A stretch of 56,043 bases of DNA from an uncultured Oscillospiraceae bacterium (GTDB lineage Bacteria > Bacillota > Clostridia > Oscillospirales > Oscillospiraceae). A program made the position numbers and the translations under genes. The notes beneath the pieces were generated by a model, which did not search any database, was not told the DNA's origin, and saw nothing but the letters and a program-made list of their open reading frames with translations. Positions 1 through 56,043 of the stretch are shown here, in pieces. Each line of letters opens with the position of its first letter. Position 1 is the stretch's first letter. The DNA is taken from the NCBI GenBank assembly GCA_947624985.1, contig CANQMO010000018.1, positions 1 through 56,043 of the forward strand, given 5' to 3'.

Positions 1-2
1 GA

Positions 3-74
3 GCTAGTGGCCAGACTCGAACTGGCGACCTGCTGATTACGAATCAGCTGCTCTACCGACTGAGCTACACTAGC
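3..74 (-). tRNA. tRNA-Thr (anticodon CGU)
   Basis: Read on the minus strand this folds as a complete cloverleaf: a 7-bp acceptor stem GCTAGTG/CACTAGC, a D-arm with AGTCGGTAGA, a 5-bp anticodon stem GCTGA/TCAGC around loop TTCGTAA (anticodon CGT, reading ACG codons) and a TpsiC arm containing TTCGAGT. CCA is not encoded directly after the acceptor stem, as usual in this group. A good promoter lies just upstream at 92-121. Confidence 0.95.
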
Positions 75-91
75 ACATCTTGTGCCCGTGT

Positions 92-121
92 ATTTTAGCA
101 TACGCGCCCCGTAGAAGTCAA
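92..121 (-). promoter_or_regulatory. sigma-A-type promoter of tRNA-Thr
   Basis: On the minus strand, -35 TTGACT (121-116) and -10 TAAAAT (97-92) are separated by 18 bp. Transcription would begin about 10 bp before the tRNA 5' end. Confidence 0.65.
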
Positions 122-547
122 CAGGAAAAATACCGTCCGCTCTGATAACGTTCCGTATTATTACTTGCAATTCTCCCGCCGCCTTCAGGCGGACGCTGCA
201 CTTTCTTTCAATTCTTCCGGCGCGGCTGCATAGACCCGCGCCGGGAAACCCGCGGTATTTCGGCGTTTTTCCCGTCCTGGCGGTTGCGATAACGACTTTA
301 CATAATTTTTAATTTCATTTATAATGCAGTAAGTTATCGACACTTTCAACAGAGATTTCAACAGATATATAATGCGGATAATAAGGGAATTTTCATAAAA
401 ATTGGAAAAATCTTCAAATTCTTCAAACGTGTCCAGAAACAAATAGTTTCAATTTTTTATTTTACATAATACGTCTATTTTCATCCATACGGGCCGATCG
501 CATGCATAGATGCAGCCTTTGGGCGTTTTGACTGCATTTTCCGGCGG
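122..547. other. AT-rich gene-free stretch upstream of tRNA-Thr and downstream of radC
   Basis: No convincing gene was found. It holds small GC hairpins (CCGCC/GGCGG near 179-191 and a CCGGCGCG stem near 219-244) and a markedly AT-rich block (about 300-480) with one DnaA-box-like word TTATCGACA near 334 followed by two ATTTCAACAG/CTTTCAACAG words. An 85-codon minus-strand reading frame here has no recognisable domain and AT-driven composition; I regard it as non-coding. Confidence 0.4.
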
Positions 548-1225
548 TCAGCAGGGGATGAGCCCGCTGTCCGCCATGGACACGAAGTCGTCTCCGGCCA
601 CCACGATGTGGTCCGAGAGGGTCACGCCCACCTGGGCCAGGACCTGCCGGACCCGGAGCGTGGCCGCCACGTCCTCTTTGGAGGGCAGGGCAAGACCGCT
701 GGTGTGGTTGTGGGCCAGGAGCACATAGGTGGCGTTCTTCTCCAGGGCGATCTGGGTGATCCGCCGGAGATTCACCCCCACGGAAACGGTGTCGCCCCGA
801 TTGATCTCCCGGCAGTCCAGCAGCGCCAGCTTGGCATCCAGACAGACCATATACATGACCTCGTCCGGGCAGTTGATGAACCGGGGCAGCAGGAACCTCC
901 CCGCGGCGGCGCTGTCGGGCAGGATATGTCCGGGGGCCGTCTTGGCGATGGAGTACCGGCGGGCCAGAGCCGGCACCAAATGGATGAGCACGGCGGCGTT
1001 GTCGCCAATGCCTTTCACCCTTTTCAGCGCGTCCGGCGACGCGTCGAAGACCCCGTCCAGACTGCCGAAGGCGTCCAGCAGCCGGTGGGCCAGCACGTTG
1101 GTGTCCTGCCGGGGCAGCGCGTAAAAAAGCAGCAGCTCCAGCACGTTGTGGTCGGCAAAGCCGTCCAGGCCCTGCCGGAGGAATCGGTCCTTCAGCCGCT
1201 GTCTGTGTCCTGTGTGCTCATTCAT
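548..1225 (-). CDS. radC: RadC-family JAB/MPN domain protein
   Basis: A 225-residue RadC (UPF0758) protein: an N-terminal helix-hairpin-helix-like region (residues ~20-95, with KRVKGIGDNAA) followed by a JAMM/MPN metalloprotease-like fold. The metal motif LAHNHTSG (170-177) followed by PSKED matches the family HxHPSG...PSxxD pattern, with Thr where Pro is usual. The ATG at 1225 was chosen over an upstream in-frame start (1279) because GGAG sits 9-10 bases before it and the family starts here. Despite the historical name, a DNA-repair role is not established for the family. It is divergent from rodA. Confidence 0.9.
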   Translation of the reverse strand: MNEHTGHRQRLKDRFLRQGLDGFADHNVLELLLFYALPRQDTNVLAHRLLDAFGSLDGVFDASPDALKRVKGIGDNAAVLIHLVPALARRYSIAKTAPGHILPDSAAAGRFLLPRFINCPDEVMYMVCLDAKLALLDCREINRGDTVSVGVNLRRITQIALEKNATYVLLAHNHTSGLALPSKEDVAATLRVRQVLAQVGVTLSDHIVVAGDDFVSMADSGLIPC

Positions 1226-1272
1226 CGTCTTGCTCCGCTTTCTCTGTTTACAGATTCTTAAAGTTGAAACCG

Positions 1273-1301
1273 TTGCCACGCAACGGCGAATATGCTATAC
1301 T
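1273..1301 (+). promoter_or_regulatory. promoter of rodA
   Basis: -35 TTGCCA (1273-1278), 17-bp spacer, -10 TATACT (1296-1301), about 50 bp before the rodA start. Confidence 0.6.
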
Positions 1302-1351
1302 GATGACCGGATATCGACGGGATATGACCCGATGTAAGGAGGACGAACCCC

Positions 1352-2509
1352 ATGAAGCTGAAGCTGTCCGACATCCGCAGCTTTCTCAAGCGGGCGGACA
1401 TGCTGCTGTTCTTTTTGTGCCTGGCCGCGGCGGTCATGGGCCTTGTGGCCATCTCCAGCGCCACCCGTACCATGGGCCGGTCCCTGATATATGTGCAGTC
1501 CTTTGCGCTGATCATCGGCATAGTGCTGTATTTTCTGTTCACGCTCATCGACGCGGACATTTTCGCGGACCAGTGGCCGCTGCTGCTGGTGGTGGAGATC
1601 GGTCTTATCCTGCTGCTGGCGGTGGTCGGCAGCGAGGATGATACCGGCAACCGGGCCTGGCTCCGCTTTCTCGGTATCGGCATCCAGCCGGCCGAGGTGG
1701 TGAAGGTCATCTACATCGTTCTGACGGCCAAACATCTCACATATTTAAAAGAATACCGCTCGCTGAGCTCGCCCCTGTCCGTGTTCCAGCTGGTGGCCCA
1801 TCTGGGGTTCCTGTTCGCGCTGTACATGGTCATCTCCGGCGACCTGGGAAACGCGCTGGTGTTTTTCTTCATTTTCCTGGTGATGGTGTTCGCGGCGGGC
1901 GTAAAGCTGTACTGGTTTTTGTTCGGCGCGGCGGCCATGGCGCTGGCCATCCCGCTGGCCTGGAACTTCGTGTTCTCCGACAACCAGAAGGAGCGTATCC
2001 TGGCGCCCTACCTGCCGGACGCCATCGACCCCACCGGCTACGGTATCAACTGGGAGCCCACCCGGGCCAAGCTGGCCCTGTCCTCCGGACGGCTGTGGGG
2101 CACCGGCCTCTATCAGGGCACCCAGACCCAGACCGCCTCGGGCGGTCTGCGGAGCAAGCACGCGGACTATATCTTCGCCTGTATCGGCGAGGAGATGGGG
2201 ATGGTGGGCTGTATCGTGGTGATCCTGCTGCTGATGGCCATCATCATCCGGTGCGTATATGTGGGCCTGCACTGCCAGAGCACGTTCGGCATGCTGGTGT
2301 GCATGGGCATGGCCGCCATGATCTGCTTCCAGCTTTTCAACAGCGTGGGCATGTGCACGGGCCTGACCCCGGTCATCGGCCTGACGCTGCCCTTTTTCAG
2401 CTACGGCGGCTCGTCGCTGTTCACCATGTTTGCCGCCATGGGGATCGTCTCCGGCATCCGATACCGGCCAAAACCGACACAGTTCCGCTCTTACGGGGCG
2501 GACTTCTGA
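1352..2509 (+). CDS. rodA: Rod-shape-determining SEDS protein RodA
   Basis: A 385-residue polytopic membrane protein of the SEDS (FtsW/RodA/SpoVE) family, the peptidoglycan glycosyltransferases that polymerise lipid II with a partner class B PBP. Roughly ten hydrophobic segments are visible. SEDS signatures include the NRAWLRF...QPAEVVK block, SGDLGNALVF (periplasmic Asp of the active loop), GTGLYQGTQTQ (RodA-type rather than FtsW-type), KHADYIFACIGEEMG and the C-terminal PFFSYGGSSL. RBS AAGGAGG lies upstream of the ATG. It is a single-gene unit closed by the terminator at 2515. A second, FHA-fused SEDS protein lies 2 kb downstream. Confidence 0.93.
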   Translation: MKLKLSDIRSFLKRADMLLFFLCLAAAVMGLVAISSATRTMGRSLIYVQSFALIIGIVLYFLFTLIDADIFADQWPLLLVVEIGLILLLAVVGSEDDTGNRAWLRFLGIGIQPAEVVKVIYIVLTAKHLTYLKEYRSLSSPLSVFQLVAHLGFLFALYMVISGDLGNALVFFFIFLVMVFAAGVKLYWFLFGAAAMALAIPLAWNFVFSDNQKERILAPYLPDAIDPTGYGINWEPTRAKLALSSGRLWGTGLYQGTQTQTASGGLRSKHADYIFACIGEEMGMVGCIVVILLLMAIIIRCVYVGLHCQSTFGMLVCMGMAAMICFQLFNSVGMCTGLTPVIGLTLPFFSYGGSSLFTMFAAMGIVSGIRYRPKPTQFRSYGADF

Positions 2510-2514
2510 GTGAA

Positions 2515-2546
2515 AAAAGCAGCAGACATGTATCTGCTGCTTTTTG
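2515..2546. terminator. bidirectional rho-independent terminator
   Basis: Stem GCAGCAGA (2519-2526)/TCTGCTGC (2533-2540) with an A-run before and a T-run after, so it can serve both rodA and the converging DUF975 gene. Confidence 0.85.
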
Positions 2547-2551
2547 CTGTC

Positions 2552-3352
2552 TTACACCCCCGGCTCCACCGGCGGGGCGTTGCGGGCCATGAAATCGGTC
2601 ATGAGCGTATCGTAGAAGCCGGCGCCGGTGACCTGTACATAGACGCTGACCCATACCGCCAGGATCAGCCCCACCAGGGGCAGCAGCGCGCTCAGCAGCG
2701 CCCAGCCCAGAAAGCTCATATCCAGCACGAAGAGCTGCCACCGGTGGCCCCGCATGACCTCCCGGCTCAGGGCCACGCACTGGAAACAGCCCGCCCCCGG
2801 GTTGTCCAGCATGATGTAGACCGCCAGCCGGTAGGAGTAGTCGGCCATGATCGCCGGGATGAGAAGGGGCAGGCCCGCCGCCAGCCACCAGAGATGGCCG
2901 GTGAGAACGATCAGCGCCGACACCGGCACCACATACAGCAGCGACCACAGCGACACGAAAAGCGACGGCAGCAGCCGTATCCATATGGCCCGGAAGAACA
3001 CGCCAAAGGCGTCGAAGATGTCGCCGCAGCCGGCCTTTTCCCGCCGCCAGATCCGCAGGGCGTATATCACGAAGCCCACCGTCAGCTCCAGCGTCATGAT
3101 CTCCAGCGCCACCTCCAGCACCCGGCCCGCTATGCCGCCCATAGGCCGCGGCTCCACATAGGTCACCGTGCCCTCCGCGGCGGACATGAGCATGGTCCGA
3201 TAGGCCGACAGCGCGCCGCTTATACTGAGCGACAGGACGCTGATCCCCAGCGTCACAAGACCCAGCAGCAGCGCTACCCAGAAGGGATTGGGCCGGGCCT
3301 GGCGCATGGCCTCCCGGGCGGTCGATTTCAGATGTTTTCTGTCCATTTCCAC
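2552..3352 (-). CDS. DUF975 family integral membrane protein
   Basis: A 266-residue protein with about six hydrophobic segments and the hallmarks of DUF975: an N-terminal cytoplasmic R/K-rich start (RKHLKSTAREAM), a DIFDAFGVFFRAIW block, REVMRGHRWQLFVLDMSF and a terminal YVQVTGAGFYDTL. Function is unknown; family members are widespread in Firmicutes. The GTG at 3352 was preferred because AAGGAGC lies about 10 bases upstream; an ATG two codons later is possible. It converges on rodA. Confidence 0.85.
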   Translation of the reverse strand: MEMDRKHLKSTAREAMRQARPNPFWVALLLGLVTLGISVLSLSISGALSAYRTMLMSAAEGTVTYVEPRPMGGIAGRVLEVALEIMTLELTVGFVIYALRIWRREKAGCGDIFDAFGVFFRAIWIRLLPSLFVSLWSLLYVVPVSALIVLTGHLWWLAAGLPLLIPAIMADYSYRLAVYIMLDNPGAGCFQCVALSREVMRGHRWQLFVLDMSFLGWALLSALLPLVGLILAVWVSVYVQVTGAGFYDTLMTDFMARNAPPVEPGV

Positions 3353-3369
3353 AGCTTATACGCTCCTTT

Positions 3370-3885
3370 TCACCGGTTACGTCCGATCTGATATTTCTCC
3401 AGCGCCCGGACCAGGTACATGGTCCCCAGACCGGTGAAAGCGCCGGTGACGATGGCCGCGGCCAGCAGCGCCGGTCCGTACCAGAAGATGGCCGCCGTGC
3501 GGGTGACCGCCGCCGCCGCCAGAAGCTGGCCGGCGTTGTGGGCGATGGCGCCGAACACGCTGACAACCCACAGCAGCTTTTCCGGGAACAGTCCCAGCAG
3601 CGCCCCCATCACGGCCCATGACAGAACGCCCCCCGCCAGCGAGAACAGTATGGCGGAAAAGCTCCCGGCGAACAGGGCGGACAAAACGATCCGCGCCAGC
3701 AGTATGCACCCGGCCTCCTTCCGCCCCATCACCACCATGGCGGTGAGCGTGACGACGCTGGCAAGACCCAGCTTCACCCCCGGCACGGGCACCGGCGCGG
3801 GTATCTGGCCCTCGATGACCCATACCGTCAGCTCCAGCGCCGTCAGCAGTGCCATGAATACGAGTTTTTGCGTCTTACCTCTCAT
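3370..3885 (-). CDS. Gx transporter family protein (heptaprenyl diphosphate synthase component I-like)
   Basis: A 171-residue, five- to six-helix membrane protein. Opening MRGKTQKLVFMALLTALEL and the GVKLGLASVVTL segment are typical of the Gx transporter/Hpre_diP_synt_I family, an ECF-S-like small transporter fold; its substrate is unknown. A longer in-frame reading (to 4203) only runs antisense-like across the neighbouring gene and was rejected. The ATG at 3885 overlaps the TGA of the upstream NusG-II gene (ATGA), so the two are translationally coupled, a conserved pairing in Clostridia. Confidence 0.85.
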   Translation of the reverse strand: MRGKTQKLVFMALLTALELTVWVIEGQIPAPVPVPGVKLGLASVVTLTAMVVMGRKEAGCILLARIVLSALFAGSFSAILFSLAGGVLSWAVMGALLGLFPEKLLWVVSVFGAIAHNAGQLLAAAAVTRTAAIFWYGPALLAAAIVTGAFTGLGTMYLVRALEKYQIGRNR

Positions 3886-4223
3886 GGCTCTCCTATCCGG
3901 ATCACCAGCCTGTGGGGCAGGCATACGATGGGGATGGCCCCGTCCGATATGGCCCCCTGCTTCACACAGTCCTGATGGGGGCAGTCCGCGTCCGTGACCC
4001 GGATGGACCCCGGGGACACCTGCACGGTGTTCCAGCCGTCGGGCGTCTCCACCGTGAACGAATAGGGCTCGGCCACGGCGCCCAGGTCTACCGTGCGGTA
4101 CAGCGCCCCGTCCACATAGATGGCCGCCGACCGGACGGCCGGACCGTGCAGCAGGTAAATGCCCGCGCCCAGGGCGGCCAGCGCCCCGAACAGCACGACC
4201 CAAAAAAGAGTTTTCCCTTTCAT
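3882..4223 (-). CDS. NusG domain II-containing protein
   Basis: A 113-residue protein with one N-terminal membrane anchor (residues ~6-26) and an extracytoplasmic NusG_II domain ending in the family's two-part signature DADCPHQDCVKQG...CLPHRLVI, whose Cys and His residues look suited to metal or redox chemistry. The family is often next to Gx transporter or flavin-transfer genes; function is unproven. No Shine-Dalgarno sequence precedes the ATG, and the promoter -10 ends only seven bases before it, so the message is probably leaderless. Confidence 0.85.
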   Translation of the reverse strand: MKGKTLFWVVLFGALAALGAGIYLLHGPAVRSAAIYVDGALYRTVDLGAVAEPYSFTVETPDGWNTVQVSPGSIRVTDADCPHQDCVKQGAISDGAIPIVCLPHRLVIRIGEP

Positions 4224-4225
4224 AG

Positions 4226-4254
4226 TTTACATTTTAGTTACAATATCGTATAAT
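4226..4254 (+). promoter_or_regulatory. promoter of the FHA-SEDS/PBP operon
   Basis: Near-consensus TTTACA (4226-4231), 17-bp spacer, TATAAT (4249-4254). It lies almost wholly within the oppositely directed promoter at 4231-4259, so polymerase could occupy only one at a time. Confidence 0.7.
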
Positions 4255-4259
4255 GTCAA
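4231..4259 (-). promoter_or_regulatory. promoter of NusG-II/Gx transporter operon
   Basis: Minus-strand TTGACA (4259-4254), 17-bp spacer, TAAAAT (4236-4231). The predicted start point coincides with the ATG at 4223. Confidence 0.7.
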
Positions 4260-4333
4260 TAAGATTCTGCGGCAAACCGCCCGGAAAAGTGACGGGCGCG
4301 GCGATATGCTTCTTGCGGAAGGGGGCATGGAGG

Positions 4334-6172
4334 TTGCAACTGGATATCGTGACGTTGATCTTTGGCCAGGCCTCCGGCACGCTGGCGAACATCTCCCGGT
4401 ACATCCTGCCGCTGGTGGGGCTGGCCATCGTGACCCGGTGCGTGCGCAGCATGCTCCGGGAGCGGTACGAGCCGGAGACGTGGGCATATCTGTATCTGGC
4501 GGGGAACGTGATGATACCTCTGCGGCACTGGGAGTGTATCCTGGGCCGGGCCCGGTCCGTGGACGGCCAGGTGGACGACCCCTCCGTGGAGCGCATGCAC
4601 GCCTGTCTCATCCGCAGCCCCCGGGGGGACTGGACGGTCTACAATCTGGGCCGGGGGGAGACCTATGTGAACGGGGAACCGGTCCAGCCCGGCGGCGCGG
4701 CCATCCAGGACGCGGACGTGCTGACCCTGGGGCAGGTATCCGCCCGGTTCGTGGACCTGACGGAGGAGGAGCGGTCCGCTCTTTTGAAGTACCGGCACGC
4801 CCCCGGACGGCGGGTGCGGCCCGGGGTGACCATGCTGCTGCTGACCGTGTTTCAGATACTGCTGCTTTTGCAGCAGCTTACCTACAACCCGGGCGCCGGG
4901 ATCGGGGTGGCCATGGCCTTCGGTATCCTGGCCACGGCCCAGTGGAGCTATTTCGCCGTGGTGCGTATCACCGGGCAGACGGGCTTTGAGCCGGAGATAC
5001 TGGCGCTGTTCCTGTCCACGGTGGGCATGAGCGTCGCGGCCTCCAAGACCCCGGACGATATGCTCAAATACATCATCCTGTTTGTGGTGTCCCTGGGGCT
5101 TTTCGTGTTCATGTGCCTTTGGATACGGGACCTGAAGCGGGTCAAGTCCGTGCGGCTTTACGCCTTTTTCGCGGCGGTGATCCTGCTGGCGGTGACGCTG
5201 GTGCTGGCCCCGGAGCGCAACGGCGCCAGAAGCTGGCTGGAGTTCGGCAGCTTCACCATCCAGCCGTCGGAATTCGTGAAGGTGCTGTACATATACGCCG
5301 GCGCGGCCACGCTGGATAGGCTGTTCGTGAACCGGAACCTTATCTTTTACATCGGCTTCTCCGCCGCCTGCGTGGGGCTGCTGGCCCTGATGGGCGACTT
5401 CGGAACGGCGCTGGTGTTTTTCGTGACGTTTTTGGTGATCTCCTTCATGCGCTCGGGCAACTTCGCCACGGTGTTTCTGGCCGTGGCGGGGGCGGTGCTG
5501 GGCGTGATGCTGGTGGTGACGGTCAAGCCCCATGTGGTGGCCCGGTTCGAGACCTGGGGCCATGTGTGGGAGGACATCTACGGCGCGGGCTATCAGCAGG
5601 TGCGGGCCATGAGCGCCGCCGCCAGCGGCGGGCTGTTCGGCCAGGGGGCCGGCAACGGGTGGCTGGTGGATATCTACGCCGCCGAGACGGATATGGTCTT
5701 CGCGGTGATCTGCGAGGAGATGGGGCTCATCACCGGCCTTTGCTGCGTGGGGTCTCTGCTGGCCCTGGCGGGGTTCGTGGTGAAAAACGCCTCCTCGGGC
5801 CGCTCCAGCTACTTCGTCATCGCCGGCGCCGCCACCATGAGCATGATGCTGGTGCAGGTGATACTGAACGTATACGGGACCATGGATATCCTGCCATTCA
5901 CCGGCGTCACGTTCCCCTTCGCGTCGGTGGGCGGCAGCAGCCTGATCGCCTGCTGGATGCTGCTGGCCTTCGTGAAGGGCGCGGACATGCGGGCCAACGC
6001 CAGCTTTGCCGTGAAGCGGCCGGAGCGGTTCTCCGGCGGCGTGGGCGTGGACGACGACGGGTATGACGCCGGCGGCTACGAGGGCGGTCACTATGACGGC
6101 GACGGCTACGATGATGACGGCTACGACGGCGACGGCTATGACGGATATTACTATCCGGGAGGACGCGGATGA
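4334..6172 (+). CDS. FHA domain-SEDS (FtsW/RodA) fusion protein
   Basis: About 612 residues. An N-terminal membrane helix is followed by a cytoplasmic FHA domain (about residues 60-145; LGRARS, DDPSVERMHACL, NLGRGETYVNG), a phosphothreonine reader. A SEDS glycosyltransferase domain of about ten helices follows (RSWLEFGSFTIQPSEFVK, MGDFGTALVF, YQQVRAM, AVICEEMG, PFASVGGSS). The C-terminal ~40 residues are a Gly/Asp/Tyr-rich tail. The start is uncertain: an ATG at 4253 lies inside the promoter -10, so initiation is likelier at TTG 4334, CTG 4340 or GTG 4349 next to GGAGG (4329-4333). It overlaps the PBP gene by ATGA. A Ser/Thr kinase-regulated peptidoglycan polymerase is the inferred role. Confidence 0.88.
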   Translation: MQLDIVTLIFGQASGTLANISRYILPLVGLAIVTRCVRSMLRERYEPETWAYLYLAGNVMIPLRHWECILGRARSVDGQVDDPSVERMHACLIRSPRGDWTVYNLGRGETYVNGEPVQPGGAAIQDADVLTLGQVSARFVDLTEEERSALLKYRHAPGRRVRPGVTMLLLTVFQILLLLQQLTYNPGAGIGVAMAFGILATAQWSYFAVVRITGQTGFEPEILALFLSTVGMSVAASKTPDDMLKYIILFVVSLGLFVFMCLWIRDLKRVKSVRLYAFFAAVILLAVTLVLAPERNGARSWLEFGSFTIQPSEFVKVLYIYAGAATLDRLFVNRNLIFYIGFSAACVGLLALMGDFGTALVFFVTFLVISFMRSGNFATVFLAVAGAVLGVMLVVTVKPHVVARFETWGHVWEDIYGAGYQQVRAMSAAASGGLFGQGAGNGWLVDIYAAETDMVFAVICEEMGLITGLCCVGSLLALAGFVVKNASSGRSSYFVIAGAATMSMMLVQVILNVYGTMDILPFTGVTFPFASVGGSSLIACWMLLAFVKGADMRANASFAVKRPERFSGGVGVDDDGYDAGGYEGGHYDGDGYDDDGYDGDGYDGYYYPGGRG

Positions 6173-7494
6173 AGAAAGTGACGAAACGCGCCTTCGCGGT
6201 GCTGCTTCTGGCCGCCCTGGTGGTGGCCGGCATGGGCGTGTATCTGTTCCGTCTGGTGACGGACGGCGGCGACTGGGCCGCCTTTTACGCCAACGACAGC
6301 GTGTACACCAACGGCGTTTTGAACCGGGGGTCCGTCACGGACCGGAACGGGGTGGTGCTTGCCTCCGCCGGGGAGGACGCCTTCCACTACGCCGACGACA
6401 GCACGGTACGCCGGGCCTGCCTGCATGTGGTGGGCGATCTGGACGGCAACATCGGCACCAGCGTCCTGTCCATTTTCCGGGACCGGTTCATCGATTACTC
6501 CTTTTTCACCGGCACCACCACCAAGGGCGGCGCCATGAAGCTGACCGTCGACGCGGAGGTGTCCGCCGCGGCCTACGACGCCCTGAACGGGCACAGGGGC
6601 ACCGTGCTTGTGTATAACTACCGGACCGGGGAGGTCCTGTGCATGGTGTCCACCCCCGGCTGGGACCCGGAGCAGGGGATCACCTTCGATGTGAGCGACC
6701 CCGCCTATGAGGGGGCGTTCATCAACCGGGCCGTCAGCTCCACCTTCACCCCGGGCTCGGTGTTCAAGCTGGTGACTGTGGCGGCGGCGCTGGAGACCAT
6801 GCCCGACTTCTGGCAGAAAACGTATACCTGCGAGGGCAGCGACATCATCGGCGGGCAGAAGATCAACTGCGCCGGCCACCACGGGACCCTGACCGTGGAA
6901 CAGGGCCTGGCCTGCTCCTGCAACGTGGTATTCGGCCATCTGGGGGCGGAGCTCGGGGGCGCGCTCATCAGCCAGTACGCGGAAAAGTTCGGGCTCACCA
7001 CGGCGCACGCGCTGAACGCCGACATCCCCACCGCCGCCGGGAGCGTCCCCGCGGCGGAAAACGCCGGGGACGCGGCCTGGGAGGCCATCGGCCAGTACAG
7101 AGACCTTGTCAACCCCTATGCCTTCCTGCGGTTCATGGGGGCCATCGCCAACGGGGGCAAGGTGGTGGAGCCCTCCATCCTCTACGGCAAATCCAACGGC
7201 TCGGAGCAGCTCATGAGCGCCGCCACGGCTCAGACCCTGTCGGAGCTTATGAGCTACAACGTACAGTATGAGTACGGCCCGTCCAACTACCCGGGGCTGG
7301 ACCTGCACGCCAAGACCGGCACCGCCGAGGTGGGCGACGGCACGTCCCACGCCTGGTTCGCCGGCTTCATCACCAACGAGAATGCCCCCTACGCCTTCGT
7401 GGTCATGGCGGAGCGGGCCGGCAGCGGCTACGGCGTGGCGGCCCCCATCGCCAACACGGTGCTGCAAAAAGCGGTCTCCGTATCAGGTAATTGA
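6169..7494 (+). CDS. class B penicillin-binding protein (transpeptidase)
   Basis: A 441-residue protein with one N-terminal membrane anchor (residues ~8-28) and a penicillin-binding transpeptidase domain. The active-site motifs are present in order: SVFK (SxxK, following STFTPG), SCN (in ACSCNVVF) and KTGTAE. It is short for a class B PBP, having only a small pedestal region, and resembles the PBPs paired with FHA-SEDS proteins in Clostridia. The four-base overlap with the SEDS gene strongly suggests that they form a polymerase/cross-linker pair like RodA-PBP2 or FtsW-FtsI. Confidence 0.92.
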   Translation: MKKVTKRAFAVLLLAALVVAGMGVYLFRLVTDGGDWAAFYANDSVYTNGVLNRGSVTDRNGVVLASAGEDAFHYADDSTVRRACLHVVGDLDGNIGTSVLSIFRDRFIDYSFFTGTTTKGGAMKLTVDAEVSAAAYDALNGHRGTVLVYNYRTGEVLCMVSTPGWDPEQGITFDVSDPAYEGAFINRAVSSTFTPGSVFKLVTVAAALETMPDFWQKTYTCEGSDIIGGQKINCAGHHGTLTVEQGLACSCNVVFGHLGAELGGALISQYAEKFGLTTAHALNADIPTAAGSVPAAENAGDAAWEAIGQYRDLVNPYAFLRFMGAIANGGKVVEPSILYGKSNGSEQLMSAATAQTLSELMSYNVQYEYGPSNYPGLDLHAKTGTAEVGDGTSHAWFAGFITNENAPYAFVVMAERAGSGYGVAAPIANTVLQKAVSVSGN

Positions 7495-7495
7495 C

Positions 7496-9361
7496 GTGAT
7501 AGATATTTCCCTGCAAAATGTGAAAAAGAGCTTCGGCGGGACGGAAGTCCTCCGGGGCGTGAGCTTCGATATCCGCTCCGGGGAGCGGGTGGCGCTGCTG
7601 GGCCCCAACGGGGCCGGCAAGACCACCCTGCTGCGTATCCTCACCGGCGCGCTGGAGCCGGACGAGGGGGAGGTGGCCCTGGCCCCGGGCAAGCGGATCG
7701 GGCTCATCTCCCAGATACCGGTCTATCCGGAGGGGTACACCACCGAGGACGTGCTCCGCTCCGCCCACCGGCATTTGGACGAGCTCAGACAGGAGATGAC
7801 CGCGCTGGAAGCGGCCATGCAGACGGACGCCTCCGCCCGGACGCTGGCGAGATATGACCGGCTGACGGCGGAGTACGACCGGCTGGGAGGCTACAGCGCG
7901 GACTACGAGCGGGAGCGGGTGGCCAACGGTCTGGACCTGTCGCCGGCCATGCGGGCGCAGAGCTTCGCGAGCCTCTCCGGCGGGGAAAAGACCCGGGTGA
8001 ACCTGGCCAGGCTCCTGCTGGAGGACACGGATATACTGCTTCTGGACGAGCCCACCAACCATCTGGACCTGAAAAACACCCAGTGGCTGGAGGAATTCCT
8101 CCTGCGGTTCAAGGGCACGGTGCTGACCGTGAGCCATGACCGGTGGTTTCTGGACACGGTGGCCCTGCGGACCATCGAGCTGGCGGACGGGGTCTGCCAG
8201 TTTTACGCCGGCAACTACAGCTTTTACATCGACGAAAAGCAGCGCCGGTACCAGCTTTTGCAAAAGCAGTACGAAAAGAATCAGAAGGAGATCGCCCACC
8301 TGGAGCAGGCGGCCAAAGACCTGCGGCTGTGGGCGTTTCTGGGCAACGACAAGCTCTACAAGCGGGCGTTCTCCATGGAAAAGCGTATCGCAAGATTGCA
8401 GACCGCGCCCCCGCCCAAACGGGAACGGAAGCTGAACGTCCGATTCAAGGAGCAGGAGTTTTTCGGGGACGAGGTGCTGGTCATCGACGACCTGAGCAAG
8501 AGCTTCGGGGAAAAGAAGCTCTTTGAACACCTGGACCTTCTCGTCCGGCCCGGCGAGCGGGTGGCCGTCATGGGGGACAACGGCAGCGGCAAATCCACGC
8601 TGGTGAAGCTCATCCTGGGGGAGGAGCCCCCGGACACGGGCTACACCCGCCGGGGCCCCGCCGTCCGCACGGCGTACCTGCCCCAGAACATCACGTTCCC
8701 CCACCGGGAGCGCACGCTGGTGGACACGCTCATCTACGACGACAGGGCCCAGCCCCAGCAGGCCCGGGACCGGCTGGCCGCCTTCAACTTCACCGGGGAG
8801 GACGTGTTCAAGACCGTGGGGTCCCTCTCCGGCGGGGAGCAGAGCCGGCTGCGGCTGTGCATGCTCATGAAGGACGACGTGAATTTCCTCATTCTGGACG
8901 AGCCCACCAACCATCTGGACATCGCCAGCCGGGAGTGGATCGAGCAGGCGCTGGACGACTACGGCGGCACGCTGCTGTTCGTCAGTCACGACCGGTGGTT
9001 CACGGACCGGTTCGCCACCCGCATATGGGAGATAAAGGACGGGACGCTCACGGACTTTGCCGGGGGCTACGCCGAGTATCAGCAGTACAAGGCCCGGCAG
9101 ACGGAGCTGGCCCTGGCCGCCAAGCACCACGAGCCCAAGGCAAAGACCGGCAAGCCCCAGCGGGCCTCCGACCCGTCCAGACGGCTCGCCAGACTGGAGC
9201 GGGAGATCGAAAAGCTGGAGGCCGACATCGCCGGCCTGACGGCCCGGGAGGAGGCCAACGCCACCGACTACCAGAAGCTCATGGACCTGGGGGCGGAAAA
9301 GGCCGCCTTGCAGGAGAAGCTGGACGGGCTCTATGGGGAATGGGAGGAGCTGGCGGAATGA
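7496..9361 (+). CDS. ABC-F family ATP-binding protein
   Basis: A 621-residue soluble protein with two ABC ATPase domains and no membrane segment, typical of ABC-F ribosome-associated factors. Domain 1 has Walker A GPNGAGKTT, signature LSGGEKTR and Walker B LLLDEPTNHLD. A charged linker follows (the P-site tRNA interaction motif region, about 240-310). Domain 2 has GDNGSGKST, LSGGEQSR and LILDEPTNHLD. A C-terminal coiled coil (ARLEREIEKLEADIAGL) closes the protein. The start is GTG 7496, one base after the PBP stop. Translation-factor or ribosome-protection role is inferred from the family. Confidence 0.92.
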   Translation: MIDISLQNVKKSFGGTEVLRGVSFDIRSGERVALLGPNGAGKTTLLRILTGALEPDEGEVALAPGKRIGLISQIPVYPEGYTTEDVLRSAHRHLDELRQEMTALEAAMQTDASARTLARYDRLTAEYDRLGGYSADYERERVANGLDLSPAMRAQSFASLSGGEKTRVNLARLLLEDTDILLLDEPTNHLDLKNTQWLEEFLLRFKGTVLTVSHDRWFLDTVALRTIELADGVCQFYAGNYSFYIDEKQRRYQLLQKQYEKNQKEIAHLEQAAKDLRLWAFLGNDKLYKRAFSMEKRIARLQTAPPPKRERKLNVRFKEQEFFGDEVLVIDDLSKSFGEKKLFEHLDLLVRPGERVAVMGDNGSGKSTLVKLILGEEPPDTGYTRRGPAVRTAYLPQNITFPHRERTLVDTLIYDDRAQPQQARDRLAAFNFTGEDVFKTVGSLSGGEQSRLRLCMLMKDDVNFLILDEPTNHLDIASREWIEQALDDYGGTLLFVSHDRWFTDRFATRIWEIKDGTLTDFAGGYAEYQQYKARQTELALAAKHHEPKAKTGKPQRASDPSRRLARLEREIEKLEADIAGLTAREEANATDYQKLMDLGAEKAALQEKLDGLYGEWEELAE

Positions 9362-10119
9362 AAACGCTGACCGGGACGCAGAAGATACTGTTCAGCGCGG
9401 CGGCGGTGTGCCTTGTGGCCGGCGGGGCGTTCGAGTTTTGCATGGTCGGCTATTTCATGACGGCGCTGACGCTCTGGGGCGCGGCGGCGTGTCTGGCGTT
9501 TTTCGGGCTGCTGGCCCCCTGCGGGGCCCGCTGGGCCCGGCGGCTGCGCGCGGGCATGATCGTTCTGCTCATCATCGGCTTCGGCCTGTTTCTCACGGCG
9601 GAGATACCCGTGCTGCGAGCCGCCCGTTCGGACGGCGATACTTCCGCCCCCTGGCTCGTGGTCTGCGGGGCGGGGGTCAACGGCTCCGAGCCCTCCCGCT
9701 CCATGACGGACCGGCTGGAAAGGGCCGCCGTCTGGCTGGATGAAAACCCGGACGGCGTGGCCGTGCTCACCGGCTCCCGGGGGCCGGACGAGGACCTGTC
9801 CGAGGCGGAGGCCATGTTCCGCTGGCTCACGGCCCGGGGAGTGGACCCGGCCCGTCTCGTTCTGGAAGAGCGGGCGGACAGCAGCTATGAGAACATCAAA
9901 AATTCCCTGTCCCTTATCGGGGCCCGGGGTGGCGACCCGGCGGGCCGGGTGGCGATCCTGTCCAGCGAGTACCACCTGTTCCGGCTGGGCAGCATGGCGG
10001 AAAAGCTGGGCTGCGAGCCCGTGCTGGTGGCGGCCCGTACCTCCCGGACGAGCCTTTTCGTCAACTACGCTATACGGGAGGCGTTCGCCGTGTGGAAGCT
10101 GTGGATATTCGGCCCGTGA
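9358..10119 (+). CDS. YdcF/DUF218 family membrane protein
   Basis: A 253-residue protein with two to three N-terminal transmembrane helices and a C-terminal DUF218 domain (about residues 95-245). Landmarks are WLVVCGAGVNG, RSMTDRLERAAVWL, AVLTGSRGPDEDLSEAEAM and ILSSEYHLFR. Family members such as SanA/YdcF are linked to envelope integrity; no enzymatic activity is established. The ATG overlaps the ABC-F TGA (ATGA), so it is the last gene of the operon, closed by the terminator at 10139. Confidence 0.87.
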   Translation: MKTLTGTQKILFSAAAVCLVAGGAFEFCMVGYFMTALTLWGAAACLAFFGLLAPCGARWARRLRAGMIVLLIIGFGLFLTAEIPVLRAARSDGDTSAPWLVVCGAGVNGSEPSRSMTDRLERAAVWLDENPDGVAVLTGSRGPDEDLSEAEAMFRWLTARGVDPARLVLEERADSSYENIKNSLSLIGARGGDPAGRVAILSSEYHLFRLGSMAEKLGCEPVLVAARTSRTSLFVNYAIREAFAVWKLWIFGP

Positions 10120-10138
10120 CGGATAAAGACAAATAAGC

Positions 10139-10178
10139 GCCGCCCCCTGACGCGAGATCGCGTCGGGGGGCGGCTTTT
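10139..10178. terminator. rho-independent terminator between converging operons
   Basis: A long GC stem (10139-10154 with 10159-10174) capped by GATC-type loop and followed by TTTT; it ends the DUF218 operon and can act on the converging SGNH gene. Confidence 0.85.
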
Positions 10179-10189
10179 GTCCGTGTGTC

Positions 10190-10828
10190 TTACAGCAGCG
10201 TGGGGACCAGCTCCGCCAGCATGTGGGCCAGCTGGCTGTGGCCCTTGCGGGACAGGTGCATGTGGTCTACGGGGTTGAACTCACACTCCGCCGCGTCCAT
10301 GAAGTGGGCGCCGGTGAGAGCGGCCGCGTCCTTGAACGCGGCGGCCATGCCCAGGGTCCGTTCCCGGCAGCCCTGGCCCATAGCTGGGTCGAAAAAGCCT
10401 TCCCCGATGGGCGGCGGGGCCACGATCAGTACGTTCGGGCCCCGGTCCGCCCAGCACAGGGTGTTCATGGCCTGGCGGACCAGCCGCTGCATGGCCACGC
10501 CCACGGCGGCGGCGGTGCAGCCGAAACGCTCCTTGGAGTCATTGGTGCCCAGCATGATGATGAGCAGGTCCACCGGCTCGTGGCTGAGCAGGCAGGGGCT
10601 TATGTAGTCGATACCGGCCAGATCCCCGTGGATGGGGTCGTCAAAGACCGTGGTCCGGCCCCCCAGGCCCTCTTCCAGAATGAGATATCCCTCTCCCAGC
10701 AGCGTCTGGAGCACGCAGGGCCACCGCTCGTCCTCATTGAAGCGGGCGCCGTGATCGGCGCAGTCGTTCGGGTCGGCGCAGTAGCCGTGGGTATTGGAGT
10801 CCCCGAAGCAGACAATATGTTTTTTCAC
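10190..10828 (-). CDS. SGNH/GDSL hydrolase (esterase)
   Basis: A 212-residue single-domain SGNH hydrolase with no signal peptide, hence cytoplasmic. All four blocks are seen: block I FGDSNTHG (nucleophile Ser), block II GLGGRTT (Gly), block III LGTNDSK (Asn) and block V DHMHLSRKGH (Asp/His). It resembles bacterial arylesterases/acyl esterases. Start is GTG 10828, with GGAGG seven bases before it inside the end of the ROK gene three bases upstream, so the two are co-transcribed. In this locus it may remove O-acyl groups from an imported sugar; that is inference. Confidence 0.88.
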   Translation of the reverse strand: MKKHIVCFGDSNTHGYCADPNDCADHGARFNEDERWPCVLQTLLGEGYLILEEGLGGRTTVFDDPIHGDLAGIDYISPCLLSHEPVDLLIIMLGTNDSKERFGCTAAAVGVAMQRLVRQAMNTLCWADRGPNVLIVAPPPIGEGFFDPAMGQGCRERTLGMAAAFKDAAALTGAHFMDAAECEFNPVDHMHLSRKGHSQLAHMLAELVPTLL

Positions 10829-10831
10829 GGC

Positions 10832-12217
10832 TCAACCTCCTGTTATGGCGGGCAGACTGGCCGCCGCGGCGGACTGGCCCACCCGGCGGAACTTCTCGTC
10901 CGGCAGAGCGGGGCGGATGGCCTCGTTCACGGCGGGGTACTCGTCGGCCAGCACCTCCTTGCACCGGGCCAGGATCCGGTCGCCGCCCTTGCCGCTCATG
11001 ACACGGCCCAGCAGCAGCACATGGCGGAACTTGTACAGGTCGTAGTACCAGGCCAGCGCGTGGGCCAGATACACCCCGATGGAGTCATAGACCTTTTCGG
11101 CCCGGGGGTCGTCCGCCTCCATGAGAGCCTGGACCTCCTTCAGCTTCTGGGCGGGGGACAGCCCCTCGTCCAGCGCGATCCCCGCGGCGGGGGCCAGCTT
11201 GATGACGCCGTCCTGAGAGAAATACTTGACCCCGCAGCCGATGTCGCCGCTCCACTCGTCCCGCATGGCGGCGGGATTGGCGTCCACGGGCACGAAGGCC
11301 AGCTCGTTCAGCCACCCGGTGATACACCCGTCGGCGTCCACATAGCCCACCGCCTCGCTGGTGCCCATGGCGATCCCCAGCACATTGCTCTCGCCCAGGC
11401 TCATGACACCCGCCAGGGCCGACACGTCGCCGTCGTTGATGACCGCGTAGGGCACGTCGCCGAAGGTGTCGGTGATGGCCCGGATGTAGATGTCCTTGAC
11501 CTTGGCGTCGAACAGGTCGTCCGGCACCTGCAAAAAGAGGGAGGCCCGCATGGTGCGGTTGTTGATGTAGATACCCGCGGAGGACACGCCCACCGCGTCC
11601 ACTCGGGGCAGATGGGCCGCGGCGGACTTCAGCGCCGAGACGATCCCCTCATAGTGGTAGTCCGGATCGGCGGTGATCTTGGGATACCAGACCACCTCCT
11701 CGGAATAAACGCTCTCCCCGTCGATGACGGCGGAGACCTTCCGGTCCGAGCCGCCCGCGTCAAAGCCGATACGGCAGCCGTCCATATGCCCGCCGATGTG
11801 CTGGGGCGCGTCATTGGCGGGGGGCACCGCGTCCACCCGCACCACCTGGAAGGGGTGCTCGAACACATGGGCCATGAAGTGGAAGTCGAAATCCTGCCGG
11901 CCGCCGTCGGCGTATATCTTTTTGATGGCGTCGCACACCGCCTCGTTGCCGGCCAGGTAGACCTTGAAGCCGCCCTTCATCCAAAGCAGGGTCTTGACGA
12001 TCCGCTCGATATAATACACGTCTGCGTCAAAGCGCTCCGCCGTGCCGTGGATGTAGGTGTCATACACCGCCATCTGGCCCGAGGCCCGCTTCACCGCGAT
12101 GGCGAAGGGCTCCCGGGCGGTCTCCAGAAACGCCCTGTTGAACAGGTTCAAGGGCAGAAAGCCCGGGTCCAGTGGGGGGATGTTTTTGACGGATACTTCA
12201 ATGCCGAGGTGATTCAT
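10832..12217 (-). CDS. ROK family sugar kinase-like protein
   Basis: A 461-residue ROK/actin-fold protein, longer than typical ROK kinases (~300). An N-terminal ~100-residue segment precedes the fold and has no motif I can name. The kinase-like part contains IGFDAGGSDRKVSAVIDGE (phosphate-1-like loop), VINDGDVSALAG and GIAMGTSEAVGYVDADG. The start is the second ATG (12217), nine bases from AAGGAGG. There is no helix-turn-helix, so it is more likely a kinase than a repressor. Divergent from the AGE epimerase and near nagA/nagB, it probably phosphorylates an N-acetylated hexosamine (inference). Confidence 0.8.
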   Translation of the reverse strand: MNHLGIEVSVKNIPPLDPGFLPLNLFNRAFLETAREPFAIAVKRASGQMAVYDTYIHGTAERFDADVYYIERIVKTLLWMKGGFKVYLAGNEAVCDAIKKIYADGGRQDFDFHFMAHVFEHPFQVVRVDAVPPANDAPQHIGGHMDGCRIGFDAGGSDRKVSAVIDGESVYSEEVVWYPKITADPDYHYEGIVSALKSAAAHLPRVDAVGVSSAGIYINNRTMRASLFLQVPDDLFDAKVKDIYIRAITDTFGDVPYAVINDGDVSALAGVMSLGESNVLGIAMGTSEAVGYVDADGCITGWLNELAFVPVDANPAAMRDEWSGDIGCGVKYFSQDGVIKLAPAAGIALDEGLSPAQKLKEVQALMEADDPRAEKVYDSIGVYLAHALAWYYDLYKFRHVLLLGRVMSGKGGDRILARCKEVLADEYPAVNEAIRPALPDEKFRRVGQSAAAASLPAITGG

Positions 12218-12332
12218 TTGTTCCATCCTCCTTTGCAGTTTTTGTAGAAATTTCATAAAACGCTCCCGCGGATATACCTCTAGGCTAACAGCTTTTTCTA
12301 TATTGTCAAGAGGATTTCCGAAATAATTTTCC

Positions 12333-12361
12333 TTGACGGGGACAGGAAAAGACAATATCAT
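12333..12361 (+). promoter_or_regulatory. promoter of AGE epimerase gene with ACAATAT half-site
   Basis: TTGACG (12333-12338), 17 bp, TATCAT (12356-12361). The -10 overlaps an ACAATAT word (12352-12358), which is mirrored by ATATTGT at 12375-12381. On the minus strand a TTGACA (12309-12304), probable -35 of the ROK gene, overlaps another ATATTGT (12300-12306). Confidence 0.55.
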
Positions 12362-12398
12362 GGACCCATCAACCATATTGTAAAGGGGGACTTGCCCT

Positions 12399-13631
12399 AT
12401 GCAAGCGGAAAAGCTACAGCGATACAAACAGTGGGTGCAGTCGGAGCTGCGCGCCTGCGTGGACTTCTGGCTGGAGCACGGCATGGACGCCGAACACGGC
12501 GGGGTGTACACCTGTCTGGACCGGACGGGCCAGATCTACTCCACCGACAAGAGCGTTTGGATGCAGGGCCGGTGCGGGTGGACGTTCTCCTACCTGTGCC
12601 ATGTGTACGGGGTCCGTCAGCCGTGGCTGGACGCGGCGAAAAGCTGCATCGACTTTCTGGAGAAGTACTGCATCGACCCCGACGCGGAGGGGCGCATGTA
12701 CTTCACCGTCACCGCCGAGGGAAAGCCTCTGCGCCAGCGGCGGTACTGCTTCTCCGAGGGGTTTTACGCCCTGGCCAACGCGGAGTATTACGGCGTCACC
12801 GGGGAGCGGGAACACCTGGAGCGTGCCCGCCGGGCCTATGAGCTCATCTGGAAACTGAACCGGGGGCTCATGGCGGACCCCACCGGCCTCGGCCCCAAGA
12901 CTATCCCCGAGACCCGCCGGGGCCGGGCCCTGGCCGACCCCATGATCTATCTGAACATCACCTCCGTCATGCGCCGGGTGGACCCGGAAAAGGCCGCGCT
13001 TTATGACGAGCGGGCCGCGATATGCGCGCAGGAGATATTCCGGTATCACGTCAAGCCCGATCTTCGCTGTACCCTGGAGAGCGTGGACGTGGACGGCACC
13101 CCCCGGCTCTATTACACCGAGGGCCGGACCGTGAATCCCGGCCACGACATCGAGTGCGTGTGGTTTTTGCTGGAGTACGCGGACCGGACCGGGGACAAAG
13201 AGCTCCACGAGGGCGCGGAGAACATCTTCAACTGGGCCATCGAGGCCGGCTGGGATGAGGAGTATGGCGGGCTGCTGTACTTCATCGACTGCCTGAAAAA
13301 GCCCCCTGAGGCGTACGAGCACGACATGAAGCTCTGGTGGCCCCATAACGAGATACTCATCTCCTCCCTCATGCTCTACCGGGACACCGGGGATGAGAAG
13401 TATTTGACGTGGTTCGACCGGACCGTGGACTACTGCCAAAAGCACTTCGCCGACCCGGCCAACGGGGAGTGGTACGGCTACCTGCGCCGGGACGGCCTGC
13501 CCACCCAGCCGCCCACCAAGGGCTCCACCTTCAAAGGCCCCTTCCACCTGCCCCGGAGCCTGGTCATGTGCGACCAAATGCTGGGCCAGCTCCTGGGCGG
13601 CGGCCCGGGCGCCTACCCCTCCGTCCCGTGA
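12399..13631 (+). CDS. AGE family epimerase/isomerase (N-acylglucosamine 2-epimerase-like)
   Basis: A 410-residue (alpha/alpha)6-barrel protein of the N-acylglucosamine 2-epimerase family. Recognisable blocks are GRCGWTFSYLCHVYG, RYCFSEGFYALANAEYY, NPGHDIECVWFLLEYA (conserved His), KLWWPHNEILISSLM and the terminal FKGPFHLPRSL. The classic reaction interconverts GlcNAc and ManNAc; related members epimerise other sugars, so the exact substrate is uncertain. AGGGGG lies nine bases before the ATG. It is followed by the binding-protein gene's own promoter. Confidence 0.9.
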   Translation: MQAEKLQRYKQWVQSELRACVDFWLEHGMDAEHGGVYTCLDRTGQIYSTDKSVWMQGRCGWTFSYLCHVYGVRQPWLDAAKSCIDFLEKYCIDPDAEGRMYFTVTAEGKPLRQRRYCFSEGFYALANAEYYGVTGEREHLERARRAYELIWKLNRGLMADPTGLGPKTIPETRRGRALADPMIYLNITSVMRRVDPEKAALYDERAAICAQEIFRYHVKPDLRCTLESVDVDGTPRLYYTEGRTVNPGHDIECVWFLLEYADRTGDKELHEGAENIFNWAIEAGWDEEYGGLLYFIDCLKKPPEAYEHDMKLWWPHNEILISSLMLYRDTGDEKYLTWFDRTVDYCQKHFADPANGEWYGYLRRDGLPTQPPTKGSTFKGPFHLPRSLVMCDQMLGQLLGGGPGAYPSVP

Positions 13632-13673
13632 GAGCGAAAGACAATATTTATAAAATTGGGGGCAACCATTCTA

Positions 13674-13702
13674 TTGACAAAGCAAATGACATATTGTAGA
13701 AT
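13674..13702 (+). promoter_or_regulatory. promoter of the solute-binding lipoprotein gene
   Basis: TTGACA (13674-13679), 17 bp, TAGAAT (13697-13702). The spacer end contains ATATTGT (13691-13697), and ACAATAT lies upstream at 13641-13647, the same words seen at the AGE and ROK promoters. Confidence 0.68.
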
Positions 13703-13773
13703 TTAACTAGCATTTCAGGATTTTTGCGGAAGAAAATTATTCAAAATTTTAAATTATTGAAGGAGGATGACCC

Positions 13774-16700
13774 ATGAGCATGAAAAGGTTGCTCGCTCTG
13801 CTGCTCTGCCTGGCGATGGTTCTGAGCCTGGCGGCGTGCGGTGGGACCAAGGCCGAAGAGACCAAGCCCGAGGCCGCCACCGAGGAGACGGCTGAGGAGC
13901 CCGCCGAGGAGACTGCGGACGAGGCCGAGGAGCCCGCCGAAGAGCCCGAGGACGAGGCTGAAGAACCCGCCGAAGAGCCGGAAGAGCCTGCGGATGAGGC
14001 TGAAGAGCCCGCCGAGGAAGAGGATTCCGGCAGCGACACCGAGGAGCCCGCGGAGGGCGAGGACGAATCCGCCACCGACGCGGAGGAGGAAGAGCCTGCG
14101 AAAGAGCCCGAGGAAGAGCCTGAGGATGAGGCCGAAGAGCCCGAGGAAGAAGTAGAGCTTCTGTGGTGGGCGCCGCCCACGTTCATTCAGGACGCGGACG
14201 ATCCTGCCGGAACATATGAGGAGAAGCTGGTAGAGGAATTCAACGAGAGCCATCCGGGGATCACGGTGCGCGTGGAGACCATCGACTTCACGACGGCCAG
14301 CGATAAGATCACGACGGCGATCGAGAGCGGAACGGCGGCCGACGTGCTGTTCGACGCGCCGGGACGTATCATCGAGTACGGCAAGAACGGGAAGCTGGTG
14401 CCGCTGGACGATATGTTCACGGATGAATTTGTGAAGGACGTGGACAACGAGGCGCTGCTGACGAGTTGCCAGGGAGACGGGACATATTACATGTATCCGA
14501 TCTCGGCGTCACCGTTCTACATGGCGATCAACGAGGCCATGTGGGAGGACGCGGGCGCGATGGAGTATGTGAACCTGGAAGGGGACCGCTCCTGGACGAC
14601 GGAGGACTTTGAGAAGGCGCTGGAGGCGCTGTACGAGGCGGGGTATAACCCCGGGGTGCTGTTCTGCAACGGTCAGGGCGGCGACCAGGGAACGAGAGCG
14701 TTGATCGCCAACCTGTACAGCGGCAGTGTGGCGGACATGGAGAAGTACACGTTCAACAGCCCGGAGATGATCAAGGGGCTGGAGAAGGCGCAGGAATGGC
14801 TGGACAAGGGCTGGCTGGGCAATGGCGTTGAGTACAACGGCGGCCAGAGTATCGAGCTGTTCGTGGCGGGGCAGACGAGCTTTGAGCTTTGCTGGGGCAC
14901 GTCCGCGGCGGGCAACAACGCCGCGACGATGGAAGAGAACGGCGTGACGCCGATCTCTCTGCCGTTCCCGTCAGACGACGGCAAGGCGGAGCTGGAGTAC
15001 CTGGTGAACGGGTTCTGCGTGTTCGACAACGGCGACGAGGCGAAAGCCGAGGCGGCGAAGGAATTTATCAAGTGGATCTGCGACAGTGAGGACAACGTGG
15101 TGCGGACGGGCGCGTTCCCTGTGAAGACGAGCATGGGGAACCTGTATCCGGGCGACGCGGAGAAGGAGCTGCTGGCGGAGTTCACGAAGATGTACGGGCC
15201 GTACTACAACACGATGGACGGCTTTGCGAACATGCGTGCGCAGTGGTTCGACATGCTGCAGCGGATCACCGACGGCGGTGATGTGACGGAGCTTGCCAAC
15301 GCCGCCGTGGAGGCTTCCAACGCGGAGATCGGTATCGTGGAAGAGCCTGCCGACGAGCTGGAAGAAGCCGTTGACGAGCTGGCCGAGGAGGCCGGCGAGG
15401 CCGTTGCCGCCGCCGCTATCGGTGCTGCCGCCGCTGCGGTAGACGCGGACGACGAGGAGCCCGCCGAGGAGCCTGAGGAGGAAGGCGGCGAGGACCTCCA
15501 GGAGGCCATCGATAAACTGGAGAAGGATATCGCCGACGCGGCTGAGGAACCCGAGGAAGAGCCCGAGGAAGAGCCTGCGGAAGAGGCCGAAGAAGAGCCT
15601 GAGGAAGAAGTGGAGCTTCTGTGGTGGGCGCCGCCCACGTTCATCCAGGACGCGGACGATCCTGCCGGAACATATGAGGAGAAGCTGGTAGAGGAATTCA
15701 ACGAGAGCCATCCGGGGATCACGGTGCGCGTGGAGACCATCGACTTCACGACGGCCAGCGATAAGATCACGACGGCGATCGAGAGCGGAACGGCGGCCGA
15801 CGTGCTGTTCGACGCGCCGGGACGTATCATCGAGTACGGCAAGAACGGGAAGCTGGTGCCGCTGGACGATATGTTCACGGATGAATTTGTGAAGGACGTG
15901 GACAACGAGGCGCTGCTGACGAGTTGCCAGGGAGACGGGACATATTACATGTATCCGATCTCGGCGTCACCGTTCTACATGGCGATCAACGAGGCCATGT
16001 GGGAGGACGCGGGCGCGATGGAGTATGTGAACCTGGAAGGGGACCGCTCCTGGACGACGGAGGACTTTGAGAAGGCGCTGGAGGCGCTGTACGAGGCGGG
16101 GTATAACCCCGGGGTGCTGTTCTGCAACGGTCAGGGCGGCGACCAGGGAACGAGAGCGTTGATCGCCAACCTGTACAGCGGCAGTGTGGCGGACATGGAG
16201 AAGTACACGTTCAACAGCCCGGAGATGATCAAGGGGCTGGAGAAGGCGCAGGAATGGCTGGACAAGGGCTGGCTGGGCAATGGCGTTGAGTACAACGGCG
16301 GCCAGAGTATCGAGCTGTTCGTGGCGGGGCAGACGAGCTTTGAGCTTTGCTGGGGCACGTCCGCGGCGGGCAACAACGCCGCGACGATGGAAGAGAACGG
16401 CGTGACGCCGATCTCTCTGCCGTTCCCGTCAGACGACGGCAAGGCGGAGCTGGAGTACCTGGTGAACGGGTTCTGCGTGTTCGACAACGGCGACGAGGCG
16501 AAAGCCGAGGCGGCGAAGGAATTTATCAAGTGGATCTGCGACAGTGAGGACAACGTGGTGCGGACGGGCGCGTTCCCTGTGAAGACGAGCATGGGGAACC
16601 TGTATCCGGGCGACGCGGAGAAGGAGCTGCTGGCGGAGTTCACGAAGATGTACGGGCCGTACTACAACACGATGGACGGCTTTGCGAACATGCGTGCGCA

Positions 16701-16797
16701 GTGGTTCGACATGCTGCAGCGGATCACCGACGGCGGTGATGTGACGGAGCTTGCCGACGCCGCCGTGGAGGCTTCCAACGCCGGTATGGCCGGATAA
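13774..16797 (+). CDS. ABC transporter solute-binding lipoprotein with two tandem near-identical binding domains
   Basis: A 1,007-residue lipoprotein. The signal peptide ends in lipobox LAAC (Cys22). Residues ~26-127 form an extreme Glu/Pro/Ala linker. Residues ~128-517 are an extracellular solute-binding family 1 domain (begins ELLWWAPPTFIQDADD). Residues ~518-613 form a second acidic, Ala-rich linker. Residues ~614-1002 repeat the binding domain almost exactly. A normal member has one domain (~420-450 residues). AGGAGG lies seven bases before the ATG. Downstream are two permeases, nagB and nagA, so the ligand is probably an amino sugar or oligosaccharide. Codon choice in the domains (many GCG, ACG) differs from that of flanking genes. 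An assembly artefact cannot be excluded from sequence alone. Confidence 0.9.
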   Translation: MSMKRLLALLLCLAMVLSLAACGGTKAEETKPEAATEETAEEPAEETADEAEEPAEEPEDEAEEPAEEPEEPADEAEEPAEEEDSGSDTEEPAEGEDESATDAEEEEPAKEPEEEPEDEAEEPEEEVELLWWAPPTFIQDADDPAGTYEEKLVEEFNESHPGITVRVETIDFTTASDKITTAIESGTAADVLFDAPGRIIEYGKNGKLVPLDDMFTDEFVKDVDNEALLTSCQGDGTYYMYPISASPFYMAINEAMWEDAGAMEYVNLEGDRSWTTEDFEKALEALYEAGYNPGVLFCNGQGGDQGTRALIANLYSGSVADMEKYTFNSPEMIKGLEKAQEWLDKGWLGNGVEYNGGQSIELFVAGQTSFELCWGTSAAGNNAATMEENGVTPISLPFPSDDGKAELEYLVNGFCVFDNGDEAKAEAAKEFIKWICDSEDNVVRTGAFPVKTSMGNLYPGDAEKELLAEFTKMYGPYYNTMDGFANMRAQWFDMLQRITDGGDVTELANAAVEASNAEIGIVEEPADELEEAVDELAEEAGEAVAAAAIGAAAAAVDADDEEPAEEPEEEGGEDLQEAIDKLEKDIADAAEEPEEEPEEEPAEEAEEEPEEEVELLWWAPPTFIQDADDPAGTYEEKLVEEFNESHPGITVRVETIDFTTASDKITTAIESGTAADVLFDAPGRIIEYGKNGKLVPLDDMFTDEFVKDVDNEALLTSCQGDGTYYMYPISASPFYMAINEAMWEDAGAMEYVNLEGDRSWTTEDFEKALEALYEAGYNPGVLFCNGQGGDQGTRALIANLYSGSVADMEKYTFNSPEMIKGLEKAQEWLDKGWLGNGVEYNGGQSIELFVAGQTSFELCWGTSAAGNNAATMEENGVTPISLPFPSDDGKAELEYLVNGFCVFDNGDEAKAEAAKEFIKWICDSEDNVVRTGAFPVKTSMGNLYPGDAEKELLAEFTKMYGPYYNTMDGFANMRAQWFDMLQRITDGGDVTELADAAVEASNAGMAG
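14143..15323 (+). repeat. direct repeat unit 1 within the binding-protein gene
   Basis: First copy of a 1,181-bp direct repeat, offset 1,458 bp (486 codons, in frame) from unit 2. Only about three base differences were found by eye, one of them changing Asn to Asp (codon at 15298 versus 16756). Confidence 0.93.
15601..16781 (+). repeat. direct repeat unit 2 within the binding-protein gene
   Basis: Second copy of the 1,181-bp repeat. It begins in the acidic linker (GAGGAAGAAG) and ends in GCTTCCAACGC, beyond which the copies diverge completely. Confidence 0.93.
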
Positions 16798-16844
16798 CGG
16801 CACCGATCGCAGCAGGCGTTTGCCTTACATGTGGTTTTAATGAA

Positions 16845-16884
16845 GGCCGCCTCCCCGCGCAGGCGGGGAGGCGGTCTCATTTTC
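16845..16884 (+). terminator. intra-operon hairpin between binding protein and permeases
   Basis: Perfect 12-bp stem CCGCCTCCCCGC (16847-16858)/GCGGGGAGGCGG (16863-16874) with a GCAG loop, then TCTCATTTTC, a weak U-tract. It is likely an attenuator/processing hairpin that lets the binding protein be made in excess over the permeases. Confidence 0.65.
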
Positions 16885-16901
16885 AAAGAAGGGAGGATAA
16901 T

Positions 16902-17831
16902 ATGGCTCGGAATAACGCTCCCGCTATCCCCGGCGGCAGCCACGCGCTCAGACGGCGCGAGACGATAACGGCCTATCTTTTCATGCTGCCGGCCCTGTGC
17001 TTCTTCGCGGCCTTCGTGGTCCTGCCCATGATCATGGGTATTGTGACCAGCATGTTCAATTATACTATGAAAAATCCCGTCTCCAAGGAGACGTTCATCG
17101 GGCTAAAAAACTATAAGGACCTGTTTCATGACAGCGTGTTTCTGCGCTCCATGGGGAACACGTTCTTCCTGGTGGTAGTCACGGTCCCCTCGGTCACGCT
17201 GTTTTCCCTGTGGGTCAGCTCCGTGATCTACAAGATGAAGCCGGGCTGGTGCTCCTTTTTCCGGTGCGTGTTCTATCTGCCGGTGGTCACGGGCACCGTG
17301 GCGGTGGTGGTGGTCTGGCGATGGATGTTCGACGGCTACAGCGGTATCCTCAACTATCTGCTGAAGGCCGTGGGCCTCATCGACAGGAACATCCGCTTTC
17401 TGGGGGACACGCGCTTTGCCATCTGGTGTATCATAACCATCATGTTCACCACCTATGTGGGCCAGCCCATCGTGCTGTATGTGGCGGCTCTTGGCAACGT
17501 GGATCAGTCCCTGGTGGAGGCGGCCCAGGTGGACGGGGCCAACAATATGCAGGTCTTTTGGAAGATCAAATGGCCCCAGATCATGCCCACCACCCTCTAT
17601 ATCGTGGTCATAACCACCATCAATACGTTCCAGTGCTTCTCGCTGATCCAGCTGCTCACCTCCGGCGGGCCGTCGGGCAGCACCAACACAGTGATGTATT
17701 ACCTCTATCAAAACGCGTTCTCGCTGTACAAATACGGCTATGCCAACTCCATGGGCGTCATCCTTGCCATCGTCATCGCCATATTGAGCGCCATCCAGTT
17801 CAAGGTGATGAGCAAGGACGTCTCGTATTGA
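16902..17831 (+). CDS. carbohydrate ABC transporter permease (MalF-like)
   Basis: A 309-residue inner-membrane permease with six transmembrane segments and the binding-protein-dependent transport EAA loop EAAQVDGANNMQVFWKIKWP, where the ATPase docks. RBS GGGAGG precedes the ATG. It is the second gene of the binding protein-permease-permease-nagB-nagA operon. No ATPase gene accompanies it, so a shared multi-sugar ATPase (MsiK/MsmK type) encoded elsewhere is presumed. Confidence 0.92.
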   Translation: MARNNAPAIPGGSHALRRRETITAYLFMLPALCFFAAFVVLPMIMGIVTSMFNYTMKNPVSKETFIGLKNYKDLFHDSVFLRSMGNTFFLVVVTVPSVTLFSLWVSSVIYKMKPGWCSFFRCVFYLPVVTGTVAVVVVWRWMFDGYSGILNYLLKAVGLIDRNIRFLGDTRFAIWCIITIMFTTYVGQPIVLYVAALGNVDQSLVEAAQVDGANNMQVFWKIKWPQIMPTTLYIVVITTINTFQCFSLIQLLTSGGPSGSTNTVMYYLYQNAFSLYKYGYANSMGVILAIVIAILSAIQFKVMSKDVSY

Positions 17832-17844
17832 GGAGGGCGGAAGT

Positions 17845-18672
17845 ATGAAGACCAGAAAGATCACATTTTACAGGTTCATCTCGATCCTGCTGCTGGCAGT
17901 GATCGCGTTCACATTCATCTTTCCCTTTTATTGGATACTGACTGGCTCGCTGAAACGGCAGAACGTGGCCATCAAGCTGCCGCCGGAGTGGTTCCCGCTG
18001 CATCCCACGCTGGAGAACTTCCAGAAGCTGTTCAAAAACCCGGCGGGGAACTGGATGTTCAACACGGTGTTCATCTCCCTGTGCAGCATGGCCCTGGTGT
18101 GCGCCACCGCCTCCATGGCGGGGTATGTGCTGGCGAAAAAGCGGTTTTACGGCCGGGCCGTCGTATTCAGCCTGATCATCTGCGCCATGGCTCTGCCCAA
18201 GCAGGTGGTGCTGGTGCCGCTGGTGCGGATCATGGCGCGGCTGAAGCTGGCGGACACGCTTTGGGCCGTGATCCTGCCCACGGTGGGCTGGCCCTTCGGC
18301 GTGTTTTTGATGAAGCAGTTTTCCGAGACGGTCCCCACGGAGATCCTGGAGGCGGCCCGTATCGACGGGGCGGGGGAGGTCCGCACGTTCCTGCGGGTGG
18401 TCTGTCCCATCATCAAGCCCGCTTTCGGCGCGCTGGCCATCTTCACCTTCATCAATACATGGAACGACTATTTCCTACAGCTCATCATGCTCCAGTCCCG
18501 GGCCAATCTGACCATCTCCCTGGGCATTGCCACCCTACAGGCGGAGTTTGCCACGAACTACGGTCTGCTGATGGCCGGGGCCGCGCTGGGAGCCGTGCCG
18601 ATCGTGACGGTGTTTTTGGTATTCCAGAAATTCTTCACCCAGGGTATCACCATGGGCGCTGTGAAAGGATGA
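17845..18672 (+). CDS. carbohydrate ABC transporter permease (MalG-like)
   Basis: A 275-residue permease with six transmembrane segments, the second half of the heterodimeric pore. The EAA loop is EAARIDGAGEVRTFLRVVCP; TWNDYFLQLIML near the end is typical of MalG/UgpE-like subunits. RBS GGAGGGCGGAAGT precedes the ATG. Its last codons overlap nagB (ATGA). Confidence 0.92.
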   Translation: MKTRKITFYRFISILLLAVIAFTFIFPFYWILTGSLKRQNVAIKLPPEWFPLHPTLENFQKLFKNPAGNWMFNTVFISLCSMALVCATASMAGYVLAKKRFYGRAVVFSLIICAMALPKQVVLVPLVRIMARLKLADTLWAVILPTVGWPFGVFLMKQFSETVPTEILEAARIDGAGEVRTFLRVVCPIIKPAFGALAIFTFINTWNDYFLQLIMLQSRANLTISLGIATLQAEFATNYGLLMAGAALGAVPIVTVFLVFQKFFTQGITMGAVKG

Positions 18673-19433
18673 AAGAGAAAATGCAGATCTATGTCACCAA
18701 AGATTATGAGGCTATGAGCCGCAGCGCTGCGGCCGTCATCGCGGCCCAGGTCATCGCCGACCCCCACAGCCTGCTGGGCCTGGCCACCGGGTCCAGCCCG
18801 GTGGGGCTGTACCAAAACCTGATCGCCGGCTGCGCGGCGGGGGACCTGGACTTCTCTCACGTCACCACCGTGAATCTGGACGAGTACGCGGGGCTGGACG
18901 GCTCCCATGACCAGAGCTACCGGTATTTCATGAATACCAACCTTTTCGACCACATCAACATCGACAAGGCCAACACCAATGTGCCCAACGGCAAGGCGGA
19001 GGACCCGGAGGAGGAGTGCCGCCGGTATGAGGCGCTGCTCAAAAAGCTGGGCCCGGCGGACATCCAGCTTCTGGGCATGGGCCGCAACGGCCACATCGGC
19101 TTCAACGAGCCCGGCGACGCCTTCATCGCCCCCACCCACGTGGTGGAGCTCACCGACTCCACCATCGATGCCAACGCCCGGTTCTTTGCCAGCCGGGACG
19201 AGGTGCCCAAAAAGGCCCTGACCATGGGCGTGGGCGCCATCATGCGTGCCAAACGGGTGCTGGTGGTGGTCAGCGGACAGGATAAGGCCGCGGCGGTGAA
19301 GGCCGCCTTTGCCGGCCCCATCACCCCCCAGGTCCCCGCGTCTATCCTACAGCTGCACCCGGACGTGGTGCTGGTGGGCGACCAGGACGCCCTGGCGGGC
19401 CTGCTGGAGACGGGGGTGGCGGCATGCGGCTGA
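18669..19433 (+). CDS. nagB: glucosamine-6-phosphate deaminase
   Basis: A 254-residue NagB that converts glucosamine-6-phosphate to fructose-6-phosphate and ammonia. Motifs: LGLATGSSPVGLY (phosphate loop), NLDEYAGL (catalytic Asp region) and LGMGRNGHIGFNEPG (active-site His/Glu loop). The ATG at 18669 overlaps the permease stop; an alternative ATG lies four codons on. Its 3' end overlaps nagA by 10 bases, indicating tight coupling. Cytoplasmic. Confidence 0.95.
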   Translation: MKEKMQIYVTKDYEAMSRSAAAVIAAQVIADPHSLLGLATGSSPVGLYQNLIAGCAAGDLDFSHVTTVNLDEYAGLDGSHDQSYRYFMNTNLFDHINIDKANTNVPNGKAEDPEEECRRYEALLKKLGPADIQLLGMGRNGHIGFNEPGDAFIAPTHVVELTDSTIDANARFFASRDEVPKKALTMGVGAIMRAKRVLVVVSGQDKAAAVKAAFAGPITPQVPASILQLHPDVVLVGDQDALAGLLETGVAACG

Positions 19434-20533
19434 CCGGCGGACGGGTCTTTGACCCGCAAAAGGGCTTTGTGCTCCGGGACTTGTGCCTGGAAGGGGAGAC
19501 CATCGTGTCCCACAGCGGCGGCGAGACCGTTGACCTTTCCGGCTGCTATATCATCCCGGGCCTGACGGACCTGCACTTCCACGGCTGCATGGGCGCGGAC
19601 TTCTCGGACGGAGACCCCGCGGGATTGCAGACCATGGCCGACTACGAACTGAGCCGGGGCGTGACCCAGTTCTGCCCGGCGGGCATGACGCTGGACGTGC
19701 CCCAGCTGGAGAAGATATGCCGGACCGCCGCGGACCACAAAAAGAATTCCACGTCCGGCTCCGACCTGGTGGGGGTGAATCTGGAGGGCCCGTTCCTGTC
19801 CCAGGCCAAGAAGGGCGCCCAGAACGGCGCCTGGATACGGGACCCGGACCCGGAGCTGCTGCTGCGGCTCAAGGAGCTCTCCGGCGGGCTGGTGAAGCTG
19901 GTGAGCCTGGCCCCGGAGGCCCCCGGCGCCATTGACTTCATCCGGAAGGTGAAAGGCGAGGTCACGGTCAGCGTGGCCCACACCGCCTGTAACTACGACC
20001 AGGCCCTGGCGGCTTTCAGCGCGGGCGCCCGGCAGGCCACCCACCTTTTCAACGCCATGAATCCCTTCGCCCACCGGGAGCCCGGCCCCGTAGGGGCGGC
20101 GGCGGACTCTGACTGCCGGGTGGAGCTCATATGCGACGGCATCCACATCCACCCTGCCGTCATCCGGGCCGTGTTCAAGCTGTTCGGCCCCGACCGGGTC
20201 ATCATCATCAGCGACTCCCTGCGGGCCTGCGGCATGCCAGACGGACAGTATGAACTGGGCGGGCAGGACATCTTCGTGAAGGGACCCCTGGCCACGCTGG
20301 CGGACGGCACCATCGCCGGGTCCATCACCGACCTGATGGGCGGCATGGTCCGGGCCGTGGGCTTCGGGATCGACCTGCACAAGGCGGTCACCGCCGCGGC
20401 GGTCAATCCCGCCAAGGCGCTGGGCATCTATGACCGGTACGGCAGTCTGGACGTGGGCAAGATCGCGAATGTGGTGGTGCTGGACCCGGACCTGTCCCTG
20501 CGCTCCGTCATCTTCCACGGCAAAGCGCTTTGA
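19424..20533 (+). CDS. nagA: N-acetylglucosamine-6-phosphate deacetylase
   Basis: A 369-residue amidohydrolase, the step before NagB. Metal and substrate landmarks in order are LHFHG (HxH), VNLEGPFLS (Glu ligand), VAHTACNY (His), HLFNAM, CDGIHIHP and IISDSLRACG, where the catalytic Asp region sits. C-terminal NPAKALGIYDRYGSLDVGK is typical. It is the last gene of the operon, followed by a strong terminator at 20553. Confidence 0.95.
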   Translation: MRLTGGRVFDPQKGFVLRDLCLEGETIVSHSGGETVDLSGCYIIPGLTDLHFHGCMGADFSDGDPAGLQTMADYELSRGVTQFCPAGMTLDVPQLEKICRTAADHKKNSTSGSDLVGVNLEGPFLSQAKKGAQNGAWIRDPDPELLLRLKELSGGLVKLVSLAPEAPGAIDFIRKVKGEVTVSVAHTACNYDQALAAFSAGARQATHLFNAMNPFAHREPGPVGAAADSDCRVELICDGIHIHPAVIRAVFKLFGPDRVIIISDSLRACGMPDGQYELGGQDIFVKGPLATLADGTIAGSITDLMGGMVRAVGFGIDLHKAVTAAAVNPAKALGIYDRYGSLDVGKIANVVVLDPDLSLRSVIFHGKAL

Positions 20534-20552
20534 AGACCCTCTCTCAAATGGC

Positions 20553-20583
20553 AAAGACCCCGGTTTTTCCGCCGGGGTCTTTA
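20553..20583 (+). terminator. rho-independent terminator after nagA
   Basis: Stem AAAGACCCCGG/CCGGGGTCTTT with a T-rich loop and A/T flanks. Confidence 0.88.
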
Positions 20584-20652
20584 CCATTTTCCATCGGAAA
20601 ACGCGGGAAGATAAGATCTCCATAATTTTTGTTATTTTTTTGTTATTTATAC

Positions 20653-20680
20653 TTGTTTTTTGTAATTTTTGTAATATAAT
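20653..20680 (+). promoter_or_regulatory. promoter of the AAA+ ATPase gene
   Basis: TTGTTT (20653-20658), 16 bp, TATAAT (20675-20680), in a very AT-rich tract with tandem TTTTTGTAA words. The downstream leader is about 60 bp. Confidence 0.5.
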
Positions 20681-20744
20681 ATAGGATACACCGCTCTTTC
20701 GGGCGGATCGGAAGCGGAAGCGGACGGAAAGGGGGACGGAGAGC

Positions 20745-22187
20745 ATGCCGACCCAGTGGAAGCGGTCTCCGGAGGAACTGCACAAGACGTATGTAGCCAA
20801 CACAGAGGCATTTTACCGCATTGCGGGCCGGGGGCTGGCGGGGCAGATGGACGATTTCTGTGTGTCCTGCGCGTTGCAGCTTTTTTCTCACAGCGCCAGT
20901 CTCACCGAGGAACACGCCGCCGCGGTCAACGCTCTGTACTCCAAAGGGCGGCCCCAGCCCAAGTGGCTTTTGTGGGCGCTGACGACGGAGGTCGGCAAAC
21001 AGACCGCCTTTCTGCCGCCGCTGTTTTTCTGGTCCCTGACGGAGCAGGACGTCCAGCGGGGCACCGACTGCTCCCGGGTGTTCATCCGGATGCTGACCAA
21101 CATCCTTCTGTGCCTGGCGGCGGTGGACGACGATGTGACCTATGCCGAAGCGGAGTACATCACCGAGTGCGCGGACAAGCTCTCCGCCCTGTGCGACAGC
21201 GCGGGGGTGAAAAAGGGCAAGCCCGGCCTGCGGGCGGCGGACTTCGTCACCAGCGCCGAGCCCTCATTTCTGGAGAAGAACCCGCCCCGGGCGGCGGGCC
21301 AGACCGGTCCCGCTCAGGCAGAGGCCGGAGGCGGGACTTCGGCGGAGCAGCCCCCGGAGAAGCCCGATCTGGACGAGCTCATGGCGGAGCTGGACGGCCT
21401 GGTGGGTCTGGAGCAGGTGAAGAAGGACGTCAAGAGCATGATGAACCTGGTGAAGGTCCGTCAGCTTCGGAAGGATGCGGGCCTGCCCGTGCCGCCGCTG
21501 AGCCTGCACATGGTCTTCATGGGCAACCCGGGCACCGGCAAGACCACCGTGGCCCGGCTCATAGGCGGGCTGTACGCCGCCATCGGGGCGCTGAGCAAGG
21601 GCCAGCTCATCGAGGTGGACCGGTCCGGTCTGGTGGCGGGCTATGTGGGCCAGACGGCCATCAAGACCCAGGAGGTCATCTCCTCCGCGCTGGGCGGGGT
21701 GCTGTTCATCGACGAGGCGTACTCGCTGGCCAGCGGCGGAGAGAACGACTTTGGCCGGGAGGCCATCGAGACGATCCTGAAGGCCATGGAGGACCACCGG
21801 GACGAGCTGGTGGTGATCGTGGCGGGCTACACCGGGCCCATGGAGAAGTTCCTTGACTCCAACCCGGGCCTGGAGAGCCGGTTCAACAAGTATATCTTCT
21901 TTGAGGACTACAACGGCGATGAGCTCAACGCCATCTTCCACCTCCAGTGCAGCAAGAACGGCTACGAACTGGACCCGGAGGCGGAGGCGTACGCCAAAGA
22001 GTTTTTCACCGGCCTTTACGAGGACCGGGACGAGAATTTCGGCAACGGCCGGGACGTGCGCAACCAGTTTGAGGACATGGTCGTCCGTCAGGCCGACCGG
22101 GTGGCCGCCATGGAGGCGCCCTCCAAGGAGGACCTGGTCCGGTTCACCAAGGCGGATTTTTTGCCGGAGCAGACCGGCGGAAAGTAA
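20745..22187 (+). CDS. CbxX/CfqX-type (SpoVK-like) AAA+ ATPase
   Basis: A 480-residue protein. Residues ~1-190 are a helical, mostly acidic N-terminal domain I cannot name, possibly TerB-like. Residues ~210-470 are an AAA+ domain of the CbbX/SpoVK group: LDGLVGLEQVKKDVKSMMNL, Walker A MGNPGTGKTTVARL, pore loop GYVGQTA, Walker B GVLFIDEAYSL, sensor GYTGPM and arginine finger SRFNKYIFF. Relatives remodel Rubisco or act in sporulation; the substrate here is unknown. It is followed after 29 bp by hemW. Confidence 0.88.
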   Translation: MPTQWKRSPEELHKTYVANTEAFYRIAGRGLAGQMDDFCVSCALQLFSHSASLTEEHAAAVNALYSKGRPQPKWLLWALTTEVGKQTAFLPPLFFWSLTEQDVQRGTDCSRVFIRMLTNILLCLAAVDDDVTYAEAEYITECADKLSALCDSAGVKKGKPGLRAADFVTSAEPSFLEKNPPRAAGQTGPAQAEAGGGTSAEQPPEKPDLDELMAELDGLVGLEQVKKDVKSMMNLVKVRQLRKDAGLPVPPLSLHMVFMGNPGTGKTTVARLIGGLYAAIGALSKGQLIEVDRSGLVAGYVGQTAIKTQEVISSALGGVLFIDEAYSLASGGENDFGREAIETILKAMEDHRDELVVIVAGYTGPMEKFLDSNPGLESRFNKYIFFEDYNGDELNAIFHLQCSKNGYELDPEAEAYAKEFFTGLYEDRDENFGNGRDVRNQFEDMVVRQADRVAAMEAPSKEDLVRFTKADFLPEQTGGK

Positions 22188-22216
22188 GACGGCAGCGCCG
22201 TGCGGAATGAGCAGAT

Positions 22217-23458
22217 ATGAAAGACAAACATCTTGGGATATACATCCATATACCGTTCTGCGCCTCCAAGTGCGGGTATTGTGACTTCTACTCTCTGGCG
22301 GGGTGCGACAAGCGCATGGGCAAGTACCAGGACGCGCTGCTGCGCCACATCAAAGAGGCGGAGGCCACCATGGCCCCGTACTATATCGACACGCTGTATT
22401 TCGGCGGCGGCACCCCCAGCTATTACGGGGCGAAGCGGCTGACGGAGCTGTTCAACGCCTTGAAGCGGGCGGGAAAGGTGCTCAAGAGCGCGGAGGTGAC
22501 CGTGGAGTGCAACCCGGACAGCGTATCCCGGCACGACCTGGCCCTTCTGAAAAAGGAGGGCGTGAACCGCATTTCTCTGGGGGTCCAGTCCGCCAGTGAC
22601 GATCTTTTGAAGATCATCGGCCGGCGGCACAACTTCACCCAAGTGAAAAAGGCGGTGAAGCTGATCCGGGCGGAGGGGTTCGACAACCTGAGCGTGGACC
22701 TGATCTACGGCCTGCCGAACCAGACCAAGGGGGACTGGGCCGAGTCGCTGGCCAAGGTGCTGGATCTGGAGCCGGACCACATGAGCTGTTACGGCCTGAA
22801 GCTGGAGGAGGGCACGCCCATGTTCGACCAGTACAGGGACAGCCCCGTCATCCCCACCGACGACGAGCAGGCGGATATGTATCTTTACACCGTGGAGACG
22901 CTGAACCATTACGGATATCAGCAGTATGAGGTGTCGAATTTCGCCAGGCGCGGCAAGGCGTGCCGGCATAACATGAAATACTGGGACCTGGAGGACTACC
23001 TGGGCTTCGGCCCCGGGGCCCACTCCTGCATGGGCAACACCCGTTTCAGCTTCGTCCGGGATATGAACGCCTACATCCGGGGCGTCACCCAGGGGGATAG
23101 CATTCTGGACGAGTATGAAAAGCTGGACGAGCTGGACCGGGCGGCGGAGTATCTTATGCTGGGCATGCGCCGCAGCAGGGGCATATCCAGCGAGGAATAT
23201 CACCAGGTCTACCGCAGCGACTTCGCCCCCATCGAGGCGCTGCTTCTGGAATACGAGAAGGACGGCTGGACAAAGAAATTTGACGGCCGGTGGTGCTTCA
23301 CCCCCCAGGGCTTTTTGCTGTCGAACATACTGATCGGCTCGCTGTGGGAGGCCCAGGCGGAGCACCGTATCAGCGGTAATCCCTGGATCGAGGAGAATCT
23401 GAACGTGGGCGTGGGCGAACTGACAGGTGCGTCCGACGGCGGCGAGCTGCGTATCTGA
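22217..23458 (+). CDS. hemW: radical SAM heme chaperone HemW (coproporphyrinogen III oxidase-like)
   Basis: A 413-residue radical SAM protein. The 4Fe-4S cysteines are C15, C19 and C22 in CASKCGYCDF, the HemW CxxxCxxC pattern; FGGGTPS follows. Mid-domain motifs are VTVECNPD, GVNRISLGVQS, NLSVDLIYGLPNQ and YEVSNFA. The C-terminal HemN-type helical domain (ITR...GMRRSRGIS) is present. Family members insert heme into apoproteins rather than oxidising coproporphyrinogen. The 3' end is followed after 22 bp by the VanW gene. Confidence 0.92.
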   Translation: MKDKHLGIYIHIPFCASKCGYCDFYSLAGCDKRMGKYQDALLRHIKEAEATMAPYYIDTLYFGGGTPSYYGAKRLTELFNALKRAGKVLKSAEVTVECNPDSVSRHDLALLKKEGVNRISLGVQSASDDLLKIIGRRHNFTQVKKAVKLIRAEGFDNLSVDLIYGLPNQTKGDWAESLAKVLDLEPDHMSCYGLKLEEGTPMFDQYRDSPVIPTDDEQADMYLYTVETLNHYGYQQYEVSNFARRGKACRHNMKYWDLEDYLGFGPGAHSCMGNTRFSFVRDMNAYIRGVTQGDSILDEYEKLDELDRAAEYLMLGMRRSRGISSEEYHQVYRSDFAPIEALLLEYEKDGWTKKFDGRWCFTPQGFLLSNILIGSLWEAQAEHRISGNPWIEENLNVGVGELTGASDGGELRI

Positions 23459-23480
23459 GACGAGAGAGAAGGAGGGCGTC

Positions 23481-25346
23481 ATGGCGAGCTTTGAGGATTT
23501 CAGCTTTGAGGACCTGTCCGGCGAGGACGCCCGGTCCGACGGGGAGGCGTGGTCCGGCGGGTATGAGTGGGACGAGACGCCGGAGCGGTCCGCCGCCCCG
23601 GCCCGGCGGCCTGTGAACGGCAGGCGGGACCGCCGCCGGTATGCCCCGGCCCGGCCCAGTGCCTGGGATGTCTGGAAAAAAGTCCTCATCTCCCTGGCGG
23701 CCGTGCTGCTGGTGGGCGTGATCGTGCTGGGCGTGGGATTTACTTATGCCAGCCGGGTGGCGAAGCTGACCACCATCTATCCCAACGTGTCCGTCAACGG
23801 CGTGGCCGTGGGCGGCATGACCGTGAGCGAGGCGGCCAGGGCTCTGGGCGACGACCCGGACCGGTATACGAACGCCGCCGTCACGGTGAACTTCCCCACC
23901 GGCGAGAGCGTGACCGTCACGGCCCAGCAGCTTGGCCTGCGGCCGGACGACGGTACGGAGCTTGCCATGCTGGCTTACAACTACGGACGGGACGGGAGCA
24001 TGCTGTCCAACTGGAAGGCGTTCCAGTCCTGCAAGAGCGAGGCCGTGGATATGGCGGTGGACCGGATCGGCACGGCTATCGACGAGCAGACCATCCAGAG
24101 CATCGTCCAGCCCGTGGCGGCGGCGGTGGACGAAAAGCTGCGGGCCACCGACGTGCAGATCGGCCAGGACCAGATCACCGTTGTGAAAAATTCCGGCACC
24201 ACCCGCGTGGACGTGGCCGCGGTCACGGATATGATACGGGACGCCTTTGAGGCGGAGGATTACGCCGCCATCGACTACGCTCTGCCCGCGCCCGGCACGG
24301 TGGAGGGCAGCGCGGAGCAGGCGACGGATGTGGACGCGCTGCTGCAAAAGGCGTATGATGAGGTATATGTGGAGCCGGCGGACGCCTACTATGACGAGGC
24401 CGCCAACAGCGTGGTGGACAGCGTGCGGGGCGTCCGGTTCGACATGGAACAGGCCAAACAGCTTTGGAACGAGACCGCCGAGGGCGGCACAGTGACCATC
24501 CCGCTGGTGTTCGACGAGCCGGCGGTCACCGCCGATCAGGTGGTGGGGCAGCTTTACGCGGACGTGCTGGCGGAAAAGAGCACCTCTCTTGCCGGTTCCA
24601 CCTCCGCCCGGATCAACAACATCACCCTGGCGGCGGCGGCCATGAACGGCACGGTGCTCCAGCCGGGGGAGGAGTTCAGCTACAACGCCTGTCTGGGCGA
24701 GCGGACTGCGGCCAAGGGCTATCAGGCCGCCGGGGCTTTTTCCGGCGGCGAGCATATCCAGAGTATCGGCGGCGGTATCTGCCAGGGGAGCTCCACGCTG
24801 TACTACTGCGCGCTGAAAGCGAACCTGTCCATCACGGAGCGCTGGTGCCACCAGTTCGTGGTGGGCTATCTGCCCCGGGGCCTGGACGCCACGGTCAGCT
24901 GGGGGTGGCCGGAGTTCAAGTTCGTCAACTCCCGGACCTATCCCATCAAGATCGAGGCGTGGGTGGCCGACGGCTATCTGACCGTGCGTATCCTGGGCAC
25001 GGACGTGGACGGGTCCTATGTAGACCTGACAAACGAGACGTGGGAGGACGCCGAGCACTATTACGCCAATTCCTACCGAAATGTATATGATGCCAACGGC
25101 AACCTCATAAGCTCCACGAAAGAAGCCTACAGCTGCTATGACAAGGAGGAGGTCCTGGCCGCCAGGAAGGCCGCCCAGGAGGCGGCCCAGCAGCAGACCC
25201 AGCAGCAGGCCGCGACGGAGCAGCAGCCCGTTCAGGAACAGACCGGCCAGGCGCCCACGGAGGGCTATGACGCGCCGCCCACCATGGCGGAGGAGCAGTT
25301 TTCCGAGCCGGTGACCGACCCCGCCGCGCCGGAAGTGTTCGGCTGA
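23481..25346 (+). CDS. VanW family membrane-anchored protein with peptidoglycan-binding-like region
   Basis: A 621-residue protein. Residues 1-65 are a cytoplasmic acidic, then Arg/Pro-rich segment; a single transmembrane helix follows (~73-93). Residues ~100-330 contain YoaR/PG-binding-like repeats (VSVNGVAVGGMTVSEA). Residues ~370-500 are the VanW domain (QPGEEFSYNACLG, GGGICQGSSTLYYCALKANL). A Gln-rich tail ends the protein. Cell-envelope function is inferred; biochemistry of VanW is unknown. The ATG at 23481 follows AAGGAGGG and was preferred to an upstream in-frame start. Confidence 0.88.
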   Translation: MASFEDFSFEDLSGEDARSDGEAWSGGYEWDETPERSAAPARRPVNGRRDRRRYAPARPSAWDVWKKVLISLAAVLLVGVIVLGVGFTYASRVAKLTTIYPNVSVNGVAVGGMTVSEAARALGDDPDRYTNAAVTVNFPTGESVTVTAQQLGLRPDDGTELAMLAYNYGRDGSMLSNWKAFQSCKSEAVDMAVDRIGTAIDEQTIQSIVQPVAAAVDEKLRATDVQIGQDQITVVKNSGTTRVDVAAVTDMIRDAFEAEDYAAIDYALPAPGTVEGSAEQATDVDALLQKAYDEVYVEPADAYYDEAANSVVDSVRGVRFDMEQAKQLWNETAEGGTVTIPLVFDEPAVTADQVVGQLYADVLAEKSTSLAGSTSARINNITLAAAAMNGTVLQPGEEFSYNACLGERTAAKGYQAAGAFSGGEHIQSIGGGICQGSSTLYYCALKANLSITERWCHQFVVGYLPRGLDATVSWGWPEFKFVNSRTYPIKIEAWVADGYLTVRILGTDVDGSYVDLTNETWEDAEHYYANSYRNVYDANGNLISSTKEAYSCYDKEEVLAARKAAQEAAQQQTQQQAATEQQPVQEQTGQAPTEGYDAPPTMAEEQFSEPVTDPAAPEVFG

Positions 25347-25369
25347 ATATTTGTACTTTGGAGGCAATC

Positions 25370-27337
25370 ATGAGCAAAGGTACTTTCTATATCACCACCC
25401 CCATCTATTACCCGTCCGATAAGCTGCACATCGGTCACGCCTACTGCACCGTGGCCGCCGACGCCATGGCGCGGTATAAGAGACTGAGCGGCTATGAGGT
25501 GATGTTTCTGACCGGCACCGACGAGCACGGCCAGAAGATCGAGGACAAGGCCCGGGACGCGGGGATCACGCCCCAGCAGTTCGTGGACAGGATCGTGACC
25601 GGTCCGCGGGGCGTGCTGGATCTGTGGAAGCTCATGAACATCTCCAACGACCGCTTCATCCGTACCACGGACGGGTACCATGTGCAGGCCATCCAGCGTA
25701 TCTTCCGCAGGATGTACGACAGCGGGGACATCTACAAGGGCAAGTATGTGGGCAAGTACTGCAAGCCCTGCGAGAGCTTCTGGACCGAGAGCCAGCTGGT
25801 GGACGGCAAGTGCCCCGACTGCGGCCGGCCCGTGGTGGACGCGGAGGAGGAGGCCTATTTCTTCCGGCTGAGCAAGTACGCCGACCGGGTCCGGGACCTT
25901 TTGGAGAACACCGACTTTCTGGAGCCCCGTTCCCGGGTGAACGAGATGGTCAACAACTTCATCAAGCCCGGGCTGGAGGACCTGTGCGTGTCCCGCACCA
26001 GCTTCACCTGGGGCATTCCGGTGGATTTCGACCCGGGCCATGTGGTGTATGTGTGGATCGACGCGCTGTCCAACTACATCACCGCGCTGGGCTTTGAAAA
26101 CGACGAGTACCACGACTATGAAAAGTTCTGGCCCGCGGACGTGCATTTTGTGGGCAAGGAGATCGTCCGCTTCCACGCCGTCATCTGGCCGGCCATGCTC
26201 ATGAGCATGGGCTTGCCCCTGCCCAAAAAGGTCTACGGCCACGGCTGGCTCAACTTCGGCGGGGAGAAGATGTCCAAGAGCCGGGGCAACGTGGTGGACC
26301 CCTATATCCTGGCGGAGAAATTCGGCGTGGACGCCCTGCGGTTTTTCATGCTGCGCACCTTCCCCTTCGGCTCTGACGGCAACTTCTCCAACGAGGCGCT
26401 CATCAGCACCATCAACGTGGACCTGGCCAACGATCTGGGCAACCTGGTCAGCCGGACCACCGCCATGGTGGGCAAGTACTTCGGCGGCGCTCTGCCCGCC
26501 GGGTGCGGCAGGTGGGACGCGCCTACGGACGCGGACAGGGATCTGGAGGCGCTGGCCTCCGGTCTCCGGGACCGGTACGAGGCCGAGATGGAAAAATTCC
26601 AGTTCCAGAACGCCCTGGAGGAGGTATTCCGGGTCATCCAGCGGGCCAACAAGTATATCGACGAGAACGCCCCCTGGGCCCTGGCCAAGGATATGGACGC
26701 GAACGGCCCCCGGCTGGCCCATGTGCTGTATGACCTTCTGGAGACCACCCGTATCTGCGGCGTGCTGCTCACGCCCTTCATGCCGGAGAGCATGGCCAGG
26801 CTCTTCGAGCAGATCGGCGCGGACGGGGCCGTCCGGACCTGGGACAGCACCGACCTGTGGGGTTCCCTGCCCGAGACGGTATCCCCCAAAAAGGGCGATA
26901 ACCTGTTCCCCCGCATCGACATGGAAAAGGAGCTGGCGGAACTGGAAAAGCTCCAGGCCCCGGCGGTCCCGGCGGTCGAGATTGAACCCCTGGCCCAGGA
27001 GCAGGTGGATTTCGACACCTTCTGCAAAAGCGACTTCCGGGCCGTGAAGGTGAAAGACTGCCAGCCGGTGAAAAAGAGCGAGAAGCTACTTTGCTTCACG
27101 CTGGACGACGGCACCGGCGCGGACCGGCAGATCCTCTCCGGCATCGCCAAGTGGTATAAGCCCGAGACCCTGATCGGCAAGACGCTGGTGGCCATCGTGA
27201 ACCTGCCGCCCCGGAAGATGATGGGCCTTGCCTCCAACGGTATGCTCATCTCCGCCGTCCACAAGGAGAAGGGCGGGGAAAAGCTGGACCTGCTCATGGT
27301 GGACGACGCCATCCCGGCGGGCGCGAAGCTCTGCTAA
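25370..27337 (+). CDS. metG: methionyl-tRNA synthetase
   Basis: A 655-residue class I synthetase. HIGH (20-23) and KMSKS (in EKMSKSRGNVVDP) are intact. The zinc knuckle has a CKPCESFW...CPDC arrangement. A C-terminal tRNA-binding EMAPII/Trbp111-like domain (about 545-655; DFDTFCKSDFRAVKVKDC, NLPPRKMMGLASNGM) is fused. GGAGG precedes ATG 25370. No T-box leader is seen; the gene lies 23 bp after the VanW gene. Repeat element R1 begins one base after its stop codon. Confidence 0.95.
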   Translation: MSKGTFYITTPIYYPSDKLHIGHAYCTVAADAMARYKRLSGYEVMFLTGTDEHGQKIEDKARDAGITPQQFVDRIVTGPRGVLDLWKLMNISNDRFIRTTDGYHVQAIQRIFRRMYDSGDIYKGKYVGKYCKPCESFWTESQLVDGKCPDCGRPVVDAEEEAYFFRLSKYADRVRDLLENTDFLEPRSRVNEMVNNFIKPGLEDLCVSRTSFTWGIPVDFDPGHVVYVWIDALSNYITALGFENDEYHDYEKFWPADVHFVGKEIVRFHAVIWPAMLMSMGLPLPKKVYGHGWLNFGGEKMSKSRGNVVDPYILAEKFGVDALRFFMLRTFPFGSDGNFSNEALISTINVDLANDLGNLVSRTTAMVGKYFGGALPAGCGRWDAPTDADRDLEALASGLRDRYEAEMEKFQFQNALEEVFRVIQRANKYIDENAPWALAKDMDANGPRLAHVLYDLLETTRICGVLLTPFMPESMARLFEQIGADGAVRTWDSTDLWGSLPETVSPKKGDNLFPRIDMEKELAELEKLQAPAVPAVEIEPLAQEQVDFDTFCKSDFRAVKVKDCQPVKKSEKLLCFTLDDGTGADRQILSGIAKWYKPETLIGKTLVAIVNLPPRKMMGLASNGMLISAVHKEKGGEKLDLLMVDDAIPAGAKLC

Positions 27338-27338
27338 A

Positions 27339-27602
27339 AGTCGTTTGAATGCAAGCATTCAAACGAGAAAGCTGCGGTCTGCTGCAGCGCACGTCGTCGA
27401 AACTCGCAAGCCAAGTCTCCTTTTGCCGCAAGCGGCAAAACTCGAATGGCTCGCGGTTTCTCCTCTCCCCACAAAGCAGGCTTTGTGGGGGCCCCAGAGG
27501 CGACGCACGTTTGCAGACCGATAAGTATTTTTTCCGAGGCGCATGTCCCCGGAAAAAATGATCCCACTTTATTCGGCTCTGTGGAGCCGAACTCTGCGAG
27601 GC
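27339..27602 (+). repeat. R1 structured repeat, copy A (264 bp, after metG)
   Basis: Conserved start AGTCGTTTGAA and end ACTCTGCGAGGC are shared with copy B. Stems: P1 27342-27352/27355-27365; P2 CGGTCTGC 27375-27382 with GCAGACCG 27513-27520, enclosing a variable region with hairpins TTTTGCCGC/GCGGCAAAA and CCCCACAAAG/CTTTGTGGGG; P3 27528-27536/27550-27558 with loop AGGCGCATGTCCC; P4 CGGCTC/GAGCCG 27574-27589. All four stems also form in copy B with different bases. Confidence 0.88.
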
Positions 27603-27679
27603 TTTTTGCGTACGTTGAAGAGAATAATATAGGATGGCCTCCCATATTCTTTTAGCAAAAGAACATGGGAGGTTGTTTC

Positions 27680-27961
27680 ATGGCCTACGAGGAGAGCAAA
27701 GCAGCGCCCCAGCCCCACCGGCTGACGCTGGATGACCGCCGAAAGCTCTGGGTGACCGGCGTGCAGGAGGTGGAGAGCTTCGACGAGGATGAGGTGGCCG
27801 TGCACACGGTGAAGGGGCTCATGGTCGTGCGCGGCGAGGGGCTGAAGGTGGAGAAGCTGGAAAAAACGTCGGGGGAGCTGACCGTCTCCGGCCTGGTGCA
27901 GAGCATGGAATACAGCGACACGGAAGGCCGGGGCGGGTTCTGGTCCCGGCTTTTGAAGTAA
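27680..27961 (+). CDS. yabP: sporulation protein YabP
   Basis: A 93-residue YabP/YqfC-family protein (LTLDDRRKLWVTGVQEVESFDEDEVAVHT...VKGLMVVRGEGLKVEKLE). It is needed for spore coat/cortex assembly in Bacillus subtilis. ATG 27680 follows GGGAGG with seven bases spacing. The yabP-yabQ-divIC order is the conserved arrangement in spore-formers. The gene overlaps yabQ by one base (TAATG). Confidence 0.92.
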   Translation: MAYEESKAAPQPHRLTLDDRRKLWVTGVQEVESFDEDEVAVHTVKGLMVVRGEGLKVEKLEKTSGELTVSGLVQSMEYSDTEGRGGFWSRLLK

Positions 27962-28647
27962 TGGCGCTGCCGGCGCTGACCCAGCTTTGCCAGAGCGGGT
28001 GGTTCGTTCTGCTGGGGGCCGGACTGGGGCTTTTGTACGACATACTGGGCGGAGCCAGAGACAGGCTGAAGCTGCCCGCCTGGGCCGCCGACGGGATTTT
28101 TGCCTTCGGGGTGATCGCGGCGCTGTTCGTGGGCGGCATGGCGACTTTGGAGGGCCGGCCCCGGCTCTATATGGCGCTGGTCATGCTGTCGGGGCTGGCG
28201 CTGTGGCGCGCCGGCGCGTCCCCGGTGACCCGTCCCGCCCTGGGCAGGCTGTGGGCTATGGGCGCCCGGGGCGCGGCGCGTTTGGCCGCGCCGGTCCGGC
28301 GGGGCGCGGACTTTTTGTGGAAATACGCAAAAAAACTCTTTTCAAATGGGCGGAAAGGGTTTACAATAATAGTTACACATTGGAAACAAACCCTCCGTGA
28401 CCGGAAAGGAGAGAGACGCCGTGAAACTTCGCCGGGCCCATTGGCTGACACTGATCGTGGTGGTCGGGCTGATCGCGTACGCCTGTATCGCCCTGATGAA
28501 TATGCGGACAAAAGTATCGGAGGCCAACGAGACGGAGGCCGACCTGCGCAAGCAGGTGGAGCAGATACAGGAGACGAACGCCGCCCTGCGGTACGCCATC
28601 GACCATCGCTACGACGACAAGACCATCGAGGACATCGCCCGGGATAA
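27961..28647 (+). CDS. yabQ: spore cortex biosynthesis protein YabQ
   Basis: A predicted 228-residue protein. Residues 1-90 carry three or four transmembrane helices with the YabQ signature (GAGLGLLYDILGGARDRL). The frame has no stop until 28647, so it runs 227 bp into divIC and gains an Arg-rich, non-homologous C-terminus after about residue 145. YabQ proteins usually end around residues 120-170. Either the long overlap is genuine or a base has been lost or gained near 28370-28400. Confidence 0.82.
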   Translation: MALPALTQLCQSGWFVLLGAGLGLLYDILGGARDRLKLPAWAADGIFAFGVIAALFVGGMATLEGRPRLYMALVMLSGLALWRAGASPVTRPALGRLWAMGARGAARLAAPVRRGADFLWKYAKKLFSNGRKGFTIIVTHWKQTLRDRKGERRRETSPGPLADTDRGGRADRVRLYRPDEYADKSIGGQRDGGRPAQAGGADTGDERRPAVRHRPSLRRQDHRGHRPG

Positions 28648-28699
28648 GCTGGGGCTGGTCATGCCGGACGAGAAGATATTCTACGACAGCGGCCAGTAG
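28421..28699 (+). CDS. divIC: DivIC/FtsB-like septum formation initiator
   Basis: A 92-residue bitopic protein: a short basic cytoplasmic N-terminus, one transmembrane helix (~8-27) and a coiled coil (EANETEADLRKQVEQIQETN) ending in DIARDKLGLVMPDEKIFYD, typical of the DivIC/FtsL family. It stabilises the FtsQ/DivIB-FtsL divisome subcomplex. GTG 28421 is preferred since AAAGGAG lies 9-11 bases upstream. Its TAG stop provides the first two bases (AG) of repeat R1 copy B. Confidence 0.88.
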   Translation: MKLRRAHWLTLIVVVGLIAYACIALMNMRTKVSEANETEADLRKQVEQIQETNAALRYAIDHRYDDKTIEDIARDKLGLVMPDEKIFYDSGQ

Positions 28700-28880
28700 T
28701 CGTTTGAAAGGCGAAGCCTTTCAAACGAGAAAGCTGCAGCCCGCCGCAGCGCAAAGCGCCCCCGCCGAATGGCGGGGGCGTTCACGTTTGCGGGCTGAGA
28801 GGTATGATCTCCGAGGCACATGTCCCCGGAGATCATGAATCTTATTTTATTTGCGCCTGCTGGCGCAAACTCTGCGAGGC
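28698..28880 (+). repeat. R1 structured repeat, copy B (183 bp, after divIC)
   Basis: Same architecture as copy A. P1 28701-28712/28716-28727 with a GAA loop; P2 CAGCCCGC 28737-28744 with GCGGGCTG 28790-28797; inner hairpin GCCCCCGCC/GGCGGGGGC; P3 TGATCTCCG/CGGAGATCA 28805-28835 with loop AGGCACATGTCCC; P4 TTGCGCC/GGCGCAA 28851-28868; end ACTCTGCGAGGC. The central region is about 80 bp shorter than in copy A. It lies between divIC and the converging CBS gene. Confidence 0.88.
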
Positions 28881-28886
28881 TGGGGT

Positions 28887-29315
28887 TCAGCCCCGGCGGA
28901 TATTGGCGGAGATGTCGGTGAGCGCGGCGGCGGCCTCCATGGAAAAGCCCTCCCGCCGGGCCATATCCGCCAACGAGACCATGCCCACCAGCCGCCCGCC
29001 GTCCGTCACCGGCAGGCGGCGTATCTGCTCCTTGCCCATGGCGGCCGCCGCTCGGGCCGCGTCGTCGGAGGGCTTGCAGGTCAGTATGCCCCGGGTCATG
29101 ATCTCCCGGAGCATGGTGTCCGCCGGGTCGTAGTCCATGGCGATACACCGGGTCACGATGTCCCGGTCCGTCACCAGCCCCCGCAGGCGGCCCTCGTCGT
29201 CGCATACCGGGATGGCCCCCAGGTTGTGACGCTTCATGAGCCGCGCCGCCGCCGTCACCGGCTCTTTCTGATTGGCGCAGATCACCCGGCCCGTCATGAT
29301 ATCTGCTACTTTCAT
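28887..29315 (-). CDS. CBS domain-containing protein
   Basis: A 142-residue protein made of two CBS motifs (residues ~1-60 and ~72-135): KVADIMTGRVICANQ...LGAIPVCDDEGRLRGLVTDRDIV and EIMTRGILTCKPSD...IRRLPVTDGGRLVGMVSLADMAR. Stand-alone CBS pairs bind adenine nucleotides and sense energy state; the partner is unknown. GGGGGC lies upstream of the ATG. Monocistronic. Confidence 0.9.
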   Translation of the reverse strand: MKVADIMTGRVICANQKEPVTAAARLMKRHNLGAIPVCDDEGRLRGLVTDRDIVTRCIAMDYDPADTMLREIMTRGILTCKPSDDAARAAAAMGKEQIRRLPVTDGGRLVGMVSLADMARREGFSMEAAAALTDISANIRRG

Positions 29316-29410
29316 TTTCTGCCCCCTTGGTGTATAATGAGCGTGCGGACTGGTAAGCCGCAGCTATGTAACGGGGCGTGCCAGTATAGTTTGCCCGGGC
29401 CGGGCGGTTT

Positions 29411-30589
29411 TTATGCGCCGACGCGCGCCGCCAGCGCGGGACCCACCGCGTCCGCGAACAGTTCCGCCGCGTCGATGGCCTCCTGGAGGGTGTTGCCGGC
29501 GGCGCCGATCTCCATCAGCACGCTGCCGGAGGTCAACTGCTGGTTGTAGCGGTACGAACACAGCAGCGTGGGGCGCATCAGGTGGGGATATTTCTCCTCC
29601 ACCAGCCCCTGTAGGCTCATGGCCAGAGCCAGATTGTCCCGCCAATAGGGGTGGGAGAGGTTCTCGTCGGTGCCGATGACGAACATGATCTGGGCCGCGT
29701 CCGCCTCGTCGGACACGGGGCGCCACATGAGCTCGTCGTCGCCCAGAGCGTCCCGGTGCAGGTCGATGACCATGGCGATACCGGGATTCGCCTCCAGGTG
29801 CTCCCGTATGGCCTGCTCGCAGCGGGTGTAGGAGCCGTTGTAGCTGGGCCAGTCATACAGCCCCGTGTCCAGCAGTACGTTCAGGCCGTACGCGCCCAGC
29901 GCGTCCGCCAGCGCCTGCCCCACCCGCACGATGGTGTGGTCCGTGTCGGTGGTGCGGTAGTCCGCGGTGGCTTCGTACTGGTCGGCGCCGTCCGGGGTGA
30001 AGGCCTCCGTGCCGTGGGTATGTATGATGAGGATCTGATAGCCCTCCGCCGGCAGCGATATGTCCAGGTCCTGTCCCAGCAGAGCGGCCCCGTCCACGTC
30101 ATAGTCCGTGTCGTTGTCCAGCGGGTCCGACCAGGTGATGGTGGTGGAGACCACCCGCGCCTCCGGCTCCCAGAGATGGGCCTGGGTGTCCTCCGCGTCC
30201 TCCTGTGGCGTGGGGGCGGCGGTGGGCGAGGGAGACGGAGTGGGCCGGACCGTGGGCGTGACCGGCGGCGCCGTGAGCGAGGGCGCCATGTCCGCCGGAA
30301 CGCCGGTGGAGGCCGGCCTGGCGGTGGGACGTACCGCGGCGCCGGCCGTGGGCCGGACCGTGGCGGATGGCCGGGCAGAGGCCGTGGACGCAGGCGTGGC
30401 CGTGGGCGAGACCGTGGGCGTGGGCGAAGGCGAAGCCTCGGCGCTGTCCGCCATGACGGCGCGGGCCTCCGGCTCCGGTGTGCCGCCTGTCCGCTCCGCC
30501 GGGCCGGTCACCGGTATGGCGCCGGACAGTATGCCGAGAAAGACAAAGCAGACCAGCAGCAGCCCGACGGAGACGATCTTGAACTTCAT
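29411..30589 (-). CDS. spoIIP: stage II sporulation protein P (SpoIIP)
   Basis: A 392-residue protein with an N-terminal membrane anchor (~5-25), a long Pro/Thr/Ala/Ser-rich linker (~40-130) and the SpoIIP amidase/endopeptidase domain (~145-390). ILIIHTHGTEAF holds the zinc-binding HTHGTE, and VIDLHRDAL the second conserved motif. With SpoIID and SpoIIM it degrades septal peptidoglycan to drive engulfment. AAAGGGGG is the RBS, and a sigma-E-like promoter lies upstream (30632-30660). The linker is longer than in the Bacillus protein. Confidence 0.93.
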   Translation of the reverse strand: MKFKIVSVGLLLVCFVFLGILSGAIPVTGPAERTGGTPEPEARAVMADSAEASPSPTPTVSPTATPASTASARPSATVRPTAGAAVRPTARPASTGVPADMAPSLTAPPVTPTVRPTPSPSPTAAPTPQEDAEDTQAHLWEPEARVVSTTITWSDPLDNDTDYDVDGAALLGQDLDISLPAEGYQILIIHTHGTEAFTPDGADQYEATADYRTTDTDHTIVRVGQALADALGAYGLNVLLDTGLYDWPSYNGSYTRCEQAIREHLEANPGIAMVIDLHRDALGDDELMWRPVSDEADAAQIMFVIGTDENLSHPYWRDNLALAMSLQGLVEEKYPHLMRPTLLCSYRYNQQLTSGSVLMEIGAAGNTLQEAIDAAELFADAVGPALAARVGA

Positions 30590-30631
30590 AGGGGTTCCCC
30601 CTTTCCGGTGTACTTATATATGTATCAATGA

Positions 30632-30660
30632 AGTATATGCGTCATGCCGCATGAATATTC
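30632..30660 (-). promoter_or_regulatory. candidate sigma-E promoter of spoIIP
   Basis: On the minus strand, GAATATT (30660-30654) and CATATACT (30639-30632) give ATA-N16-CATATACT, resembling the sigma-E pattern ATA-N16-18-CATAnAnT. The leader would be about 35-40 bases. spoIIP belongs to the sigma-E regulon in Bacillus. Confidence 0.4.
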
Positions 30661-30708
30661 CTGAAAATGAACATAAACCCAAAAAATGAAAAAGGAGAAA
30701 ACATAAAA

Positions 30709-30951
30709 ATGACAGTGACATATGAACCGAGAGGCGTGTGCTCCCGTCTGATGCGGATCGAGGAAGAGAACGGGATCATCAAAAGTGTGGAGGTGGTGGG
30801 GGGCTGCAACGGAAATCTCCAGGGAATCTCCCGCCTGGTGGAGGGAATGCGGGTGGAAGATGCCATATCCCGCATGGAGGGCATCCACTGCGGCAGCAAG
30901 GGCACATCCTGCCCGGATCAGCTTGCACAGGCGCTGAAACAGTTAACATAA
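30709..30951 (+). CDS. TSCPD domain-containing protein (TIGR03905 type)
   Basis: An 80-residue protein (MTVTYEPRGVCSRLMRIE...VVGGCNGNLQGISRLV...HCGSKGTSCPDQLAQAL). The TSCPD domain is otherwise found at the C-terminus of adenosylcobalamin-dependent ribonucleotide reductase; four conserved Cys suggest metal binding. ATG 30709 has AAGGAG upstream; an earlier in-frame ATG (30667) would add 14 unrelated residues. Function is unknown. Confidence 0.85.
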   Translation: MTVTYEPRGVCSRLMRIEEENGIIKSVEVVGGCNGNLQGISRLVEGMRVEDAISRMEGIHCGSKGTSCPDQLAQALKQLT

Positions 30952-31303
30952 TACGAAAGAAAAATTGCATTTTTGTCAACATAATACCGGTGGGAGCCGA
31001 GGGCCCAGGGACATTTTTTTGGAAATTTCTGTCGAAATTTTGGTCGCGTTCCATATTTTTCCAATCGCCTCACCACAAGATATTGCTGAATTTTTGGCAT
31101 TTTAGCGGAAAATAGGCACAAGAAGTTGTACATTTGTTACAATTTCCAATTTGCGGTGCCGTCTTTTTTGCATAATGCCGATTGTTTTGACTGTTTTCTT
31201 TCCTATATAATGTAAGTAACCAAAAATGAATGCTGGCACAGAATTGCTTGCATTTTGGTAACAAGAACTTGCAATTTGGTATCTGTGGAAGGAGGCAGTC
31301 CCC
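30952..31303. other. gene-free AT-rich leader region upstream of the SleB-like gene
   Basis: No gene was seen. It contains the promoter at 31182-31211 and, between start point and RBS, two 14-bp direct repeats CTTGCATTTTGGTA (31247-31260) and CTTGCAATTTGGTA (31268-31281) spaced exactly 21 bp apart. Confidence 0.5.
31182..31211 (+). promoter_or_regulatory. candidate promoter of the SleB-like gene
   Basis: TTGTTT (31182-31187), 18 bp, TATAAT (31206-31211), giving a leader of about 85 bases. Confidence 0.45.
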
Positions 31304-32230
31304 ATGAGAAGTCGGATCCTGGCAAAGCTGGCGGCGATCATCTGCGCGATCTGCCTTGCCATGGGCGTCATGAGCCAGACGGTGTTCGCCGGCGACGTGG
31401 CGCAGGAATCGGAGCAGTATCGGGCGGAGCAGCCGGAGGCCACGTTCGTGGTCCTGGGCGACGAGGCCGGCGTCAGCACGCCGCTGCCGGAGACAGACAA
31501 CCGCCGGACCCTGCCGCTGTATCTGAACGGGGCGCAGGTGGGCGCCTGTACTATGATGAACGGGGAGCCCTATGTGGGCGTGCAGGCGTTTTGCACCGCG
31601 CTGGGACTTCCGGCGCAGGTAGCGGACAACGGCGCCGCCGTGTCTCTGGCTGTGGACGGGGTCGTACTGCTGGCCCAGGTGGGACAGGCATACTTCACCT
31701 GCAACGACCGGTACCTGTATCTGGACAGCGGCGTGCAGACCATCGACGGCGCGGTGGCGCTGCCGGTGGAGAGCGTGGTCAAATGTCTGGGTATCACCGC
31801 CTACTGGGACCGGGTGGGCTGGACGCTGACCGTGAACGGCACGGTGGTGACGCCAATGCCCTCCGGCGAGAACTATTACAACGAGAGCGACGTCTATTGG
31901 CTCAGCCGGCTGATCTACGCCACGGTGGGCGGTCAGCCGCTGGAGACCCAGGTAGCGGTGGGGAGCATGTGCGTCAACCGTATGAACAACGACGCTTTCC
32001 CGGGCCAGAACAATATCTATGACGTCATCTTTGCCAAGAACCAGTTTGACGTGGTGGCCAACGGCATGATCTATGTGCAGGCGGACGAGACGTCCACGCT
32101 GGCGGCCAAGCTGGCGCTGGAGGGCTGCGACATCGTCAACGGCGCGGCTTACATGGCGGATGGCGACATGGGCGCCGGCTACGAGTGCGTGGCCGACATC
32201 GGCGGGCTTCGGTTTTACAAGGCCGCTTGA
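31304..32230 (+). CDS. secreted cell wall hydrolase (SleB-like) with copper-amine-oxidase-N-like domain
   Basis: A 308-residue exported protein: signal peptide (1-29, cleavage near VFAG), a stalk/copper amine oxidase N-terminal-like region (~65-185; LPLYLNGAQVG, YVGVQAFCTALGL, LPVESVVKCLGI) and a C-terminal Hydrolase_2/SleB domain (~195-308; DVYWLSRLIYATVGGQPLET, VAVGSMCVNRM, FAKNQFDVV). The SleB catalytic Glu, normally in YAEARGEP, is Thr here (YATVGGQP), so glycan cleavage is doubtful. GGAGG precedes the ATG. Terminator at 32281. Confidence 0.83.
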   Translation: MRSRILAKLAAIICAICLAMGVMSQTVFAGDVAQESEQYRAEQPEATFVVLGDEAGVSTPLPETDNRRTLPLYLNGAQVGACTMMNGEPYVGVQAFCTALGLPAQVADNGAAVSLAVDGVVLLAQVGQAYFTCNDRYLYLDSGVQTIDGAVALPVESVVKCLGITAYWDRVGWTLTVNGTVVTPMPSGENYYNESDVYWLSRLIYATVGGQPLETQVAVGSMCVNRMNNDAFPGQNNIYDVIFAKNQFDVVANGMIYVQADETSTLAAKLALEGCDIVNGAAYMADGDMGAGYECVADIGGLRFYKAA

Positions 32231-32280
32231 ATGGGTCCGCGGCCTGTGGTATACTGGCCGTAAGGCGTAAAAATGAAGAT

Positions 32281-32309
32281 GGGCGCGCCTTTGGGCGCGC
32301 CCCTTTTTT
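32281..32309 (+). terminator. rho-independent terminator before rsmG
   Basis: Stem GGGCGCGCC/GGCGCGCCC with a T-rich loop followed by CTTTTTTG. Confidence 0.88.
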
Positions 32310-32320
32310 GAGGGGACCGG

Positions 32321-33028
32321 ATGGATAAGATCATCAGAGAAGGACTGGCGGCGCTGGGCGTAGACGCCACGGACCGGCAGATAAAGACCCTGGCGGATTA
32401 CGGCGCGCGGCTGCTGCGGGCCAACGAGACCACCAATCTGACGGCCATCCGGGAGCCGGAGGCCGCGGCCCGGCTGCACTTTCTGGACAGCGCGGCCCTG
32501 TTGACCCTGGCGGACTTCTCCGGGGGGAAAAGGGTGGCGGATATCGGCTCCGGGGCGGGCTTTCCCGGGGTACCGCTGCGGGTGCTGCGGCCGGATATCC
32601 GGCTGACCTGCGTGGACAGCGTGGGCAAGAAGATGGATTTCGTGCGCCAGAGCTGCGCCACGCTGGGGCTGGAGGACGTGACGTGCCTGTGGGTCCGGGC
32701 GGAGGAGATGAGAGCGGAGCGGGAGAGCTTCGACATCGTGGTGAGCCGTTCGGTGGCGGAGCTGCACCTGCTGGCGGAGCTTTGCCTGCCGCTGGTGAAG
32801 GTGGGCGGGCTGTTTCTCGCCATGAAAAAGGACGACTGCGGCGAAGAGGCCGCCCGGGCGGACTTCGCCGTCCGCACTCTGGGCGGGCGCGCGCGGGAGA
32901 TACGCCGCTATACTGTCCCCGGCACGGATACGGTCCACGCGGTGGTGCTGGTGGAGAAGGTCAAGTCCACGCCGCCTCAGTATCCCCGCCGCTGGGCGCA
33001 GATAACAAAAAAGCCCCTGCTGGGGTGA
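32321..33028 (+). CDS. rsmG: 16S rRNA (guanine527-N7)-methyltransferase
   Basis: A 235-residue RsmG/GidB that makes m7G527 in 16S rRNA. SAM-binding motifs: LHFLDSAALL, VADIGSGAGFPGVPL (motif I), LTCVDSVGKKMDFV and VVSRSVAELHLLAEL. RBS GAGGGG lies just after the terminator T-run, so an upstream promoter or read-through is needed. In most bacteria rsmG sits near oriC with mnmG; that context is absent here. Confidence 0.94.
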   Translation: MDKIIREGLAALGVDATDRQIKTLADYGARLLRANETTNLTAIREPEAAARLHFLDSAALLTLADFSGGKRVADIGSGAGFPGVPLRVLRPDIRLTCVDSVGKKMDFVRQSCATLGLEDVTCLWVRAEEMRAERESFDIVVSRSVAELHLLAELCLPLVKVGGLFLAMKKDDCGEEAARADFAVRTLGGRAREIRRYTVPGTDTVHAVVLVEKVKSTPPQYPRRWAQITKKPLLG

Positions 33029-33038
33029 GGAGATACCC

Positions 33039-33809
33039 ATGACGAATCGGGATGTCTGGCGCGCGGCGCTGGAACAGTCGGCCATCGACTGCAACTGCCG
33101 GCCCGAAGACTTCTTGAAAACGGAAAACGTGATAACGTCCGCCAATGCCGACCCTCGGGCCCGGGTATATCTGCCCCGGCCGGTGGAGTGCGATCTTGTA
33201 AGCTACGGCTCCAACGTGGTGGCCCAGGTCAGCGACCGGGTCCGGGAGGCGGTGACGGCCTATGTGAACGCCTACCCGGCCAGCCACAGCTTCGAGACGC
33301 CCCACCTTTATGTGCTCAACGAGGCCCTGGCCCCCTTTAGGCTGAAAGCCTGTTACATGGCGGAGTATTTTCTGCCGGATGTGGACCGGCTCCGGGAGCT
33401 GCTCTGTCCGTATGAAATGCGGCTTCTGGGCCCGGCGGACTTCGCGGGGCTGTACCGGCCGGAGTGGTCCAACGCCCTGTGCGCACAGAGGAAGGAGCAC
33501 GACGCGCTGGCGGTAGGGGCTTACGACGGAGAGGTCCTGGTGGGTCTGGCGGGGGCGTCCGCCGACTGCGAGAGCATGTGGCAGATCGGCGTGGACGTGC
33601 TGCCGGCCTACCGGCGGCGGGGGATCGCCTCGGCCCTGACCAGCCGGCTGGCATTGGAAGTGTTCCGGCTGGGCAAGGCGCCCTTTTACTGCGCGGCCTG
33701 GTGCAACTTGAAAAGCGTGCGCAACGCTCTGAAATGCGGCTTCCGCCCGGCCTGGGTGGAGTTGACCGCCCGGAGCCTTGCCCATATAGATGAGTTGAAC
33801 AGAAGCTGA
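33039..33809 (+). CDS. GNAT family N-acetyltransferase
   Basis: A 256-residue protein. Residues ~130-250 form a GNAT fold with acetyl-CoA loop VDVLPAYRRRGIASALTSRLA and AAWCNLKSVRNALKCGF. Residues 1-120 are an additional N-terminal region common to a clostridial GNAT subgroup. The substrate is unknown. It follows rsmG by 10 bp and is probably co-transcribed. Confidence 0.85.
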   Translation: MTNRDVWRAALEQSAIDCNCRPEDFLKTENVITSANADPRARVYLPRPVECDLVSYGSNVVAQVSDRVREAVTAYVNAYPASHSFETPHLYVLNEALAPFRLKACYMAEYFLPDVDRLRELLCPYEMRLLGPADFAGLYRPEWSNALCAQRKEHDALAVGAYDGEVLVGLAGASADCESMWQIGVDVLPAYRRRGIASALTSRLALEVFRLGKAPFYCAAWCNLKSVRNALKCGFRPAWVELTARSLAHIDELNRS

Positions 33810-33850
33810 GAGCCTGGACCGCGCGGCGGATCGAATTTATGGAGGCAGAT

Positions 33851-34483
33851 ATGGCGTTTGATTTCAAGAAAGAATACAAAGAGTTCTATATGCCCAAAAA
33901 TAAGCCCGAGATCATAGATGTTCCAAAGGCAAACTACATCGCCGTGAGAGGCGAAGGGGACCCCAACGAGGAGGGCGGCGCGTATCAGCGGGCGATCGGC
34001 GTTTTATATGCGGTGGCCTATACTTTGAAGATGAGTTATAAGACGGAGCATAAGATCGAGGGCTTTTATGAGTATGTGGTGCCGCCGCTGGAGGGATTTT
34101 GGCGGCAGGATGGCATGGACGGCGTAGATCATGCCGACAAGTCCGCCTTCCACTGGATATCTGTTATCAGGCTGCCGGAGTTCATCTCAAAAGAGGACTT
34201 TGCCTGGGCGGTCGAGACGGCGACGAGAAAGAAAAAACTGGATTGCTCGTCCGCGGAGTTTTTGACCGTCGAGGAGGGCCTGTGCGTGCAGATCATGCAC
34301 CTGGGCTCTTTTGACGGCGAGCCGGCTACCATCGCCCTGATGGACGCGTATTTGGAGCAAAACGGGTACGCGAATGATATGAACGAACACCGGCTGCACC
34401 ATGAGATCTACATGTCCGACGCGCGAAAAGTCGCCCCGGAGAAGTGGAGGACGGTCATCCGTCATCCGATCAGGAAGGTGTGA
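33851..34483 (+). CDS. GyrI-like domain-containing protein
   Basis: A 210-residue protein of the GyrI-like small-molecule-binding superfamily (SOUL/effector-binding fold): PEIIDVPKANYIAVRGEGDPNE, YKTEHKIEGFYEYVVPPLEGFW, HWISVIRLPEF and HHEIYMSDARKVAPEKWRTVIRHPI. No DNA-binding domain is attached. GGAGG precedes ATG 33851. Its codon use (TTT, AAA, ATA) is visibly more AT-rich than that of flanking genes, hinting at separate acquisition. Confidence 0.85.
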   Translation: MAFDFKKEYKEFYMPKNKPEIIDVPKANYIAVRGEGDPNEEGGAYQRAIGVLYAVAYTLKMSYKTEHKIEGFYEYVVPPLEGFWRQDGMDGVDHADKSAFHWISVIRLPEFISKEDFAWAVETATRKKKLDCSSAEFLTVEEGLCVQIMHLGSFDGEPATIALMDAYLEQNGYANDMNEHRLHHEIYMSDARKVAPEKWRTVIRHPIRKV

Positions 34484-34528
34484 CAAGTCCGACGCGCCCC
34501 AGGACGGAGATATTGAAGGCAAACGGGG

Positions 34529-35008
34529 GTGGGGAGCTTGAAAAAGTACATTTTGCCGCCGGTCGTGCTGGCGCTGCTGGTGCTGCTGACCGCCTGCGGG
34601 ACGGTCCGGCAGGAGACCGGAACAGACCGGGAGCGGATCACACAGGAGGGATCTGAGAACATGAAGATGACGATCGCCGATACGCCCGTCGCCGTGGCGT
34701 GGGAGGACAACGGGTCCGTGGAGGCGCTGAAAGCGCTGTGCGCGGACGGGCCGCTGGAGATAGCGCTGCACATGTACGGCGGCTTTGAGCAGGTGGGCGA
34801 TATCGGCTCCAGCCTGCCGCGGGACGATAAGCAGACCACCACCCAGGCGGGGGACATCGTGCTCTACGCCGGCGACCAGATCGTGGTGTTCTACGGCTCC
34901 AATTCCTGGGCCTACACCCGCCTGGGCCATATCACCGACCAGACCGCCGACGGGCTGCGTCAGCTTCTGGGCAATGGCGACGTGACGGTCACGCTCACGA
35001 TGGGATAG
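34529..35008 (+). CDS. cyclophilin-like fold lipoprotein
   Basis: A 159-residue (or 156 from TTG 34538) lipoprotein. A signal peptide ends with lipobox LLTACG. The mature part is a cyclophilin-like domain (DUF4430/Cpn-like family seen in Clostridia): MTIADTPVAVAWEDNGSVEAL, YGGFEQVGDIGSSLPRDD, GDIVLYAGDQIVVFYGSNSW and YTRLGHI. The extracellular role is unknown. The start choice is uncertain because no clean RBS spacing is seen. Confidence 0.8.
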   Translation: MGSLKKYILPPVVLALLVLLTACGTVRQETGTDRERITQEGSENMKMTIADTPVAVAWEDNGSVEALKALCADGPLEIALHMYGGFEQVGDIGSSLPRDDKQTTTQAGDIVLYAGDQIVVFYGSNSWAYTRLGHITDQTADGLRQLLGNGDVTVTLTMG

Positions 35009-35041
35009 CGGCTGACGGTGTTTATATAAAGGAGCGGGCGT

Positions 35042-35209
35042 ATGAATAAGAGCTTTTTCCTATTGGGCGGAACAGGCGCGGCGCTATTGTTGGGAAGTTT
35101 CCTGGTAGAAGAGCTTCCCAGAGATATCATGCGTTTGCTGGGGTTTATACTCCTTCTCGCCTATTGTGTATTTAAGATCATGCGAAGCGGCAGGGATAAG
35201 AGATCGTAA
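35042..35209 (+). CDS. small two-helix membrane protein (55 aa)
   Basis: A short reading frame with a good RBS (AAAGGAG, about eight bases upstream of ATG 35042) encoding a 55-residue hydrophobic protein. Two probable transmembrane segments (about residues 5-21 and 32-45) flank EELPRDIM, and a basic tail RSGRDKRS ends it. It is not assignable to a family by eye. It follows the lipoprotein by 33 bp. Confidence 0.6.
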   Translation: MNKSFFLLGGTGAALLLGSFLVEELPRDIMRLLGFILLLAYCVFKIMRSGRDKRS

Positions 35210-35315
35210 AAGCAGCTTCGGCCTGCTCCGTCCGCCTGAGCCGTCGCCCATGCTGGCCCGGTCCCTGGATGCGGTCCGGGCCGTGGTGCGGGAAAACGGC
35301 CGCCATCGAGAAGGA

Positions 35316-35375
35316 GAGCTTTGACCGATAGAGGGACCTCGCCTGCGAGGTCTCGATATCATCAAAGCTCATTTT
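35316..35375. other. nested hairpin, possible terminator
   Basis: An outer stem GAGCTTTGA/TCAAAGCTC encloses an inner perfect stem GACCTCGC/GCGAGGTC (35335-35352), followed by ATTTTG. The preceding 35211-35325 can be read as a short Arg/Pro-rich frame ending in TGA, possibly a gene remnant; I cannot identify it. Confidence 0.45.
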
Positions 35376-35407
35376 GCCCTTTCGGGGCCGGGTCTACGCT
35401 CCGTCGG

Positions 35408-35436
35408 TTGCGCGCGCGGCGTTCGCGCGGTATGAT
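35408..35436 (+). promoter_or_regulatory. candidate promoter of the XRE-family gene
   Basis: TTGCGC (35408-35413), 17 bp, TATGAT (35431-35436); the spacer is a GC/CG-alternating inverted repeat (CGCGCG...CGCGCG). Confidence 0.45.
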
Positions 35437-35458
35437 TATGGCGGCGAGGTGAGGATAT

Positions 35459-36226
35459 ATGGCGCAGGTGGACCGGGAGCGGTTCGGGCCCTTCGTGGCC
35501 GAGCTGCGAAAGGAAAAGGGGATGACCCAAAAGGAGCTGGCCCAGCGCATTAACGTGTCGGACAAGGCCGTTTCCAAGTGGGAGCGCTGCGCGGGGCTGC
35601 CGGACATATCGCTGCTGCTGCCGCTGGCGGAGGCGCTGGGCGTGACGGTGACGGAACTGCTGGAGAGCCGGCGGCTGGAGCGGTCGGAGCCGGTGAGCGC
35701 GGACCGGGCGGAGGAGCTGGTGAAGAAAGTCCTGTCCCTGTCCGGCGAGGGAACGCCCCGGGGCGGCCCGGACAGAAAAAAGTGGGGCGTGCGGTACGCG
35801 CTGTGTCTGCTGGCCGCACTGGCGGAGGAAGCGGCGCTTATATACGGGATATACCATGACGCCGCCCATTGGGACGTATACTACCCGGCGGCGCTGCTGA
35901 CGGGGCTCAGCGCCGGGTTTGGCCTGTACTTCTGCCTGTTTGCAAAGACCCGGCTGCCCTGGTATCACGATGTGGGGAATATCGGGATGTATTGCGACGG
36001 GCCGCTGCGCGTGAATATGCCGGGGGTGCGGTTCACCAATCGGAACTGGCCGCACATCCTGCATTGGCTGCGGATCTGGTGTCTGACGGCGATGGCGCTG
36101 AGCGGGGCGGTATGCTTTTTGGCAAAAGGACTGTTCGGCCCGGGGCCCCTGGCCGCCTGGCTGCCGATGACGTCCCTGGCGGGACTTTTCGCGGCGGTAT
36201 ACGTGCCGGGCAAACGATATGAATAA
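35459..36226 (+). CDS. XRE-family helix-turn-helix protein with membrane domain
   Basis: A 255-residue protein. Residues ~8-62 are an HTH_3 domain (FVAELRKEKGMTQKELAQRI, VSDKAVSKWERCAGLPDISL). A short linker follows, then four hydrophobic segments (~110-250). This membrane-tethered XRE architecture is common in Firmicutes; the C-terminal part probably senses an envelope signal (inference). The stop codon is immediately followed by the left terminator of repeat R2 copy 1. Confidence 0.85.
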   Translation: MAQVDRERFGPFVAELRKEKGMTQKELAQRINVSDKAVSKWERCAGLPDISLLLPLAEALGVTVTELLESRRLERSEPVSADRAEELVKKVLSLSGEGTPRGGPDRKKWGVRYALCLLAALAEEAALIYGIYHDAAHWDVYYPAALLTGLSAGFGLYFCLFAKTRLPWYHDVGNIGMYCDGPLRVNMPGVRFTNRNWPHILHWLRIWCLTAMALSGAVCFLAKGLFGPGPLAAWLPMTSLAGLFAAVYVPGKRYE

Positions 36227-36474
36227 GAACGCCGCCGTGCGAAGGCACGGCGGCGTTCTCAGACTGTCAAAGAATGGTTGAGTGGGAGCGAAGCCCGGTC
36301 AGGGCGAGCCGCGCGGCATTCCCGCGCGTGAAGTCAAAAGCCGTTGGACGACAGGCTTTTGACTTCCTGCCGGCGGGATTCACTCCCGCCGAGCAGATTC
36401 AATCAGAGCGGTCAAAAACTTGTTTTTTGACAAGCTCAGAGCGCCGCCGTGCGAAGGCACGGCGGCGTTCTTCC
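36227..36474 (+). repeat. R2 element, copy 1, flanked by duplicated terminator hairpins
   Basis: Left hairpin 36227-36258 (GAACGCCGCCGTGC, GAAG loop) and right hairpin 36442-36468 have the same sequence; only the right one keeps its T-rich tail. Between them lies a 182-bp core (36260-36441) starting CAGACTGTCAAAGAA and ending GACAAGCTC. Core stems: GCGCGG/CCGCGC (36311-36327), AAGTCAAAAGCC/GGCTTTTGACTT (36331-36365), CGGCGGGA/TCCCGCCG and GTCAAAAA/TTTTTGAC. No ORF of note. Confidence 0.88.
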
Positions 36475-36483
36475 ATTTTGCCG

Positions 36484-37602
36484 TTATTGCTCGCCGAACA
36501 TCTCGGCACACTTGGCCAGGTGTTCCGTGACGGGCAGGTGCTGGGGGCAGGCCTTCTCACACTGCTTGCAGCCAATGCAGTCGGCGGCGGTGTGTCCCGC
36601 CGAGACGGCGGCGGCGTAATCGGCCCGGGCCTGGGCCGTCTGGCCGTTTCCAAGCTGTTTATTGGCGGCGGCGAAGATGTCCGGGATGGGGATCTGCTTC
36701 GGGCACCCCTCCGTACAGTAGTGACAGGCGGTGCAGGCTATGGCGGCGGAGTTGCCCAGTATCTTCTGGGCCTGGCGGATGATGGCCTGTTCCTCGTCGT
36801 TCAGGGGCTGGAAATCCTTCATGAACGACAGGTTGTCGTCCATCTGGGCGGTATTGCTCATGCCGGACAGCACCGTGATGATACCATCCAGACTTGCCAC
36901 GAACCGGATGGCCCAGCTGGCGCAGGAGGCGTCCGGGGCATAGTCGTGGAAGAGCGTTTTCACTTCCTCGGGCGGGTCGGCCAGCCGTCCGCCCTTCACC
37001 GGTTCCATGACCACGATACCCTTATCATGGGCCCGGGCCGTCTCATAATTGGCCCGGCTGGCGACAGAGGGGTTTTCCCAGTCGGCGTAGTTGATCTGTA
37101 GCTGGACGAAGTCTACCTCCGGGTGCTCGGTGAGCAGCCTGTCCAGCAGGGCGGGACCGCCGTGGAAGGAAAATCCCAGGTGCCGGATGGTCCCCCGGGC
37201 CTTCTGCTCGGCGGCGAAGTCCCAGAGACGGAACCGGTCGTATTTGTCGACGTTGTTCTCCTGTAGCGCGTGGAGCAGGTAGTAGTCGAAGTACCCGGCC
37301 CCGGTCCGCTGCAAGCTGGTGGCAAACTGCTTTTTCGCCGCCTTTTCCGTGACGGCTACCATGGCGTTGAGCTTGGAGGCCAGGGTGTAGCTGCCCCGGG
37401 GATGCCGGTCCACCAGGGCCTTTTTCGCCGCCGCCTCGGAGCCCAGGTACACAAAGGCGGTGTCGAAGTAGGTGAAGCCCCCGTCCAGAAACCGGTCCAC
37501 CATCTGCTTCGTCTGTTCCACGTCGATGTGCACGCCCTTTTTGGGCAGGCGCATCAGGCCGAAACCCAGCTTCGGCGTGTCCTTGCCGAAATAGTCGGAC
37601 AT
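36484..37602 (-). CDS. aldo/keto reductase with C-terminal 4Fe-4S ferredoxin domain
   Basis: A 372-residue protein: residues 1-265 are an aldo/keto reductase TIM barrel (LGFGLMRLP, FDTAFVYLGSE, ASKLNAM, YYLLHAL, LGFSFHGG) and residues ~280-372 carry two Cys clusters, CTACHYCTEGCP and CIGCKQCEKACP, for iron-sulfur clusters. Such fusions are common in anaerobes; the substrate is unknown and electron transfer may come via ferredoxin. RBS AAGGAGGG. It lies 27 bp downstream of the MATE gene on the same strand. Confidence 0.9.
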   Translation of the reverse strand: MSDYFGKDTPKLGFGLMRLPKKGVHIDVEQTKQMVDRFLDGGFTYFDTAFVYLGSEAAAKKALVDRHPRGSYTLASKLNAMVAVTEKAAKKQFATSLQRTGAGYFDYYLLHALQENNVDKYDRFRLWDFAAEQKARGTIRHLGFSFHGGPALLDRLLTEHPEVDFVQLQINYADWENPSVASRANYETARAHDKGIVVMEPVKGGRLADPPEEVKTLFHDYAPDASCASWAIRFVASLDGIITVLSGMSNTAQMDDNLSFMKDFQPLNDEEQAIIRQAQKILGNSAAIACTACHYCTEGCPKQIPIPDIFAAANKQLGNGQTAQARADYAAAVSAGHTAADCIGCKQCEKACPQHLPVTEHLAKCAEMFGEQ

Positions 37603-37629
37603 ATCGAGCCCTCCTTTTCATCCTTATTT

Positions 37630-38958
37630 CTATCGCAAAACTTCAAACTGCTCCCATTTATGGCCCCGGTAGCGGCGCTGGAACAGGGCGCCCCGGAACA
37701 GCCAGTCCGTACACCAGCCGATCCACACGCCCCACAGCCCCACCGGGGTGTACCGGCACAGGTACCAGGAAAGCCCCACCCGGAAGAGCCACATGGTGGC
37801 CGAGCCCACCCACATGGTGTAGGCCACGTCCCCGGCGGCCCGCAGGCCATTGGGCAGGGTAAAGGCCGAGGGCCACAGGGCGATACGGCACACACAGATG
37901 AACCAGGTGATCCGGGCCACCAGGTCCCGCCCCTCCGGGCTCAGGGCCGTGAGCCGGGTGATGAGCGGGGAGGTGAGGGCCAGGGCGAGGCCCACCACCG
38001 TCACCACTACGGTGGATATTTTTGTGAACAGGCTCATGTACCGCCGCGCCTCGTCCGGCCGGCCCCGGCCCATGCACTGGCCCGCCACGGTCACCAGGCC
38101 AATGCCGATGGCCTGACCGGGCATGCCGCAGAAGGAGTCCAGTATGGCGATGATGGACTGGGCGGCGATGGCGGTGGTGCCCAGCACGGAGACCGTGGAC
38201 TGGACCACCAGCTTGCCAAACTGGAACATGCCGTTCTCCACGGCGGAGGGGATACCCACCCGGGTGATCCGCCGGAGCATGGGCGCGTCGGGCAGGAAGG
38301 AGCGGGGCTCGCCCAGGGAGATGACCTGGCCGGGCCGTGCCTGGAACCAGAGCATGACCGCCGCGCTGACGATACGGCTGGCCAGGGTGGCCAGGGCCGC
38401 GCCCAGCACCCCCATGCCGCAGCCGAAGATCAAAATGGCGTTGCCCACCACGTTCAGCGCGTCGGCCGCCGCGGCTACGATCATAGGCCGGCGGGAGTCG
38501 CCCGTGGCCCGGAACAGGGCCGCGCTGGCGGTGTACAGGGCCAGGAAGGGATAGCTCAGGGCCGTCACCAGAAGATACACCGTGGCCGCGTCCATGACCG
38601 CCGCCTCCACGGAGCCGAAGATGAGCCGCAAGACCGGTTTGCGCAGGGAAGCGAGGATGGCGCAGGAGACCGTCGCCAGAGCCAGGGATACGCTCAGCAC
38701 CTGCATGGCGGCCTTATTGGCGTTTTTGGGGTCCTCGTTGCCGATATACTGGGAGCAGACGATGGTGCCGCCGGCGGCCAGCGCGCTGAAAAAGTAGACC
38801 ACCAGCATATTCAGCGAGTCCACCAGCGCCACACCGGACACGGCGGCCTCCCCCACATTGGAGACCATGAACGTGTCCGCCACGCCCATGAGCCCGGTGA
38901 GGACCTGCTCCACGATAAGAGGCCACAGCAACGCCTTTATCTCTTTTTTCGTGAACAC
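37630..38958 (-). CDS. MATE family efflux transporter
   Basis: A 442-residue, twelve-helix multidrug/toxin extrusion protein with an internal two-fold repeat. Early segment LLWPLIVEQVLTGLMGVADTFMVSNVGEAAVSGVALV and LFRATGDSRRPM are typical of MATE proteins. GTG 38958 is seven bases after GGAGG and was preferred to an upstream in-frame start. Na+- or H+-coupled export is inferred; substrate unknown. Confidence 0.9.
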   Translation of the reverse strand: MFTKKEIKALLWPLIVEQVLTGLMGVADTFMVSNVGEAAVSGVALVDSLNMLVVYFFSALAAGGTIVCSQYIGNEDPKNANKAAMQVLSVSLALATVSCAILASLRKPVLRLIFGSVEAAVMDAATVYLLVTALSYPFLALYTASAALFRATGDSRRPMIVAAAADALNVVGNAILIFGCGMGVLGAALATLASRIVSAAVMLWFQARPGQVISLGEPRSFLPDAPMLRRITRVGIPSAVENGMFQFGKLVVQSTVSVLGTTAIAAQSIIAILDSFCGMPGQAIGIGLVTVAGQCMGRGRPDEARRYMSLFTKISTVVVTVVGLALALTSPLITRLTALSPEGRDLVARITWFICVCRIALWPSAFTLPNGLRAAGDVAYTMWVGSATMWLFRVGLSWYLCRYTPVGLWGVWIGWCTDWLFRGALFQRRYRGHKWEQFEVLR

Positions 38959-39069
38959 GCCGCCGCCTCCCTTCGCACCGCTATTATAGGAGCCGAAAAC
39001 ATTGATTGCAATTGATAAACCATACAAAAATACGCCCGGCCAAGAGGGGTTCCTTCCCGGCGTGTTTTA

Positions 39070-39078
39070 TGGTATACT
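39070..39078 (+). promoter_or_regulatory. extended -10 promoter of pcrA
   Basis: TGGTATACT (TGn-TATACT) ends six bases before the pcrA ATG at 39085, and no good -35 or Shine-Dalgarno sequence is present, so the transcript probably starts at or next to the ATG. Confidence 0.5.
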
Positions 39079-39084
39079 GTACCT

Positions 39085-41529
39085 ATGGATACGTTCACGA
39101 AAAACTACATCGACGCCCGGCGGGCGGTGATAGCGCTGGATTTCCCCCGGCTGAACGGGGCCCAGCGGGAGGCGGTCATGGTCACGGAGGGGCCGCTGCT
39201 CATTTTGGCCGGCGCCGGCAGCGGCAAGACCACGGTGCTGATAAACCGGGTGGCCAATCTCATGAAATACGGCAGGGCCTCCGACTGCGACGACCTGCCC
39301 CCCGACGCGGACGAGGAAAAGCTGGACGTCATGCGCCGGTACATAGCGGGGGACAGGAGCCTGAAGCGGCAGGCCGAGGAGGCCGCGGCGTTCGAGCCGG
39401 TGCCCGGCTGGCAGATCATGGCCATCACCTTCACCAACAAGGCCGCCGGGGAGCTGAAAGACCGGCTGAACGCCATGCTGGGCGAGCAGGGGCAGGACGT
39501 GTGGGCCAAGACCTTCCACTCCGCCTGTGTGCGCATTCTGCGCAGGGAGGCGCCGCTGCTGGGCTACCCAGAGGGCTTCACCATCTACGACACCGCGGAC
39601 CGGACCGCCGTGATGAAGCGGGTGATCAAGGACCAGAACAAGGACGAAAAGATGTACCCGCCCCGGTGGGTGCTGGACTGTCTGGACCGTGCCCGGAACC
39701 GGTTGCAGGACCCGGACGCTTTTGCCGCGGCGGCGGAAAAGAGCGGGGACTTCCGCATGCAGGGCGTGGCGGAGCTCTATAGGGAATATGCCCGCCGGCT
39801 CATGGACGCGGGGGCCATGGACTTTGACGATCTGCTCTATAACACGGTGCGCGTCTTTCGGGAGTACCCGGACGTATTGGAGCGGTATCAACGCCGGTTC
39901 CGGTACGTCCTCATCGACGAGTACCAGGACACCAACAACCTCCAGTACCTGATGGCCACCATGCTGGCCGGGGCCCACAAAAACATCTGCGTGGTGGGCG
40001 ACGACGACCAGTCCATCTACGCCTTCCGGGGCGCCACCATCGAAAATATCCTGTCCTTTGAGGACCAGTACGACCATGCCCGGGTCATCCGTCTGGAACA
40101 GAACTACCGCTCCACCGGCCATATTCTGGACGCGGCCAACGCGGTGGTGGCCAACAACCGGGGCCGGAAGGGCAAGAAGCTCTGGACGGACGCCGGGGCC
40201 GGGGACCGGATAACCCTGTATGTGGCGAACAACGAGGAGGACGAGGCCCAGTATGTGGTCCGGCAGGTGCTACAGGCGGTGGACCGGGGGGACAACCTCC
40301 GGGACCACGCGGTGCTGTACCGCCTGAACGCCCAGTCCCGGGCTCTGGAGCAGGCGTTTCTGCGCCACGGCATCCGGCCCAGGATCGTGAAGGGGAACCC
40401 CTTCTTTGAGCGGGCGGAGATCAAGGACCTGATGGCATATTTCTTCGTGCTTTTGAATCCCACGGACGATCTGCGTCTGAGCCGGATCGTCAATGTGCCC
40501 GCCAGAGGGATCGGCGCCACCACTGTGGAGCGGGCCCGGGCCATCGGGGCGGAAAACGGCCTGCCGCTGTTCACGGTCTTTTCCATGGCGGACATGTTCC
40601 CTGAGCTGAGCCGGACGGCGGAGAAGCTGAAAAGTTTCGTGGCCATGATGAACGAGCTGGCCGCCGTGGCCCGGGACGGGACGCTGGAGGAGCTCTACGA
40701 CGCGCTGCTGGACAGGACCGGCTACGCCCGGATGCTGGAGAGCTCCCGTTCGGAGGAGGATCTGAACCGGCTGGAGAACGTCCGGGAACTGAAGAGCTTT
40801 ATCGCCACCCATGTGCGCCAGACCGGGGACGACACCCTGGCCGGTTTTCTGGACGAGGTGAGCCTGTACACGGACTTGCAGGCCATGGACATGGACGAGA
40901 ACACCGTAACCCTCATGACCATCCACTCCGCCAAGGGGCTGGAATTCCCCACGGTGTTCATCGTGGGCATGGAGGAAGGGGTGTTTCCCTCCCTACAGGC
41001 CATCGGCGAGGCGGAGCAGATGGAGGAGGAGCGGCGGCTGGCCTATGTGGCCATCACCCGGGCCAGACGGCGGCTTGTCATCACCAGCGCCCGCCAGCGG
41101 ATGGTGTTCGGCCAGACGGCCCCCCATCGGGTCAGCCGGTTCGTGGACGAGATCCCCGCCGAGCACATCGACAGGCCCTATGCGGACCTGAAGAGCACCG
41201 GCTGGTTCGACTTTGACGACGTGCCGGACCCGGACGCCGGGGAGGGGACGCTCCCCCGGGGCGCCCGGCCCGCTGCTGGCCGGACGGCGCCCAATGTCCG
41301 GGACTGGCAGAAGACCCGGAAAAAGACCCTGGCCCCGCCGGTCAGAAAGACCGAACCCGCGCCCAGCTTCGCCGTGGGGGACCGGGTGGAGCACAGCGCC
41401 TTCCACAAGGGCACCATCGTGAAAATGACCCCCATGGGCGGAGACCATCTGGTGGAGATCCAGTTCGACGGCCCGGGCCTGAAACGGCTCATGCTCAAGG
41501 CCGCCGCCCGGTACATGAAGAAGATATGA
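39085..41529 (+). CDS. pcrA: UvrD/PcrA-type ATP-dependent DNA helicase
   Basis: An 814-residue superfamily 1A 3'-5' helicase. Q motif LNGAQREAV, Walker A LAGAGSGKTTVL, motif Ia ITFTNKAAGEL, motif II VLIDEYQDTN, motif III VVGDDDQSIYAFRGA, motif IV LEQNYRS, motif V TIHSAKGLEFPTVF and motif VI VAITRARRRL are present. About 40 extra residues (~70-112) lie between Walker A and Ia. The C-terminal Tudor-like domain that binds RNA polymerase (GDRVEHSAFHKGTIVKM) is present. Likely roles are DNA repair and clearing stalled polymerase. No RBS. Confidence 0.94.
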   Translation: MDTFTKNYIDARRAVIALDFPRLNGAQREAVMVTEGPLLILAGAGSGKTTVLINRVANLMKYGRASDCDDLPPDADEEKLDVMRRYIAGDRSLKRQAEEAAAFEPVPGWQIMAITFTNKAAGELKDRLNAMLGEQGQDVWAKTFHSACVRILRREAPLLGYPEGFTIYDTADRTAVMKRVIKDQNKDEKMYPPRWVLDCLDRARNRLQDPDAFAAAAEKSGDFRMQGVAELYREYARRLMDAGAMDFDDLLYNTVRVFREYPDVLERYQRRFRYVLIDEYQDTNNLQYLMATMLAGAHKNICVVGDDDQSIYAFRGATIENILSFEDQYDHARVIRLEQNYRSTGHILDAANAVVANNRGRKGKKLWTDAGAGDRITLYVANNEEDEAQYVVRQVLQAVDRGDNLRDHAVLYRLNAQSRALEQAFLRHGIRPRIVKGNPFFERAEIKDLMAYFFVLLNPTDDLRLSRIVNVPARGIGATTVERARAIGAENGLPLFTVFSMADMFPELSRTAEKLKSFVAMMNELAAVARDGTLEELYDALLDRTGYARMLESSRSEEDLNRLENVRELKSFIATHVRQTGDDTLAGFLDEVSLYTDLQAMDMDENTVTLMTIHSAKGLEFPTVFIVGMEEGVFPSLQAIGEAEQMEEERRLAYVAITRARRRLVITSARQRMVFGQTAPHRVSRFVDEIPAEHIDRPYADLKSTGWFDFDDVPDPDAGEGTLPRGARPAAGRTAPNVRDWQKTRKKTLAPPVRKTEPAPSFAVGDRVEHSAFHKGTIVKMTPMGGDHLVEIQFDGPGLKRLMLKAAARYMKKI

Positions 41530-41535
41530 CAGATG

Positions 41536-41579
41536 ACCGGCCCCCGGAGCGAACGCTCCGGGGGCCGGTTGCATTTTTT
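41536..41579. terminator. rho-independent terminator between pcrA and the DtxR-family gene
   Basis: Long perfect stem ACCGGCCCCCGGAGC/GCTCCGGGGGCCGGT followed by GCATTTTTT; convergent genes on both sides. Confidence 0.9.
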
Positions 41580-41594
41580 GGAAAACGCGGTATA

Positions 41595-42014
41595 CTATTT
41601 CTGCCCGCTGTGTGCCCTGGCGTGGGCGGTCAGATCGGGGGCCTCCTGGCCGTGGGCGGCCATGTGGGCCTGGATGGCGGAAAAGGTCTCATCGGAGAGG
41701 TCGTGCTCGATCTTGCAGGCGTCCCGGTATGCCACGTCCCGGTCCACGCCCAGGCTCATCAGCACGGCGGCCAGGGTCTCATGCCGCTCGTAGATCCGCT
41801 TGGCAATGGCCAGACCCTTGTCCTCCAGATACAGGAGCCGCTCCGCGTCCCGGCGGATGTAGCCGTTTTCCTCCAGCTGCTTCATGGCCACGCTCACCGA
41901 TGGTTTGGAGAAGCCGAGGGTGTTTGCCACGTCGATGGAGCGGGCGTAGCCCTTTTGCAGGGTCAGCATATAAATGGCTTCCAGATAGTCCTCGGCGGAC
42001 TCGTGGATGTTCAT
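41595..42014 (-). CDS. DtxR/MntR-family metal-dependent transcriptional regulator
   Basis: A 139-residue regulator: an N-terminal winged helix (SAEDYLEAIYMLTLQKGYARSIDVANTLGFSKPSVSVAMKQLEENGYI, residues ~6-55) and a metal-binding dimerisation domain (RHETLAAVLMSLGVD, ACKIEHDLSDE). There is no SH3-like third domain, so it is MntR-sized. Cys occupies the position of one MntR Glu ligand, a variant common in Clostridia, leaving Mn or Fe specificity open. No transporter gene adjoins it. Confidence 0.9.
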   Translation of the reverse strand: MNIHESAEDYLEAIYMLTLQKGYARSIDVANTLGFSKPSVSVAMKQLEENGYIRRDAERLLYLEDKGLAIAKRIYERHETLAAVLMSLGVDRDVAYRDACKIEHDLSDETFSAIQAHMAAHGQEAPDLTAHARAHSGQK

Positions 42015-42092
42015 ACGCGCACCTCCCGGCTTTCTTGATATAGTATATTGATTGTATCATAGCGGTCCCGGAAATGCAAGTCAGGTGACAGG

Positions 42093-43442
42093 ATGTTCGA
42101 CATACCCCCTTATGTATATACGGTGCTGACGGCCCTGCGTGACGCGGGGCATGAGGCGTATCCCGTGGGCGGGTGCGTGCGGGACTGTCTGATGGGCCGG
42201 GCGCCCGCGGACTGGGACGTTTGCACCGCCGCGCTGCCGGAGCAGGTAGAGGCGGTGTTCGCCGGGCAGCGGTCCATCAGGACCGGCGTGAAGCACGGCA
42301 CGGTGACGGTCCTGTGGGAGGGACGGCCCGTGGAGATCACCACCTTCCGCACGGACGGGCCCTACCGGGACAACCGCCACCCGGATACGGTGACCTTTGT
42401 ATCCAGCCTGCGGGAGGATCTGGCCCGGCGGGATTTCACGGTGAACGCCATGGCCCTGGACTCGGACGGGAGCGTGATAGACCCCTTCGGGGGCCGGGCG
42501 GACCTGGAGGCGGGACGTATCCGCTGCGTGGGAGAGCCGAAAGCCCGGTTCGGGGAGGATGCGCTGCGTATTTTGCGGGCCCTCCGGTTCGCGTCGAAGC
42601 TGGACTTTACCGTGGAGCCGGATACCGCCCGGAGCGCGGTGGAGGACCGGGCGCTGCTGGACAATATCGCCCGGGAGCGGGTATTTTCCGAGCTGAAGGG
42701 CATCCTCACCGGCCCCGGGGCCGGCCGGGTGCTGCGGGACTACGCCCCGGTGATCTTTCAGATCATCCCGGAGCTGGCGGGGTCGGAGGGCTTTGACCAG
42801 AAAAATCCCCACCACATCCACGACGTGTGGACCCACAGCACCATGGCGGTGGACGCGGCCCCGCCGGAGCCGGTGTTGCGGCTGACCATGCTGCTGCACG
42901 ACGTGGGCAAGCCGGAGACCTTTTTCACCGACGAGGCCGGGGTGGGCCACTTTTACGGCCACGCGGAAAAGGGCGCGGAGATGGCGGACGGCATCCTACG
43001 GCGGCTGCGGTGCGACAACGCCACCCGGGAGCGGGTGTGTCTGCTGATCCACTACCACGCCATCCAGCCGCCCCAGACCCCGAAAGCCATGCGGCGGCTG
43101 CTGGTGAAAGTGGGTGAGGAGACGGTGCGGCAGCTTCTGGATTGCTGGCGGGCGGACTGCGCCGACCGGGCCGACGCGGTCCTGGCGGCGGATATCCCCT
43201 GGGGGACCCTGATCGGGACGGCGGAGCGGATATTGGAGGAGCTCTCCACGGAGCCGGCCCCCTGCTTTTCGGTGAAGAGCCTGGCGGTGAACGGCGGGGA
43301 CATCCTGGCCCTGGGCCTGTCGCCGGGGCCGGCGGTGGGCAAGGTCCTGAGAGCGCTGCTGGAGGAAGTCATAAACGGAGAGATCGCCAACGAGCGGGAG
43401 GCCCTGCTGACCAGGGCCAAGGCGCTGCTGGCGGACAGGTGA
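42093..43442 (+). CDS. cca: CCA-adding tRNA nucleotidyltransferase
   Basis: A 449-residue class II nucleotidyltransferase: YPVGGCVRDCLMGRAPADWDV (the nucleotidyltransferase loop plus DxD), RRDFTVNAMALD, EDALRILRALRFASKLDF and a C-terminal HD-type domain (LLHDVGKPETFF, HAEKGAEMA). It adds or repairs the tRNA 3' CCA end, consistent with the tRNA gene at position 3 not encoding CCA. The initiation region AGGTGACAGG is a modest RBS. Confidence 0.93.
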   Translation: MFDIPPYVYTVLTALRDAGHEAYPVGGCVRDCLMGRAPADWDVCTAALPEQVEAVFAGQRSIRTGVKHGTVTVLWEGRPVEITTFRTDGPYRDNRHPDTVTFVSSLREDLARRDFTVNAMALDSDGSVIDPFGGRADLEAGRIRCVGEPKARFGEDALRILRALRFASKLDFTVEPDTARSAVEDRALLDNIARERVFSELKGILTGPGAGRVLRDYAPVIFQIIPELAGSEGFDQKNPHHIHDVWTHSTMAVDAAPPEPVLRLTMLLHDVGKPETFFTDEAGVGHFYGHAEKGAEMADGILRRLRCDNATRERVCLLIHYHAIQPPQTPKAMRRLLVKVGEETVRQLLDCWRADCADRADAVLAADIPWGTLIGTAERILEELSTEPAPCFSVKSLAVNGGDILALGLSPGPAVGKVLRALLEEVINGEIANEREALLTRAKALLADR

Positions 43443-43468
43443 AACGAACGATATCGGGAGGAAACAGC

Positions 43469-44311
43469 ATGAACATCAAAGTGACGGCTGACAGTACCTG
43501 CGACCTGACAGCGGAACTGACAGAGCGGCACGGTATCACCATCACCCCTCTGCGGGTCAACTGCGGGGAAGGGGATATGCGCGACGGGATTGACATCACC
43601 CCGGACGGCCTTTATGAGAAGATACAGGCCACGGGCAGACTGGCGAGCACCGCGGCGGTGAACGTGCAGGAGTACATAGACGTGTTCACCGAGGCGCGCA
43701 AGACCTATGACGCGGTGATCCACTTCACCATCAGCGCCGACATGTCCGCCTGCTACCAGAACGCCTGTATCGCGGCGGAGGAGGTGGGGAACGTGTATGT
43801 GGTGGACAGCCAGAGCCTGTCCACGGGTATCGGCCACCTGGTGCTGGACGCCTGCGAGATGGCGGACGCCGGCATGGACGCCGGGGATATCCACGCTGTG
43901 CTGGAGGCGAAGCGGGAGAAGCTGGACGTGAGCTTCGTGGTGGATACGCTGGAGTATCTGCGCAAGGGGGGCCGGTGCAGCGCTCTGACCGCCATGGGGG
44001 CCAATCTGCTGCGGCTGCACCCGTGCATTTTCGTGAAGGATGGAGTCATGGGCGTGGGCCGGAAGTACCGGGGCGATATCAAAACGTGCGTGGTCGCCTA
44101 CATAAAGGACCGGCTGGCGGACCCGTCCACGGTGGATACGAAGCGGGTGTTCATCACCGACTCCGGCGTCGGCGAGGACATCCGCGCCGCGGCGGAGGAG
44201 CAGGTCCGCGCTCTGGTCCCCTTTGAGGAGGTCATCCACACCCGGGCGGGCTGCACCGTATCCTGCCACTGTGGACCGGGCACGCTGGGGATACTGTTTT
44301 ATCGGAAATGA
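43469..44311 (+). CDS. DegV family protein (fatty acid-binding)
   Basis: A 280-residue DegV protein. The fold opens with KVTADSTCDLTAEL, contains LRVNCGE, RLASTAAVNVQEYI, IHFTISADMSACYQNA, VVDSQSLSTGIG and LEYLRKGGRCS. DegV proteins bind fatty acids; FakB-type members present them to FakA kinase. No fakA is nearby. GGGAGG precedes ATG 43469; the gene follows cca by 26 bp. Confidence 0.92.
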   Translation: MNIKVTADSTCDLTAELTERHGITITPLRVNCGEGDMRDGIDITPDGLYEKIQATGRLASTAAVNVQEYIDVFTEARKTYDAVIHFTISADMSACYQNACIAAEEVGNVYVVDSQSLSTGIGHLVLDACEMADAGMDAGDIHAVLEAKREKLDVSFVVDTLEYLRKGGRCSALTAMGANLLRLHPCIFVKDGVMGVGRKYRGDIKTCVVAYIKDRLADPSTVDTKRVFITDSGVGEDIRAAAEEQVRALVPFEEVIHTRAGCTVSCHCGPGTLGILFYRK

Positions 44312-44408
44312 GCGGGCAAAAACCGCGCCGGGATATACCGCCATATTTCGACCCGTTTTACCGGCGGCCGGGTTGAATAAATTTAAAAATATTTTTTTCG
44401 CCGGGGGC

Positions 44409-44437
44409 TTGTATTTTATAGACGGATTATTTATAAT
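44409..44437 (+). promoter_or_regulatory. promoter of the coiled-coil protein gene
   Basis: TTGTAT (44409-44414), 17 bp, TATAAT (44432-44437), about 38 bp from the ATG. Confidence 0.65.
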
Positions 44438-44475
44438 CAAAACGATAAAAACTAAACACCAAGGAGGCAAAGACC

Positions 44476-44811
44476 ATGCCCAGACCCAAAGGAAGCAAAA
44501 ATAAGAAAAAGGATGTGTCCGTGGCGGCTATCGAGGCCAAGCTGGCCACCCAGATGGAAGTAAAAAAGGCGCTGGAAGCCGAGCAGGCGGATATCCTGGC
44601 CGCCATTGAAAAGCAGAAGCAGCTTCTCAAGGCCAAGAAAAAGGATCTTCGGACGGCGGAAAAGGCCATCATGAAGCTGGAGGAGAAGAAAGCGGAGGCC
44701 GTGGCGATAGAGAACGCCGTCGCCAAGAAGGAAGAGATCGAGCAGGTCGTCACCAAGCTGGTCAGCAGCGGCAAGAGCGCGGAAGAGATCCTGGATATGC
44801 TGAAAAAATAA
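44476..44811 (+). CDS. small basic coiled-coil protein, function unknown
   Basis: A 111-residue, Lys/Glu/Ala-rich protein. The N-terminus MPRPKGSKNKKK resembles an AT-hook-like (RPKGSK) DNA-binding peptide; residues ~15-85 predict as a long coiled coil, and the C-terminus (EIEQVVTKLVSSGKSAEEILDML) is a short helical unit. A nucleoid-associated role is plausible but unproven. Strong RBS AAGGAGG and promoter suggest high expression. Confidence 0.75.
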   Translation: MPRPKGSKNKKKDVSVAAIEAKLATQMEVKKALEAEQADILAAIEKQKQLLKAKKKDLRTAEKAIMKLEEKKAEAVAIENAVAKKEEIEQVVTKLVSSGKSAEEILDMLKK

Positions 44812-44829
44812 AACGAAATATGCTCTGTA

Positions 44830-44959
44830 TCCGGCCCCCTCTGGCGAGGGGGCTGGCGCCGCGAAACGGCGGCCGGGGGAGAGACGGCGGAGATAACGAT
44901 ATATATCTCTCTCGCCCTGCCTGTGCGGGCAGCTTACCTCCCTCGTCAGAGGGAGGCTT
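44830..44959 (+). repeat. R4 palindromic intergenic repeat unit
   Basis: A string of hairpins: GCCCCCTC/GAGGGGGC (44834-44853), GCCG/CGGC, GGAGAGA...TCTCTC, and CCTCCCTC/GAGGGAGG (44937-44956). The final GGGAGG arm also serves as the RBS of the HAD gene. Similar CCCTC/GAGGG-ended elements are, from memory, frequent between genes of gut Oscillospirales. Only one copy is in the window. Confidence 0.6.
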
Positions 44960-44965
44960 TGATTT

Positions 44966-45721
44966 ATGCGGACGAATAGAAAAATAAACGATATCCTGCG
45001 GGGCAAAAAGGCGGTGCTGTTCGACCTGGACGGAACGCTGCTGGACTCCGTGGGAGTGTGGAACGCCACAGACGAGGCGCTGATACGCTTTCTGACGGGC
45101 GGCGCGCCGGACCTGGAGACGATCCAGCGGGACCGGGACTGGGCCCTGAGCCGGTTCCGGGGCGATCCCGCGCCCTATTTCCGCTACTGTGAGACGCTGA
45201 AAACGCGCTATAAAAGTCCCCTTTCCACGGAGGAGATACAGTCCCGGCGCTATGCCATCGCCCGGACGTATCTGGAAAATACGGTGGATTACAAGCCCGG
45301 GGCGGCGGAATTTCTGTGGGACCTGAAACGGGCGGGGTATATCCTCGTGCTGACCACCACGGGCCGGCGCTGGAGCATCGAGAGCTACCGGACGAAAAAC
45401 AGGAATATCCTGGACAAAGCGCCGCTGGACGATATTTTTGAGCGCGTTTACACCTGTGAGGACGTGCGCAATATCAAACCCGACCCGGAGATATACCGGC
45501 GGGCACTGGCGGACCTGGGCCTTGCCCCGGGGGCGTGCGTGGTGTTCGAGGACTCGCTGGCGGGGGTCATGGCGGCCAAGGGCGCGGGCCTGTCCGTGGC
45601 GGCGGTATACGATACATATTCCGACCCGGACCGGGCGGAGATTAACGCGCTGGCCGACTGGCAGGTGGAGAGCTTTGCCGAGCCGGATACGGAGGATAAA
45701 AGCGATGGAATATCACCATAA
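44966..45721 (+). CDS. HAD-family phosphatase/phosphoglycolate phosphatase-like
   Basis: A 251-residue haloacid dehalogenase hydrolase with a cap domain. Motif I FDLDGTLLDS (nucleophile Asp), motif II LTTTGRR, motif III IKPDPEIY and motif IV VFEDSLAGVMAA are all present. The substrate is unknown. GGGAGG 10 bases before the ATG comes from the R4 repeat. The 3' end overlaps the thioesterase gene by 17 bp. Confidence 0.88.
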   Translation: MRTNRKINDILRGKKAVLFDLDGTLLDSVGVWNATDEALIRFLTGGAPDLETIQRDRDWALSRFRGDPAPYFRYCETLKTRYKSPLSTEEIQSRRYAIARTYLENTVDYKPGAAEFLWDLKRAGYILVLTTTGRRWSIESYRTKNRNILDKAPLDDIFERVYTCEDVRNIKPDPEIYRRALADLGLAPGACVVFEDSLAGVMAAKGAGLSVAAVYDTYSDPDRAEINALADWQVESFAEPDTEDKSDGISP

Positions 45722-46115
45722 GGTGCAGTATTACGAGACGGATAAAATGGGTATCACCCACCACGCCAACTACGTCCACTGGATGGAGGAGGCCCGTATC
45801 GCCTTTCTGGACGAGCTGGGCTACGGCTACGACGCGCTGGAGGCCATGGGCATAGGCTCGCCGGTGATGAGCGTGGACTGCCGGTACAAGGCGCCCACCA
45901 CCTTTCCGGATGACGTGACCGTGACGGTGTGGGTGGAGCGGTCCAACGGGGTGCGGCTGCGGCTGGGCTACGAGATGAAAAAGGCCGACGGGACCACGGT
46001 GTGTCAGGCCCATTCCGAGCACTGCTTCGTGAGCCCGGAGGGGAAGCTGCTGCGGCTGCAAAACGCGTGCCCGGGCCTGTGCGGCGCTCTGGCGGCGCTG
46101 GTGGAGCCGAGATAA
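45705..46115 (+). CDS. acyl-CoA thioesterase (YbgC/4HBT hot-dog fold)
   Basis: A 136-residue hot-dog thioesterase. YYETDKMGITHHANYVHWME contains the conserved Asp and HANY of the YbgC/4-hydroxybenzoyl-CoA thioesterase family. ATG 45705 follows GGAGG at nine bases and lies inside the end of the HAD gene. Repeat R3 copy 1 follows. Confidence 0.9.
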   Translation: MEYHHKVQYYETDKMGITHHANYVHWMEEARIAFLDELGYGYDALEAMGIGSPVMSVDCRYKAPTTFPDDVTVTVWVERSNGVRLRLGYEMKKADGTTVCQAHSEHCFVSPEGKLLRLQNACPGLCGALAALVEPR

Positions 46116-46142
46116 CAGGGGCGGTCAGAACTTTCAAAACCC

Positions 46143-46327
46143 GTCTAACGGGGTATTGGGACCTGTCCGAAAGCATTTCCGCCCGCTCGCGTTCCGCTGC
46201 GCGTCCGAAAATCGCGGGCGGAAACGCTTCCGGCCCGGTCTTCGGACTTTCGGTGCGCCGCCCTAAAGGTCATGGCCCGCCATGACCTTTACATGGCGGG
46301 ACGGCTATAACAGAGCAAAGTAGAACG
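46143..46327 (+). repeat. R3 structured repeat, copy 1
   Basis: Core 46158-46277 (GGGACCTGTCCGAAAGCA to GGTCATGGCC) matches copy 2 at ~93% by eye with a one-base indel. Outer stem GTCCGAA/TTCGGAC encloses TTTCCGCCCGC/GCGGGCGGAAA. Here an extra hairpin around CATGGCGGG follows the core. The flanks share TAACAG and AGAAC words with copy 2. The rest of 46116-46427 holds only the trxB promoter. Confidence 0.85.
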
Positions 46328-46362
46328 CCCCAAAAAAGCGCATACTAAACACACGCCGCCTC

Positions 46363-46392
46363 TTGCGGGGAGCGGCGTGTGTGTGGTACAAT
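46363..46392 (+). promoter_or_regulatory. candidate promoter of trxB-trxA-valS
   Basis: TTGCGG (46363-46368), 18 bp, TACAAT (46387-46392). A CACGCCGC/GCGGCGTG inverted repeat (about 46353-46378) overlaps the -35. Confidence 0.5.
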
Positions 46393-46427
46393 GACCAATT
46401 GGTAGATCGTGGGTTCGGAGGCCGTTC

Positions 46428-47258
46428 ATGGACGAAAAGACCTGGGACATCCTCATATTGGGCGCGGGGCCGGCGGGCATATCGGCGGCGCTGACGGCCC
46501 ATGCCCGTGGCCGGTCCGTCACGGTGCTGGGCGCGGACCCCATGACGTCGCCGCTGGCGAAGGCCCCCCGGATCGACAACTACCCGGGCCTGCCCGGCAT
46601 GAGCGGCAGGGACCTGCTCGCGGCCATGACCCAGAGCCTCGCCGCCCAGGACATCCCCCGTATCGAGGGCCGGGCCACCGGCGTGATGGCCTTCGACGGG
46701 AAATTCATGGTCAGCGCCGAACAGGACGTATATACGGCCCGCTCGCTGATACTGGCGGCGGGCGCCCAGCAGGGGACGAAGCCCCTCCTTGGCGAGAGCG
46801 AGCTTCTGGGCCGGGGCGTCAGTTACTGCGCCACCTGCGACGGGATGCTGTACCGTGGTAAACGGGTGGCTGTACTGGGCCTGAGCGGCTCGGCGGAGAG
46901 GGACGCCGCCTTCCTGCGGCAGATCGGCTGTCAGGTCCTCTTCTTCGGTCCGGCTCAGGCGAAAAACTGCGAGATAAAAGGCGGGACGAATGTGACTGGC
47001 GTCGTCTGCGGCGGGGAAGAATATGCCGTGGAGGGCGTGTTCATCTTGCGGCCCACCGTGGCGGCCAGCGTGCTGCTGCCGGGGCTGGCCATGACGGACG
47101 GTCACATCGCCGTGGATGAAAATATGGCGACCGGCGTGCCCGGGGTATTCGCCGCCGGAGACTGCACGGGCCGGCCTTACCAGATCGCCCGGGCCGTGGG
47201 ACAGGGCAACGCGGCGGCGCTGGGCGCGGACAGATATTTGAAGGAGAGAGACGAATGA
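46428..47258 (+). CDS. thioredoxin reductase-like flavoprotein lacking NADPH motifs
   Basis: A 276-residue protein, shorter than usual TrxB (~305-320). The FAD motifs are intact (ILGAGPAGISAALTA; VFAAGDCTGRPYQIARAVGQGNAAA) and the redox-active CATC (SYCATCDG) is present. The pyridine-nucleotide domain has GLSGSA in place of GGGxSA and lacks the HRRxxxR motif that reads the NADPH phosphate. This resembles the ferredoxin-dependent flavin thioredoxin reductases described in clostridia, so ferredoxin may be the donor (inference). It overlaps trxA by ATGA. Confidence 0.88.
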   Translation: MDEKTWDILILGAGPAGISAALTAHARGRSVTVLGADPMTSPLAKAPRIDNYPGLPGMSGRDLLAAMTQSLAAQDIPRIEGRATGVMAFDGKFMVSAEQDVYTARSLILAAGAQQGTKPLLGESELLGRGVSYCATCDGMLYRGKRVAVLGLSGSAERDAAFLRQIGCQVLFFGPAQAKNCEIKGGTNVTGVVCGGEEYAVEGVFILRPTVAASVLLPGLAMTDGHIAVDENMATGVPGVFAAGDCTGRPYQIARAVGQGNAAALGADRYLKERDE

Positions 47259-47553
47259 GCGTTTTGGAACTTACCGCAGAGGATTTTGACGAAATGACCG
47301 CCGCCGGCACGGTGCTGGTGGATTTCTGGGCCGTGTGGTGCGGCCCCTGCAAAATGCAGGCCCCCATCGTGGACGCGTTCGCGGAGAAGCGGACCGATGT
47401 GCGGGTGTGCAAGGTGAATGTGGACGAGCAGCCGGCTCTGGCGGCCCGGTTCGGTATCATGAGCATCCCCACGCTGATGGTGTTCAAAGACGGCCAGGCG
47501 GCCCGCCGGCAGGTGGGGCTGAGCAGCCTGGAGGAGATAGAGGAGCTGTGCAA

Positions 47554-47557
<4 letters not shown>
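47255..47557 (+). CDS. trxA: thioredoxin
   Basis: A 100-residue thioredoxin with active site [11 protein letters not shown] and cis-proline loop [12 protein letters not shown]. It is the probable electron acceptor of the adjacent reductase. Start and stop each overlap a neighbour by four bases (ATGA with trxB and with valS), so the three are one translationally coupled unit. Confidence 0.95.
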
Positions 47558-50163
<2,606 letters not shown>

Positions 50164-50183
50164 GCGAAAACGGAATACAGCAA

Positions 50184-50222
50184 AACACCCGGCAGGGATT
50201 TTTCCCAGCCGGGTGTTCTTTT
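50184..50222 (+). terminator. rho-independent terminator after valS
   Basis: Stem AACACCCGGC (50184-50193)/GCCGGGTGTT (50208-50217) followed by CTTTT. Confidence 0.88.
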
Positions 50223-50227
50223 AAATT

Positions 50228-50425
50228 TTATATCCCCAGTATCTGTTCGGACGAGACGTGGTACAGCCTGCACAGCGCTATCAAATGGCGAAGGGGAAGT
50301 TCGTTTGCGCCGCGCTCATACCGGGCGTACATCGTTTGGGACGTGCCCGAATAGGCCGCCGCCTGCTCCTGGGTCAGGTCATGATCCTCTCGGAGCGCCC
50401 GTATCCGTTCCTGATATATCTCCAT
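50228..50425 (-). CDS. small XRE-family helix-turn-helix protein
   Basis: A 65-residue protein that is essentially one HTH_3 domain (IRALREDHDLTQEQAAAYSG, TSQTMYARYERGANELPLRHL, residues ~5-60). It starts four bases after the stop of the upstream ribbon-helix-helix gene, forming a two-gene unit of DNA-binding proteins. It converges on valS. Confidence 0.85.
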   Translation of the reverse strand: MEIYQERIRALREDHDLTQEQAAAYSGTSQTMYARYERGANELPLRHLIALCRLYHVSSEQILGI

Positions 50426-50429
50426 GGCC

Positions 50430-50600
50430 TTATCTCCGGCCCAGCTCGATCGGGCCGTGTTCCTTTTCGTACTGCTCCACGCACCGGCGGATAAGGATCA
50501 GTATCTGGCTATTGGCGGACCGTCCTTCATAGTCCGCCACGATATGGAGCTTGTCCAAAAGCTCCGGCTCTATCCGAATGGAAAGACTCTTTGTGACCAT
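50430..50600 (-). CDS. Arc/MetJ-type ribbon-helix-helix protein (56 aa)
   Basis: A short minus-strand gene starting ATG 50600 with GAGGTG five to six bases upstream. The 56-residue product opens with the RHH beta-strand SLSIRIEPELLDKL and continues with GRSANSQILILIRRCVEQYE, the Arc-like helices. The RHH-then-XRE order recalls small autoregulated modules or antitoxins, but no toxin gene is visible. A near-palindrome AAACA...TGTTT (50618-50634) upstream could be its operator. Confidence 0.75.
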   Translation of the reverse strand: MVTKSLSIRIEPELLDKLHIVADYEGRSANSQILILIRRCVEQYEKEHGPIELGRR

Positions 50601-50714
50601 AAAAACACCTCAAAACAAACATATTATGTGTTTATTTTAGGTTGAAGATGTGGTATACGGTCGGAAATGGATATATATCATATCTAAAATATGTTTAAAA
50701 GGAGATGAACTGCC

Positions 50715-50871
50715 ATGGCTGACTATCAAAAGATGTATTACATACTGTGCCGGGCGGCGGACAAGGCGTTAGACGTGTTGCCGGAGAGCCCGGAAAATAA
50801 GGATGTGCGCTCTCTTGCAGCTGACCCTTGACCGGGCGGAGGAGATGTACATCAACACAGCGGAGGACTGA
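50715..50871 (+). pseudogene. frameshifted small gene (YabB-like acidic helical protein of clostridial type)
   Basis: ATG 50715, with GGAG upstream, reads MADYQKMYYILCRAADKALD and stops after 38 codons at 50829-50831. In another frame the sequence continues coherently from about 50813 as LLQLTLDRAEEMYINTAED to TGA 50871. The joined product (~52-53 residues) resembles a short conserved clostridial protein of about 60 residues with a DxAEExYI ending. One extra base (or two missing) near 50810-50814 explains the break. It lies upstream of the spoIIA operon. Confidence 0.6.
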
Positions 50872-50955
50872 GCTTGCTGCCGTCACGCGGCACAGAGGGT
50901 GTTTTGCGGCCGCCGGCACGCTTCGACGGCAAACGACACAACGGATATTTTAAAA

Positions 50956-51021
50956 TAGCGCCGTACAGGGAATGTACGGCGCTATAATGATCATCGCAAG
51001 GCGAAAACGAAAGTTTTCGCC
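50956..51021. other. two hairpins upstream of spoIIAA
   Basis: TAGCGCCGTACA (50956-50967)/TGTACGGCGCTA (50973-50984) and GGCGAAAAC/GTTTTCGCC with a GAAA tetraloop (51000-51021). Neither has a clear T-run; they may terminate or cap the leader of the spoIIA message. Confidence 0.5.
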
Positions 51022-51089
51022 GCCAGACGACACGTTTGGCAGCAAATGATCCGATAATCATTATCGCTATGCAAAGGAGATGGACGAGC

Positions 51090-51410
51090 ATGAAGGTGAC
51101 TTCCGGATATCAGGACGGGAAGCTTACGCTGTATTTGCAGGGGGAACTGGACCATCACGAGGCGTCGGCGGCCCTGCGGCGTATCGGCAGGACCCTGGAC
51201 GACTACCTGCCCCAGGACTGCGTGATCGACATGGACGGGCTGACGTTCATGGATTCCTCCGGCATAGCGCTGATCCTGAAGATATCCCGCCTGATGGAGG
51301 AGACCGGAGGGCGGGCCTGGGTGGCCAACGCCAAAAACCAGCCCCTGAAGGTCATCGACGCGTCGGGGATCGACCGTATGATAAAAATATCCACCGCGGC
51401 GAAGCAGTGA
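51090..51410 (+). CDS. spoIIAA: anti-sigma F factor antagonist SpoIIAA
   Basis: A 106-residue STAS-domain protein (LTLYLQGELDHHEASAALRR; DMDGLTFMDSSGIALILK). The phosphorylatable serine lies in DSSG (S56/S57). When unphosphorylated it frees sigma F from SpoIIAB in the forespore. ATG 51090 follows AAGGAG. First gene of the spoIIAA-spoIIAB-sigF operon. Confidence 0.95.
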   Translation: MKVTSGYQDGKLTLYLQGELDHHEASAALRRIGRTLDDYLPQDCVIDMDGLTFMDSSGIALILKISRLMEETGGRAWVANAKNQPLKVIDASGIDRMIKISTAAKQ

Positions 51411-51438
51411 GGCTTTGCCGCTTACATAGGAGGGAGCC

Positions 51439-51876
51439 ATGAAACAGCACAACTACATAAAACTGGAATTTCCAGCCCGGAGCGTGAACGAGGGCTTTGC
51501 CCGGGCCGCGGCGGCGGCCTTCGCGGCCCAGATGGACCCCACCATGGAAGAGCTGGGCGACATCAAAACGGCGGTGAGCGAGGCGGTGACCAACGCCATC
51601 GTCCACGCCTACCCGGATACGGTGGGACCGGTGCAAATGCGGCTGCGTATCCTGGACGGGAACGTGCTCCAGATCACGGTCCGGGACCGGGGCCGGGGCA
51701 TCCCGGACGTGAAAAAGGCCATGGAACCCATGTTCTCCACCGGCGGGGAGGAGAGAAGCGGCATGGGCTTTACCATCATGGGCAGCTTTATGGACGGGCT
51801 GAAGGTCCGCTCCGCCGTGGACAGGGGCACCACCGTGACCATGAGCAAACGCATTCAGGTGAAGGCGAACGCATAA
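51439..51876 (+). CDS. spoIIAB: anti-sigma F factor / serine kinase SpoIIAB
   Basis: A 145-residue GHKL-fold kinase. N-box AVSEAVTNAIVHAYP, G1 box RDRGRGIPDV and G2 box SGMGFTIM are present. It binds sigma F and phosphorylates SpoIIAA. GGAGGGAGCC precedes the ATG. The following sigF starts on the next base after its stop. Confidence 0.95.
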   Translation: MKQHNYIKLEFPARSVNEGFARAAAAAFAAQMDPTMEELGDIKTAVSEAVTNAIVHAYPDTVGPVQMRLRILDGNVLQITVRDRGRGIPDVKKAMEPMFSTGGEERSGMGFTIMGSFMDGLKVRSAVDRGTTVTMSKRIQVKANA

Positions 51877-52581
51877 GTGGACGAGACGATAACTCTTTTG
51901 CGGGCCGCCCAGTCCGGGGACCGGGAGGCGGCGGGCCGGATGATCGAGGCGAACACGGGCCTCATATGGAGCGTGGCCAGGCGGTTTTTCGGCCGGGGCG
52001 TGGAACCGGACGACCTGTATCAGCTGGGCTGTCTGGGCTTTTTGAAGGCCATCGACGGCTTTGACGAGAGCTATGGCACCCGCTTTTCCACCTATGCCGT
52101 GCCCAAGATATCCGGGGAGATACGCCGCTTCCTCCGGGACGACGGGGCGGTGAAGGTGAGCCGGGGTATCAAGGAGCGGGCCGCGTCCATCCGGGCCGCC
52201 CGGAAGCAGCTGGAGCAGGAGCTGGGACGGGACCCTACCGTGTCGGAGCTGGCGGCACAGACCGGGTTCACGGCGGAGGATATCGCCGTGGCGGAGACGG
52301 CCACCGTGCCCATCGAGTCCCTGCAACAGCCCACCGGGGAGGAGGGCTTCTCCCTGGAGCAAATGCTGGGCGACTGGACGGTGGAGGAAAAGCTGGTGGA
52401 GCGCGTGGCCCTGCGGCAGGCCATCGAGGAACTGCCGGAGAAGGAGCGGCAGGTGGTCTTTCTGCGGTTCTACCACGGCATGACCCAGGACCGGGCCAGC
52501 CGGGTGCTGGGGGTGAGCCAGGTGCAGGTGTCCCGGCTGGAGCGCCGGGCGGTGAAGCTGCTGCGGGAGCTTTTGGAATAA
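51877..52581 (+). CDS. sigF: RNA polymerase sporulation sigma factor SigF
   Basis: A 234-residue sigma-70 family factor: region 2 (ARRFFGRGVEPDDLYQLGCLGFLKAI, GTRFSTYAVPKISGEIRRFL), region 3 (RDPTVSELAAQTGF) and region 4 (LPEKERQVVFLRFYHGMTQ, VLGVSQVQVSRLERRAVKLL). It directs early forespore transcription. Start GTG 51877 abuts the spoIIAB stop. Repeat R2 copy 2 begins at its stop codon. Confidence 0.95.
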   Translation: MDETITLLRAAQSGDREAAGRMIEANTGLIWSVARRFFGRGVEPDDLYQLGCLGFLKAIDGFDESYGTRFSTYAVPKISGEIRRFLRDDGAVKVSRGIKERAASIRAARKQLEQELGRDPTVSELAAQTGFTAEDIAVAETATVPIESLQQPTGEEGFSLEQMLGDWTVEEKLVERVALRQAIEELPEKERQVVFLRFYHGMTQDRASRVLGVSQVQVSRLERRAVKLLRELLE

Positions 52582-52818
52582 AGCGGACGTGTTTTGGCAC
52601 GTCCGCTTCAGACTGTCAAAGAAGGGATAAACGGGAGCGAAGCCCGGTCAGGGCGAGCCAGGCGGCGAAGCCGCCTGTGAAGTCAAAAGCCGTTGTGCGA
52701 CAGGCTTTTGACTTCCTGCCGGCGGGATTCACTTCCGCCGAGCAGTTTCTATCAGAGCGGTCAAAAAACTCGTTTTTTGACAAGCTCGAGCGGACGTGTT
52801 TTGGCACGTCCGCTTTTC
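52581..52818 (+). repeat. R2 element, copy 2, flanked by duplicated terminator hairpins
   Basis: Left hairpin 52581-52608 (AAGCGGACGTG, loop TTTTGG) and right hairpin 52790-52813 have the same sequence, unlike the hairpins at copy 1. The 182-bp core (52609-52790) aligns along its whole length with copy 1. The variable stem is AGGCGGC/GCCGCCT here versus GCGCGG/CCGCGC there. The right hairpin keeps the CTTTTCC tail and is the functional terminator of the spoIIA operon. Confidence 0.88.
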
Positions 52819-52819
52819 C

Positions 52820-52848
52820 TTTACAGCTGGGGCGGGAAAAGGTATAAT
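52820..52848 (+). promoter_or_regulatory. promoter of sdaAB-sdaAA
   Basis: TTTACA (52820-52825), 17 bp, TATAAT (52843-52848), starting directly after the R2 terminator tail. Confidence 0.7.
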
Positions 52849-52877
52849 CAAAGAAGAACATAAGGGAGGCGCGGCGG

Positions 52878-53546
52878 ATGAATATCTTCGACATCATGGG
52901 CCCGGTGATGGTGGGGCCGTCCTCGTCCCACACGGCGGGGGCGGTGCGTATCGGACGCACGGCCCGGCGGCTGCTGGGCTCCCAGCCGGTGCGGGCGGAT
53001 ATACTGCTGCACGGCTCCTTCGCCGCCACCGGCGCGGGCCACGGCACGGACCGGGCCATCGTGGCGGGGCTGCTGGGCATGGCCCCGGACGACCCGGACA
53101 TCCCCAAGAGCCTGTGGCTGGCCGAGGGCGTGGGCATGGCCGTCACCATCCGCACCGGGGAGATACGAAACGCCCACCCCAACACGGCCCTTCTCACCGT
53201 CACCAACACCGAAGAGCGGACCCTCACCGTGTCCGCCTCGTCCCTGGGCGGCGGGCGTATCCGGGTCAACGCCATCGACGGCATGGAGGCGGCCTTTTCC
53301 GGCGAATATCCCACCCTCATCATCCGCAACGAGGACCGGCCCGGCATCCTTTCCGAGGTGACCCGGGCGCTGGGGGACAGCGGGGCCAACATCGCCACGG
53401 TACAGCTTTACCGGGACCGGCGCGGGGGTCTGGCCGTGACGGTCATCGAGTGTGACGAGCCGCTGGACCAGCGGCTTTTGAACGAGCTCGCGGGTCTGGA
53501 CGGCGTGGTACGGTGCACCTATCTGGACAGGGAGAAGGAGGACTGA
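52878..53546 (+). CDS. sdaAB: L-serine ammonia-lyase, iron-sulfur-dependent, beta subunit
   Basis: A 222-residue subunit. The N-terminal domain (FDIMGPVMVGPSSSHTAGAVRIG, GSFAATGAGHGTDRAIVAGLLG) is followed by a C-terminal ACT domain (~147-215; TLIIRNEDRPGILSEVTRAL), which in relatives binds serine or regulates. With SdaAA it deaminates serine to pyruvate and ammonia. RBS GGGAGG. The alpha gene follows two bases downstream. Confidence 0.95.
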   Translation: MNIFDIMGPVMVGPSSSHTAGAVRIGRTARRLLGSQPVRADILLHGSFAATGAGHGTDRAIVAGLLGMAPDDPDIPKSLWLAEGVGMAVTIRTGEIRNAHPNTALLTVTNTEERTLTVSASSLGGGRIRVNAIDGMEAAFSGEYPTLIIRNEDRPGILSEVTRALGDSGANIATVQLYRDRRGGLAVTVIECDEPLDQRLLNELAGLDGVVRCTYLDREKED

Positions 53547-53548
53547 AA

Positions 53549-54394
53549 ATGGCTTTCACATCGGTGCGCTCGCTGCTGGAGGCGGCGGAGAGCACGGAGC
53601 TCTGGCGGTCGGTGCTGGCGGACGACTGCCGGGACCGGGACGCTGACGAGGCGGAGAGCATGGGGAAAATGACCGCTCTCTGGCGGGCCATGGAACGGTC
53701 CGCGGCGGAGTATGAGCCGGCCCGGCGCAGCCCCAGCGGCCTGTCCGGCGGCCAGGGGGCCAAAATGGCCGCGGCGGCGGGCACCCTTTGCGGGCGCTTT
53801 ATGCAGCGGGTGATCGCCACGGCCTTGATGGTGGGCGAGCAGAACGCCTGTATGGGGCGGATCGTGGCCGCGCCCACGGCGGGGGCCAGCGGGGTTCTGC
53901 CGGCGGTGCTGCTGCCCCTGCGGGACCGGGACGGTCTTTCCGACGAGCGCATGGTCCAGTGCCTCTATGTGGCGGCGGGCTTCGGCCAGGTGATCGCGAC
54001 CCGGGCCTCCATCGCCGGGGCCGAGGGCGGCTGTCAGGCGGAGATCGGCTCCGCCTCGGCCATGGCCGCCGCCGCGCTGGTCCATGCTCGGGGCGGCACG
54101 GCGGAACAGATGGCCGCCGCCTGCGCCATCGCCCTGCAAAACGTGATGGGACTGGTGTGCGACCCGGTGGCGGGACTGGTGGAGGAGCCCTGCGTCAAGC
54201 GCAACGTGATGGGGGCGGTGAACGCCCTGGCCTGTGCGGACATGGCTCTGGCCGGTATCGCCTCCGCCATCCCCTGCGACCAGGTCATCGACGCCATGGC
54301 CGCCGTGGGCCGGGCCATGCCCGCCGCCCTGCGGGAGACGGGGGAAGGGGGCCTTGCCGCTACCCCCGCCGGCCGCAAGATCGCCGAACGGTAA
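53549..54394 (+). CDS. sdaAA: L-serine ammonia-lyase, iron-sulfur-dependent, alpha subunit
   Basis: A 281-residue catalytic subunit with the 4Fe-4S cysteines in NACMGRIVAAPTAGASG and GLVCDPVAGLVEEPCVKRN. AAGGAGG precedes ATG 53549. The split alpha/beta arrangement is the Gram-positive type. Repeat R3 copy 2 follows the stop codon. Confidence 0.95.
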   Translation: MAFTSVRSLLEAAESTELWRSVLADDCRDRDADEAESMGKMTALWRAMERSAAEYEPARRSPSGLSGGQGAKMAAAAGTLCGRFMQRVIATALMVGEQNACMGRIVAAPTAGASGVLPAVLLPLRDRDGLSDERMVQCLYVAAGFGQVIATRASIAGAEGGCQAEIGSASAMAAAALVHARGGTAEQMAAACAIALQNVMGLVCDPVAGLVEEPCVKRNVMGAVNALACADMALAGIASAIPCDQVIDAMAAVGRAMPAALRETGEGGLAATPAGRKIAER

Positions 54395-54399
54395 GAGAG

Positions 54400-54566
54400 G
54401 TTTAACGTTCTATTTCGGTATCGGGACCTGTCCGAAAGCATTTCCACCCGCTCGCGTTCCGTTGGCGCGTCCGAAAATCGCGGGCGGAAACGCTTCCGGC
54501 CCGGTCTTCGGACTTTTGGTGCGCTGTCCTAAAGGTCATGGCCGTAACAGGGTAGATCAGAACAAC
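54400..54566 (+). repeat. R3 structured repeat, copy 2
   Basis: Core 54423-54543 aligns with 46158-46277. The stem TTTCCACCCGC/GCGGGCGGAAA has one A-C mismatch relative to copy 1. Flanks TTTAACG and TAACAG...AGAAC are shared with copy 1, but the extra CATGGCGGG hairpin is absent. Together with the promoter at 54626 it fills the 331-bp gap before the crotonase gene. Confidence 0.85.
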
Positions 54567-54625
54567 GGCCCGGGGATTTTTTCATGAAATTCCGTAAAAA
54601 GTAGGCGAATCCTGCGCGATTGCAC

Positions 54626-54654
54626 TTGATAAATCGGGGGATTGCCACTATAAT
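54626..54654 (+). promoter_or_regulatory. promoter of the crotonase/hbd operon with flanking inverted repeat
   Basis: TTGATA (54626-54631), 17 bp, TATAAT (54649-54654). Inverted words GATTGCAC (54618-54625) and GTGCAATC (54690-54697) flank the promoter and start point, a plausible operator pair. Confidence 0.72.
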
Positions 54655-54725
54655 AACAATTGGTGCGGAGCGATTCGCGCCGCCAAATCGTGCAATCATT
54701 CCAAATCCGATTTAGGAGGGGTAAC

Positions 54726-55502
54726 ATGGCATTTGTGGAATTGGAAGTCAAAGGCCAGATCGGCGTTTTGACCATCAACCGTCCTGAGGCGCTCAACGCG
54801 CTCAATGACAAAGTCATCAGCGAACTGGACAAGGTCCTGGACAGCGTGGACGTGGGCACGGTGCGCTGCCTGATCGTGACCGGCGCGGGGCAGAAGGCGT
54901 TCGTGGCCGGCGCCGACATCGCCCAGATGAGCGGTCTGACCAAGGCGGAGGGCGAGGCCTTCGGCAAGCTGGGCAACGACGTTTTCCGCAAGCTGGAGAC
55001 GCTGCCCATCCCCACCATCGCCGCGGTGAACGGCTTTGCGCTGGGCGGCGGGTGCGAGCTTTCCATGAGCTGCGATATCCGTCTGGCGGCCGACACCGCC
55101 GTGTTCGGTCAGCCCGAGGTGGGCCTGGGGATCACGCCCGGCTTCGGCGGCACCCAGCGTCTGGCCCGTCTCGTGGGCATGGGCAAGGCCAAGGAGCTCA
55201 TCTATACCGCCCGCAACATCAAGGCTCCGGAGGCCCTGGCCTGCGGTCTGGTCCAGGCGGTCTATCCCGCGGACGAGCTGATGGCGGAGGCGGAGAAAAT
55301 GGCGAACCGTATCGCCGGCAACGCCCCCATTGCCGTCCGGGCCTGCAAGAAGGCCATCAACGACGGCCTGCAGGTGGATATGGACAAGGCCATCGTGGTG
55401 GAGGAGAAGCTGTTCGGCTCCTGCTTCGAGACCAGGGACCAGCGCAACGCCATGGCCGCTTTCGTGGAAAAGCGCAAGCACGACCCCTTTGAGAACTGCT
55501 GA
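54726..55502 (+). CDS. crt: enoyl-CoA hydratase / crotonase (3-hydroxybutyryl-CoA dehydratase)
   Basis: A 258-residue crotonase-fold enzyme. Oxyanion-hole regions AFVAGADIAQM and NGFALGGGCELSMSCD are present, and both catalytic glutamates are conserved (GGCEL and FGQPEVGLG). It hydrates crotonyl-CoA or dehydrates 3-hydroxybutyryl-CoA in the butyrate pathway. AGGAGGGG precedes ATG 54726. hbd follows 59 bp downstream. Confidence 0.93.
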   Translation: MAFVELEVKGQIGVLTINRPEALNALNDKVISELDKVLDSVDVGTVRCLIVTGAGQKAFVAGADIAQMSGLTKAEGEAFGKLGNDVFRKLETLPIPTIAAVNGFALGGGCELSMSCDIRLAADTAVFGQPEVGLGITPGFGGTQRLARLVGMGKAKELIYTARNIKAPEALACGLVQAVYPADELMAEAEKMANRIAGNAPIAVRACKKAINDGLQVDMDKAIVVEEKLFGSCFETRDQRNAMAAFVEKRKHDPFENC

Positions 55503-55561
55503 GAGCAGCGGTACATAAATCTGTCATCAAATAAAATTAAGTTTTTATAGGAGGATCAATA

Positions 55562-56043
55562 ATGAAGGTAGCAGTATTCGGCGCGGGCACCATGGGCAGC
55601 GGTATCGCCCAGGTCTTTGCCGCGAAGGGCCACACCGTCATGATGTTCGCCAGCTCCGTCGCTTCCGCTCAGAAGCACAAGGACAAGCTGGCCGCCTCTC
55701 TTGCCAAGCGCGTGGCGAAGGGCAAGATGACCCAGGAAGCCGTTGACGCCCTGCTGGACAACATCGTCACCGAGGAGCGGCCCGCCGCTGCCGACGCCGA
55801 TCTGGTCATCGAATGCGTCAAGGAGGACATGGAGACCAAAAAGACCCTGCTCAAGGAGCTGGACGCCCTGTGCAAGCCCGAGACGGTCTTTGCGTCCAAC
55901 ACCTCTTCTCTGTCCGTTACCGAAATGGGCAACGGCTTGGCCCACCCCGTCATCGGCATGCACTTTTTCAACCCCGTCCCCAGCATGAAGCTGGTGGAGG
56001 TCATCCGGGGCGCCAACACCACCCAGGAGACCTTTGAGTTCAT
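55562..56043 (+). CDS. hbd: 3-hydroxybutyryl-CoA dehydrogenase (truncated by window end)
   Basis: The first 160 residues of an NAD(P)-binding 3-hydroxyacyl-CoA dehydrogenase. The Rossmann loop VFGAGTMGSGIAQVFAAKGH, ADLVIECVKEDMETKK, FASNTSSLSVTEM and HPVIGMHFFNPVPSMKLVEV (catalytic His region) are typical of Hbd. AGGAGG precedes ATG 55562. With crotonase it forms the central part of butyrate synthesis; the operon probably continues with acyl-CoA dehydrogenase/etf genes beyond the window. Confidence 0.93.
   Translation, partial: MKVAVFGAGTMGSGIAQVFAAKGHTVMMFASSVASAQKHKDKLAASLAKRVAKGKMTQEAVDALLDNIVTEERPAAADADLVIECVKEDMETKKTLLKELDALCKPETVFASNTSSLSVTEMGNGLAHPVIGMHFFNPVPSMKLVEVIRGANTTQETFEF

What the first reader, a model, noticed from the sequence alone, without database searches (positions are those of the whole stretch)
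36227..36474. R2: structured element whose insertion appears to duplicate an entire terminator hairpin (copy 1)
A 182-bp core is bounded on both sides by the same GC hairpin (CGCCGCCGTGC/GCACGGCGGCG). At the second locus a core of exactly the same length is bounded by a different hairpin, again the same on both sides. The simplest reading is a non-autonomous mobile element that targets rho-independent terminators and leaves a ~25-30 bp target duplication covering the hairpin, so the upstream gene keeps termination. The core has no ORF but at least four stems; one differs between copies with pairing kept. I know of no named element with this behaviour.
Basis: partly seen in the sequence, partly recalled or inferred. 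Interest (0 to 1): 0.88.

Follow-up and report, generated by a model that had tools for sequence, protein, structure and literature searches.

The report
Tiny jumping element duplicating terminator hairpins
A short gene-less jumping element from a gut bacterium, most likely moved by a known type of transposase (IS1182 family), lands on hairpins at gene ends and copies the whole hairpin to its other side, so that both neighbours can keep a stop signal.

Summary
36260-36437 and 52609-52788 are two copies of a 178-180 bp element without a gene; each sits between two copies of one hairpin, a different hairpin at each site. Related copies occur in 22 of 35 genomes of the genus (own included). Of 57 nearly full-length copies, 27 have matching hairpins on both sides, 25 a hairpin only on the right, 2 only on the left, 3 on neither. 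Orthologous sites without the element carry one hairpin at both insertions where this could be tested (2 of 5 tried). The ends, not the interior, match those of IS1182-family insertion sequences, so it is best read as a MITE of that family. Such IS elements do the same: 42 of 59 tested loci have hairpin repeats; 41 measured, 20-64 bp, mostly centred on the hairpin and following its size. Four interior stems are kept by compensatory changes. Hairpin targeting by this family is known (IS1272), but IS1272 is reported to delete or replace the hairpin; Wan et al. 2017 drew whole-stem-loop duplication as a hypothetical branch. New here: the MITE family, natural evidence for that branch, and its presence in Clostridia, Bacilli and Proteobacteria. 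Mobilisation and the cruciform are inferred.

The parts
36226..36259 (+). left target copy, copy 1: hairpin at the end of the upstream gene
   Evidence: 34-bp direct repeat with 36438-36471, forms a full hairpin
36260..36437 (+). MITE copy 1 (178 bp)
   Evidence: 27 BLAST matches in the own genome, three of them antisense inside other copies; matches in 22 of 35 genomes of the genus
36260..36274 (+). left terminal repeat CAGACTGTCAAAGAA
   Evidence: identical to ends of IS1182-family loci such as L115, L177, L183
36288..36395 (+). interior with helices 2-6 of the alignment; helices 3-6 have compensatory changes
36422..36437 (+). right terminal repeat; reverse complement GAGCTTGTCAAAAAAC
   Evidence: 15 bases 36422-36436 identical to ends of L144, L164 and others
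36438..36471 (+). right target copy, copy 1: the same hairpin
   Evidence: called terminator-like
52582..52608 (+). left target copy, copy 2: hairpin directly after the upstream gene
   Evidence: 27-bp perfect repeat with 52789-52815
52609..52788 (+). MITE copy 2 (180 bp)
52789..52815 (+). right target copy, copy 2
   Evidence: orthologous site in G020 (L234) has one such hairpin and no element
35459..36226 (+). gene upstream of copy 1 (HTH-type protein; name from reading the sequence, not from a search)
   Evidence: ORF of 255 aa
36484..37602 (-). convergent gene downstream of copy 1 (aldo/keto-reductase-like with ferredoxin-type end; name not from a search)
   Evidence: ORF of 372 aa; DNA matches in same-genus genomes
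51877..52581 (+). gene upstream of copy 2 (sporulation-type sigma factor; name not from a search)
   Evidence: ORF of 234 aa
52878..53546 (+). gene downstream of copy 2 (L-serine-dehydratase-like; name not from a search)
   Evidence: ORF of 222 aa

Best explanation
The feature is a MITE (non-autonomous miniature transposon) of an IS1182-family insertion sequence. A DDE transposase of that family, encoded elsewhere, acts on the two ~15-bp ends. It recognises its target as a hairpin and not as a sequence: hairpins at gene ends, mostly between convergent genes. Both strand joins fall at the 5' foot of the two arms of the extruded palindrome (a cruciform), so each strand leaves a gap as long as the whole hairpin; fill-in copies it to both sides. 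Shown here by sequence: insertion, whole-hairpin direct repeats, a single hairpin at two empty sites, and end repeats shared with IS1182-family elements that make the same repeats. Inferred: that this transposase moves the MITE in trans, that the target is a cruciform when attacked, that the hairpins act as terminators, and that keeping one on both sides is why such insertions are tolerated. One-sided copies are most likely older insertions that lost one hairpin.
For: 57 nearly full-length copies: 27 with matching hairpins on both sides, 25 right only, 2 left only, 3 none; 2.2% of 534 background windows reach the hairpin threshold. Empty sites: at copy 2, 15 other-species loci were returned, none with the core in the stretch held; 3 of them (by eye) have the sigma-like gene directly followed by one hairpin, in G020 the orthologous one, in G034 and G027 another. 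At L015, 13 of 19 loci matched on both flanks: in G020 the two matches overlap by 22 bases on one orthologous hairpin; 10 others have one other hairpin (by eye) and no core. Partner: IS1182 model 406 bits, cut-off 270; L105 has like ends and one hairpin on both sides, 19 of 20 bases alike. IS loci: of 80 kept, 12 too near an edge, 9 too partial; of 59 tested, 42 have repeats scoring 17 or more, control 99th percentile 13. Repeat length follows hairpin span measured on the rejoined site: r = 0.82 for 41 IS sites, 0.77 for all 69; centred alike (end offsets differ by at most 3) in 64 of 69. All 8 Chakrabartyella piscis copies among the 80 have different duplicated hairpins. Of 30 matches between MITE and 98 IS loci at E <= 1, 29 lie in the ends. 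Of 49 confidently called copies, 33 are convergent, 16 tandem, 0 divergent.
Against: 30 of 57 nearly full-length copies lack two matching hairpins. Loss is inferred: such copies are less like their nearest relative (median 0.935 against 0.955, p = 9e-4) and have more mismatches in the left end (p = 0.005), but the right end shows no difference in median, and copies are not independent events. The right-hand excess (25 to 2) is unexplained and partly shaped by my full-length filter. For MITE copies alone the length correlation is weak (r = 0.47, p = 0.012, n = 28), and r = 0.23 with my first, looser hairpin rule. 17 of 59 IS loci and 6 of 12 hand-picked relatives show no such repeat. The own genome (87.6% complete) has only one match to the transposase domain, 21 bits, below cut-off. 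Copy 1 has no empty site: its upstream gene was found in none of 29 other-species loci. Copies of the interior without ends carry long repeats that are not simple hairpins.
Confidence: 0.9

Rival explanations
1. A DDE element with a fixed long stagger (about 27 bp, as in the long-TSD group of the IS1202 family) that merely prefers gene ends, the hairpins being incidental.
For: Many repeats are 24-35 bp; IS1202-group elements have 16-28 bp TSDs with no target found, and IS1202-family ends are TGT/ACA (PMC10132070, passages).
Against: Repeats at IS sites range from 20 to 64 bp and repeat and hairpin are centred alike in 64 of 69 sites; the partner transposase is IS1182 by NCBIfam; the one integrase-core (rve) match in the own genome, L104, had no like end pair in my end scan.
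Confidence: 0.03
2. Stem-loop replacement as reported for IS1272, with the two flanking hairpins belonging to the element itself.
For: IS1272 is an IS1182-family element that targets stem-loops (PMC4923244, PMC5678879).
Against: The hairpin differs from site to site while the element ends stay alike; two empty sites carry a hairpin once.
Confidence: 0.02
3. Mixed outcome: some insertions join at the 5' feet on both strands (duplication), others bluntly at one foot, so that one-sided copies are primary products and not decay.
For: 25 of 57 copies have only the right hairpin, 2 only the left; blunt insertion at hairpins is described for TnSha1 (PMC4923244).
Against: One-sided copies look older and have more eroded left ends; some keep what looks by eye like a fragment of the left hairpin, e.g. 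L011, L013.
Confidence: 0.25
4. A structured RNA or 3'-UTR element kept for regulation and spread by recombination between terminators, not by transposition.
For: Covariation of interior stems; position at gene ends.
Against: Ends shared with a transposon family, direct repeats, empty sites; no Rfam family reached its gathering score in 36000-36700.
Confidence: 0.04

Closest known systems
IS1272 / TnSha1, IS1182 family (PMC4923244: passages; PMC5678879: abstract, passages, Discussion part 1 of 2)
   Same: IS1182-family transposase; target is a stem-loop, often a terminator, without sequence consensus
   Different: reported to delete or replace the stem-loop with no target duplication; here the whole stem-loop is duplicated
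Pathway b of Fig. 13 in Wan et al. 2017 (PMC5678879; legend and Discussion part 1 read)
   Different: there a drawn possibility beside the authors' model for IS1272; here seen at many natural sites
Long-TSD group of the IS1202 family (PMC10132070; abstract and passages)
   Same: unusually long duplications; TGT near the ends
   Different: another transposase family; no target found there
Bacterial MITEs in general (e.g. PMC6382973, PMC10969869; search listings only)
   Same: short, non-coding, end repeats shared with an IS
   Different: short fixed TSDs are usual (recalled); here the repeat is the whole hairpin
Group IIC introns (recalled)
   Same: insert next to terminator hairpins
   Different: retroelements, no target duplication (recalled); no such family among the Rfam matches of this stretch

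Membership tests
MITE of the IS1182 family | end repeats match those of IS1182-family elements | tested here: met
   15-17 identical end bases; against five IS that I chose, best ends differ from the MITE ends by 2 (left) and 1 (right) of 16; 0 of 2000 draws of two random window 16-mers came within 3 of the right end
MITE of the IS1182 family | short, no transposase gene | tested here: met
   178-180 bp; the ORFs that cross it read out into neighbouring genes on the wrong strand
MITE of the IS1182 family | same type of target duplication as the autonomous element | tested here: met
   matching hairpins in 27 of 57 MITE copies and whole-hairpin repeats in 42 of 59 IS loci (one of the 42, L123, cut by my search window)
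MITE of the IS1182 family | autonomous copy in the same genome (usual, not strict) | tested here: not met
   one match below cut-off in G000, 87.6% complete; full-length IS in G011 of the same genus; 9 of 35 genomes over cut-off
MITE of the IS1182 family | mobilised in trans by that transposase | not testable with these tools
   needs an experiment
IS1272-type stem-loop replacement | target stem-loop lost, no TSD | tested here: not met
   duplicated in 27 of 57 copies; single hairpin at two empty sites. The 30 other copies do not test it
IS1202 family | TnsB-like transposase of that family | tested here: not met
   the partner found is NF033551 IS1182

The most novel reading that the evidence does not exclude
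A large part of the IS1182 family is a class of structure-guided transposons: the transposase reads a cruciform, joins at the 5' foot of each arm, and the target duplication is by construction the palindrome itself, whatever its length. The family thereby inserts at gene ends without removing termination, and its MITEs keep a folded interior because they end up in transcribed gene ends.
Probability: 0.55. Interest if true: 0.75.

Novelty: new variant of a known kind. Interest (0 to 1): 0.62.

Why it matters
It would explain variable and sometimes very long target duplications of IS1182-family elements by one rule (the repeat is the hairpin), gives natural evidence for a transposition route that had been drawn as a possibility, and shows how an element can sit at gene ends while leaving a hairpin on either side. 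It also offers a directly testable case of a transposase that may read DNA shape instead of sequence.

Tried and rejected
IS1202-type fixed long stagger: considered first because of the TGTC ends and long repeats, dropped once the IS1182 partner was found. Rfam: seven sub-threshold matches in 36000-36700, judged chance. Empty-site searches for L018 and L067 gave no locus with both flanks (0 of 19 and 0 of 13 loci compared; six further L067 loci that matched only through the element were left out). For copy 1 the upstream gene was found in none of 29 other-species loci by blastn or tblastn. Neighbour orientation by longest open frame was useless in this G+C-rich DNA and was replaced by codon-usage scoring trained on long window ORFs; 8 of 57 copies stayed unclear there. 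My first length test measured the hairpin inside the repeat (r = 0.81), which is circular and not used. A second, looser rule over-extended some stems (MITE r = 0.23, IS 0.82); the tighter rule is the one reported, chosen. The 25:2 right-left asymmetry is partly an effect of my full-length filter: over all 89 copies a hairpin lies beside the element on both sides in 29 (not always the same hairpin), right only in 34, left only in 10, neither in 16. An exact-pattern scan of viral contigs found no copy. Twelve IS1182 relatives, picked by me from 373 plasmid and 14 phage records: 6 of 12 have a whole-hairpin repeat of 20-35 bp (Cytobacillus, Aminobacter, Salinivibrio, a Streptococcus phage, a Streptococcus satellite phage, Enterococcus ISEfa7); 6 do not: Thermocaproicibacter (flank cut by the record's start, so no fair test), Enterococcus hirae, Staphylococcus simulans, an unnamed phage clone, and two with 26-28% identical transposases.

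Literature: 10 searches of the held open-access library. Nothing in the listings and passages that I saw reports whole-hairpin duplication by an IS1182-family element or a MITE of this kind. Subscription papers, ISfinder and TnPedia are not covered; I recall '0-60 bp' repeats listed for this family, so long repeats may be on record there.

Full report
What is there. Copy 1 (36260-36437) and copy 2 (52609-52788) are homologous elements without a credible gene, 87-89% identical. Each is bounded by direct repeats that are complete hairpins: 34 bp at copy 1 (one mismatch) and 27 bp at copy 2 (none), with different sequences at the two sites. The right hairpin of copy 1 is called terminator-like by a simple consensus scan; the left one is not. 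By codon-usage scoring copy 1 lies between convergent genes and copy 2 between tandem genes.

Other copies. The window is contig 18 of a 2.28-Mb genome in 44 contigs, 87.6% complete. BLAST with the copy-1 element gives 27 matches there at E <= 1e-3, three of them antisense matches inside other copies. In the genus, 22 of 35 genomes (own included) match at E <= 1e-10; the match list of that call was capped. I examined 89 of the 103 loci then held; 14 were left out because they repeated another locus, held only a short piece, or held only an end. Of the 89, 42 have a flank repeat at or above the 99th percentile (10) of 2000 random pairings, whose maximum was 19. 57 of the 89 are nearly full length: 27 have matching hairpins on both sides, 25 a hairpin only on the right, 2 only on the left (one with a partial repeat), 3 on neither; 2.2% of 534 windows of 45 nt from the same loci reach the hairpin threshold.

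Is it insertion with duplication? The direct test is an empty site; I tried five insertions and two were testable. For copy 2, 15 other-species loci were returned, none with the core in the stretch held. Five carry the sigma-like gene upstream, three of them (by eye) directly followed by one hairpin: G020, 86% identical over the downstream stretch, has a hairpin recognisably orthologous to the duplicated one; G034 and G027 have another. For the own-genome copy L015, 19 orthologous loci were compared; 13 matched on both flanks. In G020 the two flank matches overlap by 22 bases on a single orthologous hairpin; 10 more have one other hairpin (by eye) and no core; L291 has a large other insert and L292 a stretch resembling an element end. 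Copy 1, L018 and L067 gave no usable site. So the duplication reading survived at both testable insertions.

What moves it. In the own genome one end CAGACTGTCAAAGAA lies beside a short reading frame that looks like the C-terminal end of an IS1182-type transposase (recalled); Pfam DDE_Tnp_1_6 gives 21 bits there, below cut-off. In the genus 12 of 35 genomes match that domain, 9 over cut-off. G011 has a full element (L105): its ends are CAGTCTGTCAAAGAA on both sides, and both flanks carry the hairpin GGACACGCGAATGCGTGTCC, 19 of 20 bases alike. Its protein is an IS1182-family transposase (NF033551, 406 bits, cut-off 270; Pfam). Of 30 matches at E <= 1 between the MITE and 98 IS loci, 29 lie in the ends; the other is a 14-base match at E 0.26.

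The autonomous elements do the same. With the L105 transposase, 203 places in the genome collection encode a relative and the best 80 were kept, by their titles mostly Oscillospiraceae and other Clostridia. Twelve lay too near a contig edge and nine were too partial. Of the 59 tested, 42 have flanking direct repeats with score 17 or more (control 99th percentile 13); 41 were measured, L123 being cut by my search window. Repeats are 20 to 64 bp; the longest, at L144, is a 64-bp palindrome with a 4-base loop. All 8 Chakrabartyella piscis loci among the 80 have different duplicated hairpins. Seventeen of 59 showed no such repeat. Twelve further relatives from plasmid and phage records, picked by me, gave 6 whole-hairpin repeats (Bacilli, Alpha- and Gammaproteobacteria); six gave none, one of them cut by the record's start.

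The rule. Measured on the rejoined site and not inside the repeat, hairpin span and repeat length correlate: r = 0.82 for 41 IS sites, 0.47 for 28 MITE sites, 0.77 together. Both ends lie within 4 bases of the hairpin ends in 58 of 69 sites, and end offsets differ by at most 3 in 64 of 69. A looser hairpin rule gave 0.82, 0.23 and 0.66. A fixed stagger does not give this; joins at the two 5' feet of a cruciform would. Wan et al. 2017 (PMC5678879; abstract, passages and Discussion part 1 of 2 read) drew this as pathway b of their Figure 13, while their own data on IS1272 show replacement of the stem-loop; Furi et al. 2016 (PMC4923244; passages) report partial deletion of hairpins by IS1272 and TnSha1. 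Both cite a review by Siguier et al. that some IS1182 members target palindromes; I have not seen it. The cruciform is inference: the sequence shows only where the joins are.

Where it lands. For 49 of 57 copies both neighbours could be called: 33 convergent, 16 tandem, none divergent. Tandem cases split 7 and 9 by element orientation, so no preference is seen. I did not measure how often hairpins or gaps of each kind occur in these genomes.

One-sided copies. They count against a simple reading. They resemble their nearest relative less (median identity 0.935 against 0.955, Mann-Whitney p = 9e-4) and have more mismatches in the left end (median 2 against 1, p = 0.005), but not in the right end by median (0 and 0). 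Copies are not independent events. I take most one-sided copies as decayed, with primary one-sided insertion as a live rival.

Interior. The alignment of 57 copies (A1) folds into six helices; the first pairs the two ends, the second has two pairs and no covariation, and helices 3 to 6 have compensatory changes: 13 of 42 pairs, 0 of 500 shuffles reaching that; 99.5% of cells pair against 33-48% when partners are slid by 1-3 columns. The structure was derived from the same alignment and the shuffles do not remove relatedness, so this is strong but not independent evidence. A role for the stems (in 3' UTRs, in transposase recognition, in termination) is open.

Verdict. A real and well-supported finding: a MITE family of IS1182-type elements that I have not found described, and natural evidence for stem-loop-duplicating transposition. 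New variant of a known kind.

Noticed in passing
L100, L102, L053, L103 (query 27-147 or less) and L099 (left end missing): Copies of the interior lacking one or both end repeats yet flanked by direct repeats of 13-69 aligned bases that are not simple hairpins (in L100 and L102, by eye, gene-end sequence with a partial fold). The hairpin rule does not explain these.
   Followed up: partly
L003, around 1501: The same end CAGACTGTCAAAGAA beside a hairpin but with an unrelated interior: perhaps a second MITE type or an IS remnant in the own genome.
   Followed up: partly
window 46152-46277 and 54417-54543: A second interspersed repeat of about 126 bp in the window, 94-96% identical.
   Followed up: no
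window 14134-14433 and 15592-15891: A 300-bp direct repeat, 99% identical, next to a stretch of short GAG/CCC-rich repeats.
   Followed up: no
L021 (G000 C19) and L067 (G020 C11): An element after what looks like the same upstream gene in two species, in G000 with a truncated right end: possibly a shared old insertion.
   Followed up: no
L311 (Staphylococcus simulans plasmid): An IS1182-family transposase gene without a hairpin repeat, unlike L312, L315 and L316: a possible place to compare duplicating and replacing members.
   Followed up: no
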